A stretch of DNA of 64,000 bases, taken from positions 1 through 64,000 of the forward strand of contig CAMWHE010000003.1 in assembly GCA_947173955.1 (NCBI GenBank), in the 5' to 3' direction. The notes beneath the pieces were generated by a model. It worked only from the letters and a program-made list of their open reading frames with translations, was not told the DNA's origin and made no database searches. This document shows positions 1-64,000 of the stretch, piece after piece. The translations under genes were made by a program, and so were the position numbers. Position 1 is the stretch's first letter; each line of letters opens with the position of its first letter. Source of the stretch: an uncultured Bacteroidales bacterium. Lineage in GTDB: Bacteria > Bacteroidota > Bacteroidia > Bacteroidales > Muribaculaceae.

Positions 1-21
1 GCGGCGCTCGCGGCTCAGCCC

Positions 22-900
22 TCACAATCCGCCGCGCACTCGCAGCGTGCTCATCCCGGGGCGCGCGGCCCGGGGGTCCCCTAGGGGGGCCCGGGAGAAG
101 AAGAGGGGGACGAAGTGGAGGACGTAGATGGTCAGCGGGAGGTAGAGGAGGACGAACCAGAGCATCCGGCCGATGACGGTGGCTGTGGCTGAGGCGGGTA
201 TCTCGAGGGGGTCGCGGCCGCCATGGGCCATGCGGCGCTCGTTGCGTGTGCCTCCGATGAGTGTGATGCCCAGGAGCATACTCTGCTGGATGATGAGGAC
301 GATGATGCCGGGGATGACGAATGAGGCGAAGCCCTGTTCGGTGTCGCCCATGATGTAGGAGGCGTTGTCGATGGGTGAGTCGGAGCCTGTGGTGCCGCTG
401 ATGCCGAGCGACGAGAGGGTCTCGGCGCGTAGGTCGGCGCCGGTGGCGAGCTGAAGGCCTGTGAGGCTCAGGAGCATGGAGCGGTAGCGCAGGAGCAGGG
501 TCATGTCGGAGTAGAATGAGATGTGGGCCTGCTCGCCGCGGCCTATTTTTTCGGCGTAGTCGGAGGGGATGTAGATGATGGCGTAGCAGTCTTTCCGGTC
601 TTTCAAGCGGCGTGCTTCGGCCATATCGGAGGCGTAGCCGATGATGTGCATTGACTCGGTGGCGTCGGCCATGCGGACGAATTCGCGGCTCTGCTGTGAA
701 CGGCTGTCGTCGACTACGGCTACGTTGATCTCACGGGCTACTTCGGGGTTGTAGATGAGGGTGTAGACGATTGGGTAGGCGAGGGGCAGGGCGATGAAGA
801 ACAGGAGGGCGCCGGCGTCGATGAGCGACAGATGTGCCTCGCGTGCGGTGACGCGGGCTACGTCTGTGAACCACTGTTTTATGTTATTCCATAGAGTCAT
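22..900 (-). CDS. ABC-2 type transporter permease (YbhS/YhhJ-like), C-terminus anomalous at window edge
   Basis: 292 aa; N-terminal TM plus extracytoplasmic ABC-2 style domain, 'FVIPGIIVLIIQQSMLLGITL', 'LYLPLTIYVLHFVPLFF'; second permease of a tolC-hlyD-permease-permease operon. Confidence 0.8.
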   Translation of the reverse strand: MTLWNNIKQWFTDVARVTAREAHLSLIDAGALLFFIALPLAYPIVYTLIYNPEVAREINVAVVDDSRSQQSREFVRMADATESMHIIGYASDMAEARRLKDRKDCYAIIYIPSDYAEKIGRGEQAHISFYSDMTLLLRYRSMLLSLTGLQLATGADLRAETLSSLGISGTTGSDSPIDNASYIMGDTEQGFASFVIPGIIVLIIQQSMLLGITLIGGTRNERRMAHGGRDPLEIPASATATVIGRMLWFVLLYLPLTIYVLHFVPLFFSRAPLGDPRAARPGMSTLRVRGGL

Positions 901-913
901 TGTCGGGGGATAT

Positions 914-2080
914 TTAGGGTACGTAGACGGGCCGGAGGGCTCGGCGGCGCAGGCGGCCGGCGAGGAGGGTGGCTACGATGGGGAATATGAGTAGGGATAT
1001 GTAGTAGTAGCGGGAGTAGAAGAGGGCGACTCCGTTGAGTGCCTGGTCGCTGTATATTAGGAAGTACCAGCGCACGGGGAGGATGTAGCTGAATATGCCT
1101 ATGTAGCCGTACATCTTGTCGACAGGGAATGAGAATCCGGCTATCGAGAAGGCGAGGATGCCGAAGAGGGAGCAGATGCTGAGCGAGAGGCGGAGGTTGG
1201 CGAGGATGGAGCAGATTATCAGGGCGAATGACTGGCAGGCTATGACGAAGATGGGCATGGCCAGGAGCATGTTGCCGAGATGTGCGCAGGGGAAGTGGCA
1301 GTAGGAGAAGAGCAGGGCGTCGAATCCCCATCCGATGATGGTGAAGATGACGGTAGCGGGCAGGAGTTTGCCGACGAGGGCTGTGGCGATTGAGCCGTTG
1401 GCGCGGCTGAGCCACGCGGGGGATGTGCGCCGCTTGAATTCCTCGCAGATGGAGAAGCAGGTGACGAGGAATATCATGAGCTCGAGGGCTCCGGGTATGA
1501 AGGAGTTGGAGAGATAGACGGAGTAGTTGGTCCAGGGGTTGCCCAGGGGGTGGGTATCGATGACGATGGGCTGGAGGAGGGTGCCGGCGGCGGCTTCGGG
1601 GAGGCCGGCGGAGGTGAGTGTCGTCTCGACGACGGCTCCGGAGCTGAGTACGGCCATGGTCTTGAAGCCTTTGAAGGCGAGGGTACCGGGCACGAAGTAG
1701 GTCATGTTGGAGTAGTAGGAGAGGGTCGGGGTGCGTCCGGCGAGGGCGTCGGCCTGAAAGTCCTCAGGAATGAGGAAGAAGCCGAATATTTCGCCTGACT
1801 GTACCTTGGCTACGGCGTCATGATAGGATGCTTCGCGTGAGGTCAGGTCGATGAGCTCGGTGGAGCCGAGTGAGCGGGTCAGATTGCGCGACATGGCGGT
1901 GTTGTCAAGGTCGACGATGGCTGTGGGTACCTTTGTCGGCAAGCCTTCGCTCATGAGTGTTATGAAGAAGAATGCGCAAGCTAAGGGCACGAGTACCATG
2001 GCCCAGAGATAGACTCTTCGGGAGCCGTAGCGATGGAGTTCGCGTCGGATGGTGGCGCCGAGACCTTTTGCGATATTCAT
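914..2080 (-). CDS. ABC-2 type transporter permease (YbhR/YhhJ-like)
   Basis: 388 aa full-length ORF, 'VPTAIVDLDNTAMSRNLTRSL', multiple C-terminal TM segments. Confidence 0.88.
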   Translation of the reverse strand: MNIAKGLGATIRRELHRYGSRRVYLWAMVLVPLACAFFFITLMSEGLPTKVPTAIVDLDNTAMSRNLTRSLGSTELIDLTSREASYHDAVAKVQSGEIFGFFLIPEDFQADALAGRTPTLSYYSNMTYFVPGTLAFKGFKTMAVLSSGAVVETTLTSAGLPEAAAGTLLQPIVIDTHPLGNPWTNYSVYLSNSFIPGALELMIFLVTCFSICEEFKRRTSPAWLSRANGSIATALVGKLLPATVIFTIIGWGFDALLFSYCHFPCAHLGNMLLAMPIFVIACQSFALIICSILANLRLSLSICSLFGILAFSIAGFSFPVDKMYGYIGIFSYILPVRWYFLIYSDQALNGVALFYSRYYYISLLIFPIVATLLAGRLRRRALRPVYVP

Positions 2081-2134
2081 AGGGTGGTATATGAGGGAAT
2101 AGGGTTGTTTTATGTCAGGTTGTTACCGGGCTTA

Positions 2135-3154
2135 TCAGCGATAGATTACGGTCATGCCGGGACGGAGGTCGGGGACTGAGTCGAGGGGACGCGCCTTGAT
2201 CTGGAATGTGCGGCTGTCCCAGTCGCCGGTCGACTTGGTGGCGCGCCAGGTGGCGTAGGAGCCCATGTCGCGGACGTAGTAGATTTCAGCTTCGATTTCC
2301 TTTTTGTCGAGGGCGGGGATCATAAGCTTGATTTTCTTGCCCATGGTGAGGTCGTTGAGGAGTTCTTCACGGACGTTGAAGGTGACCCATTTGTCGTCGG
2401 TACGCAGGAGGTTCATGATGGGGGCTCCGAGGGCAACGAGCTCGCCTTCGTGGGGATAGATGACGTCGATCTGTCCGTCGCAGGGGGCTGTCAGATACTG
2501 ATCCTCGAGGAGGGCGTTGACTTCGGCTACGCCGCCCTGGGCTACGTTGACCATGGCGCGTGCGCTTTCTTTGTCCTCGGACTGAGCGCCCTGGCGGGCG
2601 AGGTTGTACTGGCTTTCGGCGGCTTTGGAGGCGGCTACGGCAGCGTCATAGGCGGCTTTGGCCTCGTCGCGCTTCTGCTCGGAGATGACCCCCTTGGAGT
2701 AGAGCGACTCCATGCGGTCGTAGGTCTTTTTGGTGATGTCGACGGCGGCTTTGGCCTGCTGCCACATCTGATAGGCTGTGGTTACGATCTGTGAGCGTGT
2801 GCCGGCATCGACTTTGCGATTCATGGCTTCGGCTACGGTCACCATGCCTTCGGCCTGTGTCATCTTGGCTTCGGCGAGGTTGGAGTGGATATGGACGAGG
2901 GTGTCGCCCTGACGCACGTTGTCGCCTTCGCGGACGTAGATGTCGGTCACGCGGCCGGGGAGCATTCCGGAGATGCGTATGCCGGTGGCTTCGGCCTGTC
3001 CTTCGATGATCTCGGGGGGTTCTTTGATGAACAGGAAGCCTACGATTGCGAGAGCGGCTACTATGAGGATGATGACGGCGAGGGCGCCCATCAGGCGTCG
3101 GCTTTCTTTTTTGACTTCAGCTGCCGTGGGGGCTGGATAATTGTTGTCGGCCAT
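2135..3154 (-). CDS. HlyD/EmrA-family periplasmic adaptor subunit
   Basis: 339 aa; N-terminal TM, 'GRVTDIYVREGDNVRQGDTLVHIHS' biotinyl-lipoyl-like motif, coiled coil, 'YLTAPCDGQIDVIYPHEGELV'. Confidence 0.92.
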   Translation of the reverse strand: MADNNYPAPTAAEVKKESRRLMGALAVIILIVAALAIVGFLFIKEPPEIIEGQAEATGIRISGMLPGRVTDIYVREGDNVRQGDTLVHIHSNLAEAKMTQAEGMVTVAEAMNRKVDAGTRSQIVTTAYQMWQQAKAAVDITKKTYDRMESLYSKGVISEQKRDEAKAAYDAAVAASKAAESQYNLARQGAQSEDKESARAMVNVAQGGVAEVNALLEDQYLTAPCDGQIDVIYPHEGELVALGAPIMNLLRTDDKWVTFNVREELLNDLTMGKKIKLMIPALDKKEIEAEIYYVRDMGSYATWRATKSTGDWDSRTFQIKARPLDSVPDLRPGMTVIYR

Positions 3155-3190
3155 AATATCGATAGTTTTTTTATTTCTGTTAGCTGATTA

Positions 3191-4642
3191 TTAATATATT
3201 GAGCGTCCGAGGACTTTGGTCAGATAGGTGTCGCAGAGCTGCACGTCGATCATGGCGTCGATCTTCTCGGAGTTGGCTTTGAGCCATGCTGTCTGAGCTT
3301 CGAGGACATTGTCGGTGGTCAGGACTCCTTCCTGGAATCCGATCTGGGCATTGGAGAGGTTTTCCTGTGCTTTTGTCTCGTTGGTGATAGTCATCAGGTA
3401 GGTCTTCATGGCTTCCTGTGCCTTGAATGCGGCCTGTGAGACCTGAAGGGCTATCTTTTCCTTGGCGTCGTCGAGTGTCAGCTGTGCGATATGCTGTTCG
3501 GCGCGGGCCTGGCGGAGCTTGTTGTAGTTGCCTCCCCAGTGCCATACGGGTATCTTGAGCATAACGCCGACCGAGAAGGCGCCGCTGAAGCGGGTCTTGA
3601 AGCCGTCAAACATATTGGGGTTGGAGAATGAGTATGTGCCGATCAGGGCTACGTTGGGGAGCATCGACGAGAGGGCTACGTTCTTCTGTTCGTCGGTGAC
3701 TTTGGTCAGCATCTCGAGGGCATGGACGTCGTGGCGGGCGCGGTAGACGTCCTGCATATTGTAGGATGTGGCGATTTCTTCTTTGGGGGTGGCGTTGTCG
3801 ACGGATTCGTCAATGACGCGGATATCGGTGTCGACGGGGAGTCCGCAGAGCTGGGCGAGAAGCATACGGGAGAGCACGAGGCCGTTGTCGACTTTGGTAA
3901 GGTCGATCTGGGCTTCGTTGAGCTTGACATCGACTGTAAGCTTATCGCTTTTGGTGGCTACGCCTTCATCGACCATGAGGCCGACGTTTCTGTCAAGGGA
4001 GTCGAGGAGGGCGACGTAGCTTGTAGCGAGGCGCTGCTTGGCGGAGAGGGAAACGACCTGCCAGTAGGCAGCGTCGACGGCATAGACTACATCCTGACGG
4101 GCAGAGGCGTGGAGGTCTTTTGTGAGTTCTTCAGCGTAGCGGGCCATGCGGTTGAGAGCCACGATCTTGCCGCCCATGTAGATAGGCTGTGTCAGGGTTA
4201 CGGCTCCGAAAAAGACATTGTGGATGTCGAATGTCATGGCGTCTTTCGGTATCAGGGCTACGGTCGAGGGGATGTACTGTCCGTCGGGCCCCTTGACGGG
4301 CATATGAGTGGCCGGGTCGGTGACGAGATTGAAGTCGTAGGAGCCGGTCTGCATATTGAATGTCTTGGTGGGGAGGAGCTGGTCTTTGTCGAAGATCGAG
4401 ATGTTCTTCTGATTATACATATATCCTCCGGCAAAGTCGATGGCGGGCAGATAGGCCGCGAAGGCTTCCTTGCGCTGATAGCCTGCGGCCTTTACTTTTT
4501 CAGCCTGTATGAGGAGTTCCTTGTTGTTTTCAATTGCGAGAGCGCGGCATGAGTCGAGCGACAGGGGCTCGGCGGCATGAGATGCCAGTGCGGTAGCTGC
4601 TGTCATCGCGGCCAGGATACATGATTTTAGACTTGAACTCAT
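3191..4642 (-). CDS. TolC-family outer membrane efflux protein
   Basis: ORF 3191..4753; likely start at internal Met (MSSSLKSCILAAMTAATALASHAAEP signal peptide); TolC repeats. Confidence 0.88.
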   Translation of the reverse strand: MSSSLKSCILAAMTAATALASHAAEPLSLDSCRALAIENNKELLIQAEKVKAAGYQRKEAFAAYLPAIDFAGGYMYNQKNISIFDKDQLLPTKTFNMQTGSYDFNLVTDPATHMPVKGPDGQYIPSTVALIPKDAMTFDIHNVFFGAVTLTQPIYMGGKIVALNRMARYAEELTKDLHASARQDVVYAVDAAYWQVVSLSAKQRLATSYVALLDSLDRNVGLMVDEGVATKSDKLTVDVKLNEAQIDLTKVDNGLVLSRMLLAQLCGLPVDTDIRVIDESVDNATPKEEIATSYNMQDVYRARHDVHALEMLTKVTDEQKNVALSSMLPNVALIGTYSFSNPNMFDGFKTRFSGAFSVGVMLKIPVWHWGGNYNKLRQARAEQHIAQLTLDDAKEKIALQVSQAAFKAQEAMKTYLMTITNETKAQENLSNAQIGFQEGVLTTDNVLEAQTAWLKANSEKIDAMIDVQLCDTYLTKVLGRSIY

Positions 4643-4887
4643 GGTTATGAAGTTGAAACGTGTTTGTTTTACAAATTTAGTAATTTTTCCTTTTATTTTA
4701 ATAAACGCTGTCAGGAGTAAAAAGTTTGTTTCCCGGCTCTTATATGTACTCATTATATTAATGTGTCAGGCTGTTCGTTCGCCGCCGGACTGAGTCAGCG
4801 GATGGCCGAGCTGACCGTAAAAGTAGGGCTGAGAGATATGACTTCCGGCCTGTGGAGCGGTTTTTACGCGATTTTTATGCCCGATTC

Positions 4888-4918
4888 TTTGTCAATTTGA
4901 ATTATATGTCTAACTTTG
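4888..4918 (+). promoter_or_regulatory. Bacteroidetes-type promoter for the AraC regulator gene
   Basis: TTTG (4888-4891), 19-nt spacer, TAACTTTG (4911-4918): exact match to the TTTG / TAnnTTTG consensus. Confidence 0.75.
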
Positions 4919-4942
4919 TCTAAGAATCAACTTCAACTGTAG

Positions 4943-5866
4943 ATGAAAAATGTTTTAAAGCTGAGCGACATCGAGCCGCTCAGTACGATTTCTGAAGTAT
5001 TCAGTCATTCGCAACAGGATTATATATTTTCACATTTTATTTTCCGGGACAAACTCAGGAGCAAGTTTGACGAGGTGGTCAGTTTCGACGGTCTGTCGGT
5101 CATCATGGTAATCAAGGGCAATCTGTGCCTGTCGATCAATTCGGAGAAGTTTACTCTTGAGCCCAACACGCTGGTCATCCTCCGCCCCAACGATGTGCTG
5201 ACTGCGCCCGGTAATGAGGATGAGCCGGCCGATATCTATACGTTGTTTCTCTCCTCGCGCTTTCTCAAAGGCATCAACTTCGACGTCAATATCATCCGAC
5301 CGTCGAGATTTATCGACTCGTCGCCCGTACTGCATTTCAACCGCTCGCAGAAGAAGTTGCTTCTCAATTATCTGATGCTGCTGCACAACTGTGCCATCTC
5401 CAACGACAGCGGACCGAATCAACTCGGCGTCATATCGCGCAGCATAGGCCGAAATCTTGTGGTATCGTTCCTGTATCAGATAGCTTATATCCGGGAGAAG
5501 GAGCTGACGACAGACAGTACTGTGCTCGATCTGCCGGCTCAGCGCACGCGTAAGCTCAATTATGTCCATGACTTCCTCAAGATACTCGAGCAGTATTACC
5601 GCCAGGAGCGGAATGTGGCTTTCTATGCCGACAAGCTCTGCATATCGTCGAAATATCTGTCGATGCTTGTCAGGGAGGCGACCGGGCATTCGGCCGCCAC
5701 GATAATCGACCGCTATGTCATCACCGAGGCCAAGAATATGCTCCGCTATTCGGCCGATACTATCCAGCAGATAGCCTATAAGCTGAATTTTCCGAATCAG
5801 AGTGCGTTCGGCAAGTATTTCAAGCACATGACGGGTCAGTCACCGACTACTTTCCGGATCGGCTGA
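4943..5866 (+). CDS. AraC-family transcriptional regulator
   Basis: 307 aa, cupin-like N-term, C-terminal HTH 'FYADKLCISSKYLSMLVREATGHSA...QIAYKLNFPNQSAFGKYFKHMTGQSPTTFR'. Confidence 0.93.
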   Translation: MKNVLKLSDIEPLSTISEVFSHSQQDYIFSHFIFRDKLRSKFDEVVSFDGLSVIMVIKGNLCLSINSEKFTLEPNTLVILRPNDVLTAPGNEDEPADIYTLFLSSRFLKGINFDVNIIRPSRFIDSSPVLHFNRSQKKLLLNYLMLLHNCAISNDSGPNQLGVISRSIGRNLVVSFLYQIAYIREKELTTDSTVLDLPAQRTRKLNYVHDFLKILEQYYRQERNVAFYADKLCISSKYLSMLVREATGHSAATIIDRYVITEAKNMLRYSADTIQQIAYKLNFPNQSAFGKYFKHMTGQSPTTFRIG

Positions 5867-5924
5867 ACTTTTACCCTGCGCAGATTGTAGTGTAAGTATA
5901 AACCTAAGACTTAAGACTTACGAT

Positions 5925-6311
5925 ATGAAAAAATTTATTCTGGCTGCATTTGTAGCTCTTATATCTATGACGGCCTGCGCACAGGACAATCATGTAAAGA
6001 CTCTCGGCGACAATAATTATCAGACACTGCTTGACAATCCGCAGAAGCCTCTCGTCATAGATTTCTCGGCGACGTGGTGCGGACCGTGCAAGATGTTCTC
6101 GCCGGTCTATCATGAAGTAGCCGCAGAAATGGCAGGAAAGGCCGATTTCTACAAGGTAGATGTCGACGAGTCGCCGCAGCTTGCCGCCGGCATGAGGATT
6201 CAGGCTGTGCCCACGATCATACTGATCAATCCGAAGACTGAAAAAGTCGATGTTGTCCAAGGGGTGGTCAGCAAGGAAGAATTTGTAAAACGCGTCAAGG
6301 CTATTTTGTAA
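5925..6311 (+). CDS. exported thioredoxin-fold protein
   Basis: 128 aa; signal/lipobox-like MTAC; WCGPC active site; cis-Pro region 'QAVPTIILI'. Confidence 0.92.
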   Translation: MKKFILAAFVALISMTACAQDNHVKTLGDNNYQTLLDNPQKPLVIDFSATWCGPCKMFSPVYHEVAAEMAGKADFYKVDVDESPQLAAGMRIQAVPTIILINPKTEKVDVVQGVVSKEEFVKRVKAIL

Positions 6312-6334
6312 CAAAGACAAAATTCCATATCTTT

Positions 6335-6382
6335 GAGAGTCTGTTTTTCCCGACTGAGCGGGCGGCAGACTCTCATTTTTTT
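6335..6382 (+). terminator. Rho-independent terminator after thioredoxin gene
   Basis: GAGAGTCTG ... CAGACTCTC followed by ATTTTTTT. Confidence 0.85.
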
Positions 6383-6485
6383 ATTCTCAGAGCTTAAAAA
6401 TCGGGTTAAACTATGACATTTTAGGGATTTAACTCTGATTTTTCTGTCACGAATTTTTGTCCAATTAGATTTATCACGCTTTCAG

Positions 6486-7715
6486 ATGGTCTTAAATTAC
6501 ATTTGGGTCGGCTTTTTTCTCGTTGCGTTTGTTTTCGCTGTCGTCAGATCGCTCGGCGGCGACCTCTCGGTGTGGAGTTCCATAATGGAGTCCTCTTTCA
6601 CATCGGCGAAGTCGGCGTTCGAGATTTCTCTCTACCTGACCGGTGTCCTCTCGCTATGGCTCGGCCTGATGAAGATAGGGGAGAGAGGCGGTGTGATTCA
6701 GGCGCTGGGTCGACTCGTCAGTCCGCTCTTTGTCCGTCTCTTCCCGGGAGTACCGAAAGGGCATCCGGCCATGGGGTCGATGTTTATGAATATGAGCGCA
6801 AATATGCTTGGTCTCGACAATGCCGCGACTCCGCTCGGACTCAAGGCCATGAATGAGCTGCAGGAACTCAATGCCGAGAAGGACAGGGCGACTGACGCCA
6901 TGATAATGTTTCTCGTCCTGAATGCTTCGGGGCTCTGCCTTATTCCTATAAGCATAATGATGTATCGCGCTCAGGCTGGAGCGGCTAATCCGACGGATGT
7001 CTTTCTACCGATTCTTGTCGCTACCTTCGTAGCAACGTTTGTCGGCATCGTGGCGCTATGTATCAGGCAGAAGATACGTCTCTCCGATCCGGTGCTCGTC
7101 AGCTGGCTTCTCGGGATGGCAGCCTTTGTAGGTGGTATCGTCTGGTTCTTTTCGTCGCTGCCGCAGGAGGCTGTTCAGCTATGGAGCGGATTCATAGCCA
7201 ATTTCCTGCTGTTCGGAGTCATAATCACCTTTCTGATAGCGGGTCTGCGCAAGAGAATCAATTTGTACGACACATTTATCGAGGGGGCGAAGGACGGGTT
7301 CAAGACCGCTGTAAAGATCATCCCTTATCTCGTCGCTATTCTGGTGGCAATCGGAATGTTCCGCGCCTCTGGAGCTATGGATTATATCACGATGGGCATC
7401 GTGGCCCTCTTCTCGGCGGTCGGCATTGATACCGACTGGGCTGAGGCACTTCCGACGGCGCTGATGAAGCCGATGAGCGGAAGCGGATCGCGTGGGATGA
7501 TGGTCGACCTGATGAATACCTACGGTGCTGATTCATTTGTAGCCCGTGTTTCGGCGTCGATACAGGGTAGTACGGATACAATGTTCTACGTATTAGCTGT
7601 TTATTTCGGCAGCATAGGAGTGACACGCACCCGCTATGCCGTCAGTTATGCGTTGCTGGCCGATGTTGTGGGATCTATTTCGGGTGTCATTGCCGCCTAT
7701 ATATTTTTCAGATGA
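6486..7715 (+). CDS. nucleoside-recognition (Gate) domain / SpmA-SpmB-like membrane protein
   Basis: 409 aa polytopic; 'AANMLGLDNAATPLGLKAMNELQ', 'PTALMKPMSGSGSRGMMVDLMNTYGADSFVARVSASIQGSTDTMFYVLAVYFGSIGVTRTRYA'. Confidence 0.88.
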   Translation: MVLNYIWVGFFLVAFVFAVVRSLGGDLSVWSSIMESSFTSAKSAFEISLYLTGVLSLWLGLMKIGERGGVIQALGRLVSPLFVRLFPGVPKGHPAMGSMFMNMSANMLGLDNAATPLGLKAMNELQELNAEKDRATDAMIMFLVLNASGLCLIPISIMMYRAQAGAANPTDVFLPILVATFVATFVGIVALCIRQKIRLSDPVLVSWLLGMAAFVGGIVWFFSSLPQEAVQLWSGFIANFLLFGVIITFLIAGLRKRINLYDTFIEGAKDGFKTAVKIIPYLVAILVAIGMFRASGAMDYITMGIVALFSAVGIDTDWAEALPTALMKPMSGSGSRGMMVDLMNTYGADSFVARVSASIQGSTDTMFYVLAVYFGSIGVTRTRYAVSYALLADVVGSISGVIAAYIFFR

Positions 7716-7745
7716 TTGCATTGATTCTAAAAATTGCTAACTTTG
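7715..7745 (+). promoter_or_regulatory. putative promoter for ybeY
   Basis: ATTG (7715-7718), 19-nt spacer, TAACTTTG (7738-7745). Confidence 0.6.
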
Positions 7746-7749
7746 CATT

Positions 7750-8178
7750 GTGAAGACCGTTATACAATGGCTCTCTGACGGGGTCGAAATGCCGGCTCTC
7801 AATTTCCAGCAGATGGAGTCGTGGATTGAGGCTGTAGCCCGCTATCATGCAAGGACAGTGGGGGAATTGACATACATATTCTGCAATGACCCTAAGATAC
7901 TGGAAGTCAATCTTCAATATCTGAATCACGATTATTTCACAGATATAATCACGTTTGATTATACACGCGGGTCGCGCCTCAGGGGCGATATGTTCATATC
8001 GCTTGACACTGTGGCTACAAACGCTCATCAAGTCGGAGCAGACTATGACACGGAGCTGCGGCGTGTTATCATCCACGGTGTACTCCATCTTTGCGGTATC
8101 AATGACAAGGGACCCGGCGAGCGAGAGATCATGGAGCGCCACGAAAACGAAGCTTTACAATTGCTTAATACTTTGTAA
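7750..8178 (+). CDS. ybeY: rRNA maturation RNase YbeY
   Basis: 142 aa, GTG start; 'HGVLHLCGINDKGPGEREIMERHENEAL' zinc-binding H-x3-H motif. Confidence 0.92.
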   Translation: MKTVIQWLSDGVEMPALNFQQMESWIEAVARYHARTVGELTYIFCNDPKILEVNLQYLNHDYFTDIITFDYTRGSRLRGDMFISLDTVATNAHQVGADYDTELRRVIIHGVLHLCGINDKGPGEREIMERHENEALQLLNTL

Positions 8179-8187
8179 ACCACGCAA

Positions 8188-10065
8188 ATGCGTTACAATT
8201 ACGATGTAATAGTCATAGGTGCCGGTCATGCCGGTTGCGAGGCGGCGAGTGCTGCCGCGCGTCTCGGCGCATCCACACTGCTCATCACGCATGATCTCGA
8301 CAAGATTGCCCAGATGAGCTGTAATCCTGCTGTTGGCGGCATTGCGAAAGGTCAGATAGTCAGAGAGATAGATGCGCTTGGAGGATTGATGGGCATTGTC
8401 ACCGACAGAGCTACCATCCAGTTCAGGATGCTCAACAGTTCCAAAGGACCGGCCATGTGGAGTCCGCGCGCGCAGTGCGACCGCATGAAATTTTCGGCCG
8501 AATGGCGCCGTATTCTTGAAAACACCCCGAATCTGTATCTATGGCAAGACTCTGTCACAGAGCTGATAATTGAAGATTCGGAAGTCCGCGGAGTCGTTAC
8601 CGGACTCGGATTGCGGTTCAAGGCTAAGAGTGTAGTCCTTACTGCCGGTACATTTCTCAACGGTATGATGCACTTCGGGCGCACGCAGCTGCCCGGCGGC
8701 CGTATATCTGAAGCAGCTTCCTACGGACTGACTGAGCAACTGAAGCAAATTGGTTTTATCGCTGACCGCATGAAGACCGGAACTCCTGTCAGAGTAGACG
8801 GCCGGTCAGTGAACTGGGAGCTGACGACTCGACAGGACGGCGATCCTAATACACATCACTTCTCATATCTCACGGATGTCAGAGCCGGTCTGAGACAGCT
8901 GCCCTGCCACATCGTTTACACTAATGAGCAGACGCATGATGTTCTCCGTCAGGGTCTGCCTGACTCTCCGCTCTACAACGGTCAGATCAAGAGTATCGGT
9001 CCGCGATATTGTCCGAGTATCGAGACAAAAATCGTGACCTTTGCCGACAAGACTTCCCATCAGCTGTTCCTCGAACCGGAAGGAACCGATACACAGGTGT
9101 ATTATCTCAACGGTTTTTCATCGTCACTTCCGATTGACATCCAGATACGCGCTCTGCAGACGATACCGGCATTTGAGAATATCCAGATATTCCGTCCCGG
9201 CTATGCCATCGAATATGACTTTTTCGATCCTACACAGCTCCATCATACTCTCGAGACGAAGCTCGTCGGCGGCCTTTATTTCGCCGGTCAGATCAATGGT
9301 ACGACAGGATATGAAGAAGCAGCGGGGCAGGGTCTTGTAGCCGGTGCCAATGCTGCAAGGCGTGCGCTGGGTCAGGATCAGTTTACGCTTACGCGCGATG
9401 CCGCATATATCGGTGTTCTTATCGATGACCTTGTAATCAAAGGGGTCGACGAGCCGTACCGTATGTTTACCTCGCGTGCGGAGTATCGTATTCTCCTGCG
9501 ACAGGACGACGCGGATATGCGTCTTACCCCTCTCGGATATTCGCTTGGTCTCGTCAGCGAGGAACGCTACAAGCTCATGCTTGAAAAGCGAAAATGGCGT
9601 GATGAACTGATCGACTTTGCCGGTCGCTTCAAGGTCAGGGCTGATAAAATCAATTCCTATCTTGAAGCTGCAGGAAGTTCGCCGCTGACAGATGGAATAC
9701 GTCTCCGCGACCTTATACTTCGTCCCGAGCTGTCGATTGAGGGGCTTGCCTCGGCTATAAGGCCGTTGGATGAATTTGTACGGACTATACCTGATGAGTT
9801 GAGGGCGGAGGTGGTAGAAGCAGCCCAGATTCTCATAAAATATAGTGGATATATCGACCGCGAACGCTTGATTGCTGATAAGATCAGACGCCTCGAGTCG
9901 GTCAATATCCGGAACAAATTCGACTACTCGTCGCTTAAGGGTCTCTCAACCGAGGCCCGTCAGAAGCTTGTCAAGATTAATCCCCGGACCATCGCCGAGG
10001 CATCACGCATACCCGGTGTGTCACCGAGTGATATCAATGTGTTGCTACTTCTTAGTGGTCGATAG
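8188..10065 (+). CDS. mnmG: tRNA uridine-5-carboxymethylaminomethyl(34) synthesis enzyme MnmG (GidA)
   Basis: 625 aa; 'DVIVIGAGHAGCEAASAAARLG', 'SCNPAVGGIAKGQIVREIDALGG', 'GQINGTTGYEEAAGQGLVAGANAAR'. Confidence 0.98.
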   Translation: MRYNYDVIVIGAGHAGCEAASAAARLGASTLLITHDLDKIAQMSCNPAVGGIAKGQIVREIDALGGLMGIVTDRATIQFRMLNSSKGPAMWSPRAQCDRMKFSAEWRRILENTPNLYLWQDSVTELIIEDSEVRGVVTGLGLRFKAKSVVLTAGTFLNGMMHFGRTQLPGGRISEAASYGLTEQLKQIGFIADRMKTGTPVRVDGRSVNWELTTRQDGDPNTHHFSYLTDVRAGLRQLPCHIVYTNEQTHDVLRQGLPDSPLYNGQIKSIGPRYCPSIETKIVTFADKTSHQLFLEPEGTDTQVYYLNGFSSSLPIDIQIRALQTIPAFENIQIFRPGYAIEYDFFDPTQLHHTLETKLVGGLYFAGQINGTTGYEEAAGQGLVAGANAARRALGQDQFTLTRDAAYIGVLIDDLVIKGVDEPYRMFTSRAEYRILLRQDDADMRLTPLGYSLGLVSEERYKLMLEKRKWRDELIDFAGRFKVRADKINSYLEAAGSSPLTDGIRLRDLILRPELSIEGLASAIRPLDEFVRTIPDELRAEVVEAAQILIKYSGYIDRERLIADKIRRLESVNIRNKFDYSSLKGLSTEARQKLVKINPRTIAEASRIPGVSPSDINVLLLLSGR

Positions 10066-10066
10066 T

Positions 10067-10082
10067 TGTTTCACGTGGAACA
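10067..10082 (-). promoter_or_regulatory. parS-like ParB-binding site
   Basis: TGTTTCACGTGGAACA on +; reverse complement TGTTCCACGTGAAACA matches consensus TGTTNCACGTGAAACA at every position. Confidence 0.8.
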
Positions 10083-10122
10083 TAAATAAAAATCAAAATA
10101 TCAATCTCTTAAACCATTCGTT

Positions 10123-10641
10123 ATGGAATACATCAAATCACGCATCCGCGATGTCGTTGACTTCCCCAAGAAAGGTATCGTGTTTAAAGATCTTACCACA
10201 GTCTTCAAGGATGCACGTGCTCTTCACATTATCGGCTGGGATCTCTCGCAGCTTTATCGCGACAAGGGTGTGACCAAGGTGGTGGGCATCGAGTCGCGCG
10301 GATTTATCGGCGGATCGATTCTCGCATTCGAACTGGGCGCAGGATTCGTCCCTGTGCGTAAGCCCGGCAAGCTTCCTGCGGACACCCTCAAAGCCACCTA
10401 TGCCAAGGAGTACGGCACGGATACGATCGAGATACACCGCGACGCCATCACTGAAGACGATATCGTAGTGCTTCACGATGACGTGCTGGCTACCGGTGGA
10501 ACAATGGCTGCCGCCTATGAGCTTGTAAAAAGCATGAATCCGAAAAAGATCTATATCAACTTCATCATCGAGCTGACCGCACTCAACGGCCGTTCGGCGC
10601 TTCCCGCCGAGGCGGAAGTGACCTCTCTGCTCAAATACTGA
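10123..10641 (+). CDS. apt: adenine phosphoribosyltransferase
   Basis: 172 aa; 'FKDLTTVFKDA', 'VVGIESRGFIGG', 'VVLHDDVLATGGTMAAA' PRPP motif. Confidence 0.97.
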   Translation: MEYIKSRIRDVVDFPKKGIVFKDLTTVFKDARALHIIGWDLSQLYRDKGVTKVVGIESRGFIGGSILAFELGAGFVPVRKPGKLPADTLKATYAKEYGTDTIEIHRDAITEDDIVVLHDDVLATGGTMAAAYELVKSMNPKKIYINFIIELTALNGRSALPAEAEVTSLLKY

Positions 10642-10732
10642 TAGCGTGCCGGGGCGGAGCGGGGTGTGAGCCTTGTTTGCGTCCACGGCCGGTAGCAGTG
10701 CGGTGATATTGCCGCGGACGATCTGATTTTCT

Positions 10733-12589
10733 ATGGCAAAGCACGATAAAAACAAGTCGCAGCAGCTGCGCGACAAGATAGCTATACTACCTGATACCCC
10801 CGGCGTCTATATGTATTTTGATGCCGAGGGTACGGTCATTTATGTAGGCAAGGCCAAAAACCTCAAGCGGCGCGTCTCATCCTATTTCAACCGCACGCAC
10901 GATGTGTTGCGCACCAATCTGCTCGTGCGGGCGATAGCCGACATGAAATATATCGTCGTGCCGACAGAACAGGATGCCCTCAATCTCGAGAACTCGATGA
11001 TCAAGGAGTATAAGCCGCGCTATAATGTGCTTCTTAAAGACGATAAGTCCTATCCCTGGATCTGCGTGACAAAGGAACTGTATCCGCGTGTTTTCATGAC
11101 CCGCAACCGCATCAAGGACGGCTCCAAGTATTTCGGTCCCTACACCGAAGCGGGAGCGGCGCGCGCCGTGCTCGATCTCATCCACAAGCTCTATCCCATA
11201 CGCACCTGCCGTCTGGCGATCACTCCGGAATTTTTGGCTAAAAAGAAGGGTAAGGTCTGTCTCGAATATCACATTAAGCGGTGCAAGGGGTGTTGCGTCG
11301 ATGCTATCTCGGCGGAAGAATATCAGGGGTATATCGAGCGGGTCAAGCTGATACTCCGCGGCGAAACGGGTGAACTGATGAACTATCTGCGCGGCGAAAT
11401 GGAGCATTTTGCATCGCTGCTGCGCTTTGAGGAGGCTCAGGAGATCAAGGAAAAATATCAGCTTGTTGAGCGTTATCGGGCAAAGAGCGTTATCGTCAGT
11501 CAGACGATCGACGATGTGGATGTGTTCGGCATCGACGATGACAAGGATGATGTCTATGTCAACTATATGCATCTGCGGCGCGGGGCGATAGTCAAGAGCG
11601 TGACGCTGCGCTACAAGCGGCGCCTCGAGGAGTCGCAGGCCGAGATGCTCGCCTACGCCATGGAGGAAATCCGGTCGACATTGGGGGTGGAGTATGACGA
11701 GGTGGTGACCGCCGTGACTCCGGATGTAGATATGCCGGGCGTGACATTCACCATCCCGCAGCGAGGCGACAAGGCAAAGCTGCTCGAGGTGTCGCAGCGC
11801 AATGCCCGTCAGGCCAAGCTCGACGCGCTGAAACAGATGGCGCGGCAGAATCCGGAGGAGCGTCTCGAGCGCACGCTGAAGCGTATGCAGCAGGACTTCC
11901 ATCTCTCGGAGCTCCCGCGCCATATCGAGTGCTTTGACAACTCGAACATACAGGGCACGAATCCCGTAGCATCGTGTGTCGTATTCAAAAACGCGAAGCC
12001 GTCCAAGCGCGACTATCGCCATTTCAACATCAAGACGGTAGAGGGTCCTGACGATTTCGCGTCGATGAAGGAGGTGCTGACGCGTCGCTACTCAAGGCTG
12101 GTCGAAGAGGGGGAGCCGTTGCCGCAGCTTATCGTGGTCGACGGAGGCAAGGGGCAGCTGAGCGCTGCCGTCGAGGCTCTCGATGCGATGGGGCTGCGCG
12201 GGCGGATCGCTATCGTAGGCATAGCAAAACGTCTCGAAGAAATTTATTTTCCCGGCGACTCGGCGCCGCTGTATATCGACAAAAACTCAGAGTCGCTGCG
12301 TGTCGTTCAGCACCTGCGCGACGAGGCGCACCGGTTCGGCATCACGCATCACCGCGACAGGCGCAGCAAGTCGCAGACTGTCAGCGAATTGGATTCGATC
12401 AAAGGGGTAGGGGAGGTTACGAAAACCGCTCTCCTCAAGCACTTTAAGAGCGTCAAGCGGATCCGTGAGGCCTCGGTCGACGCCATAGCCGAGGTTGTTG
12501 GGCCTGCCAAGGCACGCGTGGTGGCCGACGCGCTGCGCAGTCCGTTGTCACAGACTTCTGACCGCTCCGGGGAGGGTGACCTCGCCTGA
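10733..12589 (+). CDS. uvrC: excinuclease ABC subunit UvrC
   Basis: 618 aa; GIY-YIG start 'LPDTPGVYMYFDAEGTVIYVGKAKNLKRRVSSYF', UVR domain, RNase H-like domain, C-terminal HhH. Confidence 0.98.
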   Translation: MAKHDKNKSQQLRDKIAILPDTPGVYMYFDAEGTVIYVGKAKNLKRRVSSYFNRTHDVLRTNLLVRAIADMKYIVVPTEQDALNLENSMIKEYKPRYNVLLKDDKSYPWICVTKELYPRVFMTRNRIKDGSKYFGPYTEAGAARAVLDLIHKLYPIRTCRLAITPEFLAKKKGKVCLEYHIKRCKGCCVDAISAEEYQGYIERVKLILRGETGELMNYLRGEMEHFASLLRFEEAQEIKEKYQLVERYRAKSVIVSQTIDDVDVFGIDDDKDDVYVNYMHLRRGAIVKSVTLRYKRRLEESQAEMLAYAMEEIRSTLGVEYDEVVTAVTPDVDMPGVTFTIPQRGDKAKLLEVSQRNARQAKLDALKQMARQNPEERLERTLKRMQQDFHLSELPRHIECFDNSNIQGTNPVASCVVFKNAKPSKRDYRHFNIKTVEGPDDFASMKEVLTRRYSRLVEEGEPLPQLIVVDGGKGQLSAAVEALDAMGLRGRIAIVGIAKRLEEIYFPGDSAPLYIDKNSESLRVVQHLRDEAHRFGITHHRDRRSKSQTVSELDSIKGVGEVTKTALLKHFKSVKRIREASVDAIAEVVGPAKARVVADALRSPLSQTSDRSGEGDLA

Positions 12590-12966
12590 TGCGGCGGGCA
12601 ATCTGTAAGTATCCCCGCGCTGGCCACTAATATAATAGTATTCAACGAGTTCCGGGCTGTCGAGCTGAATCTTGAGTGCGCTGTACGGTAAATTCCGCAT
12701 TGGAAGCACAAGCAAAAGCAGAGGCTTTTTCTGTTGCATCCACAGGTATTTCATAACATCGCGTCACCGGCGCTTTTTGTGGGAGATATGACTCTGTACC
12801 TCACGCAGAGCGTGGGTTGACCACAATAGCGCGCCCTCCCGGCGCTTGTTCATCTCAACCTCGCGTTAAAGGGTTTGATAAATCTGTCTGACACCGCAAA
12901 ATTAGCGCTGCTGACGATACGGCCGATTTTTTTGCAACCTTGCAATGTTTTGACTATTTTTGTTGC

Positions 12967-14631
12967 ATGAACTTTTTGAAGATATTTTCCGACAGTTTTC
13001 AGGACAACTGGGACTCTCCGGCTCTGACCGATATAGCCTCCGGGCTGACGCTCGACTACGGCATGCTCGCCTCGCGCATGGCCCGACTGCATACGCTTAT
13101 GAGCGAGCTGGAGATGTCGCCCGGCTGCAAGGTGGCCATCTACGGCGACAACTCCATAGACTGGGCTACGACCTATATGGCTGTCATCACATCCGGACGT
13201 ACGGCCGTCGTGCTCCCTCCGTATTATACCCTTGACGAAGTGATATCCTTCGCCGGCATGGTCGAGAGCGAATATATCTTTGTCGATCCTTCCCTATGGC
13301 AGCCTGATGCCGACTTCGAGACGGCACCGACTGTCAAGCTCGCACTGACGCTTGACGGCACCGGGCTGCTCTACGAGGGTCCCGGCTCGCCCGAGGGGGT
13401 CAGAAATAAGATCGCCCGACTTGACTTCTCATTCGTCGAGCGCTATCCCAACGGCTTTCAGCCTCAGAGTGCGGTCGCACCCAATCTCGCCCCTGAAGCC
13501 ATATCAGGCATATTCTTTTCCGCCGGAACCACCGGTGCGCCAAAAGCTATCATGCTCAGTGCCGACAGCCTTGAAGGCAACACTATCTACGGCCTGAAAA
13601 ACGGTTTTCATCCCCGGCGCACCAACACGCTTGTCACCGTGTCGTTCGGCAATATCTGGGGATGTGTCTTCGACCTGATGGTATCGCTGGCATCGGGAGC
13701 TCATGTCTACATAACGCCCTACAACCTTCCGCCGCGCGAAGTCATCGATGCCCTCAAGGTGGCCCGTCCGTATAAAATCATCATGTCGCCCCGACAGGTT
13801 CACTCGCTATTCCATCGGGCACAGCGTAACCTCGACAAGTCGCCGCTATGGAAGATGGTCAGACGTTTTTCCGTACTCAACCCTCTGTATCAGTTGAAGC
13901 TCAACCGCAAATTCCGCGCCCTGCTCGGAGGCCGATGCGTTGAGGTCATCATATGCAGCGATGCCATGTCGCCCCATCTGGAGTGGACTCTCCGGAGAGC
14001 GAAAGTCAATTTCACGGCTGTCTACGGCTTGACAGAGTGCGGCGGGATAGTGTCATATACGAGCGCCCAGCAGTGGCGCCCGGGTACAGTGGGTCGCATC
14101 GCATCCAACCTGATGGAGGGTCGCGTCGTCCCGGTTGACATACCGGGTCTGCCAGAGGGCGCCGGCGAACTGCAGATCCACGGCATGACCGTCATGAAAG
14201 GCTATCTGGGTGACGACGAACTGACGCACCAGACTATCGGCGCCGACGGGTGGCTCTCCACAGGCGATATCGCCGTGATGTCGCCCAAAGGGGTCATATC
14301 GATCCTCGGCCGAATCGATTCCATCATCAGCACGGAGTCCGGACCGGTCTTTCCCGAAAAAATCGAGCTCATGCTGATAACCCAGAAAGGAATCCGGAGT
14401 GCGATTGTCGTGGACCGCGACGGCATCCTGACCGCTATCATAGAGCCCGACTTCGGCTATCTCGAACGCCATGACATTCCCCGCGAGGAGGCTTCACAGA
14501 TCGTCGCCCACGCCGTCAGCGAGGTCAACCGCCTGACGAGTCTCAACGAGCGGATAGCCGACATCGAAATTTCCGACGAGCCCCTGCTGCTGACCGCCAA
14601 GGGCACCGTCAGACGCTACGAATATTTCTAA
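12967..14631 (+). CDS. AMP-dependent synthetase/ligase (long-chain acyl-CoA ligase-like)
   Basis: ORF 12940..14631; 'GIFFSAGTTGAPKAIMLS', 'AVYGLTECGGIVSY', 'GWLSTGDIAVMSPKGVISILGRID'. Confidence 0.92.
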   Translation: MNFLKIFSDSFQDNWDSPALTDIASGLTLDYGMLASRMARLHTLMSELEMSPGCKVAIYGDNSIDWATTYMAVITSGRTAVVLPPYYTLDEVISFAGMVESEYIFVDPSLWQPDADFETAPTVKLALTLDGTGLLYEGPGSPEGVRNKIARLDFSFVERYPNGFQPQSAVAPNLAPEAISGIFFSAGTTGAPKAIMLSADSLEGNTIYGLKNGFHPRRTNTLVTVSFGNIWGCVFDLMVSLASGAHVYITPYNLPPREVIDALKVARPYKIIMSPRQVHSLFHRAQRNLDKSPLWKMVRRFSVLNPLYQLKLNRKFRALLGGRCVEVIICSDAMSPHLEWTLRRAKVNFTAVYGLTECGGIVSYTSAQQWRPGTVGRIASNLMEGRVVPVDIPGLPEGAGELQIHGMTVMKGYLGDDELTHQTIGADGWLSTGDIAVMSPKGVISILGRIDSIISTESGPVFPEKIELMLITQKGIRSAIVVDRDGILTAIIEPDFGYLERHDIPREEASQIVAHAVSEVNRLTSLNERIADIEISDEPLLLTAKGTVRRYEYF

Positions 14632-14658
14632 TCAGATCACATTATACCATACTTACCG

Positions 14659-16053
14659 ATGAACAGACTACTAATGACAGCCGCCGTCGCAGCAGCCCTG
14701 CTGCCCGCCTGCTCAACCTCCGGAACTGAATCCGCACCGACCGAAATCACCACTCCCGTACCCGAGCGCGAGGCAGGCCAGACCGATATGGTGGCCTTTG
14801 CCGCCGAACCCATCGACACCGTCAGAATCGGCATCATCGGCCTCGGAATGCGTGGCCCGGGAGCCGTAGAGCGTCTCGCCAACATTGAGGGCACGGATAT
14901 ACGCGCCCTGTGCGACATCGAGCCTGACCGCGTCGAGGCTGCCAACCAGATGCTCACCGCCGCCGGCCGCCCGGCTGCCGACGAATATTCCGGCAACGAC
15001 TCGATCTGGCGCGAGCTTGTGGCGCGCGACGACCTCGACCTCATCTATGTCGTCACCGACTGGGTCGACCATGCCCGGATGGGTGTCGAAGCCATGAATC
15101 AGGGCAAGCATGTCGCCATCGAGGTGCCGGCCGCCATGTCGCTCGACGAGATCTGGGAGCTCATCGACACCTCCGAAAAGACCCGCCGCCACTGCATGAT
15201 GCTCGAAAACTGCGTCTATGACTTCTTCGAGATGAACACCCTCAACATGGCGCAGCAGGGACTGTTCGGCGACGTGCTCCACACCGAGGGGAGCTACATA
15301 CATAATCTCGACCCCTTCTGGGAACACTACCACGACAACTGGCGCATGGACTACAACCGTAACCACCGTGGCGACGTCTACGCCACCCACGGCATGGGCC
15401 CGGCCTGCCAGCTTCTTGACATCCACCGCGGCGACCGCATGACGACCCTCGTGGCCATGGACACCAAGCCGGCTTCCGGAGCGGCGGCCGCCGAGCGCAT
15501 CTACGGCGAGCCTGTCGACTATCAGAACGGCGACCACACGATGACAATGATACGCACCAACAACGGAAAGACCATCCACATACAGCACGATGTTGTCAAT
15601 CCGCGCCCCTATTCGCGTATGTATCAGCTCACAGGCACAAAGGGCTTCGCCAACAAGTATCCCGTCGAGGGGTATGCCTTCGAGCCCGACGCGCTCGATC
15701 CGGAGCAGATGCCTGACCATGAGAATCTCTCCGGCCACGACTTCATCTCTCCGGAGCAGACGGCCGCCCTCCTCGAACAATACACGCACCCCATCGTCCG
15801 CGAAGTGGGCGACATAGCGCGTAAGGTAGGCGGTCACGGAGGAATGGACTACATCATGGACTACCGCCTCATCTACTGCCTGCGCAACGGACTTCCGCTC
15901 GACATGGATGTCTATGACCTGGCCGAGTGGTGTGCCGTAGGCCCTCTGTCGGCCATCTCTATCGAAAACGGATCAGCTCCGGTAGCCGTCCCAGACTTCA
16001 CCCGCGGAGCCTGGGATAAGGTCAAAGGCTTCCGCCACGCAATGAAAGAATGA
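14659..16053 (+). CDS. Gfo/Idh/MocA-family lipoprotein, GH109-like (NAD-dependent alpha-N-acetylgalactosaminidase family)
   Basis: 464 aa; lipobox 'LLPACS', Rossmann 'IGIIGLGMRGPGAVERL', GH109-type 'HNLDPFWEHYHDNWRMDYNRNHRGDVYATHGMGPACQLL'. Confidence 0.85.
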   Translation: MNRLLMTAAVAAALLPACSTSGTESAPTEITTPVPEREAGQTDMVAFAAEPIDTVRIGIIGLGMRGPGAVERLANIEGTDIRALCDIEPDRVEAANQMLTAAGRPAADEYSGNDSIWRELVARDDLDLIYVVTDWVDHARMGVEAMNQGKHVAIEVPAAMSLDEIWELIDTSEKTRRHCMMLENCVYDFFEMNTLNMAQQGLFGDVLHTEGSYIHNLDPFWEHYHDNWRMDYNRNHRGDVYATHGMGPACQLLDIHRGDRMTTLVAMDTKPASGAAAAERIYGEPVDYQNGDHTMTMIRTNNGKTIHIQHDVVNPRPYSRMYQLTGTKGFANKYPVEGYAFEPDALDPEQMPDHENLSGHDFISPEQTAALLEQYTHPIVREVGDIARKVGGHGGMDYIMDYRLIYCLRNGLPLDMDVYDLAEWCAVGPLSAISIENGSAPVAVPDFTRGAWDKVKGFRHAMKE

Positions 16054-17099
16054 TTATGACAGACACTTCAGACAAGAAAAAGCGGGTGCTTATAATAGGC
16101 GCCGGTGGCTTTATCGGAGGCTTCATAGCCGCCGAGGGACTGCGCCGCGGCCTCGATGTCACCGCCGCCGTGCGCAAGTCGACCTCGCGCCGCTATCTGA
16201 CCGACTCGCGGATCAGTTTCCTCACGCTCGACTATGACGACCCGCAGGCTGTGGCCGAAGCGTTCCGCGGCGCCCTGCCCGAAGGGGAGCGCTGGGACTA
16301 TGTGATCCACAATCTCGGTGCCACGAAATGTAATAATCCCGACGACTTCGACCGCATCAATTTCGGCTACGTCCGCACGATCGTCGAGGCTCTCAAGGCC
16401 ACAGGCAAAGTGCCTGAGAAATTCCTGTTGATGAGCAGCCTGAGCGCCATCGGCCCGGGCGACGAGAAAAACTATACCCCTCTGACCGACGACACCCCCG
16501 CCCGGCCCAACACCCGCTACGGCGTCTCCAAAATCAAGGCCGAGCAGTACCTGATCAACGACTCGGGCATCCCCTACGTCATCTTCCGCGCCACGGGCGT
16601 CTACGGCCCTCACGAGCAGGACTATCTCATGATGATCAAGAGCATCGACCGGCATCTGGATGTCGGCATGGGCTATCGCCGGCAGATGCTGACATTCATC
16701 TATGTCGACGACCTTGTCAACGCCATGTACGACGCCCTCGCATCCGACGCCACAGTCGGCCGACGCTACATCATTTCCGAGCCTCAGGCCTATACGCAGC
16801 GCCAGTTCCGCTCGATGGTGTCGAAAGCTCTCGGCGACCGCTTCGTAATCCCGCTGAAGCTACCGATGTGGGTGGTCTACATCGCCTCAGTGGCCGCCGA
16901 GACCGTAGGCCGGTGGCGCCACAAGCCGTCGACTCTCAACCGCGACAAATTCAAGATAATGAAGCAACGCAACTGGGCGTGCGACGTCACGCCGGCGCAG
17001 CGCGACTTCGGCTTCAAAGCCGAGTTTCCGCTCGAGCGGGGCGTCGAGTCCACAGTCAAGGCATATCTCGAAGAAAAACGCCGTTCAAAAAAGTCCTGA
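16050..17099 (+). CDS. NAD-dependent epimerase/dehydratase (SDR)
   Basis: 349 aa; 'VLIIGAGGFIGGFIAAEGL', YxxxK 'YGVSKIKAEQYL'; start overlaps upstream stop. Confidence 0.9.
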   Translation: MIMTDTSDKKKRVLIIGAGGFIGGFIAAEGLRRGLDVTAAVRKSTSRRYLTDSRISFLTLDYDDPQAVAEAFRGALPEGERWDYVIHNLGATKCNNPDDFDRINFGYVRTIVEALKATGKVPEKFLLMSSLSAIGPGDEKNYTPLTDDTPARPNTRYGVSKIKAEQYLINDSGIPYVIFRATGVYGPHEQDYLMMIKSIDRHLDVGMGYRRQMLTFIYVDDLVNAMYDALASDATVGRRYIISEPQAYTQRQFRSMVSKALGDRFVIPLKLPMWVVYIASVAAETVGRWRHKPSTLNRDKFKIMKQRNWACDVTPAQRDFGFKAEFPLERGVESTVKAYLEEKRRSKKS

Positions 17100-17102
17100 C
17101 CT

Positions 17103-17378
17103 ATGCCGACATCATCACGCCGCCCTCTATGGGTCACTGCAGTCACTCTTCTGGCGCTCTCTCCGCTGGCGCTTTTCCCGCTGTTGTTACGTCATATCGA
17201 GCCGGGCATGATGATATTCGCAAAGCTCTATATTCCTTATGCCATCTTCACAGCCGCTCTGGCGTGGCTCTGCTGGCCCCGGCGGCGGGATATGTTCTGG
17301 ATTCTCATTGTCCTGCTGCTGCTCTCCCACGCCGCAATGTGGCTCCCGATGCTCGCAGGCGTCACTATCAACCCCTGA
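17103..17378 (+). CDS. small membrane protein of unknown function
   Basis: 91 aa, about three hydrophobic segments, in phase with operon between epimerase and upp. Confidence 0.6.
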   Translation: MPTSSRRPLWVTAVTLLALSPLALFPLLLRHIEPGMMIFAKLYIPYAIFTAALAWLCWPRRRDMFWILIVLLLLSHAAMWLPMLAGVTINP

Positions 17379-17397
17379 TCAATCAAAAAAACACGAT

Positions 17398-18051
17398 ATG
17401 AAAGTCATCAATTTCGCAGACCAAAAGTCAGTCATCAGTCAGTACATGATGGAGCTCCGCAATGTCGACATACAGGGCGATATGCTCCGCTTCCGCCGCA
17501 ATCTCGAGCGCATAGGCGAGCTAATGGCCTATGAGATAAGCCGCACGCTCAACTATCGCAAGGAGACGATCACTACGCCGCTCGCTAAGGCCGAATGCGA
17601 CGTTATAGCCGATCAGGTTGTGCTCGCCACCATCTTCCGCGCCGGCGTCCCCTTCCATCACGGCTTCCTGAATATCTTCGATACGGCGCAGAATGCTTTC
17701 GTCTCGGCCTACAGGAAGTATAAGGAGAAAGAGAATTTCGATGTCTGCATCGAGTATCTCGCCTCCCCCAGGCTTGACGACAAGGTGCTCATCATCGCCG
17801 ACCCGATGCTCGCCACAGGCGCCTCCATGGAGCTCAGCTACCGCGCACTGCTGACCAAAGGCACCCCACGCGAGATCCATGTCGCCTCCGTCATAGCCTC
17901 GTCAAAAGCTATCGATTATGTCAAGTCCACATTCCCCGATGCAAAGACCACCGTCTGGGTTGGCGCCATCGACCCGGAGATCAACTCCCACAGCTACATT
18001 GTCCCCGGACTGGGCGACGCAGGCGACCTGGCCTACGGCGTCAAAGAGTAA
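17398..18051 (+). CDS. upp: uracil phosphoribosyltransferase
   Basis: start at internal ATG 17398 (MKVINFADQKSV); 'VLIIADPMLATGASM', C-term 'YIVPGLGDAGDLAYG'. Confidence 0.95.
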   Translation: MKVINFADQKSVISQYMMELRNVDIQGDMLRFRRNLERIGELMAYEISRTLNYRKETITTPLAKAECDVIADQVVLATIFRAGVPFHHGFLNIFDTAQNAFVSAYRKYKEKENFDVCIEYLASPRLDDKVLIIADPMLATGASMELSYRALLTKGTPREIHVASVIASSKAIDYVKSTFPDAKTTVWVGAIDPEINSHSYIVPGLGDAGDLAYGVKE

Positions 18052-18056
18052 CGCCT

Positions 18057-19103
18057 ATGCTGTCAGTTGCCGACAACGTTCCGTATAAGTCGCTCAATAC
18101 GATGGGGATCGAGGGCTATGCCCGGCGATATGCCGAGTGGGAGGAGCCCTCTGACCTCTATACGCTCAGTGAGCCGGAAATCAATTGCCTTCAACCTGTA
18201 ATCCAGATCGGGGAGGGGAGCAACCTGCTGTTCCCCGACGGCAGGCTGGATGCCACCCTCCTCGTCAGCCGCTATAGAGATACAGAGGTGCTTGAGCACG
18301 ACTCCACCCACATTACATTCCGTGTCGGAGCAGGCCTGCGGCTCGACGATTTTATAGACAAGACAGCTGCAATAGGGCTGTGGGGGCTTGAGAACCTCTC
18401 CCACATTCCGGGAACCGTAGGAGCTGCCGCCGTGCAGAACGTAGGCGCATATGGCGTCGAGTTTGCCGACTGCCTCGAATCGGTGAAATGTTTCGACCTC
18501 GAAGATCAGAGGTTTACGACGTTTGCCGCTTCCGAGCTGAAATACGGCTACCGCGACTCGGCTTTCAAGCACGCGCCGCTGCATCGTCGCATGATCATCA
18601 CCGACGTCACATTACGCCTGTCAGTCGATGCGAAGCCGCATCTCGACTATGGCAATCTCCGCAGCCGCCTTGAAGGTATTCCGCTGACTCCTATGGCCGT
18701 CCGCGACGCAATCATTTCAATACGACGCACCAAACTCCCCGAGATCACTGAAGCGGGCAGCGCAGGCAGTTTCTTCAAGAATCCCGTAGTCAGCGCCGAC
18801 CTCCTCCCGGCTATTCGCGAGAAAGCCGCGGCAGCCGGCATCGACACGACCGATATGCCGGTCTATCATCTCGCCGATGCTCCCGGCTCCGTCAAGCTCT
18901 CGGCCGCATGGCTTATCGACCGCGGAGGACTCAAGGGTGCCTCATGCGGATCGGCCGGCACATGGCCCACACAGCCGCTTGTCATCGTCAATCTCGACGG
19001 GCGCGCCACAGCGGCCGATGTAGCCGGTCTCGCCGGGTATATAGTCGCAGAAGTCGACCGTAAATTCGGCGTAAGACTGACCCCGGAAGTCGAATATTTG
19101 TAA
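18057..19103 (+). CDS. murB: UDP-N-acetylmuramate dehydrogenase
   Basis: 348 aa; 'IGEGSNLLF', 'IPGTVGAAAVQNVGAYGVE', 'AGSAGSFFKNPVV'. Confidence 0.97.
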   Translation: MLSVADNVPYKSLNTMGIEGYARRYAEWEEPSDLYTLSEPEINCLQPVIQIGEGSNLLFPDGRLDATLLVSRYRDTEVLEHDSTHITFRVGAGLRLDDFIDKTAAIGLWGLENLSHIPGTVGAAAVQNVGAYGVEFADCLESVKCFDLEDQRFTTFAASELKYGYRDSAFKHAPLHRRMIITDVTLRLSVDAKPHLDYGNLRSRLEGIPLTPMAVRDAIISIRRTKLPEITEAGSAGSFFKNPVVSADLLPAIREKAAAAGIDTTDMPVYHLADAPGSVKLSAAWLIDRGGLKGASCGSAGTWPTQPLVIVNLDGRATAADVAGLAGYIVAEVDRKFGVRLTPEVEYL

Positions 19104-19124
19104 TCAAGTAACCAACAACAAGAT

Positions 19125-20441
19125 ATGAGCACACTTACTATCGAAGGCGGATGCCGGCTCAGCGGTGAGATCACCCCCCAGGGAGCCAAAAACGAAGCGC
19201 TCCAGATCATCAGCGCCACCCTCCTCACATCCGAGCCCGTCACCATCAACAATATCCCCGACATCCTTGACATCCGCAATCTCATAGCCCTTCTGGCCGA
19301 TATGGGTGTCAAAGTCGAGCGTCACGCTCCCGGCAGCTACACCTTCCAGGCCTCCGATATCGACCGCGACTACCTCGACAGCAAGGAGTTCGTCAAGCGG
19401 TGCGCTTCCCTCCGTGGCTCTGTGCTCGTAGTCGGACCACTCCTCGCCCGCTTCGGCAAGGCCTACTTCCCCCGCCCGGGCGGCGACAAGATAGGACGCC
19501 GCAAAGTCGACACACACATCACAGGCCTCATCAACCTCGGAGCATCATTCGAGACGGCTCCCGACCGCCGCGCCTACCTCCTCCAGACTCCTCCCGGCGA
19601 ACGCCTGACAGGCACATATATGCTGCTTGACGAAGCCTCCGTCACCGGTACGGCCAATATCGTCATGGCAGCCACCCTCGCGCGCGGAGTCACGACCATC
19701 TATAATGCCGCCTGCGAGCCATATCTCCAGCAGCTCTGCCGCCTGCTCGTAGCTATGGGCGCGCGAATCGACGGCATAGGCTCCAACCTGCTAACCATCA
19801 CCGGTACCGAGACCCTCGGAGGCGCCACCCACCGCGTTCTCCCCGACATGATCGAGGTCGGCAGCTTCATAGGCATGGCGGCCATGACCCGCAGTTCCAT
19901 CACGATCAAGGACGTCTCGCGCCGCAATCTCGGCATCATCCCCGAATGTTTCCGCCGCCTCGGCATTACCATCGAAGAGCGTGGCGACGACCTCTATATC
20001 CCCGCCAAAGAGAGCTACGAAGTAGAGACTCACATGGACGGCTCCGTGCTGACCCTTGCCGATGCCCCCTGGCCCGGACTGACCCCTGACCTGCTGTCCG
20101 TGATGCTCGTCGTGGCCACGCAGTGCTGCGGCGAGGTCCTAATTCATCAGAAGATGTTTGAGAGCCGCCTGTTCTTCGTCGACCATCTTATCGATATGGG
20201 AGCCAAGATAATCCTCTGCGACCCCCACCGCGCCGTTGTCATCGGTCTCGACCATCATCCGGAGCTTCGTGCCAACCATATGCACTCCCCCGATATCCGC
20301 GCCGGTATAGCCATGCTCATAGCCGCCATGTCGGCCAAAGGCACCAGCACAATCGACAATATAGAGCAGATCGACCGCGGCTACGAAAGCATCGACACGC
20401 GTCTCAATGCCCTGGGCGCCCGCATCACCCGCCTCCCCTGA
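19125..20441 (+). CDS. murA: UDP-N-acetylglucosamine 1-carboxyvinyltransferase
   Basis: 438 aa; 'GEITPQGAKNEALQIISATLL', EPSP-synthase fold motifs, 'IDRGYESIDTRLNALGARI'. Confidence 0.97.
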   Translation: MSTLTIEGGCRLSGEITPQGAKNEALQIISATLLTSEPVTINNIPDILDIRNLIALLADMGVKVERHAPGSYTFQASDIDRDYLDSKEFVKRCASLRGSVLVVGPLLARFGKAYFPRPGGDKIGRRKVDTHITGLINLGASFETAPDRRAYLLQTPPGERLTGTYMLLDEASVTGTANIVMAATLARGVTTIYNAACEPYLQQLCRLLVAMGARIDGIGSNLLTITGTETLGGATHRVLPDMIEVGSFIGMAAMTRSSITIKDVSRRNLGIIPECFRRLGITIEERGDDLYIPAKESYEVETHMDGSVLTLADAPWPGLTPDLLSVMLVVATQCCGEVLIHQKMFESRLFFVDHLIDMGAKIILCDPHRAVVIGLDHHPELRANHMHSPDIRAGIAMLIAAMSAKGTSTIDNIEQIDRGYESIDTRLNALGARITRLP

Positions 20442-20631
20442 TTTGTATGCGCATGAGCGTGTATGAGCACTACCTATCCGCTTTAATCGGTGTCCTCGGC
20501 CGGACTCCAGAAGGCTGGGAACGATCAGCCCGGCACATGTCGCTACGCTCCATATACCGGGCTACGGTAATTCGGCGTCCTCCGGACGCTTCTTCAGCTT
20601 AAATAACGTGAGTTCCGAGAGGCTGGCCGGG

Positions 20632-22917
20632 TTATTTCCGGGCTTCCATTTTCTGGGCTACTGTAGCGTCGACGCAGGCTACTGTGGCGAGGTTGATGAT
20701 GTCGCGCACGGGGGAGTCGACGTTGATGAAGTGGACAGGCTTGTTGAGGCCGAGCTGGATCGGGCCGATGGCTTCAACGCCTCCCATCTCGAGCAGCATA
20801 CGGTAGGCTGTGGTGGCGGCGCTCAGGTTGGGGAAGACGAGGGTGTTGACATCCTTGCCGTTGAGGCGGGTGAATGGATAGTTTTTGTCGCGGATCTCCT
20901 TGTTGAAGACGTAGTTGAGCTGCATTTCGCCGTCGATTGCGAGGTCGGGGTTCTCCTGTTGCATGCGGTCTACGACGTTATGTACCTTACGGCTCTCGGG
21001 AGTGTTGCTGGAGCCGAAGTTGCTGTAGGATACCATGGCCATGACGGGTTCGCAGGCGAAGTATTCTACGCCGCGGCGTGCGAGCCGGGCCACATCGTAG
21101 AGGGTGGCCTCGTCGGTGCTCTGATTGACCATCGTGTCGGCCAGGAAGTAGGTGCCGCGCTTGGTGTCGACGATATGCATGGTGGCGAAGTGGCTGAAGC
21201 CGGGACGTATGCCGACCACCTCCTGCGCTATCAGCGTGGGCACCTGACTGTCGGAGTATGTGCCGGCCACGAGGGCATCGGCATCCCCCTCGTTGACCAT
21301 CATCATGCCGAAATGGTAGCGGTCAAACATCCGCTCTTTGGCTTCGGCGTAGGTGACGCCCTGACGCGCGCACCGCTCGGCGTATTTGGCCGCATACTGC
21401 TTGCGGCGGTCGGTCTCGCGGTCGTGGCGGGGATTGATGATCTCGATGCCGTCGATCGAGAGGTTGAGGCGCTTGGCGCGCTTGGCTATCATCTCCTCGT
21501 TGCCCAGCAGGACGGGGATGCAGAGCTTATTGCGGCGGGCGGAGACGGCTGCGCGGAGCATATTGTCGGTGTTGCCTTCGGAGAAGACCACGCGCTTGGG
21601 CTCCTGACGGGCCATGTCGACGATCTGACGCATCATCTTGCTGTCATTGCCCATCAGGCGGTGGAGCTTGACGTTGTATTCCTCCCAGTCGGTTATCGGG
21701 CGGCGGGCTACTCCGCTTTCCATGGCACCGCGGGCCACGGCGGGTGCAACGGTGACGAGCAGGCGTGGGTCGAGGGGTTTGGGCAGGATGTATTCGCGGC
21801 CGAATGTCAGGCTGGTCATGCCGTAGGCGGCGTTGACCACGGAGGGTACGGGGAGCTTGGCCAGGTCGGCGATGGCATGGACGGCGGCAAGCTTCATGGC
21901 TTCGTTGATCTGGGTCGCGCCGCAATCGAGAGCGCCGCGGAATATGTAGGGGAAGCCGAGCACATTGTTGATCTGGTTGGGATAGTCAGAGCGACCGGTA
22001 GCGAAGATGAGGTCGGGACGCGACGACATGGCTGCCTCATAGGCTATCTCCGGGTCGGGGTTGGCCAGAGCGAAGACTATGGGCTTGGGAGCCATCGACT
22101 TGACCATTTCGACGGTCACGACATCCTTGACCGACAGGCCGAGGAAGACGTCGGCGTCGACCATCGCCTCGGCCAGGGTGGTGATGGGGCGGTCGGTGGC
22201 AAACTCGCGTTTCTGCTCGTTGAGTCCCTCGCGCGAGGTGGTGATGACCCCCTTGCTGTCGCACATGACGATGTTCTCGCGCTTCAGGCCGAGGGCGATA
22301 TAGAGACGTGTGCATGAGACGGCTGCTGCTCCGGCGCCGTTGACTACGAGACGTACATCCTCAATCTTCTTCCCCTGGAGCTCAAGAGCGTTGAGCAGGC
22401 CGGCAGCGGAGATGATGGCCGTTCCGTGCTGGTCGTCGTGCATGACGGGGATATCGCACTCCTCTTTCAGGCGTCGCTCGATCTCGAAGCATTCCGGCGC
22501 CTTGATGTCCTCGAGGTTGATGCCGCCGAATGTAGGCGAGATGGCCTTGACGATTTCGACAAATTTTGCGGGGTCTTTTTCATTGACTTCTATATCGAAG
22601 CAGTCGAGGCCGGCGAATATCTTGAACAGAAGGGCTTTACCCTCCATGACGGGCTTGCCGGCGAGCGCTCCTATGTCGCCCAGACCGAGTACGGCGGTAC
22701 CGTTGGATATCACGGCCACAAGATTGCCTTTGTCGGTGTATTTATAGACATCGTCGGCCTTTTCCTTGATTTCCAGACAGGGATAGGCCACGCCGGGCGA
22801 GTAGGCCAGGGCGAGATCCTGCTGGGTGGAATAGGGTTTGGTGGGTACGATTTCAATCTTGCCGGGGATCGGATACTGATGGTAGTCGAGAGCCATCTCT
22901 TTGAGCATTTTGGTCAT
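20632..22917 (-). CDS. maeB: NADP-dependent malic enzyme with C-terminal phosphotransacetylase domain
   Basis: ORF 20632..22974, likely start [14 protein letters not shown]; '[26 protein letters not shown]', C-terminal PTA domain. Confidence 0.96.
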
Positions 22918-23058
22918 GAGCGGAGCGGAATATTTGGTTATGAATATATTAACTGATAGAGCAGGGCATGGCAAGGGCTTCCCTGCATAGATATAACAAA
23001 ATTACGAAAAAAATGTTAGGGATCTTACTCCCCGATAAAAGAATATCGGTGATTCCGC

Positions 23059-23655
23059 TCAGAGGGCGCCCTGCTCGATGAGGGTGGCGATGCGGTCGAT
23101 GGTGGCGTCTTCGGATGATTTGGCGGGGTCGTAGGAGGCGTTGAGGTTGACGCCGAAGAGGCGGCCGAACCCCTGCCAGAAGCCGGCGCGGAATGAGCCC
23201 AGAAAGGCTTTGAGGATGGCGTAACCCGACTGGTCGGTCTCGCGCTGGATGAGCTTGACGAGCGTGCGCGCCTGATTGCGGGTCAGCTTCTTCAGATCAG
23301 GCTTATACTGGTCGAACAGCTCCCCCTCCATCTCCTTTATGTAGTCTTCGCGCTCCTTCTGGGTGGGGAAGGTCTGAATGTATTCGTAGGTCTCGATGAG
23401 GGTCTCGCTGATCAGCTTGGCCCAGGGGAGGGTGCGGCGCACATCGCGCACCGTGCGCCAGTAGAAGTCTTCCTGCTCCTTGCTGTCAAATTTGAGCCGG
23501 GGGTAAACGGTGACTTCGTGCATGACGACATTGAGCACGGTGTCGCCCGTCAGCGGGTCGACTCCGAAATAGCGTCCGCGATAGGGCGACCGTGCGGCGA
23601 CGGCCGTCGGAATGCCTGTCAGAGCGATGACAAATATGAGCAATCGGCGGAACAT
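23059..23655 (-). CDS. DUF4294-like exported protein
   Basis: 198 aa, signal peptide, 'VMHEVTVYPRLKFDSKEQEDFYWRTVRDVRRTLPWAKLI' typical Bacteroidetes family. Confidence 0.8.
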   Translation of the reverse strand: MFRRLLIFVIALTGIPTAVAARSPYRGRYFGVDPLTGDTVLNVVMHEVTVYPRLKFDSKEQEDFYWRTVRDVRRTLPWAKLISETLIETYEYIQTFPTQKEREDYIKEMEGELFDQYKPDLKKLTRNQARTLVKLIQRETDQSGYAILKAFLGSFRAGFWQGFGRLFGVNLNASYDPAKSSEDATIDRIATLIEQGAL

Positions 23656-23720
23656 ACTTCTCTTTATATCAATATAACGCCCGGCGGGCGCAGAAGTTGG
23701 ATGGCCTCGATGCTTTTGGC

Positions 23721-25103
<1,383 letters not shown>

Positions 25104-25208
25104 GGGGCGCGGGGTCAGCGAGTCTGTTTTTGTCGAAATCGGAGGGACAGACTCTTATTTATTTACCGCAAAGGTAGTAAATGCGCCGGACTTTATCAAC
25201 TCCGCGGA

Positions 25209-27512
25209 CTATCTGGCGGAGATCTCGTCGACAAACATCAGCGCAGGCCAGCCGCCTTGCGGATGCTCGGGCGGAAGCATGGCGACAGGCTCGGCCACAA
25301 GCCTGACGGCGCGGAGAGTGCGTGGCTCAAAGCTGAGAGTGTGGGTCGATATGTGGTGGTCGGCCGCCGGATTGTCGGGCGGATAGGTCTCGGCGGCAAG
25401 CTCTATCCACTCGTCGCTGTCGGCCGGCAGCCCGTAGAGTGTGGCCGAGGCTGCGTCAGCGAGGGCATCGACCGGCTTGACGACAGTGCGGAATGTCACG
25501 GAGCCGAGCTGCGCGGGGCGGCGCAGCGTGATAGTGGCGTCAAGAGGATTTTTCGAGAATCCGAGCCAGCGGCCGGTGCGGAAATATTTTGTGCCGACAA
25601 GTCCGTCGACAAGCTGTGGAGCGCCCTTGAAGGCGTAGACATAGTAGGGCTGAGAGGCTATCTCGCAGTGGCCGAAGGTGAGGGGCGTTATGGCAAGCGT
25701 GTCGGATGTGGCGTGTCCCGGGCGTCCTTCCGGGCTGAAGGCGTTGACCTTGATGATGCAGTCGTCGATGAGGCTTACGGGGCCGGCGTATGGAGCGGAC
25801 TCAGTGGTAGGTTCGGAGCCATCGAGAGTGTAGCGGATAGTGTAGCCGGGGAGCGCCGAGCAGGTCATGACGAGCGCACCCGAAATCGTATCAGGCTCAA
25901 AATCAACGGCTACCTCGACCACATGGCGCGCGTAATTATAGCCCTGACGGTCGTATTCCTTCATCAAGGGCAGAAGTCGCTGACGGAAGTCTTCATAATC
26001 CTTCAGCTCAGGAGCCGTCCATGCCACTTCGGCCAGAGCGGCCATGCGCGGAAGAACGTTATACTGAGCGTGGGATAGGGTCTTGACATATTCCGTCCAA
26101 AGGTTGGCCTGACAGCCGAGCACAAGGGCGGCTTCCCCCTCGGTAAATGACGGGAGGACTGGTTCGAGCGAATAGACATGGCTGACATCGTTGAGACCGC
26201 CCACGGCAAACGGCTCGTCTGGACCGTCTGGACTCTGGAAATAGTCGAAATAGCAGTATTGCGACGGGGTCATGACAACCTGATGGCCGCGTTTCACCCC
26301 TTCAAGTCCGCCGGAGACACTGTGCCACGACATGACTACGGCATCGTCCGGGGCGCTGCTTTCGAGTATCTCGTCCCAACCGATGGCTCGCTTGCCGCAG
26401 CGTCGCGCTACGTCGCAGGCGAACGCCGTCACATAGCCCTGTAGCTGAGCCTCAGCCGATACGCCGTCAGTGGCTTTCAGTCCAAGTTCGCTGATCCGGT
26501 GCTGACATTTCGGACACTCCTCCCAGCGTGTGCGGGGGCATTCGTCGCCGCCGATATGGATGTACGGGCCGGGAAACATGGCGGCCACTTCGGTGATCAC
26601 ATCCTCGAGAAACTGCATCGTCGCGTCGTTGCCCGGACAGAGTACATCGGGACTGATTCCCCAGCGCTGCCACACCTCGTAGGGGCCGCCGGTGCAGCCA
26701 AGCTCGGGATAGGAGGCCAGAGCCGCCTGCATATGGCTCGGCAGGTCGATTTCTGGGATTACGGTGATATGACGGCGCGCCGCGTAGTCAATGATGTCGG
26801 CCACCTCTTCCTGAGAATAATATCCTTCGACAGGGATGCCGTCGTAGCCGGGGCCTGTGCGGCCGATTATCGTGGCAGGGCGGCGTGACCCTATCTCAGT
26901 CAGGCGCGGACGGCTCTTGATTTCGATGCGCCATCCCTGGTCGTCGGTCAGATGCCAGTGGAAGCGGTTTAGGCCGTGCAGAGCCATCATGTCGAGGTAG
27001 ATTTTTACGGAGTCGACGGGGAAAAAGTGGCGCGCCACATCGAGATGCATCCCGCGGTAGCCGAAGCGCGGATAGTAATAGACTCGGCCGGCCGGGATCT
27101 CAATGAAGCCGTCAGCCGCGGGCGTTGCGCCGGCAAGCGCCTTGCGGAGTGTCTGTATGCCGTAGAAAGTGCCGGCCCGCGAGGCTCCGTTGATTGTGAG
27201 TGTGTCGGGCGAGATCTCGATCGTATAGGCTTCAGGATTGGAGTCGTAGAGGTCGGCGCGCAGGCTGATGATGCCCGACGGCCCTGCCGGTTGAGTGGGT
27301 TCGGGCAGACAGGTATCCATCAGCTGAGCCTCCGGGGCAAGGCTGTCGGGAGCGGAGATCGCCGTATTGCCACCGAGCCGGAAGGGGTCGGCACCCGGAG
27401 TCAGCGCGACAGAGCGGGGGAGCGGAACAGTGCGGAAGTCGATATCCGACGCATTGGATCTGACAAAAAGAGCAGCCGAAAGGCTCAGGATGAGGAGAGA
27501 GAGTCGATTCAT
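25209..27512 (-). CDS. beta-N-acetylhexosaminidase (GH20) with C-terminal discoidin-like region
   Basis: ORF 25209..27626, start at MNRLSLLILSLSAAL; 'RGMHLDVARHFFPVDSVKIYLDMMALHGLNRFHWHLTDDQGWRIEI', 'HIGGDECPRTRW'. Confidence 0.95.
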   Translation of the reverse strand: MNRLSLLILSLSAALFVRSNASDIDFRTVPLPRSVALTPGADPFRLGGNTAISAPDSLAPEAQLMDTCLPEPTQPAGPSGIISLRADLYDSNPEAYTIEISPDTLTINGASRAGTFYGIQTLRKALAGATPAADGFIEIPAGRVYYYPRFGYRGMHLDVARHFFPVDSVKIYLDMMALHGLNRFHWHLTDDQGWRIEIKSRPRLTEIGSRRPATIIGRTGPGYDGIPVEGYYSQEEVADIIDYAARRHITVIPEIDLPSHMQAALASYPELGCTGGPYEVWQRWGISPDVLCPGNDATMQFLEDVITEVAAMFPGPYIHIGGDECPRTRWEECPKCQHRISELGLKATDGVSAEAQLQGYVTAFACDVARRCGKRAIGWDEILESSAPDDAVVMSWHSVSGGLEGVKRGHQVVMTPSQYCYFDYFQSPDGPDEPFAVGGLNDVSHVYSLEPVLPSFTEGEAALVLGCQANLWTEYVKTLSHAQYNVLPRMAALAEVAWTAPELKDYEDFRQRLLPLMKEYDRQGYNYARHVVEVAVDFEPDTISGALVMTCSALPGYTIRYTLDGSEPTTESAPYAGPVSLIDDCIIKVNAFSPEGRPGHATSDTLAITPLTFGHCEIASQPYYVYAFKGAPQLVDGLVGTKYFRTGRWLGFSKNPLDATITLRRPAQLGSVTFRTVVKPVDALADAASATLYGLPADSDEWIELAAETYPPDNPAADHHISTHTLSFEPRTLRAVRLVAEPVAMLPPEHPQGGWPALMFVDEISAR

Positions 27513-27594
27513 GAACGGTATGATATAATTATTCCGCAAAAATAGCAATTTCCGCGGAATAATCATGAGATACTTGTATTTGCGCAGTTGTAGG

Positions 27595-27966
27595 TTACTG
27601 TCCGCTTCCGGCGAGCCAGTAGACAACGGCTCCGAAGGCTATGCAGAGGAGTCCGTCGACGATGATGTACGGCGCCAATGTGTGACAGCACAGCGCGAGA
27701 ACTATGCCGGCTGCTATTCCTGCTAAAAGGAACGTCGTGCAAGCCGTGCGGATGACGGTCGTAAGCCGGCCGCCCGATGTGCATGATGCCGTTCCCAGCG
27801 TGATGGCGCAGACAATGCCGCTTGTCAGCCCTGCAAGCAGCGCCGAGCCTTCGGCGGCAATAAGGCTGATACACCAGCCGATGAGTGCCGAGGCGGCAAC
27901 CGCGAGCAGCAACGGGAACGGATGGAGCTTGAAATTACTCTCCTCGATGTCATTATAATTGGCCAT
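27595..27966 (-). CDS. small polytopic membrane protein, unknown function (GYF/SPFH operon)
   Basis: 123 aa, four hydrophobic segments; abuts next gene. Confidence 0.6.
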   Translation of the reverse strand: MANYNDIEESNFKLHPFPLLLAVAASALIGWCISLIAAEGSALLAGLTSGIVCAITLGTASCTSGGRLTTVIRTACTTFLLAGIAAGIVLALCCHTLAPYIIVDGLLCIAFGAVVYWLAGSGQ

Positions 27967-27968
27967 GG

Positions 27969-28325
27969 TCAGATCTGTTTAAGAAGTATTAATTTGTTGA
28001 TTTCCGGTATGTTGCAGGCCATCTGCCAGCCGGTCATGCCGGGACGCCACATGAGCGTATTGTCGTGGAGCGTGCCATTGGCGACAAGGCGTTCTACTTC
28101 GGCGGGGGTCAGCGGCCCTGCCTGCCGATTGTCAATGGCAACATACCACTGTCCGGCAGTATAGGGAGCTGAGTTCACACCGGTCTGACCCGTAGTGCCG
28201 GCGTTGACTCCGGCTACTTGCGTATTGTTCATGACCGTATTCATTGTCGAGATCATCTGCTGGGCCAGGCTAAGACCCATGCCGAATTCGACGAGACGGT
28301 CGATAGAGCTGAAATCTGTACTCAT
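27969..28325 (-). CDS. GYF_2-domain protein
   Basis: 118 aa; 'WYVAIDNRQAGPLTPAEVERLVANGTLHDNTLMWRPGMTGWQMA' GYF_2 signature. Confidence 0.82.
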   Translation of the reverse strand: MSTDFSSIDRLVEFGMGLSLAQQMISTMNTVMNNTQVAGVNAGTTGQTGVNSAPYTAGQWYVAIDNRQAGPLTPAEVERLVANGTLHDNTLMWRPGMTGWQMACNIPEINKLILLKQI

Positions 28326-28343
28326 AGGTTGTCTGATTTAAAT

Positions 28344-29729
28344 TTAGGGCATGGGGGGAGGGGTAGCGCCACCGGGGGTCGGAGGCGTGAAAAGAATAGC
28401 GAGCTCGGCTACCTGACCGGCCGGAGTCCAGGCTGCCATGCCCTGTGCCCACACAAAGGTTGCGGCAGTAAACTGGCCTTGCTGAGCCATCCCGCGCAGC
28501 TGGTCGAGAGTGTACGGGCCGAGTTGCTGACCGTTGACTGCCAGCATATACTGCACGGCCGGAGCGGCTCCGGGCATGGGGGGAGGTGTGGCGCCGGCAT
28601 TGTTCTGTGCTGCCTGCTGCCACTGGTTGGTCATCTGCTGGCCCATCGTGTTGACCATGCCTGCCATCTGGCCGCCTAAGGCTCCACCGACAGCCATACC
28701 GGTCATGAACTGAGCGGGGTTGATGCCGCTCGAACCTGATCCGCCGCCGAAGCCGCTGCTGCCAAGATTCTGAGCCGCTGTCTGCATGACGTCGCTCTGG
28801 CGGTCGAGGGCGTGCGCGCCGATGAATTGAGTCTCTGTCTGCAGGCGCTGTGCACGCTGAGCCTCCTCGCGCTGTATGCGGAGCGTTTCCTCCATATTCT
28901 TTGCGTTGATAGCCTGCGTGTCGTGCAGATTCTTGACATTGACATCGGTCTGGGCATTGATGGTGCGGGTCTGCTGGTTGGCGGTGACCTCGCGCAGCTC
29001 GCGGTAGCCGGTCGAGGTCTTGTCGACATCGATGCGTGAGATATCAAGACGACGCAGCTTGACGGCAAAGTCCTCAAAGTCGGCCTCGATACGCGGTTTG
29101 ACGATGTCGTTGATATCGTCGAGCCGGCGCTCGATCTGGAGCACGGGGATCTGATGCTTCTCGGGCACGTTGGTGATCTCGCTCTTGATGCGTCTTACGA
29201 TAGCGTCCTTGACCTGCTGCTTGAAGTCGTCGAGCGAGAAGTTGATCAGCCGGTGTGCCTTGATGAATTTCTGCGGGTCGTCGATGCTGAAAGTAATGCT
29301 GCCGCCAACAGACACAGGCACACCGAAGTCGAGGAACCGGGGATCGAATACGTCAAAATAGGGTATGCCAAAGTTGATCTTTATGACGCCGGCCAGATTG
29401 ATGAAGTAGATCTCGGCCTGGAACGGCGACTCGCCGCCGAAAGCCAGCCCGACGATTGATGACAGCACGGGGAAGTTGGCAGTCTTGATCGTCTCGTCAT
29501 AGGGGCCGTAGATGAAATCCTGCATCGTGCCGTCTTTCTGCTTGTAGACGAACACGGCTACCTCGCCGTCCTTGACACGCAGCGAGGAGTTGTAGCGTAT
29601 CGCGTTTTCGCGCGATGTAGAGTTGGCTTCCTGTCCCGCGGGGCGCCATTTCCATATGAGATATTCAGGCTCGTCGCAGCGGATCACATTCATCATTCCG
29701 CCGCTTTTGCCTTTTCCAAAAAGTCCCAT
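28344..29729 (-). CDS. SPFH-domain (YdjI / virion-core-like) protein with C-terminal GYF_2 domain
   Basis: 461 aa; 'VIRCDEPEYLIWKWRP...NSTSRENAIRYNSSLRVKDGEVAVFVYKQKDG', C-term 'LAVNGQQLGPYTLDQLRGMAQQGQFTAATFVWAQGMAAW'. Confidence 0.85.
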   Translation of the reverse strand: MGLFGKGKSGGMMNVIRCDEPEYLIWKWRPAGQEANSTSRENAIRYNSSLRVKDGEVAVFVYKQKDGTMQDFIYGPYDETIKTANFPVLSSIVGLAFGGESPFQAEIYFINLAGVIKINFGIPYFDVFDPRFLDFGVPVSVGGSITFSIDDPQKFIKAHRLINFSLDDFKQQVKDAIVRRIKSEITNVPEKHQIPVLQIERRLDDINDIVKPRIEADFEDFAVKLRRLDISRIDVDKTSTGYRELREVTANQQTRTINAQTDVNVKNLHDTQAINAKNMEETLRIQREEAQRAQRLQTETQFIGAHALDRQSDVMQTAAQNLGSSGFGGGSGSSGINPAQFMTGMAVGGALGGQMAGMVNTMGQQMTNQWQQAAQNNAGATPPPMPGAAPAVQYMLAVNGQQLGPYTLDQLRGMAQQGQFTAATFVWAQGMAAWTPAGQVAELAILFTPPTPGGATPPPMP

Positions 29730-29762
29730 TTTCAGTGTTCTTATTTTTAGTTGTTGATTTAT

Positions 29763-30446
29763 TTAGATGTTTGATAGAAAGATGTAAGTGCCGACTGCGC
29801 AGACGATGAATGTGACAACCAGTACAATAAGACCGATCCACATCGTCTTTTCATTCTTCTGATATTTCGTTACGGCCGACTGGCAGAGTTCGCAGACCAA
29901 TCTGAGGGCTTGCGGGTCATCCATAAGCGATATCCTGGCCTTCTTCTCAACCTGAGCGGCTTTGGATGCCCAGATCCTGTTCCACCGCTGTGTATTGATG
30001 CCATGGCGGGTCGTGCTGTCAATGAAGCTGACAGGTGCTACCTGATCGTCGATAAACAGGGCGTATTCCATCAGATCCTTACGTGAGGCCGGTATCGGAT
30101 AGTTGCGTATCGCGTCGGACTTCGCTTTCTCAATACCTGTGAAGGGGAGATGTCTGAGCTTGATTTTGTTGAGAATAGCTATAAGGCATCTGACGATGAA
30201 TATCATAAGCATCAGAGGGAAGATGAATATCCAGAGCAGGATTTTGCCCAGGCCGATTCCTCCGTAGTCCGAACTGCCGGCATTCTGCGCCATCGCCAGA
30301 TCGTATCCCTCGATCTTGGAAGTGAATTCGGAGAGGGATCTGGAGGTGGATATGTCGGTGAATTCATGGCCGCAATCCGGGCAGACAGCCGTAAAGGAGT
30401 GCCGTAGCGCGCCACAAGCCGGACATTTTGATACTTCTTTCATCAT
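29763..30446 (-). CDS. zinc-ribbon membrane protein, unknown function
   Basis: 227 aa; N-term CPACG...CPDCG, central and C-terminal TM segments. Confidence 0.75.
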   Translation of the reverse strand: MMKEVSKCPACGALRHSFTAVCPDCGHEFTDISTSRSLSEFTSKIEGYDLAMAQNAGSSDYGGIGLGKILLWIFIFPLMLMIFIVRCLIAILNKIKLRHLPFTGIEKAKSDAIRNYPIPASRKDLMEYALFIDDQVAPVSFIDSTTRHGINTQRWNRIWASKAAQVEKKARISLMDDPQALRLVCELCQSAVTKYQKNEKTMWIGLIVLVVTFIVCAVGTYIFLSNI

Positions 30447-30455
30447 CAGGTTTCG

Positions 30456-31607
30456 TTATGCTTTAATCTTGTATTTTTTTGCTAATTCGTTGATTTCTTC
30501 AAGCAGCTTGGGGTCATCTTTCATGATGATGCGGGCCTTGACCAGTATCTGTTCGGCCTTGGTCTTGTAAGCCGACCGGAGAGGATTCGAGCTTGAGGTG
30601 AAAATACTCCCGCCGCTCTGGGAGGCGCATCCTATGAAGAGATCGAGGATTCCTTTCTTATCCGAGGGGATAGGGAAGTTTTTGATAATCATCTTCTTTT
30701 TGTCGATCTTCTCCGGGGAGGTGTTGCCTTCACCCATTAGCGAATGGATTTTTCCCACTAAGCCGGATGCCTTCTCATTGTCAATCGCGGTCAATCGAGC
30801 GGTCAGACGTTCCATCGGAGACGTACCGTTATCGGCGTTGTAGTCATAGCCGCACTCAGGGCAGCATGTCGCGATAGCTTTGATGGGAGCGCCACAAGCG
30901 GGGCATTTTTTTACTTCGTTGCCATCCCGGGGTGCTGTATGGGCAGGCTGAGGGGCAGGTGCTGGTGTGGGAGCGGCGGCAGCTTTTTGCTTGGCTAAAA
31001 GAGCCTGACGCTGTTCGTATAGACGGGCTTCGAGCACCATGACGAATTCGTCCATGGCCACACCCTCTTCCTGGGCATTGCGTATCAGCACCTGTCGCTC
31101 GAGGTCGCTGATTTCGCCATCGGCTACAGCGGCCGTGATCAGGCTGTCAAGACGCGCTGAGAAATGTCCGCTCTTTTCAGCCGGAGCCTGGGGCTGGCTG
31201 TTGGCCCAGGGGACGGGTGGAGTCGGAGGAAGGGGAGCTTTTTCCTGGAGAAGAGCTGCGACTTCAGCCACGGCTGATGCGGGCTGCCAGTCAGACATAC
31301 CTTTTATGAACACATAGGTCGATTCTGTCAGTGAGCCTTCGGCGATCATCTTGCGGAGCGTGGCGCGTTCGTAGGGTCCGTAGGTCTGCCCGTTGACGGC
31401 TACCATGACGCTCAGTGCGTCCGGTGGAGTCGGCACGGATGGGGGAGCTGGAGTGTCGAGTACAGATTTATTTTCACCCAATGACTGTAAGCCATCGGTA
31501 ATGGCGTCGCCGGCCTTTTCGCCGATTTTGTCGCCAAACTTGTCTCCCAGAAAGTCTCCCGCAAAGGAGCCTACGGCCGATGATAGTGTCTTTTTAAAGA
31601 ATCCCAT
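30456..31607 (-). CDS. GYF_2 + TerB-like + zinc-ribbon multidomain protein
   Basis: ORF 30456..31643, start MGFFKKTLSSAVG; 'VAVNGQTYGPYERATLRKMI', 'ITAAVADGEISDLERQVLIRNAQEEGVAMDEFVMVLEARL', CPACG...CPECG. Confidence 0.8.
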   Translation of the reverse strand: MGFFKKTLSSAVGSFAGDFLGDKFGDKIGEKAGDAITDGLQSLGENKSVLDTPAPPSVPTPPDALSVMVAVNGQTYGPYERATLRKMIAEGSLTESTYVFIKGMSDWQPASAVAEVAALLQEKAPLPPTPPVPWANSQPQAPAEKSGHFSARLDSLITAAVADGEISDLERQVLIRNAQEEGVAMDEFVMVLEARLYEQRQALLAKQKAAAAPTPAPAPQPAHTAPRDGNEVKKCPACGAPIKAIATCCPECGYDYNADNGTSPMERLTARLTAIDNEKASGLVGKIHSLMGEGNTSPEKIDKKKMIIKNFPIPSDKKGILDLFIGCASQSGGSIFTSSSNPLRSAYKTKAEQILVKARIIMKDDPKLLEEINELAKKYKIKA

Positions 31608-31705
31608 GTTATTTTGCTTTTCAAATTTATAAAAAAAGCACAAATAAGATACTATTCGTGCTTTCTTTTTATTTATATATTAATATAATGAGTTTCTTGA
31701 GAAGA

Positions 31706-32050
31706 TTACTTGAGGGCGTTGAGCAGTTTCTGAGTGATCTTGGCGTAGCGGGCAGCCTGTGCTGTGGTCATTTCGCCTTCTGCCTTTTCGAGTTTCTTCT
31801 GGAGCTTTTCGGCCTCGGCTGCGAGTTTGGCATACTCGGCGAGCGCGGTCATGTCGCCGGCCATAGCCTTCTTGTAGGTGGCAACGTATTTGTCTACATA
31901 TTTCTCATAGGAGTCGAGCACTTTGTCCCAGTCGTTTGAGGCTGCGGCCACGGATTCGATGGCGGACTGAGTCTCGGTTGCGGTAGCGTTGGCAAGGGGA
32001 GCTGCGAAAATAGCGGCAGCGAATGCGCAAAGAATAAATGTCTTTTTCAT
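31706..32050 (-). CDS. small exported helical protein, unknown function
   Basis: 114 aa; signal peptide 'MKKTFILCAFAAAIFAAPLANA', then Lys/Glu/Ala-rich helix. Confidence 0.65.
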   Translation of the reverse strand: MKKTFILCAFAAAIFAAPLANATATETQSAIESVAAASNDWDKVLDSYEKYVDKYVATYKKAMAGDMTALAEYAKLAAEAEKLQKKLEKAEGEMTTAQAARYAKITQKLLNALK

Positions 32051-32102
32051 GATGGTTTAATTTGAAAGAAAAACTGAATTATTTCTGCGCAAAGGAAAGC
32101 AG

Positions 32103-32146
32103 AAATGCTAAAATCGCAAAAGAAATGTCGTGCGATTTTAGCATTT
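32103..32146. terminator. long perfect inverted repeat, probable terminator between ansA and the 114-aa gene
   Basis: AAATGCTAAAATCGCA / TGCGATTTTAGCATTT, 16-bp perfect stem, 12-nt loop. Confidence 0.6.
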
Positions 32147-32179
32147 GCTATGAATTGGTTTAAAATGGATCAGAATGTG

Positions 32180-33229
32180 TCAGACGGTCATCTCGCCGCA
32201 GAGGGATGTTATCAGCTCCCGCTTGACCTCGGCTTCGCTCAGCCCCTGGCCGAAGAGAAACATCATTTTGGTGACGGCGGCCTCCGTCGTGATGTCGTGG
32301 CCGGAGATGACGCCGGCGTCGGCCAGGCGGTTGCCCGAATAGTAGCGGCGGTCGTGGACTCCGCCGTTGGGGCACTGGGTGACGTTGAGCATGACGATTC
32401 CGCGGCTCATGGCTTCTGTGATGGCATCAGTAAACCAGGGCGCTGTCGGGGCGTTGCCGGCACCGTAGGTGCGCAGGACGACCCCTTTGACTCCCGGCAT
32501 CGACAGCTGATGGCGCAGCGATGCCTCGGTCAGGCCGGGGAAGATGTCGATGATGGTGACGTTGGTGTCCATGCCGTAGCGCACATTCAGAGGGCGGGTG
32601 AACGGCAGCCGCCAGAGGGCTTCCTCATTGAAGTGGATGCCCAGGCCGATCTGTGCCAGCTTGGGATAGTTGTTGCTCTTGAAGGCGTTGAAGTTGTCGG
32701 CGCTCATCTTGGTCGAGCGGTTGCCGCGCCACAGGTAGTTCTCAAAGAGGATGGCCACTTCCTGTATCATCGGGCGGGGGCGCTTGTCGGCCGTGGTGGC
32801 TGCTGCTATCTGGAGCGCCGTGATGAGGTTTTCCTCGCCGTCGGTCCTGACCTCGCCGATGGGGAGCTGGGAGCCGGTGATGATGACGGGTTTGTTGAGG
32901 TTTTCGAGCATGAATGATAGCGCCGAGGCTGTGTAGGCCATCGTGTCGGTGCCGTGCAGGACCACGAAGCCGTCATAGCTGTCGTAGTTGTCGGCTATCG
33001 CTTTGGCTATCTGGTCCCAGTAGACGGGGTTCATGTCGCTCGAATCGATCGGCGGCGTGAACTGTATGTGATTGATTTCAAACCGCAGTTTTCTGATCTT
33101 CGGCACATTGTCTATCAGATGGTCGAAATCGAACGGCTTGAGTGTACCTGTGTCGGGGTCTTCGATCATTCCGATCGTGCCGCCGGTATAGATTATCAGA
33201 AGCCGGGCTTTGTGATTGAACGTGATCAT
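32180..33229 (-). CDS. ansA: type I L-asparaginase
   Basis: 349 aa; 'LLIIYTGGTIGMI', 'VVLHGTDTMAYTASALSFML'. Confidence 0.95.
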   Translation of the reverse strand: MITFNHKARLLIIYTGGTIGMIEDPDTGTLKPFDFDHLIDNVPKIRKLRFEINHIQFTPPIDSSDMNPVYWDQIAKAIADNYDSYDGFVVLHGTDTMAYTASALSFMLENLNKPVIITGSQLPIGEVRTDGEENLITALQIAAATTADKRPRPMIQEVAILFENYLWRGNRSTKMSADNFNAFKSNNYPKLAQIGLGIHFNEEALWRLPFTRPLNVRYGMDTNVTIIDIFPGLTEASLRHQLSMPGVKGVVLRTYGAGNAPTAPWFTDAITEAMSRGIVMLNVTQCPNGGVHDRRYYSGNRLADAGVISGHDITTEAAVTKMMFLFGQGLSEAEVKRELITSLCGEMTV

Positions 33230-33241
33230 GGCCGGAGGGGA

Positions 33242-35287
33242 TTATTTTACCTGAGCGCCGGGAGCTACGGGGCCTGTCGGGCCTACGACCACAAGCGATC
33301 CGTCGGCATTTTCGGCCGAGAGGATCATGCCCTGGGAGTCTACGCCCTTGAGGCGGCGCGGGGGGAAGTTGGCGATGAAGCATACCTGCTTGCCGACGAG
33401 GTCGGCCGGGTCGTAATAGCGGGCGATGCCGCTGACGATTGTGCGGGGCTCGCCTGTGCCGTCGTCGATGGAGAAGCGCAGGAGTTTGTCGGCCTTGGGC
33501 ACGCGCTCGCACTCGGTCACGGTGCCGACGCGGATGTCGAGTTTCATGAAGGTGTCGAAGTCGGTCGGAGCCTGCACGGGCTCGGGGCGCCATGCCTTGA
33601 CTTTGTTTTCCTCCTTGATGCGGGCCAGGCGGTCGAGCTGAGTCTGTATGGTGTCGTCCTCGATCTTCTCGAAGAGGAGTTCGGGCTGGCTGATCTCGGT
33701 GCCGGCGGCCACTACGTCGTCAGAGCCGAGCTGAGCCCAAGTCATAGGCTCCATGTGGAGCATCGATGCGAGCTTGTCGCTCATGAAGGGGGTGAAGGGC
33801 TCGAAGGCGATGGCTATGTTGCCGCAGAGCTGCAGGACGGTGTGCATGATGGTGGCCACGCGCGCCATGTCGCCGGTCTTGACTGTCTTCCAGGGCTCGG
33901 TCTCCTGCAGATACTGGTTGCCCAGTCGGGCTATGTTCATCGCTTCCTTGAGCGCCTCGCGGAAGTGGAATGTGTCGAGATTGTCCGAAAGCTGCTTCTT
34001 GATCTCGGCCAGGCGGGTGTAGACGTTCTTCTCGGTCTCGGTCAGCTCGCCTGCCGCAGGCACTACCCCGCCGAAATATTTGTGGGTCAGCACGAGAGCG
34101 CGGTTGACGAAGTTGCCCAGGATAGCCACGAGCTCTGAGTTGTTGCGCTGCTGGAAGTCGGCCCATGTGAAGTCGTTGTCCTTGGTCTCGGGCGCGTTGG
34201 CTGTCAGCACGTAGCGCAGTACGTCCTGTTTCCCCTCGAAGTCGCGCAGATATTCGTGGAGCCATACGGCCCAGTTACGCGATGTAGAGATCTTGTCGCC
34301 CTCGAGGTTGAGGAATTCATTGGCCGGGACATTGTCGGGCAGCTGATAGCCGTCGCCGTAGGCCATCAGCATGGCAGGGAAGACGATACAGTGGAAGACG
34401 ATGTTGTCCTTGCCGATGAAGTTGATCACGCGGCTCTCTGGGTCTTTCCAGTATTTTTCCCATGTGTCGGGAAGCAGCTCCTTGGTATTGGAGATATAGC
34501 CGATCGGAGCGTCAAACCACACGTAGAGCACCTTGCCCTCGGCGCCTTCCACCGGAACAGGCACGCCCCAGTCGAGGTCGCGGCTGACGGCGCGGGGCTG
34601 CAGCCCCAGGTCTATCCACGACTTGCACTGGCCGTAGACATTGGTCTTCCACTCCTTGTGCTCGTCGAGAATCCAGTGGCTGAGAGCCTTCTCCCACTTG
34701 TCGAGCGGCAGATACCAGTGCTTGGTCTCGCGCAGGACGGGGACATTGCCGGTGATGGCGCTGTGCGGGTTGATGAGGTCGGTGGCGTTGAGCGATGTGC
34801 CGCACTTCTCGCACTGGTCGCCATAGGCGTGCGGGTTGTGGCAGTGGGGGCATTCGCCCGTCACGTAGCGGTCGGCAAGAAATTGTCCGGCTTTCTCGTC
34901 GTAGAGCTGCATAGAGGTCTTCTCGACAAACTCTCCCTTATCGTAGAGATGGCGGAAAAACTCCGACGCCGTCTCGCTGTGGAGCGGAGTCGTCGTGCGC
35001 GAGTAGATGTCAAACGAGATGCCGAGCTCCTCCATCGAGTCCTTGATTATCTTATGATATCGGTCGACGATGTCCTGCGGAGTCACCCCCTCGGCCTTGG
35101 CCTTGATGGTGATAGGCACACCGTGCTCGTCGCTGCCGCCTATCATGATCACATCCTCACCCTTGAGGCGGAGATAGCGTGTATAGATGTCGGCAGGGAT
35201 ATATACGCCGGCCAGATGGCCGATGTGGACAGGCCCGTTGGCATAGGGGAGGGCTGTAGTGACGAGAGTGCGCTTATACTTATTCAT
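33242..35287 (-). CDS. metG: methionyl-tRNA synthetase with C-terminal tRNA-binding domain
   Basis: 681 aa; '[26 protein letters not shown]', '[17 protein letters not shown]' (KMSKS-region variant), C-terminal '[28 protein letters not shown]'. Confidence 0.97.
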
Positions 35288-35411
35288 TGTTTCAGTGGGA
35301 TTTATTCTTAAGTTTTACTTATACGGTCAAATAGCTGTGCAAATATAGTGAAAAATTACGACTTTTCACTTCGCATTGAAATTGTGAGCACTTTGGGCTC
35401 CTTCGCCGGGG

Positions 35412-36329
35412 TCAGCGGCGGTTGCGCGGGTGGTAGCGCAGGATTTCGGTGCGCAGGGCCGAGCGGTCGAGGTGCAGGTAGATTTCAGTCGTCGAGATGG
35501 ATTCGTGGCCGAGCATCTGCTGGATGGCGCGCAGGTTGGCTCCCCCCTCGAGCAGGTGGGTGGCAAACGAATGGCGCAGCGTATGGGGCGATACCGTCCG
35601 CCGGATGCCTGCAAGCGCGGCCAGCTGCGTCACTATCCGGAAGACCATCGACCGCGAAAGCCGCGTCAGCCGCCTCTCCGAGATAAAGACGATCGCCTCC
35701 TCGCCCGACTTCGGGGCCAGCCGGCTCCGCTCCTTCAGATAGCGCGTCAGCACATCGATCGTAGCCTCCGATATAGGCACAAGCCTCTCCTTGTTGCCCT
35801 TACCCCTGACCACGATATATCCGTCGTCGAGGTACAACCGCCCTATCTCCAGATTGCACAGCTCCGAGACACGCAGCCCGCAGCCGTAGATCATCTCGAT
35901 AATAGCTTCATTGCGAAGCGCTTCCGCATCGTCAGGATCAATAGCCGCTATCATGGCGTCGATCTCCTCGACCGTCAGCACCTCCGGCAGGTGAAATCCG
36001 ACCTGCGGCGACTCCAGAAGCTCCGTCGGGTCAGCCTCCACATATCCCTCAAGCTTCAGAAACTTAAAGAACGACCTCACGCCGGCTACTATCCGTGCCT
36101 GCGACCGCGGCGCGATCCCCAGATCGTGGAGGTCGCCCATAAACTCGCGCAACAGCTCGAGCGTCACCTCGCCGAGCGGTGTCTGCCTCGGCGACAGCCA
36201 CTCCAGAAACTTCTCGACATCAAATAGATAAGAGTCACGCGTATTGGCCGACAGCCCACGCTCCAGAGTCAGGTGGGCGGCATACGCACGGCGTATCTTG
36301 TCAATATCGCGTATCGGTCTCAGCTGCAT
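35412..36329 (-). CDS. xerD: site-specific tyrosine recombinase XerD
   Basis: 305 aa; R..H-x-x-R..H/Y: 'YGCGLRVSELCNL', 'SPHTLRHSFATHLLEGGANLRAIQQMLGHESISTTEIY'. Confidence 0.95.
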   Translation of the reverse strand: MQLRPIRDIDKIRRAYAAHLTLERGLSANTRDSYLFDVEKFLEWLSPRQTPLGEVTLELLREFMGDLHDLGIAPRSQARIVAGVRSFFKFLKLEGYVEADPTELLESPQVGFHLPEVLTVEEIDAMIAAIDPDDAEALRNEAIIEMIYGCGLRVSELCNLEIGRLYLDDGYIVVRGKGNKERLVPISEATIDVLTRYLKERSRLAPKSGEEAIVFISERRLTRLSRSMVFRIVTQLAALAGIRRTVSPHTLRHSFATHLLEGGANLRAIQQMLGHESISTTEIYLHLDRSALRTEILRYHPRNRR

Positions 36330-36672
36330 GAATCTTCATCGCCGGAGAGCGCCTGCCTCCGGCTCACACAAAGTTACCTCTCATATCTTCCTTAATCCAA
36401 ATTTTTCTTACACTTTTTCATGAAAAATTTCTACATATTTGTGCGCAGAAGATAGCCGATGCGCGATGCGGCTTTAATCGGCGTCCTTGTCGCCACAACA
36501 AGCGGAAATCGGGGCAGACGGGGCAAGCTATGAGAAGCGATTAAATCTGCTTCGCTAACCACCAATCTGCGTAATCAGCGCCATCCGCGAGAAAAATCGC
36601 ACGAAAGTGTATAAGTGTCATACGCGCCCCTGCCGGCGGGTGTTACCTTTGCCATCAAAAAACAGATATACT

Positions 36673-37263
36673 ATGAATAGCATTAAGACACTCACACTCA
36701 CTATCGCGGATATTTCCGAGATTTTCGCTATCAGCGACCCCATGGTCCGCGAGCAGGCCATAAGTATCATCCAGTCGGCTGCCTCTGATCCTGAAAATAT
36801 CAATACCGACCACTACAAAGACTGCCACCCAATTATTCAAAAGCTGATACAGAAGCTTCAGCACCGCGTCGAGCTGTCACGCCGCCGCGCCGAGGCCCGT
36901 GCCCGCCGCAAGGCCGAGCAGGCTGCCGAAGCCGCCCGTCAGTCGAAAAACAATGCCTTCGAGACTCTGTATCGCCAGCGCGCCGGAGTCAAGGCCGGAA
37001 CCCTCGAGGTGAAGATCAACGAAAGCGTCGCCCGCCGCCTGCTCTGGATCAGGCAGAACTTCCCCGCGGCGGTCGATGCCGTCAGACGCGTTGTCGCGGC
37101 CTATGAGGCTGAGGACGAGATGGCACGCATCGTCTTGACCAACCTGACCAGTATGTTCAATTTCGTCACGGGCTATCTCAATCCCCTTACCGAGGCCGCC
37201 TCGGCGTATTTCCGCACACCCAAGTGCCGCCGTTCCTCCTCTGTCATCATCCCCGCCTGCTGA
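36673..37263 (+). CDS. hypothetical protein with highly charged Arg/Ala-rich coiled coil
   Basis: start MNSIKTLTLTIADISE; 'RRRAEARARRKAEQAAEAARQ'. Confidence 0.6.
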   Translation: MNSIKTLTLTIADISEIFAISDPMVREQAISIIQSAASDPENINTDHYKDCHPIIQKLIQKLQHRVELSRRRAEARARRKAEQAAEAARQSKNNAFETLYRQRAGVKAGTLEVKINESVARRLLWIRQNFPAAVDAVRRVVAAYEAEDEMARIVLTNLTSMFNFVTGYLNPLTEAASAYFRTPKCRRSSSVIIPAC

Positions 37264-37298
37264 GTGTTATTGTTGGAGGTGTTGCCTATGACTATGTT

Positions 37299-37841
37299 TC
37301 AGTAGGCGATCTCGAAGTCCTGGCGGGGGAGATGGCGGGCGCCGACGGCGAGGAGTTTGTGGCGCGAATAGAAGGTCATGCCGCGCTGCATGGCCGACCT
37401 GATCGTTTCTGCCGCATGGGGCGCCTTTCGGCGGTCAAGGAGGAATACGACGCCGCCGGCTCTGACGGTAGCGGCGGCTGTCTCGACCCCTTCGGTCGCG
37501 TCGCCATGGCCTGTGAGGATGACCATCGAGGGGCCTTCGGTGCTGATGGATATGCGCGAGTCGGCGAGCTTCACTGCCCCGGCTATCAGTCCGGAGCTGT
37601 CGCCGCAGATCATGACGCGCCGCGGCTTGAAGCGTGCTATCAGGCGCACTGTCAGCCGGAGCACTTTTTCCGACGGGAGATCTTTGGCCCCGTTTCTGAC
37701 TGCTTCCTGACGCATACGGCTGATTTCGGAGTAGACATAGTAGTGGTCGCGCTCGCGCAGGGTGCGGAGCACAAGGTCGAATGCGAATGGCGAGTGTATC
37801 CCGAATCCGCGGCTGCGGCGCAGTTTCGACCAGAAGATCAT
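37299..37841 (-). CDS. SAM-methyltransferase-like protein (possibly degenerate)
   Basis: 180 aa; 'RSRGFGIHSPFAFDLVLRTLRE' as in Bacteroidetes O-methyltransferase-like proteins; overlaps YfhO gene by 4 nt. Confidence 0.6.
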   Translation of the reverse strand: MIFWSKLRRSRGFGIHSPFAFDLVLRTLRERDHYYVYSEISRMRQEAVRNGAKDLPSEKVLRLTVRLIARFKPRRVMICGDSSGLIAGAVKLADSRISISTEGPSMVILTGHGDATEGVETAAATVRAGGVVFLLDRRKAPHAAETIRSAMQRGMTFYSRHKLLAVGARHLPRQDFEIAY

Positions 37842-40384
37842 GCTTCGTCAGCCCCCTTTCCGCGTCTGATCGACAGAGTAATCGCCGCTCCGATAAGGAG
37901 ATAGATCAGTAGCACCGATACTGTGGCTACGGCGCAGGTGGTCTTTACGGCAGCGGGCTTGAAGGTCATGACGATCTGATGTTCGCCCGGCTCGACGGCG
38001 AGGGCGCGCAGTATGTAGTTGACGCGGCCTATCTCTACGGGTTTGCCGTCGATGGTGGCTTCCCAACCCCAGGGGAAATAGACTTCGGAGAATACGGCCA
38101 CGCCGCCGTTGGCGCTCCGGACATTGTAGGTAAGGCGGTCGGGCGCGTAGGATGTCTCATAGATCGTGTCGCCGGGCGCTTTGGACGTGGCTTTTCCGGC
38201 GAGCATCGGGCGGAATCGGATGTCGGCGACAGCTTCTGTGGCCGGGTCGATGGCGCTCAGTGCCATGAATTCCTCATCGGGAGTAGCGGCAAACTCTACA
38301 TTTTCCACAAACCACGCATTGCCGAGCGCACCGGGATTGACGACTACCTGCTGCGGGCCATATATGAGATATTTGACATTAAGCATATCAGAGACAGGCG
38401 ACACCTGACCGTCGGGCGACACGGCGTCGGCGAAGATGTAGCCTTCGAGCAGGTCGTTGTAGCGTGCCAGCTTGGCGGCATGATAGCCCCCGACAGATTT
38501 GTGGAAGTAAGATCGGTCGGGTCTGACGATGTCCTGTCCCATGGGCATGACGCGATAGTTCATGGCTGTGTCGGCGAGTATGGCGCGGTCGGCAGCGTCG
38601 GCGGTGATGACCTGTCGGACAGGACGGTTGAAGCTCTCATGATTGAGATAGCGCTTGTCGACGCCGTAGAGGTCGGCCACGATAAGGAGTCCGAGCGCCC
38701 CCAGCGCATACCATCTGCGGCTCTGCGAGCGCATTGCGATCCATAGGGCGCCCCCGCCCAGGAGCAGGTAGATGAGCGAGCGGAGCGAGTCGGCGGCTAC
38801 AAGGCCGTGGCGCAGGTCGGCGGCTACGGGCGAGATATGGGTATAGGCGCGGGCGAAGATCTGCTGTATCTGGTCGGCAGGCTGTCCGGCCTGTATGGCG
38901 CCCATCATATATGAGTTGAGATTGCTTAAATCCCCGTCATAGTCAGTACCGCCGAAGACAGACGGTGAGATCCAGCCTATCAGGCATACGGTCCCTACCA
39001 GGCCGAAAGCCGCATAGAAAGCGCGCTTCGTGTTGCGTGTCAGCGGCTTTGCCAGCAACTCACGGAGTGCCATGATGCCCAGCACCGGCATGGCAAACTG
39101 GGCTATGACGAGAATCGACTCCGGGGTGCGGAATTTATTGTAGCCTGGTACGATATTGATGAAGAAGTCGGTCAGCGGCATGAAGTTGCGTCCCCATGCG
39201 AGAGCTATCGAGAGGATGGTGGCCAACAGAAGCGCCCATTTGACAGGTCCTTTGACGATTAGGCAGCCAAGCAGAAAGAGCGCGCAGATAATGACACCGA
39301 CATAGACGGGGCCGTTGGTCGATTCCGGTTCGCCGAAGTATTGCGAATAGGCGGTGAGCAGCATCCGCTCGTTGCCGTCAAGTCCGGCTTTTTTCATTGC
39401 GTCGGCTGCGCCGGGGAGGTCGGCAAGCGATGCAAACTGCAGATGGCCGCCTGAGGGTAGAGCGGAGGCGCCTCCCTTGACATTGGGTATCGCAAGCGTC
39501 AGGGTCTCCATTTTGCCGTAGCTGTATTGGGTTATGTAGTCTTTGTCAAGACCTTTTGATGTAGTGGATTCTGCGTCGCCGGATGTCAGCTCCGAGTGTC
39601 CGCCGCGGATCGACTCGGGGGCATAGCGCGAGGTGAAATACAGATTGGGCGCATTGGCACCTACGGCAAGCGCGGCTGCCACAAGCAGAGCACCGGTAGC
39701 CTTTCCCCAGACTTTGAGAGCCTTTTTGCGCAGGGCTGATATCAGGCAGCAGAGCGCGATCAGAGCCACCACGAACATGAAGTAATAGGTCATCTGGATA
39801 TGATTCCACGATATCTGCATCATCAGCCCGAAAGCTCCGAGCGCCGCGCCGGCCGCTATACGTCCGCGGTAGGCCAGCAGGACGCCGCCGAGCGTCGGCG
39901 GTACGTAGGTCAGCGTGTAGAATTTCCACAGGTGTCCGGCGCCGATTATGATGATATAGTAGCTTGAGAAGCCCCACGCGAGAGCTCCGATCAGCGAGTA
40001 GTACCATCGCATACCGATGGCCATGAGCATGATATACATACCGAGCATCATCATCATGACGAGACCGGAGCAGCCTGGCAGCCCGAGGCTGTAGACGCTG
40101 TTGACCCACTTGAAGAGGCCGTCGGAGGGATATGACGGTGAAATCTGGAAGGTCGGCATTCCGCTGAAGAGCGAGTTGGTCCAGCGGGTAGTCTCTCCGG
40201 TGGCCTCCTGAAATGCGCGTGCCTCCTCGCCGTTGGCTATGCCCTGGCGCACATCCTCCTGACTGAGGACGTTGCCGTCGAAATTGTCAGGGTAGAAGAA
40301 TGCGATGGCTACGATGGCCATTACCGCGATCGAGATTAGCGTGCCCCATACGGCAGGACGTCTGATGATGCTCTTGAAATTCAT
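37838..40384 (-). CDS. YfhO-family polytopic membrane protein
   Basis: 848 aa, about 12 or more TM segments, 'AWGFSSYYIIIIGAGHLWKFYTLTYVPPTLGGVLLAYRG', C-term 'FSEVYFPWGWEATIDGKPVEIGRVNYILRALAVEPGEHQIVMTF'. Confidence 0.88.
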   Translation of the reverse strand: MNFKSIIRRPAVWGTLISIAVMAIVAIAFFYPDNFDGNVLSQEDVRQGIANGEEARAFQEATGETTRWTNSLFSGMPTFQISPSYPSDGLFKWVNSVYSLGLPGCSGLVMMMMLGMYIMLMAIGMRWYYSLIGALAWGFSSYYIIIIGAGHLWKFYTLTYVPPTLGGVLLAYRGRIAAGAALGAFGLMMQISWNHIQMTYYFMFVVALIALCCLISALRKKALKVWGKATGALLVAAALAVGANAPNLYFTSRYAPESIRGGHSELTSGDAESTTSKGLDKDYITQYSYGKMETLTLAIPNVKGGASALPSGGHLQFASLADLPGAADAMKKAGLDGNERMLLTAYSQYFGEPESTNGPVYVGVIICALFLLGCLIVKGPVKWALLLATILSIALAWGRNFMPLTDFFINIVPGYNKFRTPESILVIAQFAMPVLGIMALRELLAKPLTRNTKRAFYAAFGLVGTVCLIGWISPSVFGGTDYDGDLSNLNSYMMGAIQAGQPADQIQQIFARAYTHISPVAADLRHGLVAADSLRSLIYLLLGGGALWIAMRSQSRRWYALGALGLLIVADLYGVDKRYLNHESFNRPVRQVITADAADRAILADTAMNYRVMPMGQDIVRPDRSYFHKSVGGYHAAKLARYNDLLEGYIFADAVSPDGQVSPVSDMLNVKYLIYGPQQVVVNPGALGNAWFVENVEFAATPDEEFMALSAIDPATEAVADIRFRPMLAGKATSKAPGDTIYETSYAPDRLTYNVRSANGGVAVFSEVYFPWGWEATIDGKPVEIGRVNYILRALAVEPGEHQIVMTFKPAAVKTTCAVATVSVLLIYLLIGAAITLSIRRGKGADEA

Positions 40385-40418
40385 ATTGTGAAGTGTTATT
40401 GTTCTTTCGGTTGACGGG

Positions 40419-41615
40419 TTACTGTATGACGGCGAGGCCTCCGCGCGAGGTCTCTTTGTAGAGACTCGGCAGGTCGTGGCCGGTCTGTTTCATTACTTCG
40501 ACGATGCGGTCGAACGAGACGGAGTGACGGCCGTCAGAGAAGGCCGAGTAGAGGTTGGCGTCGAGGGCGCGTGCCGCGGCGTAGGCATTGCGCTCGATGC
40601 ATGGTATCTGGACCAGGCCGCAGACGGGGTCGCAGGTCAGTCCGAGGTGATGTTCGAGTCCCATCTCGGCTGAGTACTCGATCTGGGCCGGCGTACCGCC
40701 GAAAAGCTGGCTTGCGGCTGCGGCGGCCATCGCGCAGGCTACGCCGACCTCGCCCTGACATCCCACTTCGGCACCGGAGACCGAGGCATTGTGCTTTACG
40801 ACATTGCCGAACAGTCCGGCTGTGGCGAGCGCGCGCAGGATGCGCTGCTCGGAGAAGCCTTTGGAGGTATGCAGGTGGTAGAGTACGGCAGGAAGCACGC
40901 CGCACGATCCGCAGGTCGGCGCCGTCACTATCTCGCCGCCCGACGCATTCTCCTCGGAGACGGCAAGCGCGTAGGCATAGACCAGTCCGCGGCTCTTGAG
41001 CGAAGAGTTGTAGCCGGCGGCGTGGACGTAGTAGCTGACGGCCTTGCGACGCACGCCCAGACCTCCGGGCAGAACGCCCTCGGCCTCTATGCCCCGCTCG
41101 ACGGCGCTCTTCATGACGCTCCACACGCGTCGCAGATAGTCCCATACTCCCGGATCTTCGTGCAGGTCGACATATTCCCAGTAAGACCGGCCGGACTCCT
41201 CGCACCATTTCTGTATCTGGCTGATCTTCGTCAGCGGATAGATATCGTCGGCGGCCTGACGTTCAGTGCCTTCCCTGATGATGTCGCCTCCGCCTATGGA
41301 GTAGTAGGTGGCTGAGTGTGATACATTCCCCTGCGCGTCTCTGGCCTCGAATTTCATACCGTTGGGGTGAAAGGGTAGGAAGGTGTCCGGTTCCCAGACT
41401 ATTTCGGTAGGAGCCGCAGGCTGCATCACGTCGAGGATGGCGCGGTCGGTCAGGTGGCCGCGGCCGGTGGCGGCCAGCGAGCCGTAGAGTGTCACGGTGT
41501 AGGCTGACGTGCCCTGCGCATCGGCAAGGAATTCCACGGCGGCCTGGCGCGGGCCCATCGTGTGGCTGCTCGAGGGGCCGAGTCCTATTTTATAGAGTTG
41601 GGTGATTGACTGCAT
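40419..41615 (-). CDS. sdaA: L-serine ammonia-lyase (single chain, iron-sulfur type)
   Basis: 398 aa; 'IGLGPSSSHTMGPRQAA', 'TAPTCGSCGVLPAVLYHL', 'GLTCDPVCGLVQIPCIERNAYAA'. Confidence 0.93.
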   Translation of the reverse strand: MQSITQLYKIGLGPSSSHTMGPRQAAVEFLADAQGTSAYTVTLYGSLAATGRGHLTDRAILDVMQPAAPTEIVWEPDTFLPFHPNGMKFEARDAQGNVSHSATYYSIGGGDIIREGTERQAADDIYPLTKISQIQKWCEESGRSYWEYVDLHEDPGVWDYLRRVWSVMKSAVERGIEAEGVLPGGLGVRRKAVSYYVHAAGYNSSLKSRGLVYAYALAVSEENASGGEIVTAPTCGSCGVLPAVLYHLHTSKGFSEQRILRALATAGLFGNVVKHNASVSGAEVGCQGEVGVACAMAAAAASQLFGGTPAQIEYSAEMGLEHHLGLTCDPVCGLVQIPCIERNAYAAARALDANLYSAFSDGRHSVSFDRIVEVMKQTGHDLPSLYKETSRGGLAVIQ

Positions 41616-41636
41616 GATTGGCTGGAGATGATGAGT

Positions 41637-42977
41637 TTATGTCGTGGATAGGCGGGTCTTGCGGGTGTTTTTGAGGAAGAAATACATGAACAGGCCTCCC
41701 GCCAGAAAAAGCGATACGGAGAAGCTCAGATAGATGCCGTAGAGCCCCATTCCGGCGGTAATGCCGAGCAGGTAGGTGGCCGGTATGCCGACGATCAGAT
41801 AGCTTACGAAGGCGATCCATAGCATCGGCATCACGTGGGATGTGCCGCGCAGGGCGTTGGCGAATGTGATCTGTGTCGCATCGCCGAGCTGATAGAGCAC
41901 AAGGGGTACGATCTGCGCTATGGCGAGAGTGGTGACGGCCGCGTCGTCGGAGAAGACGCCGATCATCCACGGGCCGAATATGACGAAGACAATCGAGGAG
42001 ACTGCCGCAAAAGAGAGGATGACCATATAGCCGGCCCAGCCTATGCGGCGCATCAGGGCGCGGTCGCCGTTGCCGGCAGCGTTGGCCACCATGACCGAGA
42101 CGCTTGTCCCCATGCTGTAGTAGATGCAGAAACCGAGCGTTCCGACGATAAGGAGTATCTGGAAGGCGCCCAGTTCGTTCTTGCCGAGCCATCCCGCCAT
42201 GACGCAGGCTATCGAGAATGAGGCGGTCTCCATCGACATCTGAAGCCCGACGGGGAGCGAGGTCCGGAATATCCTGCCACTCTCCAGACTGGCGCCTCCA
42301 CGGCCGAGAAATCCGCGGCGGTAGCCCTCCCAGCCGCGGCGCATCGCGAAGACAGCTATGATGGCTATCGGGCATATCAGGCGCGCGAGCAGTGTGCTCA
42401 GTCCGGCACCGGTCAGCCCCAGCGCCGGAGCCCCCAGATTGCCGCTTATAAGCAGGTAGTTGCCGAATACATTGACGCAGTTGGCTATCATGATGATGAC
42501 CATCGGCATCGTGGTGCCTCGCAGGGCATAGCTCCACTGCGCGAAGACATTGAAGACGGCGACCGGGACTATTCCCGCCAGATAGATGAGATAGTAGGGG
42601 CGGATCAGAGGCAGCAGCTCCTCGGGCTGTCCGAGGCGGCCGACGTTGAGGTAGAGGATGAACATCACCGCCGTAACCGCCAGCGAGAATATCAGGTTGA
42701 TACGCAGCCCGCGGCGCAGGGTGGCTCCTATGTCCTCCTGACGCTTCGATGCGTAGAGGGCGCCGATGAGCGGTGTCAGTCCGTAGGTGAACCCAAGACA
42801 GAGCATCAAGGCGATGTTGAATACATTATTGACAAACGAGGCCGAGGCCAGAGCGTCCGTAGAGTAGTTGCCTACCATGATATTGTCGGCAAATCCCACG
42901 GCGATCATGCCCAGCTGCCCCACGAGGATGGGGAGGCCGAGCTTGACTATCTCTTTGTAGTAGGCCAGGTAGGTCAT
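41637..42977 (-). CDS. MATE-family efflux transporter
   Basis: 446 aa polytopic; 'LGLPILVGQLGMIAVGFADNIMVGNYSTDALASASFVNNVF'. Confidence 0.95.
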   Translation of the reverse strand: MTYLAYYKEIVKLGLPILVGQLGMIAVGFADNIMVGNYSTDALASASFVNNVFNIALMLCLGFTYGLTPLIGALYASKRQEDIGATLRRGLRINLIFSLAVTAVMFILYLNVGRLGQPEELLPLIRPYYLIYLAGIVPVAVFNVFAQWSYALRGTTMPMVIIMIANCVNVFGNYLLISGNLGAPALGLTGAGLSTLLARLICPIAIIAVFAMRRGWEGYRRGFLGRGGASLESGRIFRTSLPVGLQMSMETASFSIACVMAGWLGKNELGAFQILLIVGTLGFCIYYSMGTSVSVMVANAAGNGDRALMRRIGWAGYMVILSFAAVSSIVFVIFGPWMIGVFSDDAAVTTLAIAQIVPLVLYQLGDATQITFANALRGTSHVMPMLWIAFVSYLIVGIPATYLLGITAGMGLYGIYLSFSVSLFLAGGLFMYFFLKNTRKTRLSTT

Positions 42978-43054
42978 CGGATGCAGAAGAAGACCTCCAC
43001 CTGACGGAGCTGAGCGCGGCCGGAAGTGGAGGTCTCTATACGTTGGGATTCGGA

Positions 43055-43753
43055 TTAATCGCGGTTGCCGAAGAAGCGGAGCAGATAGAGGAAGAGGTTG
43101 ATGAAGTCGAGATAGAGGCTGAGCGCGCCGATTGTGGCGAGACGGCCGTCGGCTGCGTTAGGCATCTGGAGAGCCATCTGCTTGATCTTCTGTGTGTCCC
43201 ATGCGGTCAGGCCGAGGAAGATGAGGACACCGGCACCCGAGATGAGCCAGCTCATGGTGTCGCTGTGGGCGAAGAAGTTGACCACCGAGCAGATGATCAG
43301 GCCGAAGAGGGCGAAAATGAGGAATGTGCCGATCTTAGTCAGGTCTTTTTCAGTGAAATAGCCGTAGATGCTCATAGCTCCGAAGGTACCGGCCGTGATG
43401 AAGAATGTCTTCATGATCGAGCCGGGGGAGTAGACGAGGAAGATGATAGCCAGAGTGGCTCCGTTGACCAGCGCGAAGAGATAGAACAGCAGCGTGGCTG
43501 TCGAGCTGCTCATGCGGTTGATGCCGGCCGAGATCCAGATTACAAGACCTATTTCGATGATGGCGAGGGTGAGATAGCCACCCTTTGAGAGTGCAAACTG
43601 TGCTACGCCGTCAATGTGGGGAACGGCGAGGGCTGTCAGGGCAGAGACTACCAGCGCAAGAAACATCTTGACATAGACCTGCTTCATGATGCGTGATACA
43701 AAGGAGTCGAGAGCCTGCGTATCAACGGTGTTCTGTGAATAGTAGTTGTTCAT
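43055..43753 (-). CDS. Bax inhibitor-1/YccA family membrane protein
   Basis: 232 aa, seven TM; 'FFITAGTFGAMSIYGYFTEKDLTKIGTFLIFALFGLII', 'LTAWDTQKIK'. Confidence 0.93.
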   Translation of the reverse strand: MNNYYSQNTVDTQALDSFVSRIMKQVYVKMFLALVVSALTALAVPHIDGVAQFALSKGGYLTLAIIEIGLVIWISAGINRMSSSTATLLFYLFALVNGATLAIIFLVYSPGSIMKTFFITAGTFGAMSIYGYFTEKDLTKIGTFLIFALFGLIICSVVNFFAHSDTMSWLISGAGVLIFLGLTAWDTQKIKQMALQMPNAADGRLATIGALSLYLDFINLFLYLLRFFGNRD

Positions 43754-43791
43754 ATTCGATATGTGTTTCAGGTGATTGTTTAGCGGGTTGA

Positions 43792-45579
43792 TTACATTCT
43801 TTCAGGGACGCGGATGCCCAGCAGAGCCATGCCGGAGGCGATCGTGCGCGCGGTGACCTCGCATAGGGTGAGGCGGAGCGAGCGCACGGCCGCATCCTCT
43901 TCCTTGAGGATGGAGTAGTCGTGGTAGAACTGATTGTACTGCTTGGTCAGCTCATATACATAGTTGGCTATCAGAGCCGGGCTGTAGCGGCGGCCGGCTT
44001 GCTCCACGACAGATGGGAAGTCGGCCAGCGTCTGGATGAGCGCCACCTCCTTTTCGTTGGGCTTGACGCCGAGATAGTCGGTCAGCTCGATACCGGCCTC
44101 GGCGGCGCGGCGCAGGACGGAGCGGATGCGCGCGTAGGTGTACTGGATGAAGGGACCTGTGTTACCGTTGAAGTCGATGGTCTCTTTGGGGTCAAACGTG
44201 ATGTTTTTGGTCGGATCGACCTTCAGGAGGAAGTATTTCAGCGCTCCGAGACCCACGATCTCAGCTATATCCTCAGCCTCGGCCGGGGTCAGGCCGTCGA
44301 GCTTGCCGAGCTCGGCCGAAACCTCGCGGGCCGTGTCGACCATCTCTTTCATCAGGTCGTCGGCGTCGACCACCGTGCCCTCGCGGCTCTTCATCTTGCC
44401 GTTGGGGAGCTCCACCATGCCGTAGGAGAAGTGTACCAGATCCTTGCCCCACTTGAATCCGAGCTTGTCGAGCAGCAGCGAGAGCACCTGGAAATGATAG
44501 TTCTGCTCGTTGCCCACGACATAGATCATCTTGTCGATCGGATAGTCGGCGAAGCGGAGCTTGGCCGTGCCGATATCCTGAGTCATATAGACGGATGTGC
44601 CGTCGCTGCGGAGCAACAGCTTGTGGTCGAGACCGTCGGCTGTGAGGTCGGCCCACACGGAGCCGTCGTCCTTGCGGTACATGATGCCTTTCTCAAGGCC
44701 TTCGAGCACCTTCTCCTTGCCCTCGAGATAGGTGTCGCTTTCGTAGTAGATCTTGTCGAAGCTGACCCCCATGCGCTTGTAGGTCTCGTCGAATCCGGCA
44801 TAGACCCAGCCATTCATCTTCTCCCAGAGAGCGCGTATCTCGGGGTCTTTCTGCTCCCACTTGACGAGCATCGCACGGGCCTCCTGCATCAGGGGCGAAG
44901 CCTTCTCGGCCTCCTCCTTGGTCATGCCCTGCTTCATCAGCTCCTCTACTTCAGCCTTGAAGTGCTTGTCAAACAGTACATAATAGTCGCCGATCAGGTG
45001 GTCGCCTTTCTGGCCCGTCGTCTCCGGAGTGGCGCCGTCGCCCCACTTCTGCCAGGCGAGCATCGACTTGCAGATGTGGATGCCGCGGTCGTTGACGATA
45101 TTGGTCTTCACCACCCGGTTGCCGCACGCTTCAAGTATCCGCGAGAGGCTGTAGCCCAGCAGATTGTTGCGTACATGGCCGAGGTGAAGCGGCTTGTTGG
45201 TGTTGGGCGACGAGTATTCGACCATCACCAGCGGAGCATCCTCTCCGGCCGGGGTGATGCCGTAGTCAGGAGTGTCGGCGATATGCTTCAGCACTGAGTT
45301 CCAGAACGTAGGCTCGATGACGATATTGAGGAAGCCCTTGATGACATTGAAGCGGTCTACCGCAGGCTCATTTTCCACAAGCCAGCTGCCGATCTCATTG
45401 CCGACATCCTCCGGGCGCTTGCGGGCAGCCTTGACCCAGGGGAACACGACTACCGTCAGATTGCCCTCAAACTCCTTTTTAGTCGTTTCGGGTACGATTG
45501 CCGACGGCTCTACATCAAGGCCGTAGAGCTCCTTGAGAGCCTTGGCTACCGCCTGAGATATGAGGTTATCGATTGACAT
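43792..45579 (-). CDS. argS: arginyl-tRNA synthetase
   Basis: ORF 43792..45633; start MSIDNLISQAVAKAL; 'VEYSSPNTNKPLHLGHVRNNLLGYSLSRILEACG'. Confidence 0.97.
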   Translation of the reverse strand: MSIDNLISQAVAKALKELYGLDVEPSAIVPETTKKEFEGNLTVVVFPWVKAARKRPEDVGNEIGSWLVENEPAVDRFNVIKGFLNIVIEPTFWNSVLKHIADTPDYGITPAGEDAPLVMVEYSSPNTNKPLHLGHVRNNLLGYSLSRILEACGNRVVKTNIVNDRGIHICKSMLAWQKWGDGATPETTGQKGDHLIGDYYVLFDKHFKAEVEELMKQGMTKEEAEKASPLMQEARAMLVKWEQKDPEIRALWEKMNGWVYAGFDETYKRMGVSFDKIYYESDTYLEGKEKVLEGLEKGIMYRKDDGSVWADLTADGLDHKLLLRSDGTSVYMTQDIGTAKLRFADYPIDKMIYVVGNEQNYHFQVLSLLLDKLGFKWGKDLVHFSYGMVELPNGKMKSREGTVVDADDLMKEMVDTAREVSAELGKLDGLTPAEAEDIAEIVGLGALKYFLLKVDPTKNITFDPKETIDFNGNTGPFIQYTYARIRSVLRRAAEAGIELTDYLGVKPNEKEVALIQTLADFPSVVEQAGRRYSPALIANYVYELTKQYNQFYHDYSILKEEDAAVRSLRLTLCEVTARTIASGMALLGIRVPERM

Positions 45580-45815
45580 TTCTTTGATATTACAGGTGAT
45601 TGGCCTCATTGAGGCCGGGTTAAAGATTGGCAAATTAAACTTTCAACAGGCAAAAATACAAAAAAAATCCGACACCGCCACTACTCCCTGTCCCTCCGCC
45701 TCTTAAATAATCTTAACCCTCTCTTACCAACTTATCTCAGCGCATCAATCTCTGCACCGACCAACTACAATACTTTCATCTCTACATGTGAAACAATAAA
45801 TCTATCTTACAATCA

Positions 45816-46034
45816 TTAAAAATCATCTATCATATCATAATCGTCCTGCTCTTCATGGAAATCGTGGTAGGATTGGCTATTTCCATGATATCTATTACTA
45901 CTATGTGAGTTTGATGAATATCCACGATAATCACTTGGTTTTCCATTTGGTGCATCATTATCTTCCGTATTATGGAGTTTATTAAACAGCCAACGAAACA
46001 AAAAAGACTCACCAATATAATTCCAAAATTTCAT
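45816..46034 (-). CDS. small protein of unknown function downstream of the Shango-like cassette
   Basis: ORF 45816..46052 (78 aa; likely start MKFWNYIGESF at 46034); Ser/His/Tyr/Asp-rich tail; co-oriented in AT-rich island. Confidence 0.45.
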   Translation of the reverse strand: MKFWNYIGESFLFRWLFNKLHNTEDNDAPNGKPSDYRGYSSNSHSSNRYHGNSQSYHDFHEEQDDYDMIDDF

Positions 46035-46109
46035 AATATTCCTAATTAGCAATCAAAGTGTATTTTGTTTAAATACTAATAAATATTCTCTATATGAATT
46101 CAGAATCTT

Positions 46110-48254
46110 CTATTGGGATAATAATTGATTGATTACATCGGTTTCTAAATATGTTTTAGCATATTCTAGATTCAATAAATTATCAGACAACAGATAATCG
46201 TATTTTTGATATGTTTTGTGTTGCCGTGGAAGTATTGAAGCTAATTTGGTGACATCAGGTTTATTAACTTTCCGTAGCCGCTCAATATCCTCTTCCGTCA
46301 AATTTGACACATAGAAACTTTCAAAATCGCATGATTTATTCAGACAATATTTTGCCAACAATGCCAATGTTCTGTTAGCCTTTGTTCCAGCCCAGTTGAA
46401 AAAATAGTTTTCATTACCATATTGCAGAAATGATGTTTTGTCAAGATTCTGGTGATGAAAGAATAGACGACTCTGATTAAGATGCTCTTTGGCTTGTGTA
46501 TGATCATCAAGATACGGATATATAGTGTCAGTCAAATATATCTTTTGCATCTTTTCAGCAATAATGCGGTCAATATCTATGCATTCTCCGGCAAATCTTG
46601 CCACTCCACCAGATTTAATATATGATACATATATCTTTGATGTTGCCTCATCAAAACTCTCTACAAGCCAGCGCATCCCAGACAATATAATCACTTTACC
46701 AATTTGCGGAATATACTGTATCATTCCTATACGTTTGGAGTTTGCCTTGTTGATTACAGTTAAATCGATAGGTGATACAAACGCGACATAGAAATCTGGG
46801 GATTTCAAAATTCTTTCACCTAACTTACCAACTACAATCTGTCCGGTATTGAGCTGCGAAATTACCTCATTATCGCCCAGAGATCTCAATAATTCAAGGA
46901 ATATTTCAGGGGTTACATTTTTGAATGCTCCATTTTGGCAAAGTAGTGTCCATCCTTCCTTGGGATAAAAACCTCCAAACTGAGCTATAACAGCCAATAT
47001 CTGTTGAATGAGTGTCGATAAATGATATCTGTTTATAGAGGGTGTCTCGTATTTGTGTTCGCGCATCAATTCTATAATCGCAATATTCTGTACAAGATTG
47101 CACCTTAAGTCGTACAACAATCCAGCATCGTTTCCTTCGATGGAAAATACTCGCAGGATAGAAGGCTCATTTCGTCTACCTGAGCGACCTAGCCTCTGTC
47201 TGAGTCCAGAAACGGATATTGCTGTACCAATTTGCGCTATGGATTTAACTTTGCCTATATCAATTCCCAATTCCAATGTAGAAGTGCAAAGAGCGGTTAT
47301 CGGATGCTCACCACGCTGTAAATCGCGTTCGACAGATTCACGTTCTATCTTAGATATACTACCGTGGTGCACTCTGAATTCATTGGGGACACCTTTCTCT
47401 TCGCACATATCCGATAACTGCACGGCAAATTCCTCCGTAATCCCACGACTATTGGCAAAAACAAGATTATTACTCCCGCGCAGATTTCTGTATATCTCCT
47501 GTGATATCGGGATGGAGGTATCTATGTCTTTAGTTGAGATATATTCTTTTACGAGTATTTTTATCTCATGATTACTTTCTCCCTGTTGAGGAATGGCACA
47601 CGGCATTGAACCATCATTACGAAGAAAATATTTTACAGCGTCATAATCTGAGAATGTTGCACTCATCGCTATCCGGGGTATATGGTGGTGTGTAACCTGT
47701 TCTATTCGTGCAAGGAGTGATTGCAATTGCTTACCTCTTTCAGTGCCTAAAAAAGAATGTAACTCATCAATGACTACATATTGCAGAGAAGAGAATGCTC
47801 CTATCACAAATCGCTCATGATTTATCAAAAATGATTCAAGTGATTCGGGGGTAATTATTACAATACCGCTAGGATTCTTCAGCGACCTAATCTTTCTATT
47901 AGCAGCAATATCGCCGTGCCAAGGAATAATATCTATCCCCATCTCGGCTGTCATATCTGAAAGTCGACGATATTGGTCATTTATAAGAGCTTTCAATGGG
48001 CTAATATATAGCACTTGATAGCCGGAAGCACCTCTGTCGGATAATATTGATGTTAATATGGGTAAAAAAGCAGCCTCAGTCTTCCCTCCTGCAGTTGACG
48101 CACTAATAATAACGTCGCTATTACCGGCAAGTACAAACGGTATGGCATTTTCCTGAATATCTTTTAGATCTGTCCAACCTTGCCGCCAAATCCAACGGCG
48201 AACGCGTTCATCAAGTAGATTAAATGAAACAGAAGACCTTGACATAAAAGTCAC
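46110..48254 (-). CDS. sngC: Lhr/BrxHI-like DExH helicase, Shango SngC-like
   Basis: 714 aa; 'ISASTAGGKTEAAFLP', 'VVIDELHSFLG', 'MSATFSD', 'GLRQRLGRSGRR'; 4-nt overlap with upstream ATPase gene. Confidence 0.82.
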   Translation of the reverse strand: MTFMSRSSVSFNLLDERVRRWIWRQGWTDLKDIQENAIPFVLAGNSDVIISASTAGGKTEAAFLPILTSILSDRGASGYQVLYISPLKALINDQYRRLSDMTAEMGIDIIPWHGDIAANRKIRSLKNPSGIVIITPESLESFLINHERFVIGAFSSLQYVVIDELHSFLGTERGKQLQSLLARIEQVTHHHIPRIAMSATFSDYDAVKYFLRNDGSMPCAIPQQGESNHEIKILVKEYISTKDIDTSIPISQEIYRNLRGSNNLVFANSRGITEEFAVQLSDMCEEKGVPNEFRVHHGSISKIERESVERDLQRGEHPITALCTSTLELGIDIGKVKSIAQIGTAISVSGLRQRLGRSGRRNEPSILRVFSIEGNDAGLLYDLRCNLVQNIAIIELMREHKYETPSINRYHLSTLIQQILAVIAQFGGFYPKEGWTLLCQNGAFKNVTPEIFLELLRSLGDNEVISQLNTGQIVVGKLGERILKSPDFYVAFVSPIDLTVINKANSKRIGMIQYIPQIGKVIILSGMRWLVESFDEATSKIYVSYIKSGGVARFAGECIDIDRIIAEKMQKIYLTDTIYPYLDDHTQAKEHLNQSRLFFHHQNLDKTSFLQYGNENYFFNWAGTKANRTLALLAKYCLNKSCDFESFYVSNLTEEDIERLRKVNKPDVTKLASILPRQHKTYQKYDYLLSDNLLNLEYAKTYLETDVINQLLSQ

Positions 48255-49573
48255 AATTTGAATGACGCAAAGGCATCATCACCTGTTTTGCTTTGCAATC
48301 CGCTTTGTTGTGCGATAATATTCCCTACTTCGGTCGGTTCTATATCATGTACGATTTCGATTTGTTCAATCATATCCGACCATTTCAAGTTGGGATATTG
48401 TTCCAGCATTGACAACAAATCCAAAAAGCCTTTAATTGTGTTGCGTGGCGTGCGAAAATAGCAGTCCCCGATTTTTTTTGCACAATGATTTAGATATGCC
48501 AGCAATGCATCATCCGGAACTAAATACTTGCTCTCATCTCCATACGCGAATATATTGCGCAAGTTCATCAATAGCAGATATAACTCCTCTTTTGAAAGGT
48601 TCGCCAGACGTAATACAGTCGAGTTATAGTCAGTAAGTCCGAGATTTTTTGAGAAACTGTTTTCAGCTAACCTTGATTTTAAAGCTTCGTAGCTATATAA
48701 ACCTCTGTTGCCATCAGTCAGGAACTCCGGTGTTCCAGACATTATGAATCCTATATGCGACAAAGTACCTTGAAGTGTATTATTTAGGATATTCAATATT
48801 TCTTCATAGTTTGCCTTGCGGGATACACTGTTGGATATTTTGTAGAGATTGACCATTTCATCTAAACAAACTAATAATCCGTTATATCCTGCCTTTTGCA
48901 TTAAAATGGAGTAGAGCTTCAACGTATTGAAGAATGACGAATCATTAATGAATTCACGTACACCGAGGTCGCGCATGCTATCGGTCTTTGTTGTGTACTC
49001 GGCTCTTAGCCATCGTAAAACGCGGTCTTTCAATATGTCATCGCAGGAATCATACGCAGTCCAATACATATTAATGATCTGTGCGAATGTATATCCACCT
49101 GGATATTCATTCAAGTCGCTCAATTGCTCATATATGACTGCTCCAACATCGCGGTTGTTTTGCTCAGCTTTCGCTCTAGCTTTTGATATAAATTTTTCAA
49201 GAATATTCGGCAATGCATTCCCGTCTTGTTTTGTACGGGTGGATATAGAAGAAATCAACTCCGATAATAAAATCCGTGCGAGGCCGTCTGTTCCATGCAG
49301 TCGTTTGGTTGGTGACAGATCGGCATTCATTGTTACTAATCCTTTCTGCAACGCAATACTTCTCACAAGCGACAGGAAGAAAGTTTTGCCGGAGCCATAC
49401 TCACCGATAACAAAACGGAATGATGTGCCGCCCTCCGAAATAGTGGCAATATCATTAACAAATGATTTCAACTCTTCGCTTCGTCCTACTTGAATATGCT
49501 GTAATCCGAGTCGTGGCACAACACCGCTTTTCAACGATTGGATAATAGTTTCTCGTTCTTTGGGTTTTATCAT
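48251..49573 (-). CDS. sngB: BrxD/DUF2791-like P-loop ATPase, Shango SngB-like
   Basis: 440 aa; 'RFVIGEYGSGKTFFLSLVRSIA' Walker A, 'GLLVCLDEMVNLYK' Walker B; 4-nt overlap with the TerB-N/C gene. Confidence 0.82.
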   Translation of the reverse strand: MIKPKERETIIQSLKSGVVPRLGLQHIQVGRSEELKSFVNDIATISEGGTSFRFVIGEYGSGKTFFLSLVRSIALQKGLVTMNADLSPTKRLHGTDGLARILLSELISSISTRTKQDGNALPNILEKFISKARAKAEQNNRDVGAVIYEQLSDLNEYPGGYTFAQIINMYWTAYDSCDDILKDRVLRWLRAEYTTKTDSMRDLGVREFINDSSFFNTLKLYSILMQKAGYNGLLVCLDEMVNLYKISNSVSRKANYEEILNILNNTLQGTLSHIGFIMSGTPEFLTDGNRGLYSYEALKSRLAENSFSKNLGLTDYNSTVLRLANLSKEELYLLLMNLRNIFAYGDESKYLVPDDALLAYLNHCAKKIGDCYFRTPRNTIKGFLDLLSMLEQYPNLKWSDMIEQIEIVHDIEPTEVGNIIAQQSGLQSKTGDDAFASFKL

Positions 49574-52500
49574 ATCAACTGTTCTTTATAATCCAATATA
49601 ACATATATATTTTCACCGTCGTCTTCGATAACAGCATCATCAACTTTCTCATATGCGAAATCGTTGATTTGTTCCAACACTGCGCCCAGCATCAATCTAT
49701 GTTCTTTGCACAGTCTCTCGACCTCTGAGCGCTCCCACACTTCTTTGGTTAGCAGCATTCTCAATATCTCCAGCCATGAACTTGTTGGGTCATTCGTTTC
49801 TTTATTTTGAGATGTCGTAGAGTCTTCTTCGACAAATATGTTCGAAAGTAACTCCTGTGCAGCCTTTGTTTGCTGTTCAAAGATACGGAGTTTTTGTGGA
49901 TTTATAATAACATTTGGCGGTAGAGATGGTTGCGAATATGTTGGTTTGCCATTTATAGTAAATTCTAAGGCATCTGATTTTTTCTCTACAACTGCAAAGC
50001 CATCGCTGTCAGTGAGTAATCTGTGAATTTGGGAATGTATATTTTCTGACTCGATACCCAACAATGGCAATACTTTTTTTAGACATTCTATTCTTTTGGG
50101 ATTAATATCGCCGTTTATACAAGCGAGTTGAATTAGCGCATTACCTATTTTGGTTTGTTGTTCGCCTGTCAAAGAAACAATAGCACTCTTTATGTTCTTA
50201 TCAATCGAAGGTCTTTTTGACATAAACCGCCAACGAATAACAGCTGTCAAATGTATATGATTTCCAATTGTATTATTATAAGATTTTAGTTGTTGTGAGA
50301 CAAATACAAAGTCTTTGTCAGTTGCTTTGTCTGCAAGCACAATATACGATGCTAACTTTATAAACAGATCTGATCTATCATATTTAATAGTAGATTTAAG
50401 GGGATAATGTTCTGCATTTTTGTATATAACACAGATATCGCCAATTTTAAAGCGTTTTCTGTCTATATCATAATTGGGTACAATGCCATACCCCAAACGA
50501 TTCAGACCTCTAATAATGGAATCTGCATATATTTTATGTATACTTTTATCGTCTTTACATTCGTATTCCCATAATGTTAGCAGCCAATCTACCGGTGTGA
50601 TTAAAAAGTTCTCTGATAACATTTTATTCTCAATATTCACTGTCAGTGTTTGGATCTTTGGATGCTCTCGTACATCTATGTCGTCAGGCAATGCCATAAT
50701 TGCAGCAATGGTTTCATTGCCGTTATAACGCTCCTTTATCTGGTTAAAGCATCTAAATTTAGACTCAACATACCAATAGCAGTTTCTAATAGCATTATGT
50801 ACATTCCATAGATCATTCGGTAGAGCTTCTATTTTATAATATAAGTTGACCTTCTCTGAATTAAAAAAACCGTAATTGTAATAATAACTGATTGATGAGA
50901 TCTTTGTTATAATTTCAAAATTTAAATCGAGATTTTGATATAAACACATAAAGTTGTCCATAAAATATTGTTGTGCAACCGAAGTATATATTGATGGAAC
51001 AAGTTTTGTAATATTATATATCTCTTTAGCTATATCAAAAGCATCTTCCGGAGATAGAGCTCTTTTATTTGCAATTTTCTGTGCGATATAATAGTTTGTG
51101 TATGTACTACAATCTCCTAATATTCCATTTATATCAAATTCTTCATGTGTTTCACGAAAATATTTAATAATCGTATTCCCAATAAAATCGCATAATTTTT
51201 GTTGTACTCGTCTATCGTTGTAGGTAGAGTTTCTATTTAAAGAATGATACAAGCTTATTATATCATGCAATATTGATTTCCGTTCCGACATCTTTGTTTG
51301 TGGATCAATAAACATACGTATTTCACATCCGTAAAGATAAAACATTAAAATCTCAACAGGGACATCTGATGCTTGTACATTTCCGGATAGCCACATCAAA
51401 TACTCGTGTCGCCAAGCGGGTGACATATCATTATATGAACAAAAGATGTTCTTACTATTTGAATCACCTACAGGTAAATCCGGATTAAGTACGGGTCCAA
51501 AAATATAGGTTCCCTTGTATCCAAAATATGTGTTATCTCTAATTACATTATCCGGAAGACGGAAGCATTTACCAACGTAAAAGTTGCCTCGTGTAAGTTT
51601 TATGCCTTGTATATCTATGATTTCGTTTGATTTAATCCACTGGCATAATTGACCACGCGATTTATCAATGGACTTTAATGTATTCTCAGCATTCTCCTGG
51701 TTTAAGATTGAAACTACATTTAATAGAGTCCTATTTATATATTGGGTAACTATTGGATAATTCTCAGCCAATTTGTCAAGCTGCCTTTTTACCAGCGCAT
51801 AATCTTTATGCTTTTTATAATCATCTGCGAGATCATACATCAGTATAAAGGCATAGTTCGAATTTTCTTCAATATCCAAATAGTGTTCATTGAGAAATTC
51901 CATCTTGAAATAATGATAGAATTGTCTTTGCAAATGACTGGCTCTTCTTAATTCGTTACTAGAGTAGACATACATATGTTCCCAATATGGTACTCCGATT
52001 GCTGTATTGAGATCCTCTTCTGATTTGTTCTGTCGGGATTTTTCGAGGTTATCAATTTTGGCCGAAGTATTAGCCGGTGACGAGGTTGTTGTTTCACTTA
52101 CTGGATCATCATTTCGGCGCGAAGCTTGTATTGCGAGTCCATTAATGATGCGTGGAACAAGATCGGCTAATTCATAGATTATTTGTGATGCCGCAGGTGT
52201 AGTTATTTCAGGCTTAATATATTTTTTCGGTGTTGGAGTTTCGTATCTTTGTGCTTTTATTTTGTTATTAATTTGTTCTTTTTCAGAGGATAAAAGAGTA
52301 CAAACAATGTCATTGTTAGAAGTGCCGTTTTTAAGCAGGGTAATAATTTGTATGACTTGCGTACATTCCCTTTTTACAAAATCGCGTTTAGCGGTACTAA
52401 TACGGTTACCAGCAGTTTTTAAAATATAGTCATATAAATTAGTTGAATATACGTTGTTTTTTTTCCAATATTGAGCGTGAAATAATTGTATCCTATTGAT

Positions 52501-52800
52501 AATATTGTATTTGCAAGTAATATCTGATGAGAGAGCCACCTCTATAAAAGATTGAATTTTATCACCTTGTTGCTTACTTATTTCAAAATAATTGGGATAA
52601 ACATTTGAAGTGGAGTTATATTTATCATATAGATTATTCTGGTTGTAATTTTGGCATTTAGAGTCTACATTTACTTCTTTTTTTACAAATAATGCAAATA
52701 TTACCCCTATTGATATAGCGATACATAATCCTATGAGAAAGTATGGTACTATTATAGTAAACAATGATAAAATTAATATTATGAAGGATAGATTTTTCAT
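49570..52800 (-). CDS. sngA: TerB-N/TerB/TerB-C protein with N-terminal hydrophobic hairpin, Shango SngA-like
   Basis: 1076 aa; N-term 'LSFIILILSLFTIIVPYFLIGLCIAISIGVIFALF'; TerB-N-like 'PAWRHEYLMWLSGN...VEILMFYLYGCEIRMFID'; TerB-C-like 'WERSEVERLCKEHRLMLGAVLEQINDFAYEKVDDAVIEDDGENIYV'. Confidence 0.8.
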   Translation of the reverse strand: MKNLSFIILILSLFTIIVPYFLIGLCIAISIGVIFALFVKKEVNVDSKCQNYNQNNLYDKYNSTSNVYPNYFEISKQQGDKIQSFIEVALSSDITCKYNIINRIQLFHAQYWKKNNVYSTNLYDYILKTAGNRISTAKRDFVKRECTQVIQIITLLKNGTSNNDIVCTLLSSEKEQINNKIKAQRYETPTPKKYIKPEITTPAASQIIYELADLVPRIINGLAIQASRRNDDPVSETTTSSPANTSAKIDNLEKSRQNKSEEDLNTAIGVPYWEHMYVYSSNELRRASHLQRQFYHYFKMEFLNEHYLDIEENSNYAFILMYDLADDYKKHKDYALVKRQLDKLAENYPIVTQYINRTLLNVVSILNQENAENTLKSIDKSRGQLCQWIKSNEIIDIQGIKLTRGNFYVGKCFRLPDNVIRDNTYFGYKGTYIFGPVLNPDLPVGDSNSKNIFCSYNDMSPAWRHEYLMWLSGNVQASDVPVEILMFYLYGCEIRMFIDPQTKMSERKSILHDIISLYHSLNRNSTYNDRRVQQKLCDFIGNTIIKYFRETHEEFDINGILGDCSTYTNYYIAQKIANKRALSPEDAFDIAKEIYNITKLVPSIYTSVAQQYFMDNFMCLYQNLDLNFEIITKISSISYYYNYGFFNSEKVNLYYKIEALPNDLWNVHNAIRNCYWYVESKFRCFNQIKERYNGNETIAAIMALPDDIDVREHPKIQTLTVNIENKMLSENFLITPVDWLLTLWEYECKDDKSIHKIYADSIIRGLNRLGYGIVPNYDIDRKRFKIGDICVIYKNAEHYPLKSTIKYDRSDLFIKLASYIVLADKATDKDFVFVSQQLKSYNNTIGNHIHLTAVIRWRFMSKRPSIDKNIKSAIVSLTGEQQTKIGNALIQLACINGDINPKRIECLKKVLPLLGIESENIHSQIHRLLTDSDGFAVVEKKSDALEFTINGKPTYSQPSLPPNVIINPQKLRIFEQQTKAAQELLSNIFVEEDSTTSQNKETNDPTSSWLEILRMLLTKEVWERSEVERLCKEHRLMLGAVLEQINDFAYEKVDDAVIEDDGENIYVILDYKEQLI

Positions 52801-52956
52801 GGCTTAATATAGTCCAGCTAAATCAATGGGTTAGTACATACTGTCATAGTGGGGGTGGGCTCAGGGGTCTGGAACGAGAGAGAAAAGCAGAGAGAACTAT
52901 TTATGGACAAAGTTACAATTAAATGTCGGATTTATATAAGGGTTTAAGCGGCGATT

Positions 52957-53036
52957 ATAGCTAAGACAGCTTTTATAGCTAAGATAGCCTGGATGGCTGT
53001 TATAGCGGCAATAGCCGGGGCTGATAGCTTGGATAG
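52957..53036. repeat. 9-nt-period tandem array (consensus ATAGCTAAG), 3' flank of four-helix-bundle gene
   Basis: ATAGCTAAG|ACAGCTTTT|ATAGCTAAG|ATAGCCTGG|ATGGCTGTT|ATAGCGGCA|ATAGCCGGG|(GCTG)|ATAGCTTGG|ATAG. Confidence 0.85.
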
Positions 53037-53058
53037 ATATTATGGTTTATGTAGGGGG

Positions 53059-53613
53059 CTATTTTTGCTTGTCGCGGTAGTCGCGGCGAGCGCGATGCAT
53101 CTGTTCTTTGATGCCTCCGATCCGTAGGAAGTCGGATTTGACGAGTTCGATGAGTTTGCTGAGCATGGCGATGGTCTGATGGATGAGGGTGACGATGAGG
53201 TTGCAGAGTTCTTCGTCGTTGAGGCGCGGGATAAGGGCTGTGTAGTAGGCGGTGTCGTTTTCGCGTCGGCAGGTGTCAATGAGGCGTGCCATGCGTGGCT
53301 GCCGGAGATCCCAGATGGGTATGTGGCGCGTGCGCATGTAGTCAAGGTAGTCGTTGAGTAGTTCGTGAAGGCTGCCGCGTGCGACTCCGTACAGCTTGAT
53401 CTCGATCTCGGCGGATGCGGCGGCATCGGCTCGTCCCTCGACGATGTTCTGTTTACCGGAGCGGGCTGCCTGGAGCATCTGGTCGTAGGTGCGGTCGGAT
53501 TTTGATATGTGGGTCTGGAGGAAGTGGTAGGTAAGGTCATAGATTGCCTCGGACTTGCGGAAGGCGCGGAGAGTGCGGTAGGATGTCTTCGGGCGGGCAA
53601 ATTCCTGACTCAT
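53059..53613 (-). CDS. four helix bundle protein with suffix domain (S23/IVS-like family)
   Basis: 184 aa; 'SEAIYDLTYHFLQTHISKSDRTYDQMLQAARSGKQNIVEGRADAAASAEIEIKLYGVARGSLHELLNDYLDYMR'. Confidence 0.85.
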   Translation of the reverse strand: MSQEFARPKTSYRTLRAFRKSEAIYDLTYHFLQTHISKSDRTYDQMLQAARSGKQNIVEGRADAAASAEIEIKLYGVARGSLHELLNDYLDYMRTRHIPIWDLRQPRMARLIDTCRRENDTAYYTALIPRLNDEELCNLIVTLIHQTIAMLSKLIELVKSDFLRIGGIKEQMHRARRDYRDKQK

Positions 53614-53656
53614 ACCTGATTGTTTTTTTGACTGAGAAGTGGATGTTTTTTATATA

Positions 53657-53688
53657 GTAGCTAAAATAGCTAACATAGCTATTATAGG
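53657..53688. repeat. 9-nt-period tandem array (GTAGCTAAA|ATAGCTAAC|ATAGCTATT|ATAGG), 5' flank of four-helix-bundle gene
   Basis: direct reading of the sequence; same unit as the array at 52957. Confidence 0.8.
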
Positions 53689-53784
53689 AGGTTTGGCAAA
53701 GATACGAATTAATGTGGGAGTTTTGATTGGGACGGTTTGCTTTTTTTGCGTATCTTTGCGGATGATCACTCAGCATACATCTCT

Positions 53785-54585
53785 ATGGCAGCAAACAGCA
53801 AGGTGAAGCCAAAGAAGGCTCTCGGACAACATTTTCTTACGGATCTGTCGATAGCGGGCCGCATCGCGTCGACTCTGGAGGGCTATGAGGCTCTGCCAGT
53901 GATGGAGGTGGGCCCGGGTATGGGTGTGCTGACTCAGTTTCTGCTGCGGATGTGCCCGGATGTGACGGTAGCGGAGATCGATACGGAGAGTGTCGACTAT
54001 CTGAAAGCTCACTTCCCTGAGCTTGATGGCCGCATTGTCGCGGGGGATTTCCTACAGATCGATCTCCGGGAGTTTTATGGAGGTGGGAAGTGCTGTGTGA
54101 TAGGTAATTATCCGTACAATATATCGTCGCAGATCTTTTTTCACGTGCTTGACTATAAGGATGTCGTCGACTGCTGTTCGGGTATGCTCCAGCGCGAGGT
54201 GGCCGAGCGTCTGGCTGCCGCGCCGGGCACGAAGGCGCGCGGTATCCTGAGTGTGCTGCTTCAGGCGTGGTATGACGTGGAGTATCTCTTCACGGTCAGC
54301 GAGGCGGTATTCAATCCGCCGCCGAAGGTCAAGAGCGGTGTGATCCGGATGACACGCAACGGTGTCACCGATCTGGGCTGCGACGAAAAGCTGTTCAAGA
54401 CTGTTGTCAAGACCACATTCGGGCAGCGCCGCAAGACGTTGCGCAATACGGTCCGACCGCTTCTGCCGCCCGGTGCTCAGTTGCCGCCCGACTGTCAGCT
54501 CGGCGCGATGCGCCCGGAGCAATTGTCTGTAAAAGAGTTTGTTGAACTAACCAATATCGTCGACGCTCTGCGCGCCGGCCGCTGA
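53785..54585 (+). CDS. ksgA: 16S rRNA (adenine(1518)-N(6)/adenine(1519)-N(6))-dimethyltransferase
   Basis: start MAANSKVKPKKALGQHFLTDLSIAGRI; 'VMEVGPGMGVLTQ', 'VIGNYPYNISSQIFFHVLD'. Confidence 0.97.
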   Translation: MAANSKVKPKKALGQHFLTDLSIAGRIASTLEGYEALPVMEVGPGMGVLTQFLLRMCPDVTVAEIDTESVDYLKAHFPELDGRIVAGDFLQIDLREFYGGGKCCVIGNYPYNISSQIFFHVLDYKDVVDCCSGMLQREVAERLAAAPGTKARGILSVLLQAWYDVEYLFTVSEAVFNPPPKVKSGVIRMTRNGVTDLGCDEKLFKTVVKTTFGQRRKTLRNTVRPLLPPGAQLPPDCQLGAMRPEQLSVKEFVELTNIVDALRAGR

Positions 54586-54589
54586 ACCG

Positions 54590-55960
54590 ATGAAAGAGTT
54601 TACACAGGAATATCTCGAGAAGCTCCGCGACATCATCGCCTCGCGCGATGATAAGGCCGCGCTGGCCGAACTCGAGGATATGCACCCGGCCGACATCGCC
54701 GAGCTCTATCAGGAGCTCGACCTTGACGAGGCCGAGTATCTATATAAGTTGCTGACTGACGAGACGGCGGCTGATGTGCTCATGGAGCTCGACGAGGATG
54801 AACGCCGCAAGCTGCTCGCCGACATGCCGGCTGAGGATATCGCGCGCCAGATCGACTATCTGGACACTGACGAGGCTGTAGACCTCATCCAGGAACTCGA
54901 CGAGGAGGAGCGCGACGAGATCCTCTCCCACATCGACGACGTGGAGCAGGCAGGCGACATCATCGACCTGCTGAAATATGACGAGGACACGGCCGGCGGC
55001 CTTATGGGCACAGAGATGATCGTCGTCAACGAGAACTGGTCGATGCCGGAGTGTATCAAGCAGATGCGTATGCAGGCCGAGGAGATGGACGAGATATATT
55101 ACGTCTATGTCGTCGACAATGAGAACCGCCTGCGCGGCATCCTCCCGCTCAAGAAGCTGATCACCCACCCGTCGGTGTCGAAGATCAAGCATGTCATGGA
55201 GGAGGATCCCGTGGCTGTCAAGGCCGACACACCGATCGATGAGGTGGCCCTCGACTTTGAGAAATATGACCTTGTGGCGATGCCTGTGGTCGACTCCATC
55301 GGGCGTCTGCTCGGCCGTATCACGGTCGACGACGTCATGGACGAGGTACGTGAGTCGAGCGAGCGCGACTATCAGCTGGCATCAGGTCTGTCGAGCGACG
55401 TCGCGGCCGACGACACTGTCTTCGCTCAGACCAAGGCGCGTATCCCATGGCTGCTGATCGGCATAGCGAGCGGCATCCTGGCGTCGCTGATTCTGACCGG
55501 CTTCGAGAGTCAGCTTGAAGCCGTGACGGCGCTGGCCCTCTTCATCCCGATCATCGGCGGCACCGGCGGCAATGTCGGCGTGCAGGCGTCGGCTATCGTC
55601 GTGCAGGGTCTGGCTAACGGATCGCTGGATATCAAACAGTTCGGCTCTCAGCTGGCCAAGGAAGTGGTCATCGGACTGCTCAATGCCACCATCCTGAGTG
55701 CCGTCATATTCGTCTACAATCTCATAATGCTTCCCCATGACTTTGCCGTCACGATATCGGTAGCCGTGTCGTTGTGGGCCGTCGTGATGTTCGCCACCAT
55801 ACTCGGCACTGTCGTGCCGCTTACACTCGAGAAGCTGAAAATCAATCCGGCTCTTGCCACAGGCCCGTTTATCCAGATCTCCAACGACATCGTGGGTCTG
55901 ATACTCTATGTCAACATCGCAACCTGGTTCCTCAACCATCTGAGCGGTACCTCCCTCTGA
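54590..55960 (+). CDS. mgtE: magnesium transporter MgtE
   Basis: 456 aa; MgtE-N, CBS pair, five-TM 'PIIGGTGGNVGVQASAIVVQGLANG'. Confidence 0.97.
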   Translation: MKEFTQEYLEKLRDIIASRDDKAALAELEDMHPADIAELYQELDLDEAEYLYKLLTDETAADVLMELDEDERRKLLADMPAEDIARQIDYLDTDEAVDLIQELDEEERDEILSHIDDVEQAGDIIDLLKYDEDTAGGLMGTEMIVVNENWSMPECIKQMRMQAEEMDEIYYVYVVDNENRLRGILPLKKLITHPSVSKIKHVMEEDPVAVKADTPIDEVALDFEKYDLVAMPVVDSIGRLLGRITVDDVMDEVRESSERDYQLASGLSSDVAADDTVFAQTKARIPWLLIGIASGILASLILTGFESQLEAVTALALFIPIIGGTGGNVGVQASAIVVQGLANGSLDIKQFGSQLAKEVVIGLLNATILSAVIFVYNLIMLPHDFAVTISVAVSLWAVVMFATILGTVVPLTLEKLKINPALATGPFIQISNDIVGLILYVNIATWFLNHLSGTSL

Positions 55961-55982
55961 ATTCGCGTGTGAAGATAATATA

Positions 55983-56014
55983 AAGCCCGGGGCTGTGTGA
56001 GCTCCGGGCTTTTC
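55983..56014 (+). terminator. Rho-independent terminator after mgtE
   Basis: AAGCCCGGGGCT gtgtg AGCTCCGGGCTTTT. Confidence 0.85.
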
Positions 56015-56129
56015 TGTGATACTTTATCTTGATTTATCAGAAGTCAAGATCTAATTTAACGTGGGTTTTCTTATATCGAACTCACATTAATTAATTCAAA
56101 AGGTGTGGAGACCTGTTTCGTTTTATCCT

Positions 56130-56289
56130 GACATTCAGGTCTTGGCCAACCCTAACACGAATAAAACAACGGCGCCCCACACCCATGCCATATGCAGTAA
56201 GCCGATCGGCTTGAACACATACGCATCAGATGCAGGTGCTATTGATTAATTATCTTCGTGTTTGATTCAGACGGCCAAGTTTGAATGTC
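56130..56289. ncRNA. candidate structured RNA, 6S-RNA-like architecture (strand unresolved)
   Basis: five nested collinear helices: GACATT/AATGTC, CTTGGCC/GGCCAAG, ACACGAA/TTCGTGT, ATGCCATATG/CATACGCAT, AGCCGATCGGCT, with a 23x28-nt central internal loop; no ORF. Confidence 0.55.
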
Positions 56290-56409
56290 AAAGACAATTT
56301 TCTAATAACACCTTATTCTAAAAATAAGATGGGCCGGGACTCTTCCGCAGCCCAATCAGTTACAAATTTATAAGAAATTTGGGGAAGTACAAAATGGGTG
56401 TTTGGAGAG

Positions 56410-56451
56410 GGAAAAGGAAACGGCCGTGTCAATGGGGATTGACACAGCCGT
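56410..56451 (-). terminator. Rho-independent terminator after pckA
   Basis: + strand ACGGCCGTGTCAAT GGGG ATTGACACAGCCGT; minus-strand tail TTTCCTTTTCCC. Confidence 0.75.
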
Positions 56452-56481
56452 CGATGTGGTGTTAAGAGTATGTCTTGTGGA

Positions 56482-58092
<1,611 letters not shown>

Positions 58093-58273
58093 TGTTGTAG
58101 TTAATAATATGTATGTTAGTTAAATATGTTGATTTTTCGTTTTGGTTGGCGGGCGTTGTCGGTGTCTTCTTTTCCAAGTGCAAAGATAATCAGGATTTGG
58201 GATTTTAAGGGTATAAATAGGGAAAAATTTCGTTAATTTGTGAAATTTATTGTAATTGACTGGGCTTTAGGGG

Positions 58274-58309
58274 ATTAATTGGGCTAATTGGACTAATTAG
58301 GCTAATGGG
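58274..58309. repeat. 9-nt-period tandem array (consensus RCTAATTGG)
   Basis: ATTAATTGG|GCTAATTGG|ACTAATTAG|GCTAATGGG in the pckA-GH35 intergenic region. Confidence 0.75.
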
Positions 58310-58323
58310 ATTCTAAAGCAGGC

Positions 58324-58352
58324 AAAAAAAGCTCCCAGCGAGCTGGGGGGCT
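58324..58352 (-). terminator. Rho-independent terminator after GH35 gene
   Basis: minus strand CCCAGC tc GCTGGGAGC TTTTTTT. Confidence 0.75.
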
Positions 58353-58384
58353 GCCGGGAGACTGTCAGGGGAAGTAAGTGTGGA

Positions 58385-60754
58385 TTATTTCTTGAAAGGT
58401 TGGTCGGAGATGTAGACGCGGAAGTCTTTGATCGACTGCGGGGCGTCGGCCTCCATGCGGGGGAGATACTGGAGTGCGGTGATGGTGCGCTCGGCTCCGA
58501 GGTCGATGACGATAGTGTGGGGGAAGGGTTCGCCTTTGACCGTGCGCCAGTAGGTAGACTCCTGAAGGTCGAAGATTTTGTCGCCGGAGCAGTTCTTGCG
58601 GTCTACTTCCTCGGAGTCGGCGTAGTAGATGGTCCAGGGCTCTCGGGACAGACGCTGACCGTTCTGGTCGAGCAGGTAGAATTCGGCGATTGCGGCTCGG
58701 TCGCCACCGTCGTGGGCGTTGAGTGCTTCAAGGGCTACATAGCGGCCGGTGACGGGCTCTGAGAAGGCTATTTCCTGCCATCCGTTGCCGGCGGCGAATG
58801 TCTCGCTCATGACGGGGGTAAGGCCTGCGAGGTCAAGTGTCTCGCCCTCTTCGCGATGGGTCAGCGGGCGGGCTACGAGGAGCTTGTCGAGCTCGGGCGT
58901 CTTGCGGCCTTCGACTTTGAGGTCGCGGGGGCCGAGGATGTCGAAGATGAGGATTTCATTCTCGCCCTTTTTGAGCCAGCATCCGGGCATATAGAGGGTC
59001 TGCTGGGGACCGATCTCCCAGATGCGTCCCATGGGATGGCCGTTGACATAGACGAGGCCTTTGCCCCATGTCTCGAAGTCGAGGAATGTGTCGGCGGGGC
59101 GGCTTACATTGAATGTGCCGCGATAGACTCCGCGCGGGGAGCGGCCTGTGGAGTCGGGGGCGGCTGCTTCGGCTGCGGGCTTGTAGTCGAGGGAGGTATA
59201 GAATTCGTAGGTGTCCGGCAGGCAGTAGATCTGCCAGCCTTTGAGGTCGCAGGTGAAGGGGCGTCCGTCGCGGTCGATGGTGAGCTCGACGCGGTCGGTG
59301 ATGCCTTTGAAGTCCTTGATGGCGCGGCCAAAGTTGATTCGTCCCATGGCTTCGACGAGGATGTCGAGGGTGTCGCCGCGGCCTACGGCGGGGATGCGTA
59401 TCTGGCGGTCGCCGTTGCGGCGGTCGAGGGTGCCGATATAGTTGCCGTTGATGAATATCTGGGCGAAGTCGTGGGGCTCGTTGACGGTCAGGAGCGACGA
59501 TTCATCAATGGCGGGGAGGGTTGTGCGGTAGAGTATCGAGCCGAATCCCTGATCGAGCTCTTCCATGGTCATGATGTCGGCCGACTTGACCGGCTCGGGG
59601 AGGTTGCTGAAGATGTCGGCGACCTCGGTCAGCGTGAATGAGGGGATGGAGGTGGTACGGATGGCCGCGGGCACTTTCGGCTGCTTCTGCCCCTTGGGCA
59701 TATACTTGGCGAGGGCTTCGCGCAGGGCGTAGTATTTGGGGGTTGCGACGCCGCTCTCGCTGATGGGCGCGTCATAGTCGTAGGAGGTGACGTCGGGAGC
59801 GAAGCCGGGGGAGTTGGCGCCGGCCCAGTGGCCCCAGTTGGTGCCTCCGTGGGTCATGTAGAGGGAGAATGAAATCCCTTTGGAGAGCATTTCGTCGATG
59901 CCGGCAATCATCTCGTCGGCGGGGCGTGTCTCATGGTTGGCACCCCATTTGTCGAACCATCCGCTCCAGAATTCGGAGCACATCAGGGGGCTGTCGGGGC
60001 GCAGCTCCTTGAGATGGCGGAACTGCTCGTCGATATTGGCTCCGGTGCCGAAGTTCATGGTCCAGACGAGGTCGTTGAGGCCGTTGAGGGTAAAGTTGCT
60101 CGACCAGTCGCACTGGAAGAGGGTGACGTCGGGGTAGAGCTCGCGGAGCATATCGCGGATGTTGGCCACATATTCCTTGTCTTCGCCGTATGAGCCGTAC
60201 TCGTTTTCGACCTGGATCATGATGATCGGGCCTCCTTTGTCGGCTGTCAAGTTGCCTACCTGTTCGGCTACGGCCTCTTCGAATATCTTGACACGCTCAA
60301 GGAAGTAGGGGTCGTTCTCGCGCAGGGCCACGTCCTTATTCTTGAGGAGCCACCAGGGGAGGCCGCCCATCTCCCACTCGGCGCAGACGTAGGGGCCGGG
60401 GCGGAGTATTACCTTCATGTCGTTTTTCTGGCAGAGACGGATGAATTCGGCGAGGTCGTTCTGACCTTCGAAGTTGAATACTCCGGGCTCTGACTCATGT
60501 GCATTCCAGAACACGTAGAGGCATACGGTATTCATGCCCAGCGCCTTACACATCTGAATGCGGTGCTCCCAGTAGGGCTTGGGGATTCGGGGGTAATGGA
60601 GCTCGGCGGCTTTGACTACGAATGGCTCGTCGTTGAGCAGGAATGTGCCTTGGCCGGCGGTGAATGTGTCTTTGGATGCCTGCCGCTCAGCTGCAGTCGC
60701 GGACAGAGCCGTGAGCGACAGGGCTGCTGTCAGGGCGATGTTGATCAGTTTCAT
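58385..60754 (-). CDS. beta-galactosidase (GH35) with C-terminal discoidin-like domain
   Basis: ORF 58385..60820, start MKLINIALTAALSLTALSATAA; 'GPYVCAEWEMGGLPWWLL', 'IMIQVENEYGSYG', 'SEFWSGWFDKWG'. Confidence 0.95.
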   Translation of the reverse strand: MKLINIALTAALSLTALSATAAERQASKDTFTAGQGTFLLNDEPFVVKAAELHYPRIPKPYWEHRIQMCKALGMNTVCLYVFWNAHESEPGVFNFEGQNDLAEFIRLCQKNDMKVILRPGPYVCAEWEMGGLPWWLLKNKDVALRENDPYFLERVKIFEEAVAEQVGNLTADKGGPIIMIQVENEYGSYGEDKEYVANIRDMLRELYPDVTLFQCDWSSNFTLNGLNDLVWTMNFGTGANIDEQFRHLKELRPDSPLMCSEFWSGWFDKWGANHETRPADEMIAGIDEMLSKGISFSLYMTHGGTNWGHWAGANSPGFAPDVTSYDYDAPISESGVATPKYYALREALAKYMPKGQKQPKVPAAIRTTSIPSFTLTEVADIFSNLPEPVKSADIMTMEELDQGFGSILYRTTLPAIDESSLLTVNEPHDFAQIFINGNYIGTLDRRNGDRQIRIPAVGRGDTLDILVEAMGRINFGRAIKDFKGITDRVELTIDRDGRPFTCDLKGWQIYCLPDTYEFYTSLDYKPAAEAAAPDSTGRSPRGVYRGTFNVSRPADTFLDFETWGKGLVYVNGHPMGRIWEIGPQQTLYMPGCWLKKGENEILIFDILGPRDLKVEGRKTPELDKLLVARPLTHREEGETLDLAGLTPVMSETFAAGNGWQEIAFSEPVTGRYVALEALNAHDGGDRAAIAEFYLLDQNGQRLSREPWTIYYADSEEVDRKNCSGDKIFDLQESTYWRTVKGEPFPHTIVIDLGAERTITALQYLPRMEADAPQSIKDFRVYISDQPFKK

Positions 60755-60874
60755 GTCAGGGTAAAGGATTAAGGTTGTTGGGACTACAAATATACACTTT
60801 TTTGCTCTATTTCCTCCCAAGTAGCAAAAAATATGTTCCCCGGGGGTAGATTATGGACTTGAGTATATGCCAAG

Positions 60875-60905
60875 TTGCGTAAAAGCAATGTTTGAGTTAT
60901 ATTTG
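60875..60905 (+). promoter_or_regulatory. putative promoter for the glycosyltransferase gene
   Basis: TTG (60875-60877), 20-nt spacer, TATATTTG (60898-60905). Confidence 0.6.
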
Positions 60906-60924
60906 TAAAAAATCTCCCGTTGAG

Positions 60925-62097
60925 ATGAAGAAAGCCCTGTTTATATCCCATCAGCCCGTTTTTCCTGTCATAGGGGGAGATAATGTCCGTATGTCACAGA
61001 GCCTCAGATTGCTTGCCGAGATATGCGACGTCGATGTGGCTTATCTGTCGAAGACTGATGATGCCCCCCATTTCAAAGATTATGTTCCCGAGATCAAGGG
61101 TGAGTATCGTTTTGTGGCCGGTCCCATCCGGAGATATGGCAGAATACTCCGGACGATCGTGAACAGGAACGCGGAAGTGGTTAATCATTTCAGGTCCGGT
61201 GATCTGATGAAATGGGTGAAGCGTAATGCTTCCCGCTATGATTTTGTTTTTTGTGCGTCCCCGGTGATGGGGCAGTATGCTCTTGAAAGTGATTTCAAGA
61301 GAAAGATAATCGACATGACAGATTGCCTGACTATGAATTTCGAGAGGACAGCCGAAAGCAGGCATGGACTCATGAGAAGACTATTTATAGAGGAAGCACG
61401 CCGGATGGAAAAATATGAAAAGCGGTGTATCATGAATTTTGACGCGCTTGCCTACATAGCTTCAGCAGACAGGGACTATCTCGCAGGTGGAAATAAATTT
61501 ATTGTTGGAAACGCTGTCAGGGAGATCCCCGAGAATGAGAGAAATCATCATGGAACGGAATCCCGGCGACTCGTATTTGTCGGGAAAATGGATTATGCGC
61601 CCAACATTCTGGCGGTGAATTTTTTTGCGCGAGAGGTGATGCCTTTGGTTTTGCGGGAATATCCCGATGCTGAGTTTCTTATTGTCGGGACAAAGCCTAC
61701 CGGGGCGGTCGAGAATCTCGGGAATCTTCCCGGTGTGACAGTGACAGGACGTGTTCCCGAGGTCGGGCCTTATTTTTCCGGAGCGTCTGTAGTGGTTGCC
61801 CCTATGCTCAGCGGTTCGGGCGTGCAGAACAAGATCCTCGAAGCACTCGCATATGGTGCGAGAGTAGTCACAACCCCTACCGGGGCTGAAGGGATAGAGA
61901 GTCTGGAGGATGTCATGACGGTTGTTGAGCCGGAGCCGGGGTTATGGGCCGAACAGGTTGTCGCGATGCTCCGCGATCCGTCATATATGCGCGAGCCGGC
62001 TGCCCTTGCACCCCGTCGTCTGTCTGAAGAATTCGGGATCGCAAAGGTACGAAAGGAATTCCGCCGTTTTGTCGGGATTGTGACCGGAAGCGATTAA
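60925..62097 (+). CDS. glycosyltransferase family 4-like protein
   Basis: ORF 60892..62097, start MKKALFISHQPVFPVIGGDNVRMSQSL; 'VFVGKMDYAPNILAVNFFAREVMPLVLREYPDAEFLIVGTKP', 'LSGSGVQNKILEALAYGARVVTTPTGAEGI'. Confidence 0.92.
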   Translation: MKKALFISHQPVFPVIGGDNVRMSQSLRLLAEICDVDVAYLSKTDDAPHFKDYVPEIKGEYRFVAGPIRRYGRILRTIVNRNAEVVNHFRSGDLMKWVKRNASRYDFVFCASPVMGQYALESDFKRKIIDMTDCLTMNFERTAESRHGLMRRLFIEEARRMEKYEKRCIMNFDALAYIASADRDYLAGGNKFIVGNAVREIPENERNHHGTESRRLVFVGKMDYAPNILAVNFFAREVMPLVLREYPDAEFLIVGTKPTGAVENLGNLPGVTVTGRVPEVGPYFSGASVVVAPMLSGSGVQNKILEALAYGARVVTTPTGAEGIESLEDVMTVVEPEPGLWAEQVVAMLRDPSYMREPAALAPRRLSEEFGIAKVRKEFRRFVGIVTGSD

Positions 62098-62131
62098 GAG
62101 CGTCTGTCGACTGTAAAGCCGCCGGCGGCCA

Positions 62132-63199
62132 TCAGTATTTTTTCAGTACGGATTGCAGCTGTGAGATATCGTCGATGCGCTCTGTCAGCTGGCCGTCGCG
62201 GTCTATTATGAAGAGAGCCGGAAGCGCTCCTACATTATATGTGCGAAGCACGCGGTCGCCGTCGGCCGTGGTGTTGTAGACCGAAGTCCAGGGGAGGTTG
62301 GTGGCTACCTCGCGCCATGCCACTTCGTTGGGGTCGAAGCTGACCTGATAGATGTCGGCAAGGCCGTTATGCCATGCGAAGGCGAGAGCCTGATTGACCA
62401 CGGGAGCCGACTCGAGGGAGTGGGCCGAAAAGCAGAGGATGACGGGCTTGCCTTTCTGCGTGAGCTCCGAGAGCGAGCGCTTGTTGCCGTCGAGACCCAT
62501 GAGCGAGATGTCGGGGAATCCAATTTCCTCGGCCACAGCTGCCGAGCGGGGTCTGACGAGATTGGCCAGCTCTGCTGTGCGCGGATCGTAGGGACGATAC
62601 TGGGTGTAGAGATTGGCCACGGCGCGTATGATTTTGAGATCGAAGCGGTTGGCCGGGTCGAAGAGGGTGCGGTTGCCCACATTGCGCGTGATGACATAGA
62701 ATGCGGAGAGGTCGCCGGGAGCCGGGGCGATCACTTCGTCGTAGAGGCGGCGCTTCAGGACGGAGTCGGCGGCTACGGCCTGCTCTGACGAGGCTGCTAT
62801 GGCCTGGTCGATGATATCGTTGGCGAGCTGCATGAGGTCGGCTGACCGGGAGCCTGAGATGCGGCCTTTGGCGAAGTCGGCGGTATCGGCTGCGATGGTG
62901 ATGTCCTCAGTGCTGTCGACAGGGAAGTAGAGGATGTTGCCGGAGTAGCTGAGGCGGTAGAAGTCGGGATAGTCCATGCGCCCCTTTGCGATGGAGAATG
63001 ATCCGTCGGCGCCGGTGCGTGCTGAGTCGATGGTCACCCAGCGGTTGCCGGCAAATCGCTGGAGGGTCACGGTGCGGGAGTCGGCGCCGTCGATTTTGCC
63101 GCTGACCGACCACTGCGAGTCGGCCTTCTTATTGCCGGAGCAGGCTGCCATGAGAGCTGTCATGGCTGCTGCGGCTACTATAGAGTATATAGGTCTCAT
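62132..63199 (-). CDS. thioredoxin-like lipoprotein with N-terminal DUF4369-like domain
   Basis: 355 aa; lipobox 'LMAACSG'; DUF4369-like 'GKIDGADSRTVTLQRFAGNRWVTIDSARTGADGSF'; degenerate thioredoxin fold. Confidence 0.82.
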   Translation of the reverse strand: MRPIYSIVAAAAMTALMAACSGNKKADSQWSVSGKIDGADSRTVTLQRFAGNRWVTIDSARTGADGSFSIAKGRMDYPDFYRLSYSGNILYFPVDSTEDITIAADTADFAKGRISGSRSADLMQLANDIIDQAIAASSEQAVAADSVLKRRLYDEVIAPAPGDLSAFYVITRNVGNRTLFDPANRFDLKIIRAVANLYTQYRPYDPRTAELANLVRPRSAAVAEEIGFPDISLMGLDGNKRSLSELTQKGKPVILCFSAHSLESAPVVNQALAFAWHNGLADIYQVSFDPNEVAWREVATNLPWTSVYNTTADGDRVLRTYNVGALPALFIIDRDGQLTERIDDISQLQSVLKKY

Positions 63200-63217
63200 T
63201 GCCGGGAGGAATAGAGG

Positions 63218-63628
63218 TTACTTATCATTGTTCTGAGCGTCGAAGGCTTCTGTTATGGCCTTGGCGAGGCGCTCCATCTCTTCGGCGGGCAGAGTCTTCT
63301 TGTTGTTGAAGTCCATGTCACCCTCATGGGTCAGGGGGATGAGGTGGATGTGGGCGTGGGGCACTTCGAGGCCGATCACTGCGACACCTATCTTGCGACA
63401 GGGCACGGCGGCCTTGACGGCGCGCGCCACTTTGTGGGCGAAGCTCTGCAGGCGGAGATATTCGTCGGAGTCGAGGTCGAAGATATAGTCGATTTCGTGT
63501 TTTGGAACGACCAGCGTGTGACCCGGCTGCACGGGGTTGATGTCGAGGAATGCGAAGCAGTCGTCGTTTTCGGCTACCTTGTATGAGGGTATTTCGCCGG
63601 CTATGATGCGTGAGAAGATGGATGCCAT
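63218..63628 (-). CDS. HIT family protein
   Basis: ORF 63218..63697, start MASIFSRIIAGEIPSYKVAEND; 'GLEVPHAHIHLIPL' HIT motif. Confidence 0.95.
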   Translation of the reverse strand: MASIFSRIIAGEIPSYKVAENDDCFAFLDINPVQPGHTLVVPKHEIDYIFDLDSDEYLRLQSFAHKVARAVKAAVPCRKIGVAVIGLEVPHAHIHLIPLTHEGDMDFNNKKTLPAEEMERLAKAITEAFDAQNNDK

Positions 63629-63671
63629 AAGGGGGGGTATTAATAAATATATGTGTAGTGTCGCTCCGGGA

Positions 63672-64000
63672 TCAGAAGCTGATATCGAGGATTTCAAATT
63701 TCATGAGTCCCTGGGGAACTTTGATTTCTACCACGTCGCCTTTCTTGTGGCCGAGCAGGCCCTGGGCGATGGGGGTTGAGGCGGCGATCTTTTTCTCCTT
63801 GAGGTTGGCCTCGCTGTCGGTGACGATAGTGTATTCTACAGCCATGTTGTTGGCAAGATTCTTGATCTTGACCTTGTTCATGATCTGCACTTCGTCAGTG
63901 TTGAGTTTGCTTTCGTCGATGATGCGTGCGGAGGCGACGAGATCCTTGAGCATCGAGATCTTCATCTCGAGCAGGCCCTGAGCCTCTTTGGCAGCGTCGT
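63672..64000 (-). CDS. greA: transcription elongation factor GreA (5' end beyond window)
   Basis: 'YTIVTDSEANLKEKKIAASTPIAQGLLGHKKGDVVEIKVPQGLMKFEILDI'; frame stays open to 64000. Confidence 0.93.
   Translation of the reverse strand, partial: DAAKEAQGLLEMKISMLKDLVASARIIDESKLNTDEVQIMNKVKIKNLANNMAVEYTIVTDSEANLKEKKIAASTPIAQGLLGHKKGDVVEIKVPQGLMKFEILDISF

Follow-up and report, generated by a model that had tools for sequence, protein, structure and literature searches.

A complete Shango operon between argS and rsmA

Three genes on the minus strand of the window—by which we mean the whole 64,000-nucleotide stretch of DNA analysed here, from an uncultured bacterium of the Muribaculaceae—almost certainly constitute a Shango cassette (Table 1). 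As the best overall explanation, we consider it probable that they represent a complete, horizontally acquired anti-phage operon, working along the lines proposed below. Protection against phage is known from other copies of Shango and, by analogy, is predicted for this one; the system is ordinary in kind, its SngA component having diverged.

Minus-strand genes of 1076, 440 and 714 amino acids had been described in the initial annotation, which read them as a Bacteroidales Shango locus and proposed a search with Shango profiles. All three open reading frames are open and intact at the coordinates of Table 1, and PADLOC places a Shango model top for each protein: PDLC03958 for SngA (154 bits, 3e-45, residues 380–1075), PDLC03959 for SngB (551 bits, 7e-166, full length) and PDLC03960 for SngC (747 bits, 5e-225, residues 8–710 of 714); E-values in this range, 3e-45 to 5e-225, exclude a chance match. 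The runner-up families, BrxD for SngB (152 bits) and BrxHI for SngC (362 bits), score far lower. Pfam recognises TerB_N and TerB_C in SngA (both above the gathering score), BrxC_BrxD in SngB (PF10923; 461 bits, 5e-138), and DEAD plus Helicase_C in SngC. SngA with TerB_N and TerB_C, SngB, SngC and the adjacent, co-directional A-B-C order are thus all present, with the proteins lying inside the families originally named for them, and the cassette in none with a demonstrated non-defence role.

The motifs picked out by the initial annotation (GEYGSGKT, LDEM, STAGGKT, DELH, QRLGRSGRR) are all found; in wide alignments spanning Bacteroidota and Proteobacteria, the columns of the Walker A and B motifs of SngB, and those of TAGGKT, DELH and QRLGRSGRR in SngC, are invariant or near-invariant. 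Some details need amending. The ATPase does match the family given as DUF2791, now named BrxC_BrxD; SngC is indeed a helicase, but the label ‘Lhr-like’ is loose, its match to the Lhr winged-helix being sub-threshold in Pfam. Of the two 4-nt overlaps reported between consecutive genes, the ATGA shared by sngA and sngB is real, being kept in close relatives and present in many others, but that between sngB and sngC depends on a GTG start. Since the SngC start in close relatives corresponds to an internal ATG at 48245 (MSRSSVSF...), a few bases past the sngB stop, the second overlap is probably an artefact of ORF calling; the true start is likely this ATG, giving a predicted protein of 711 amino acids. 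Upstream of sngA, the candidate promoter element TAACTTTG is accompanied by no good -33 element.

Table 1. Features of the Shango locus; positions are those of the window, or residues of SngA where so marked.
Feature	Position	Strand	Description
sngA	49570..52800	-	1076 aa; PADLOC SngA 3e-45; Pfam TerB_N + TerB_C
sngB	48251..49573	-	440 aa; BrxC/BrxD-family AAA+ (ORC/Cdc6-like) ATPase; PADLOC 7e-166; PF10923 5e-138
sngC	46110..48254	-	714 aa as ORF; SF2 DEAD/DEAH-family helicase; PADLOC 5e-225; DEAD + Helicase_C
Small gene	45816..46034	-	72 aa (MKFWNYIGESFLFRWLF...HEEQDDYDMIDDF); 75 bases behind sngC
Candidate Bacteroidota -7 promoter element	52908..52915	-	TAACTTTG; ~108 bases ahead of sngA ATG; weak
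Inserted segment	45676..53050		low GC; boundaries approximate
SngA, predicted membrane helix	residues 1-42
SngA, extra helical region	residues ~70-380
SngA, TerB_N	residues 449-584
SngA, TerB-like core	residues ~797-935
SngA, TerB_C	residues 966-1075

Architecture of SngA

Gammaproteobacterial SngA proteins (about 750–780 amino acids) contain TerB_N, TerB and TerB_C by Pfam, and their N-terminus is often hydrophobic. Working along the window protein from its N-terminus, we see a membrane helix predicted by hydropathy and AlphaFold, followed by ~300 extra residues ahead of TerB_N—an addition shared with its closest relatives; some 380 N-terminal residues lie outside the PADLOC SngA profile. Hydropathy predicts an N-terminal membrane helix in many SngA copies across phyla, the mini-proteins described below included, with some falling below threshold.

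The TerB core itself (PF05099) has no Pfam match in the window SngA. Residues 797–935, which sit between TerB_N and TerB_C, align with the Pfam-recognised TerB of gammaproteobacterial relatives, and are modelled by AlphaFold as seven helices (pLDDT 85). A fold search with this region gave 2h5n, which we take to be a TerB-like protein, and 2ou3, named a tellurite resistance protein, as its sole confident matches (probability 1.00, TM 0.53–0.66, with E-values of only 0.02–0.1); the model supports a TerB fold for the predicted core. In the second TerB repeat, the acidic stretch ADGKIDPxE has become NGDINPKR, a similar change being seen in other Bacteroidota-type rows of the alignment. We infer from this that the metal site of the core has probably been lost, so that a metal-dependent step may be absent. 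The full-length AlphaFold model is of moderate quality (pLDDT 78, pTM 0.55), and a fold search with the whole chain returned helical-repeat noise only, apart from TerB; searches by sequence found no solved structure among relatives of SngA or SngB.

Conservation of the three-gene unit

Searching with SngB alone, which tests the three-gene unit without presupposing it, yielded 80 loci from many phyla. Every one of them has a relative of SngA directly upstream. In 76, SngB is followed by an intact SngC, and in the remaining four the contig ends or the frame is broken; the sngA-sngB-sngC order therefore recurs in 76 of 80 loci.

Several of these loci have features of their own. In five (L014–L018; ‘mini-Shango’), the sngA slot encodes just a membrane helix and TerB_C (182–228 amino acids), followed by SngB and SngC, the latter with a C-terminal extension of ~140 amino acids in L014–L017; shortly downstream of sngC, PADLOC identifies a UG26 reverse transcriptase. 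A diversity-generating retroelement (DGR) was considered here and rejected: no template/variable repeat with A-biased changes lies beside the reverse transcriptase, which is UG26 by PADLOC. Close relatives of the window operon in two Alistipes/Rikenellaceae MAGs (L003 and L006) are preceded by genes for a helix-turn-helix protein, a PDC-S02 nuclease and an ATPase/HEPN-like protein, and lie with apparent relaxase and primase genes (judged by eye), surroundings that suggest a mobilizable element; L003 additionally has a DUF262-type, NsnA-like gene downstream. The gene immediately ahead of sngA in the Prevotella-type loci (L008–L012) is AbiGi-like (scored in L009; by sequence in L008).

Insertion site and horizontal origin

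The operon sits between argS and rsmA in a segment of 31–43% GC, against mostly 54–65% in its surroundings. In the nearest genus-mate searched (G301; argS 97% identical), one contig begins just before argS and a second begins with the same 21 bases, continuing through the equivalent of 45601–45675 into a decayed four-helix-bundle gene and then rsmA; provided that the two contigs adjoin, this is a probable empty site. SngB is absent from all seven genus-mates. It occurs in six of 197 other genomes of the family, at 54–62% identity and on a separate branch of the tree, and its closest copies (88–90%) are in MAGs labelled Alistipes, Rikenellaceae, Parabacteroides and Clostridia; with the nearest copies outside its own family, a horizontal arrival is indicated. 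Judged from these sequence comparisons—the GC step, the probable empty site, the absence from genus-mates and the closest kin outside the family—the insertion is recent and horizontal. No long flanking repeat was found at its ends, and no integrase was seen alongside.

Next to the segment, at 53059–53613 on the minus strand, is a four-helix-bundle gene (23S rRNA IVP-like, with the TIGR04258 suffix), with 9-base ATAGCTA-type repeats to either side of it (52955–53030 and 53655–53690). Its decayed relative at the G301 site is accompanied by TTATAAG-type repeats.

A small gene behind several defence genes

The 72-residue protein encoded behind sngC belongs to a family with the pattern MxFWNYIGEFFLFRWLFG ... 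DEQDDYDMMDDDF, with relatives in 29 of 397 genomes of the bacterial family, the window’s own included; none turned up outside it among 295 genomes sampled from the order. Comparing the loci of this gene (L147–L176), we find that copies directly follow type III restriction genes (identified with PADLOC in L150, L154 and L165, and from likeness to L154 in L168), GajB in a Gabija pair (L152), GIY-YIG/T5orf172 genes (L148, L153, L158 and L167) and a DUF2971 gene (L155). At L172, a DUF1016/YhcG nuclease gene is followed after ~157 bases by a copy with a broken frame. About half of all copies are solitary or have other neighbours. The association with defence genes is a lead from raw neighbour counts. 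A four-helix-bundle gene is found just ahead of the small gene at L169.

In two pairs of loci, L147/L148 (93% DNA identity) and L150/L155 (92%), likeness begins exactly at the start codon of the small gene and the genes upstream differ, so that cassettes seem to be exchanged at this point. It is possible, though we lean somewhat against it, that this small family, largely confined to the host’s bacterial family, caps unrelated defence operons and marks a cassette-exchange junction, acting as an accessory protein common to these operons or supplying the homology that guides exchange. If the pattern holds, a small gene at the cassette end would offer a way to search an abundant gut lineage for as yet unknown defence genes.

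Proposed mechanism

In the literature on Shango we found no description of a mechanism, despite its demonstrated anti-phage activity: the system cloned from P. aeruginosa PA14 reduces plating of several phages 10–100 fold, and that from E. coli reportedly acts on two phages (PMC10250203). BrxD is classed as an ORC/Cdc6 AAA+ ATPase, for which a role in loading or activating BrxHI has been proposed (PMC12839542), and a helicase tree groups SngC with BrxHI, DruE and DpdJ, possibly as a distinct SF2 clade (PMC12278908).

Taken as a whole, the following scheme is a serious possibility that we hold tentatively. SngA would be anchored at the inner membrane via its N-terminal helix, acting as sensor or scaffold, with its TerB_C tail docking SngB; SngB, as an ORC/Cdc6-type AAA+ ATPase, would then assemble the SngC helicase and load it onto phage DNA as this enters or replicates, and unwinding by SngC would block phage replication or packaging. 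The loading step is suggested by homology with the BrxD-BrxHI pair, and the retention of only TerB_C and a membrane helix in L014–L018 suggests TerB_C as the coupling part; docking and loading are both analogies, given that solved structures of SngA or SngB relatives were not found. As no nuclease was recognised in the operon, self-contained cleavage is less likely; inhibition by DNA remodelling, or together with host nucleases, is the likelier mode.

The relatives suggest SngB, SngC, TerB_C and the membrane helix as indispensable parts, and the N-terminal domain of SngA and the TerB metal site as exchangeable or degenerate ones; this comparison narrows the mechanism of Shango to testable deletions.

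Alternative explanations

That the cassette is a fragment or derivative of type 2 BREX is suggested by homology between the two ATPase-helicase pairs, visible in the BrxD and BrxHI scores (152 and 362 bits), but the Shango models reach 551 and 747 bits on the same proteins, SngA is present, and we saw no pglX, pglZ, brxC or pglW in the window (ORF list read throughout, HMMs run on the cassette); with lower scores and core genes missing, a BREX remnant is highly improbable and was rejected. An operon for DNA repair or Ter-type stress, with phage defence incidental, would fit the naming of TerB domains after tellurite resistance and the distant kinship of SngC with ligase-associated repair DEXH helicases (TIGR04121: 228 bits, not reaching the cut-off of 850). 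It is nonetheless quite unlikely: a patchy distribution, horizontal transfer and absence from genus-mates suit defence, and Shango homologues protect against phage (PMC10250203).

The target could also be other than phage. Related SngB proteins occur on 685 plasmid records, mostly conjugative, with no match in phage records (a phage-borne Shango was rejected on this ground), so Shango may join in conflict between elements; exclusion of plasmids or conjugative elements as the main role of the window copy is still unlikely, for published tests show phage inhibition and many phage defence genes are commonly plasmid-carried. We regard it as similarly improbable that the functional unit here is four genes, with the 72-residue protein a required component. 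Its gene is on the same strand, close behind sngC, and the protein family is conserved in the host’s bacterial family; against this, the gene is absent behind sngC from the other Shango loci of the SngB search, including operons with ~90% identical SngB, and elsewhere its relatives stand alone or come after genes of Gabija, type III restriction or other kinds. Its membership of Shango itself is not supported.

Comparison with known systems

With Shango of P. aeruginosa PA14 (cDHS1) and E. coli, the window operon shares the same three families, their order and the ATPase and helicase motifs, as well as the membrane helix seen in many copies; it differs in standing alone between argS and rsmA, outside any defence island. 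Compared with gammaproteobacterial systems, its SngA has 1076 rather than about 750 residues, with the extra helical region, and a predicted TerB core below Pfam detection that lacks the acidic motif. Mini-Shango likewise has SngB and SngC, and its TerB_C protein too carries a membrane helix, but it is without TerB_N or a TerB core, has a longer SngC in four of five loci, and is followed by the UG26 reverse transcriptase.

Further afield, BrxD-BrxHI of BREX type 2 is a homologous ATPase-helicase dyad for which helicase loading is proposed, as it is here for SngB-SngC; unlike that system, the window has SngA, lower BrxD/BrxHI scores and no BREX core genes. The helicases of Hachiman, Druantia and Dpd (HamB, DruE and DpdJ) are, like SngC, SF2 helicases of defence systems, whereas SngC has other partners and the cassette is without a HamA-type nuclease.
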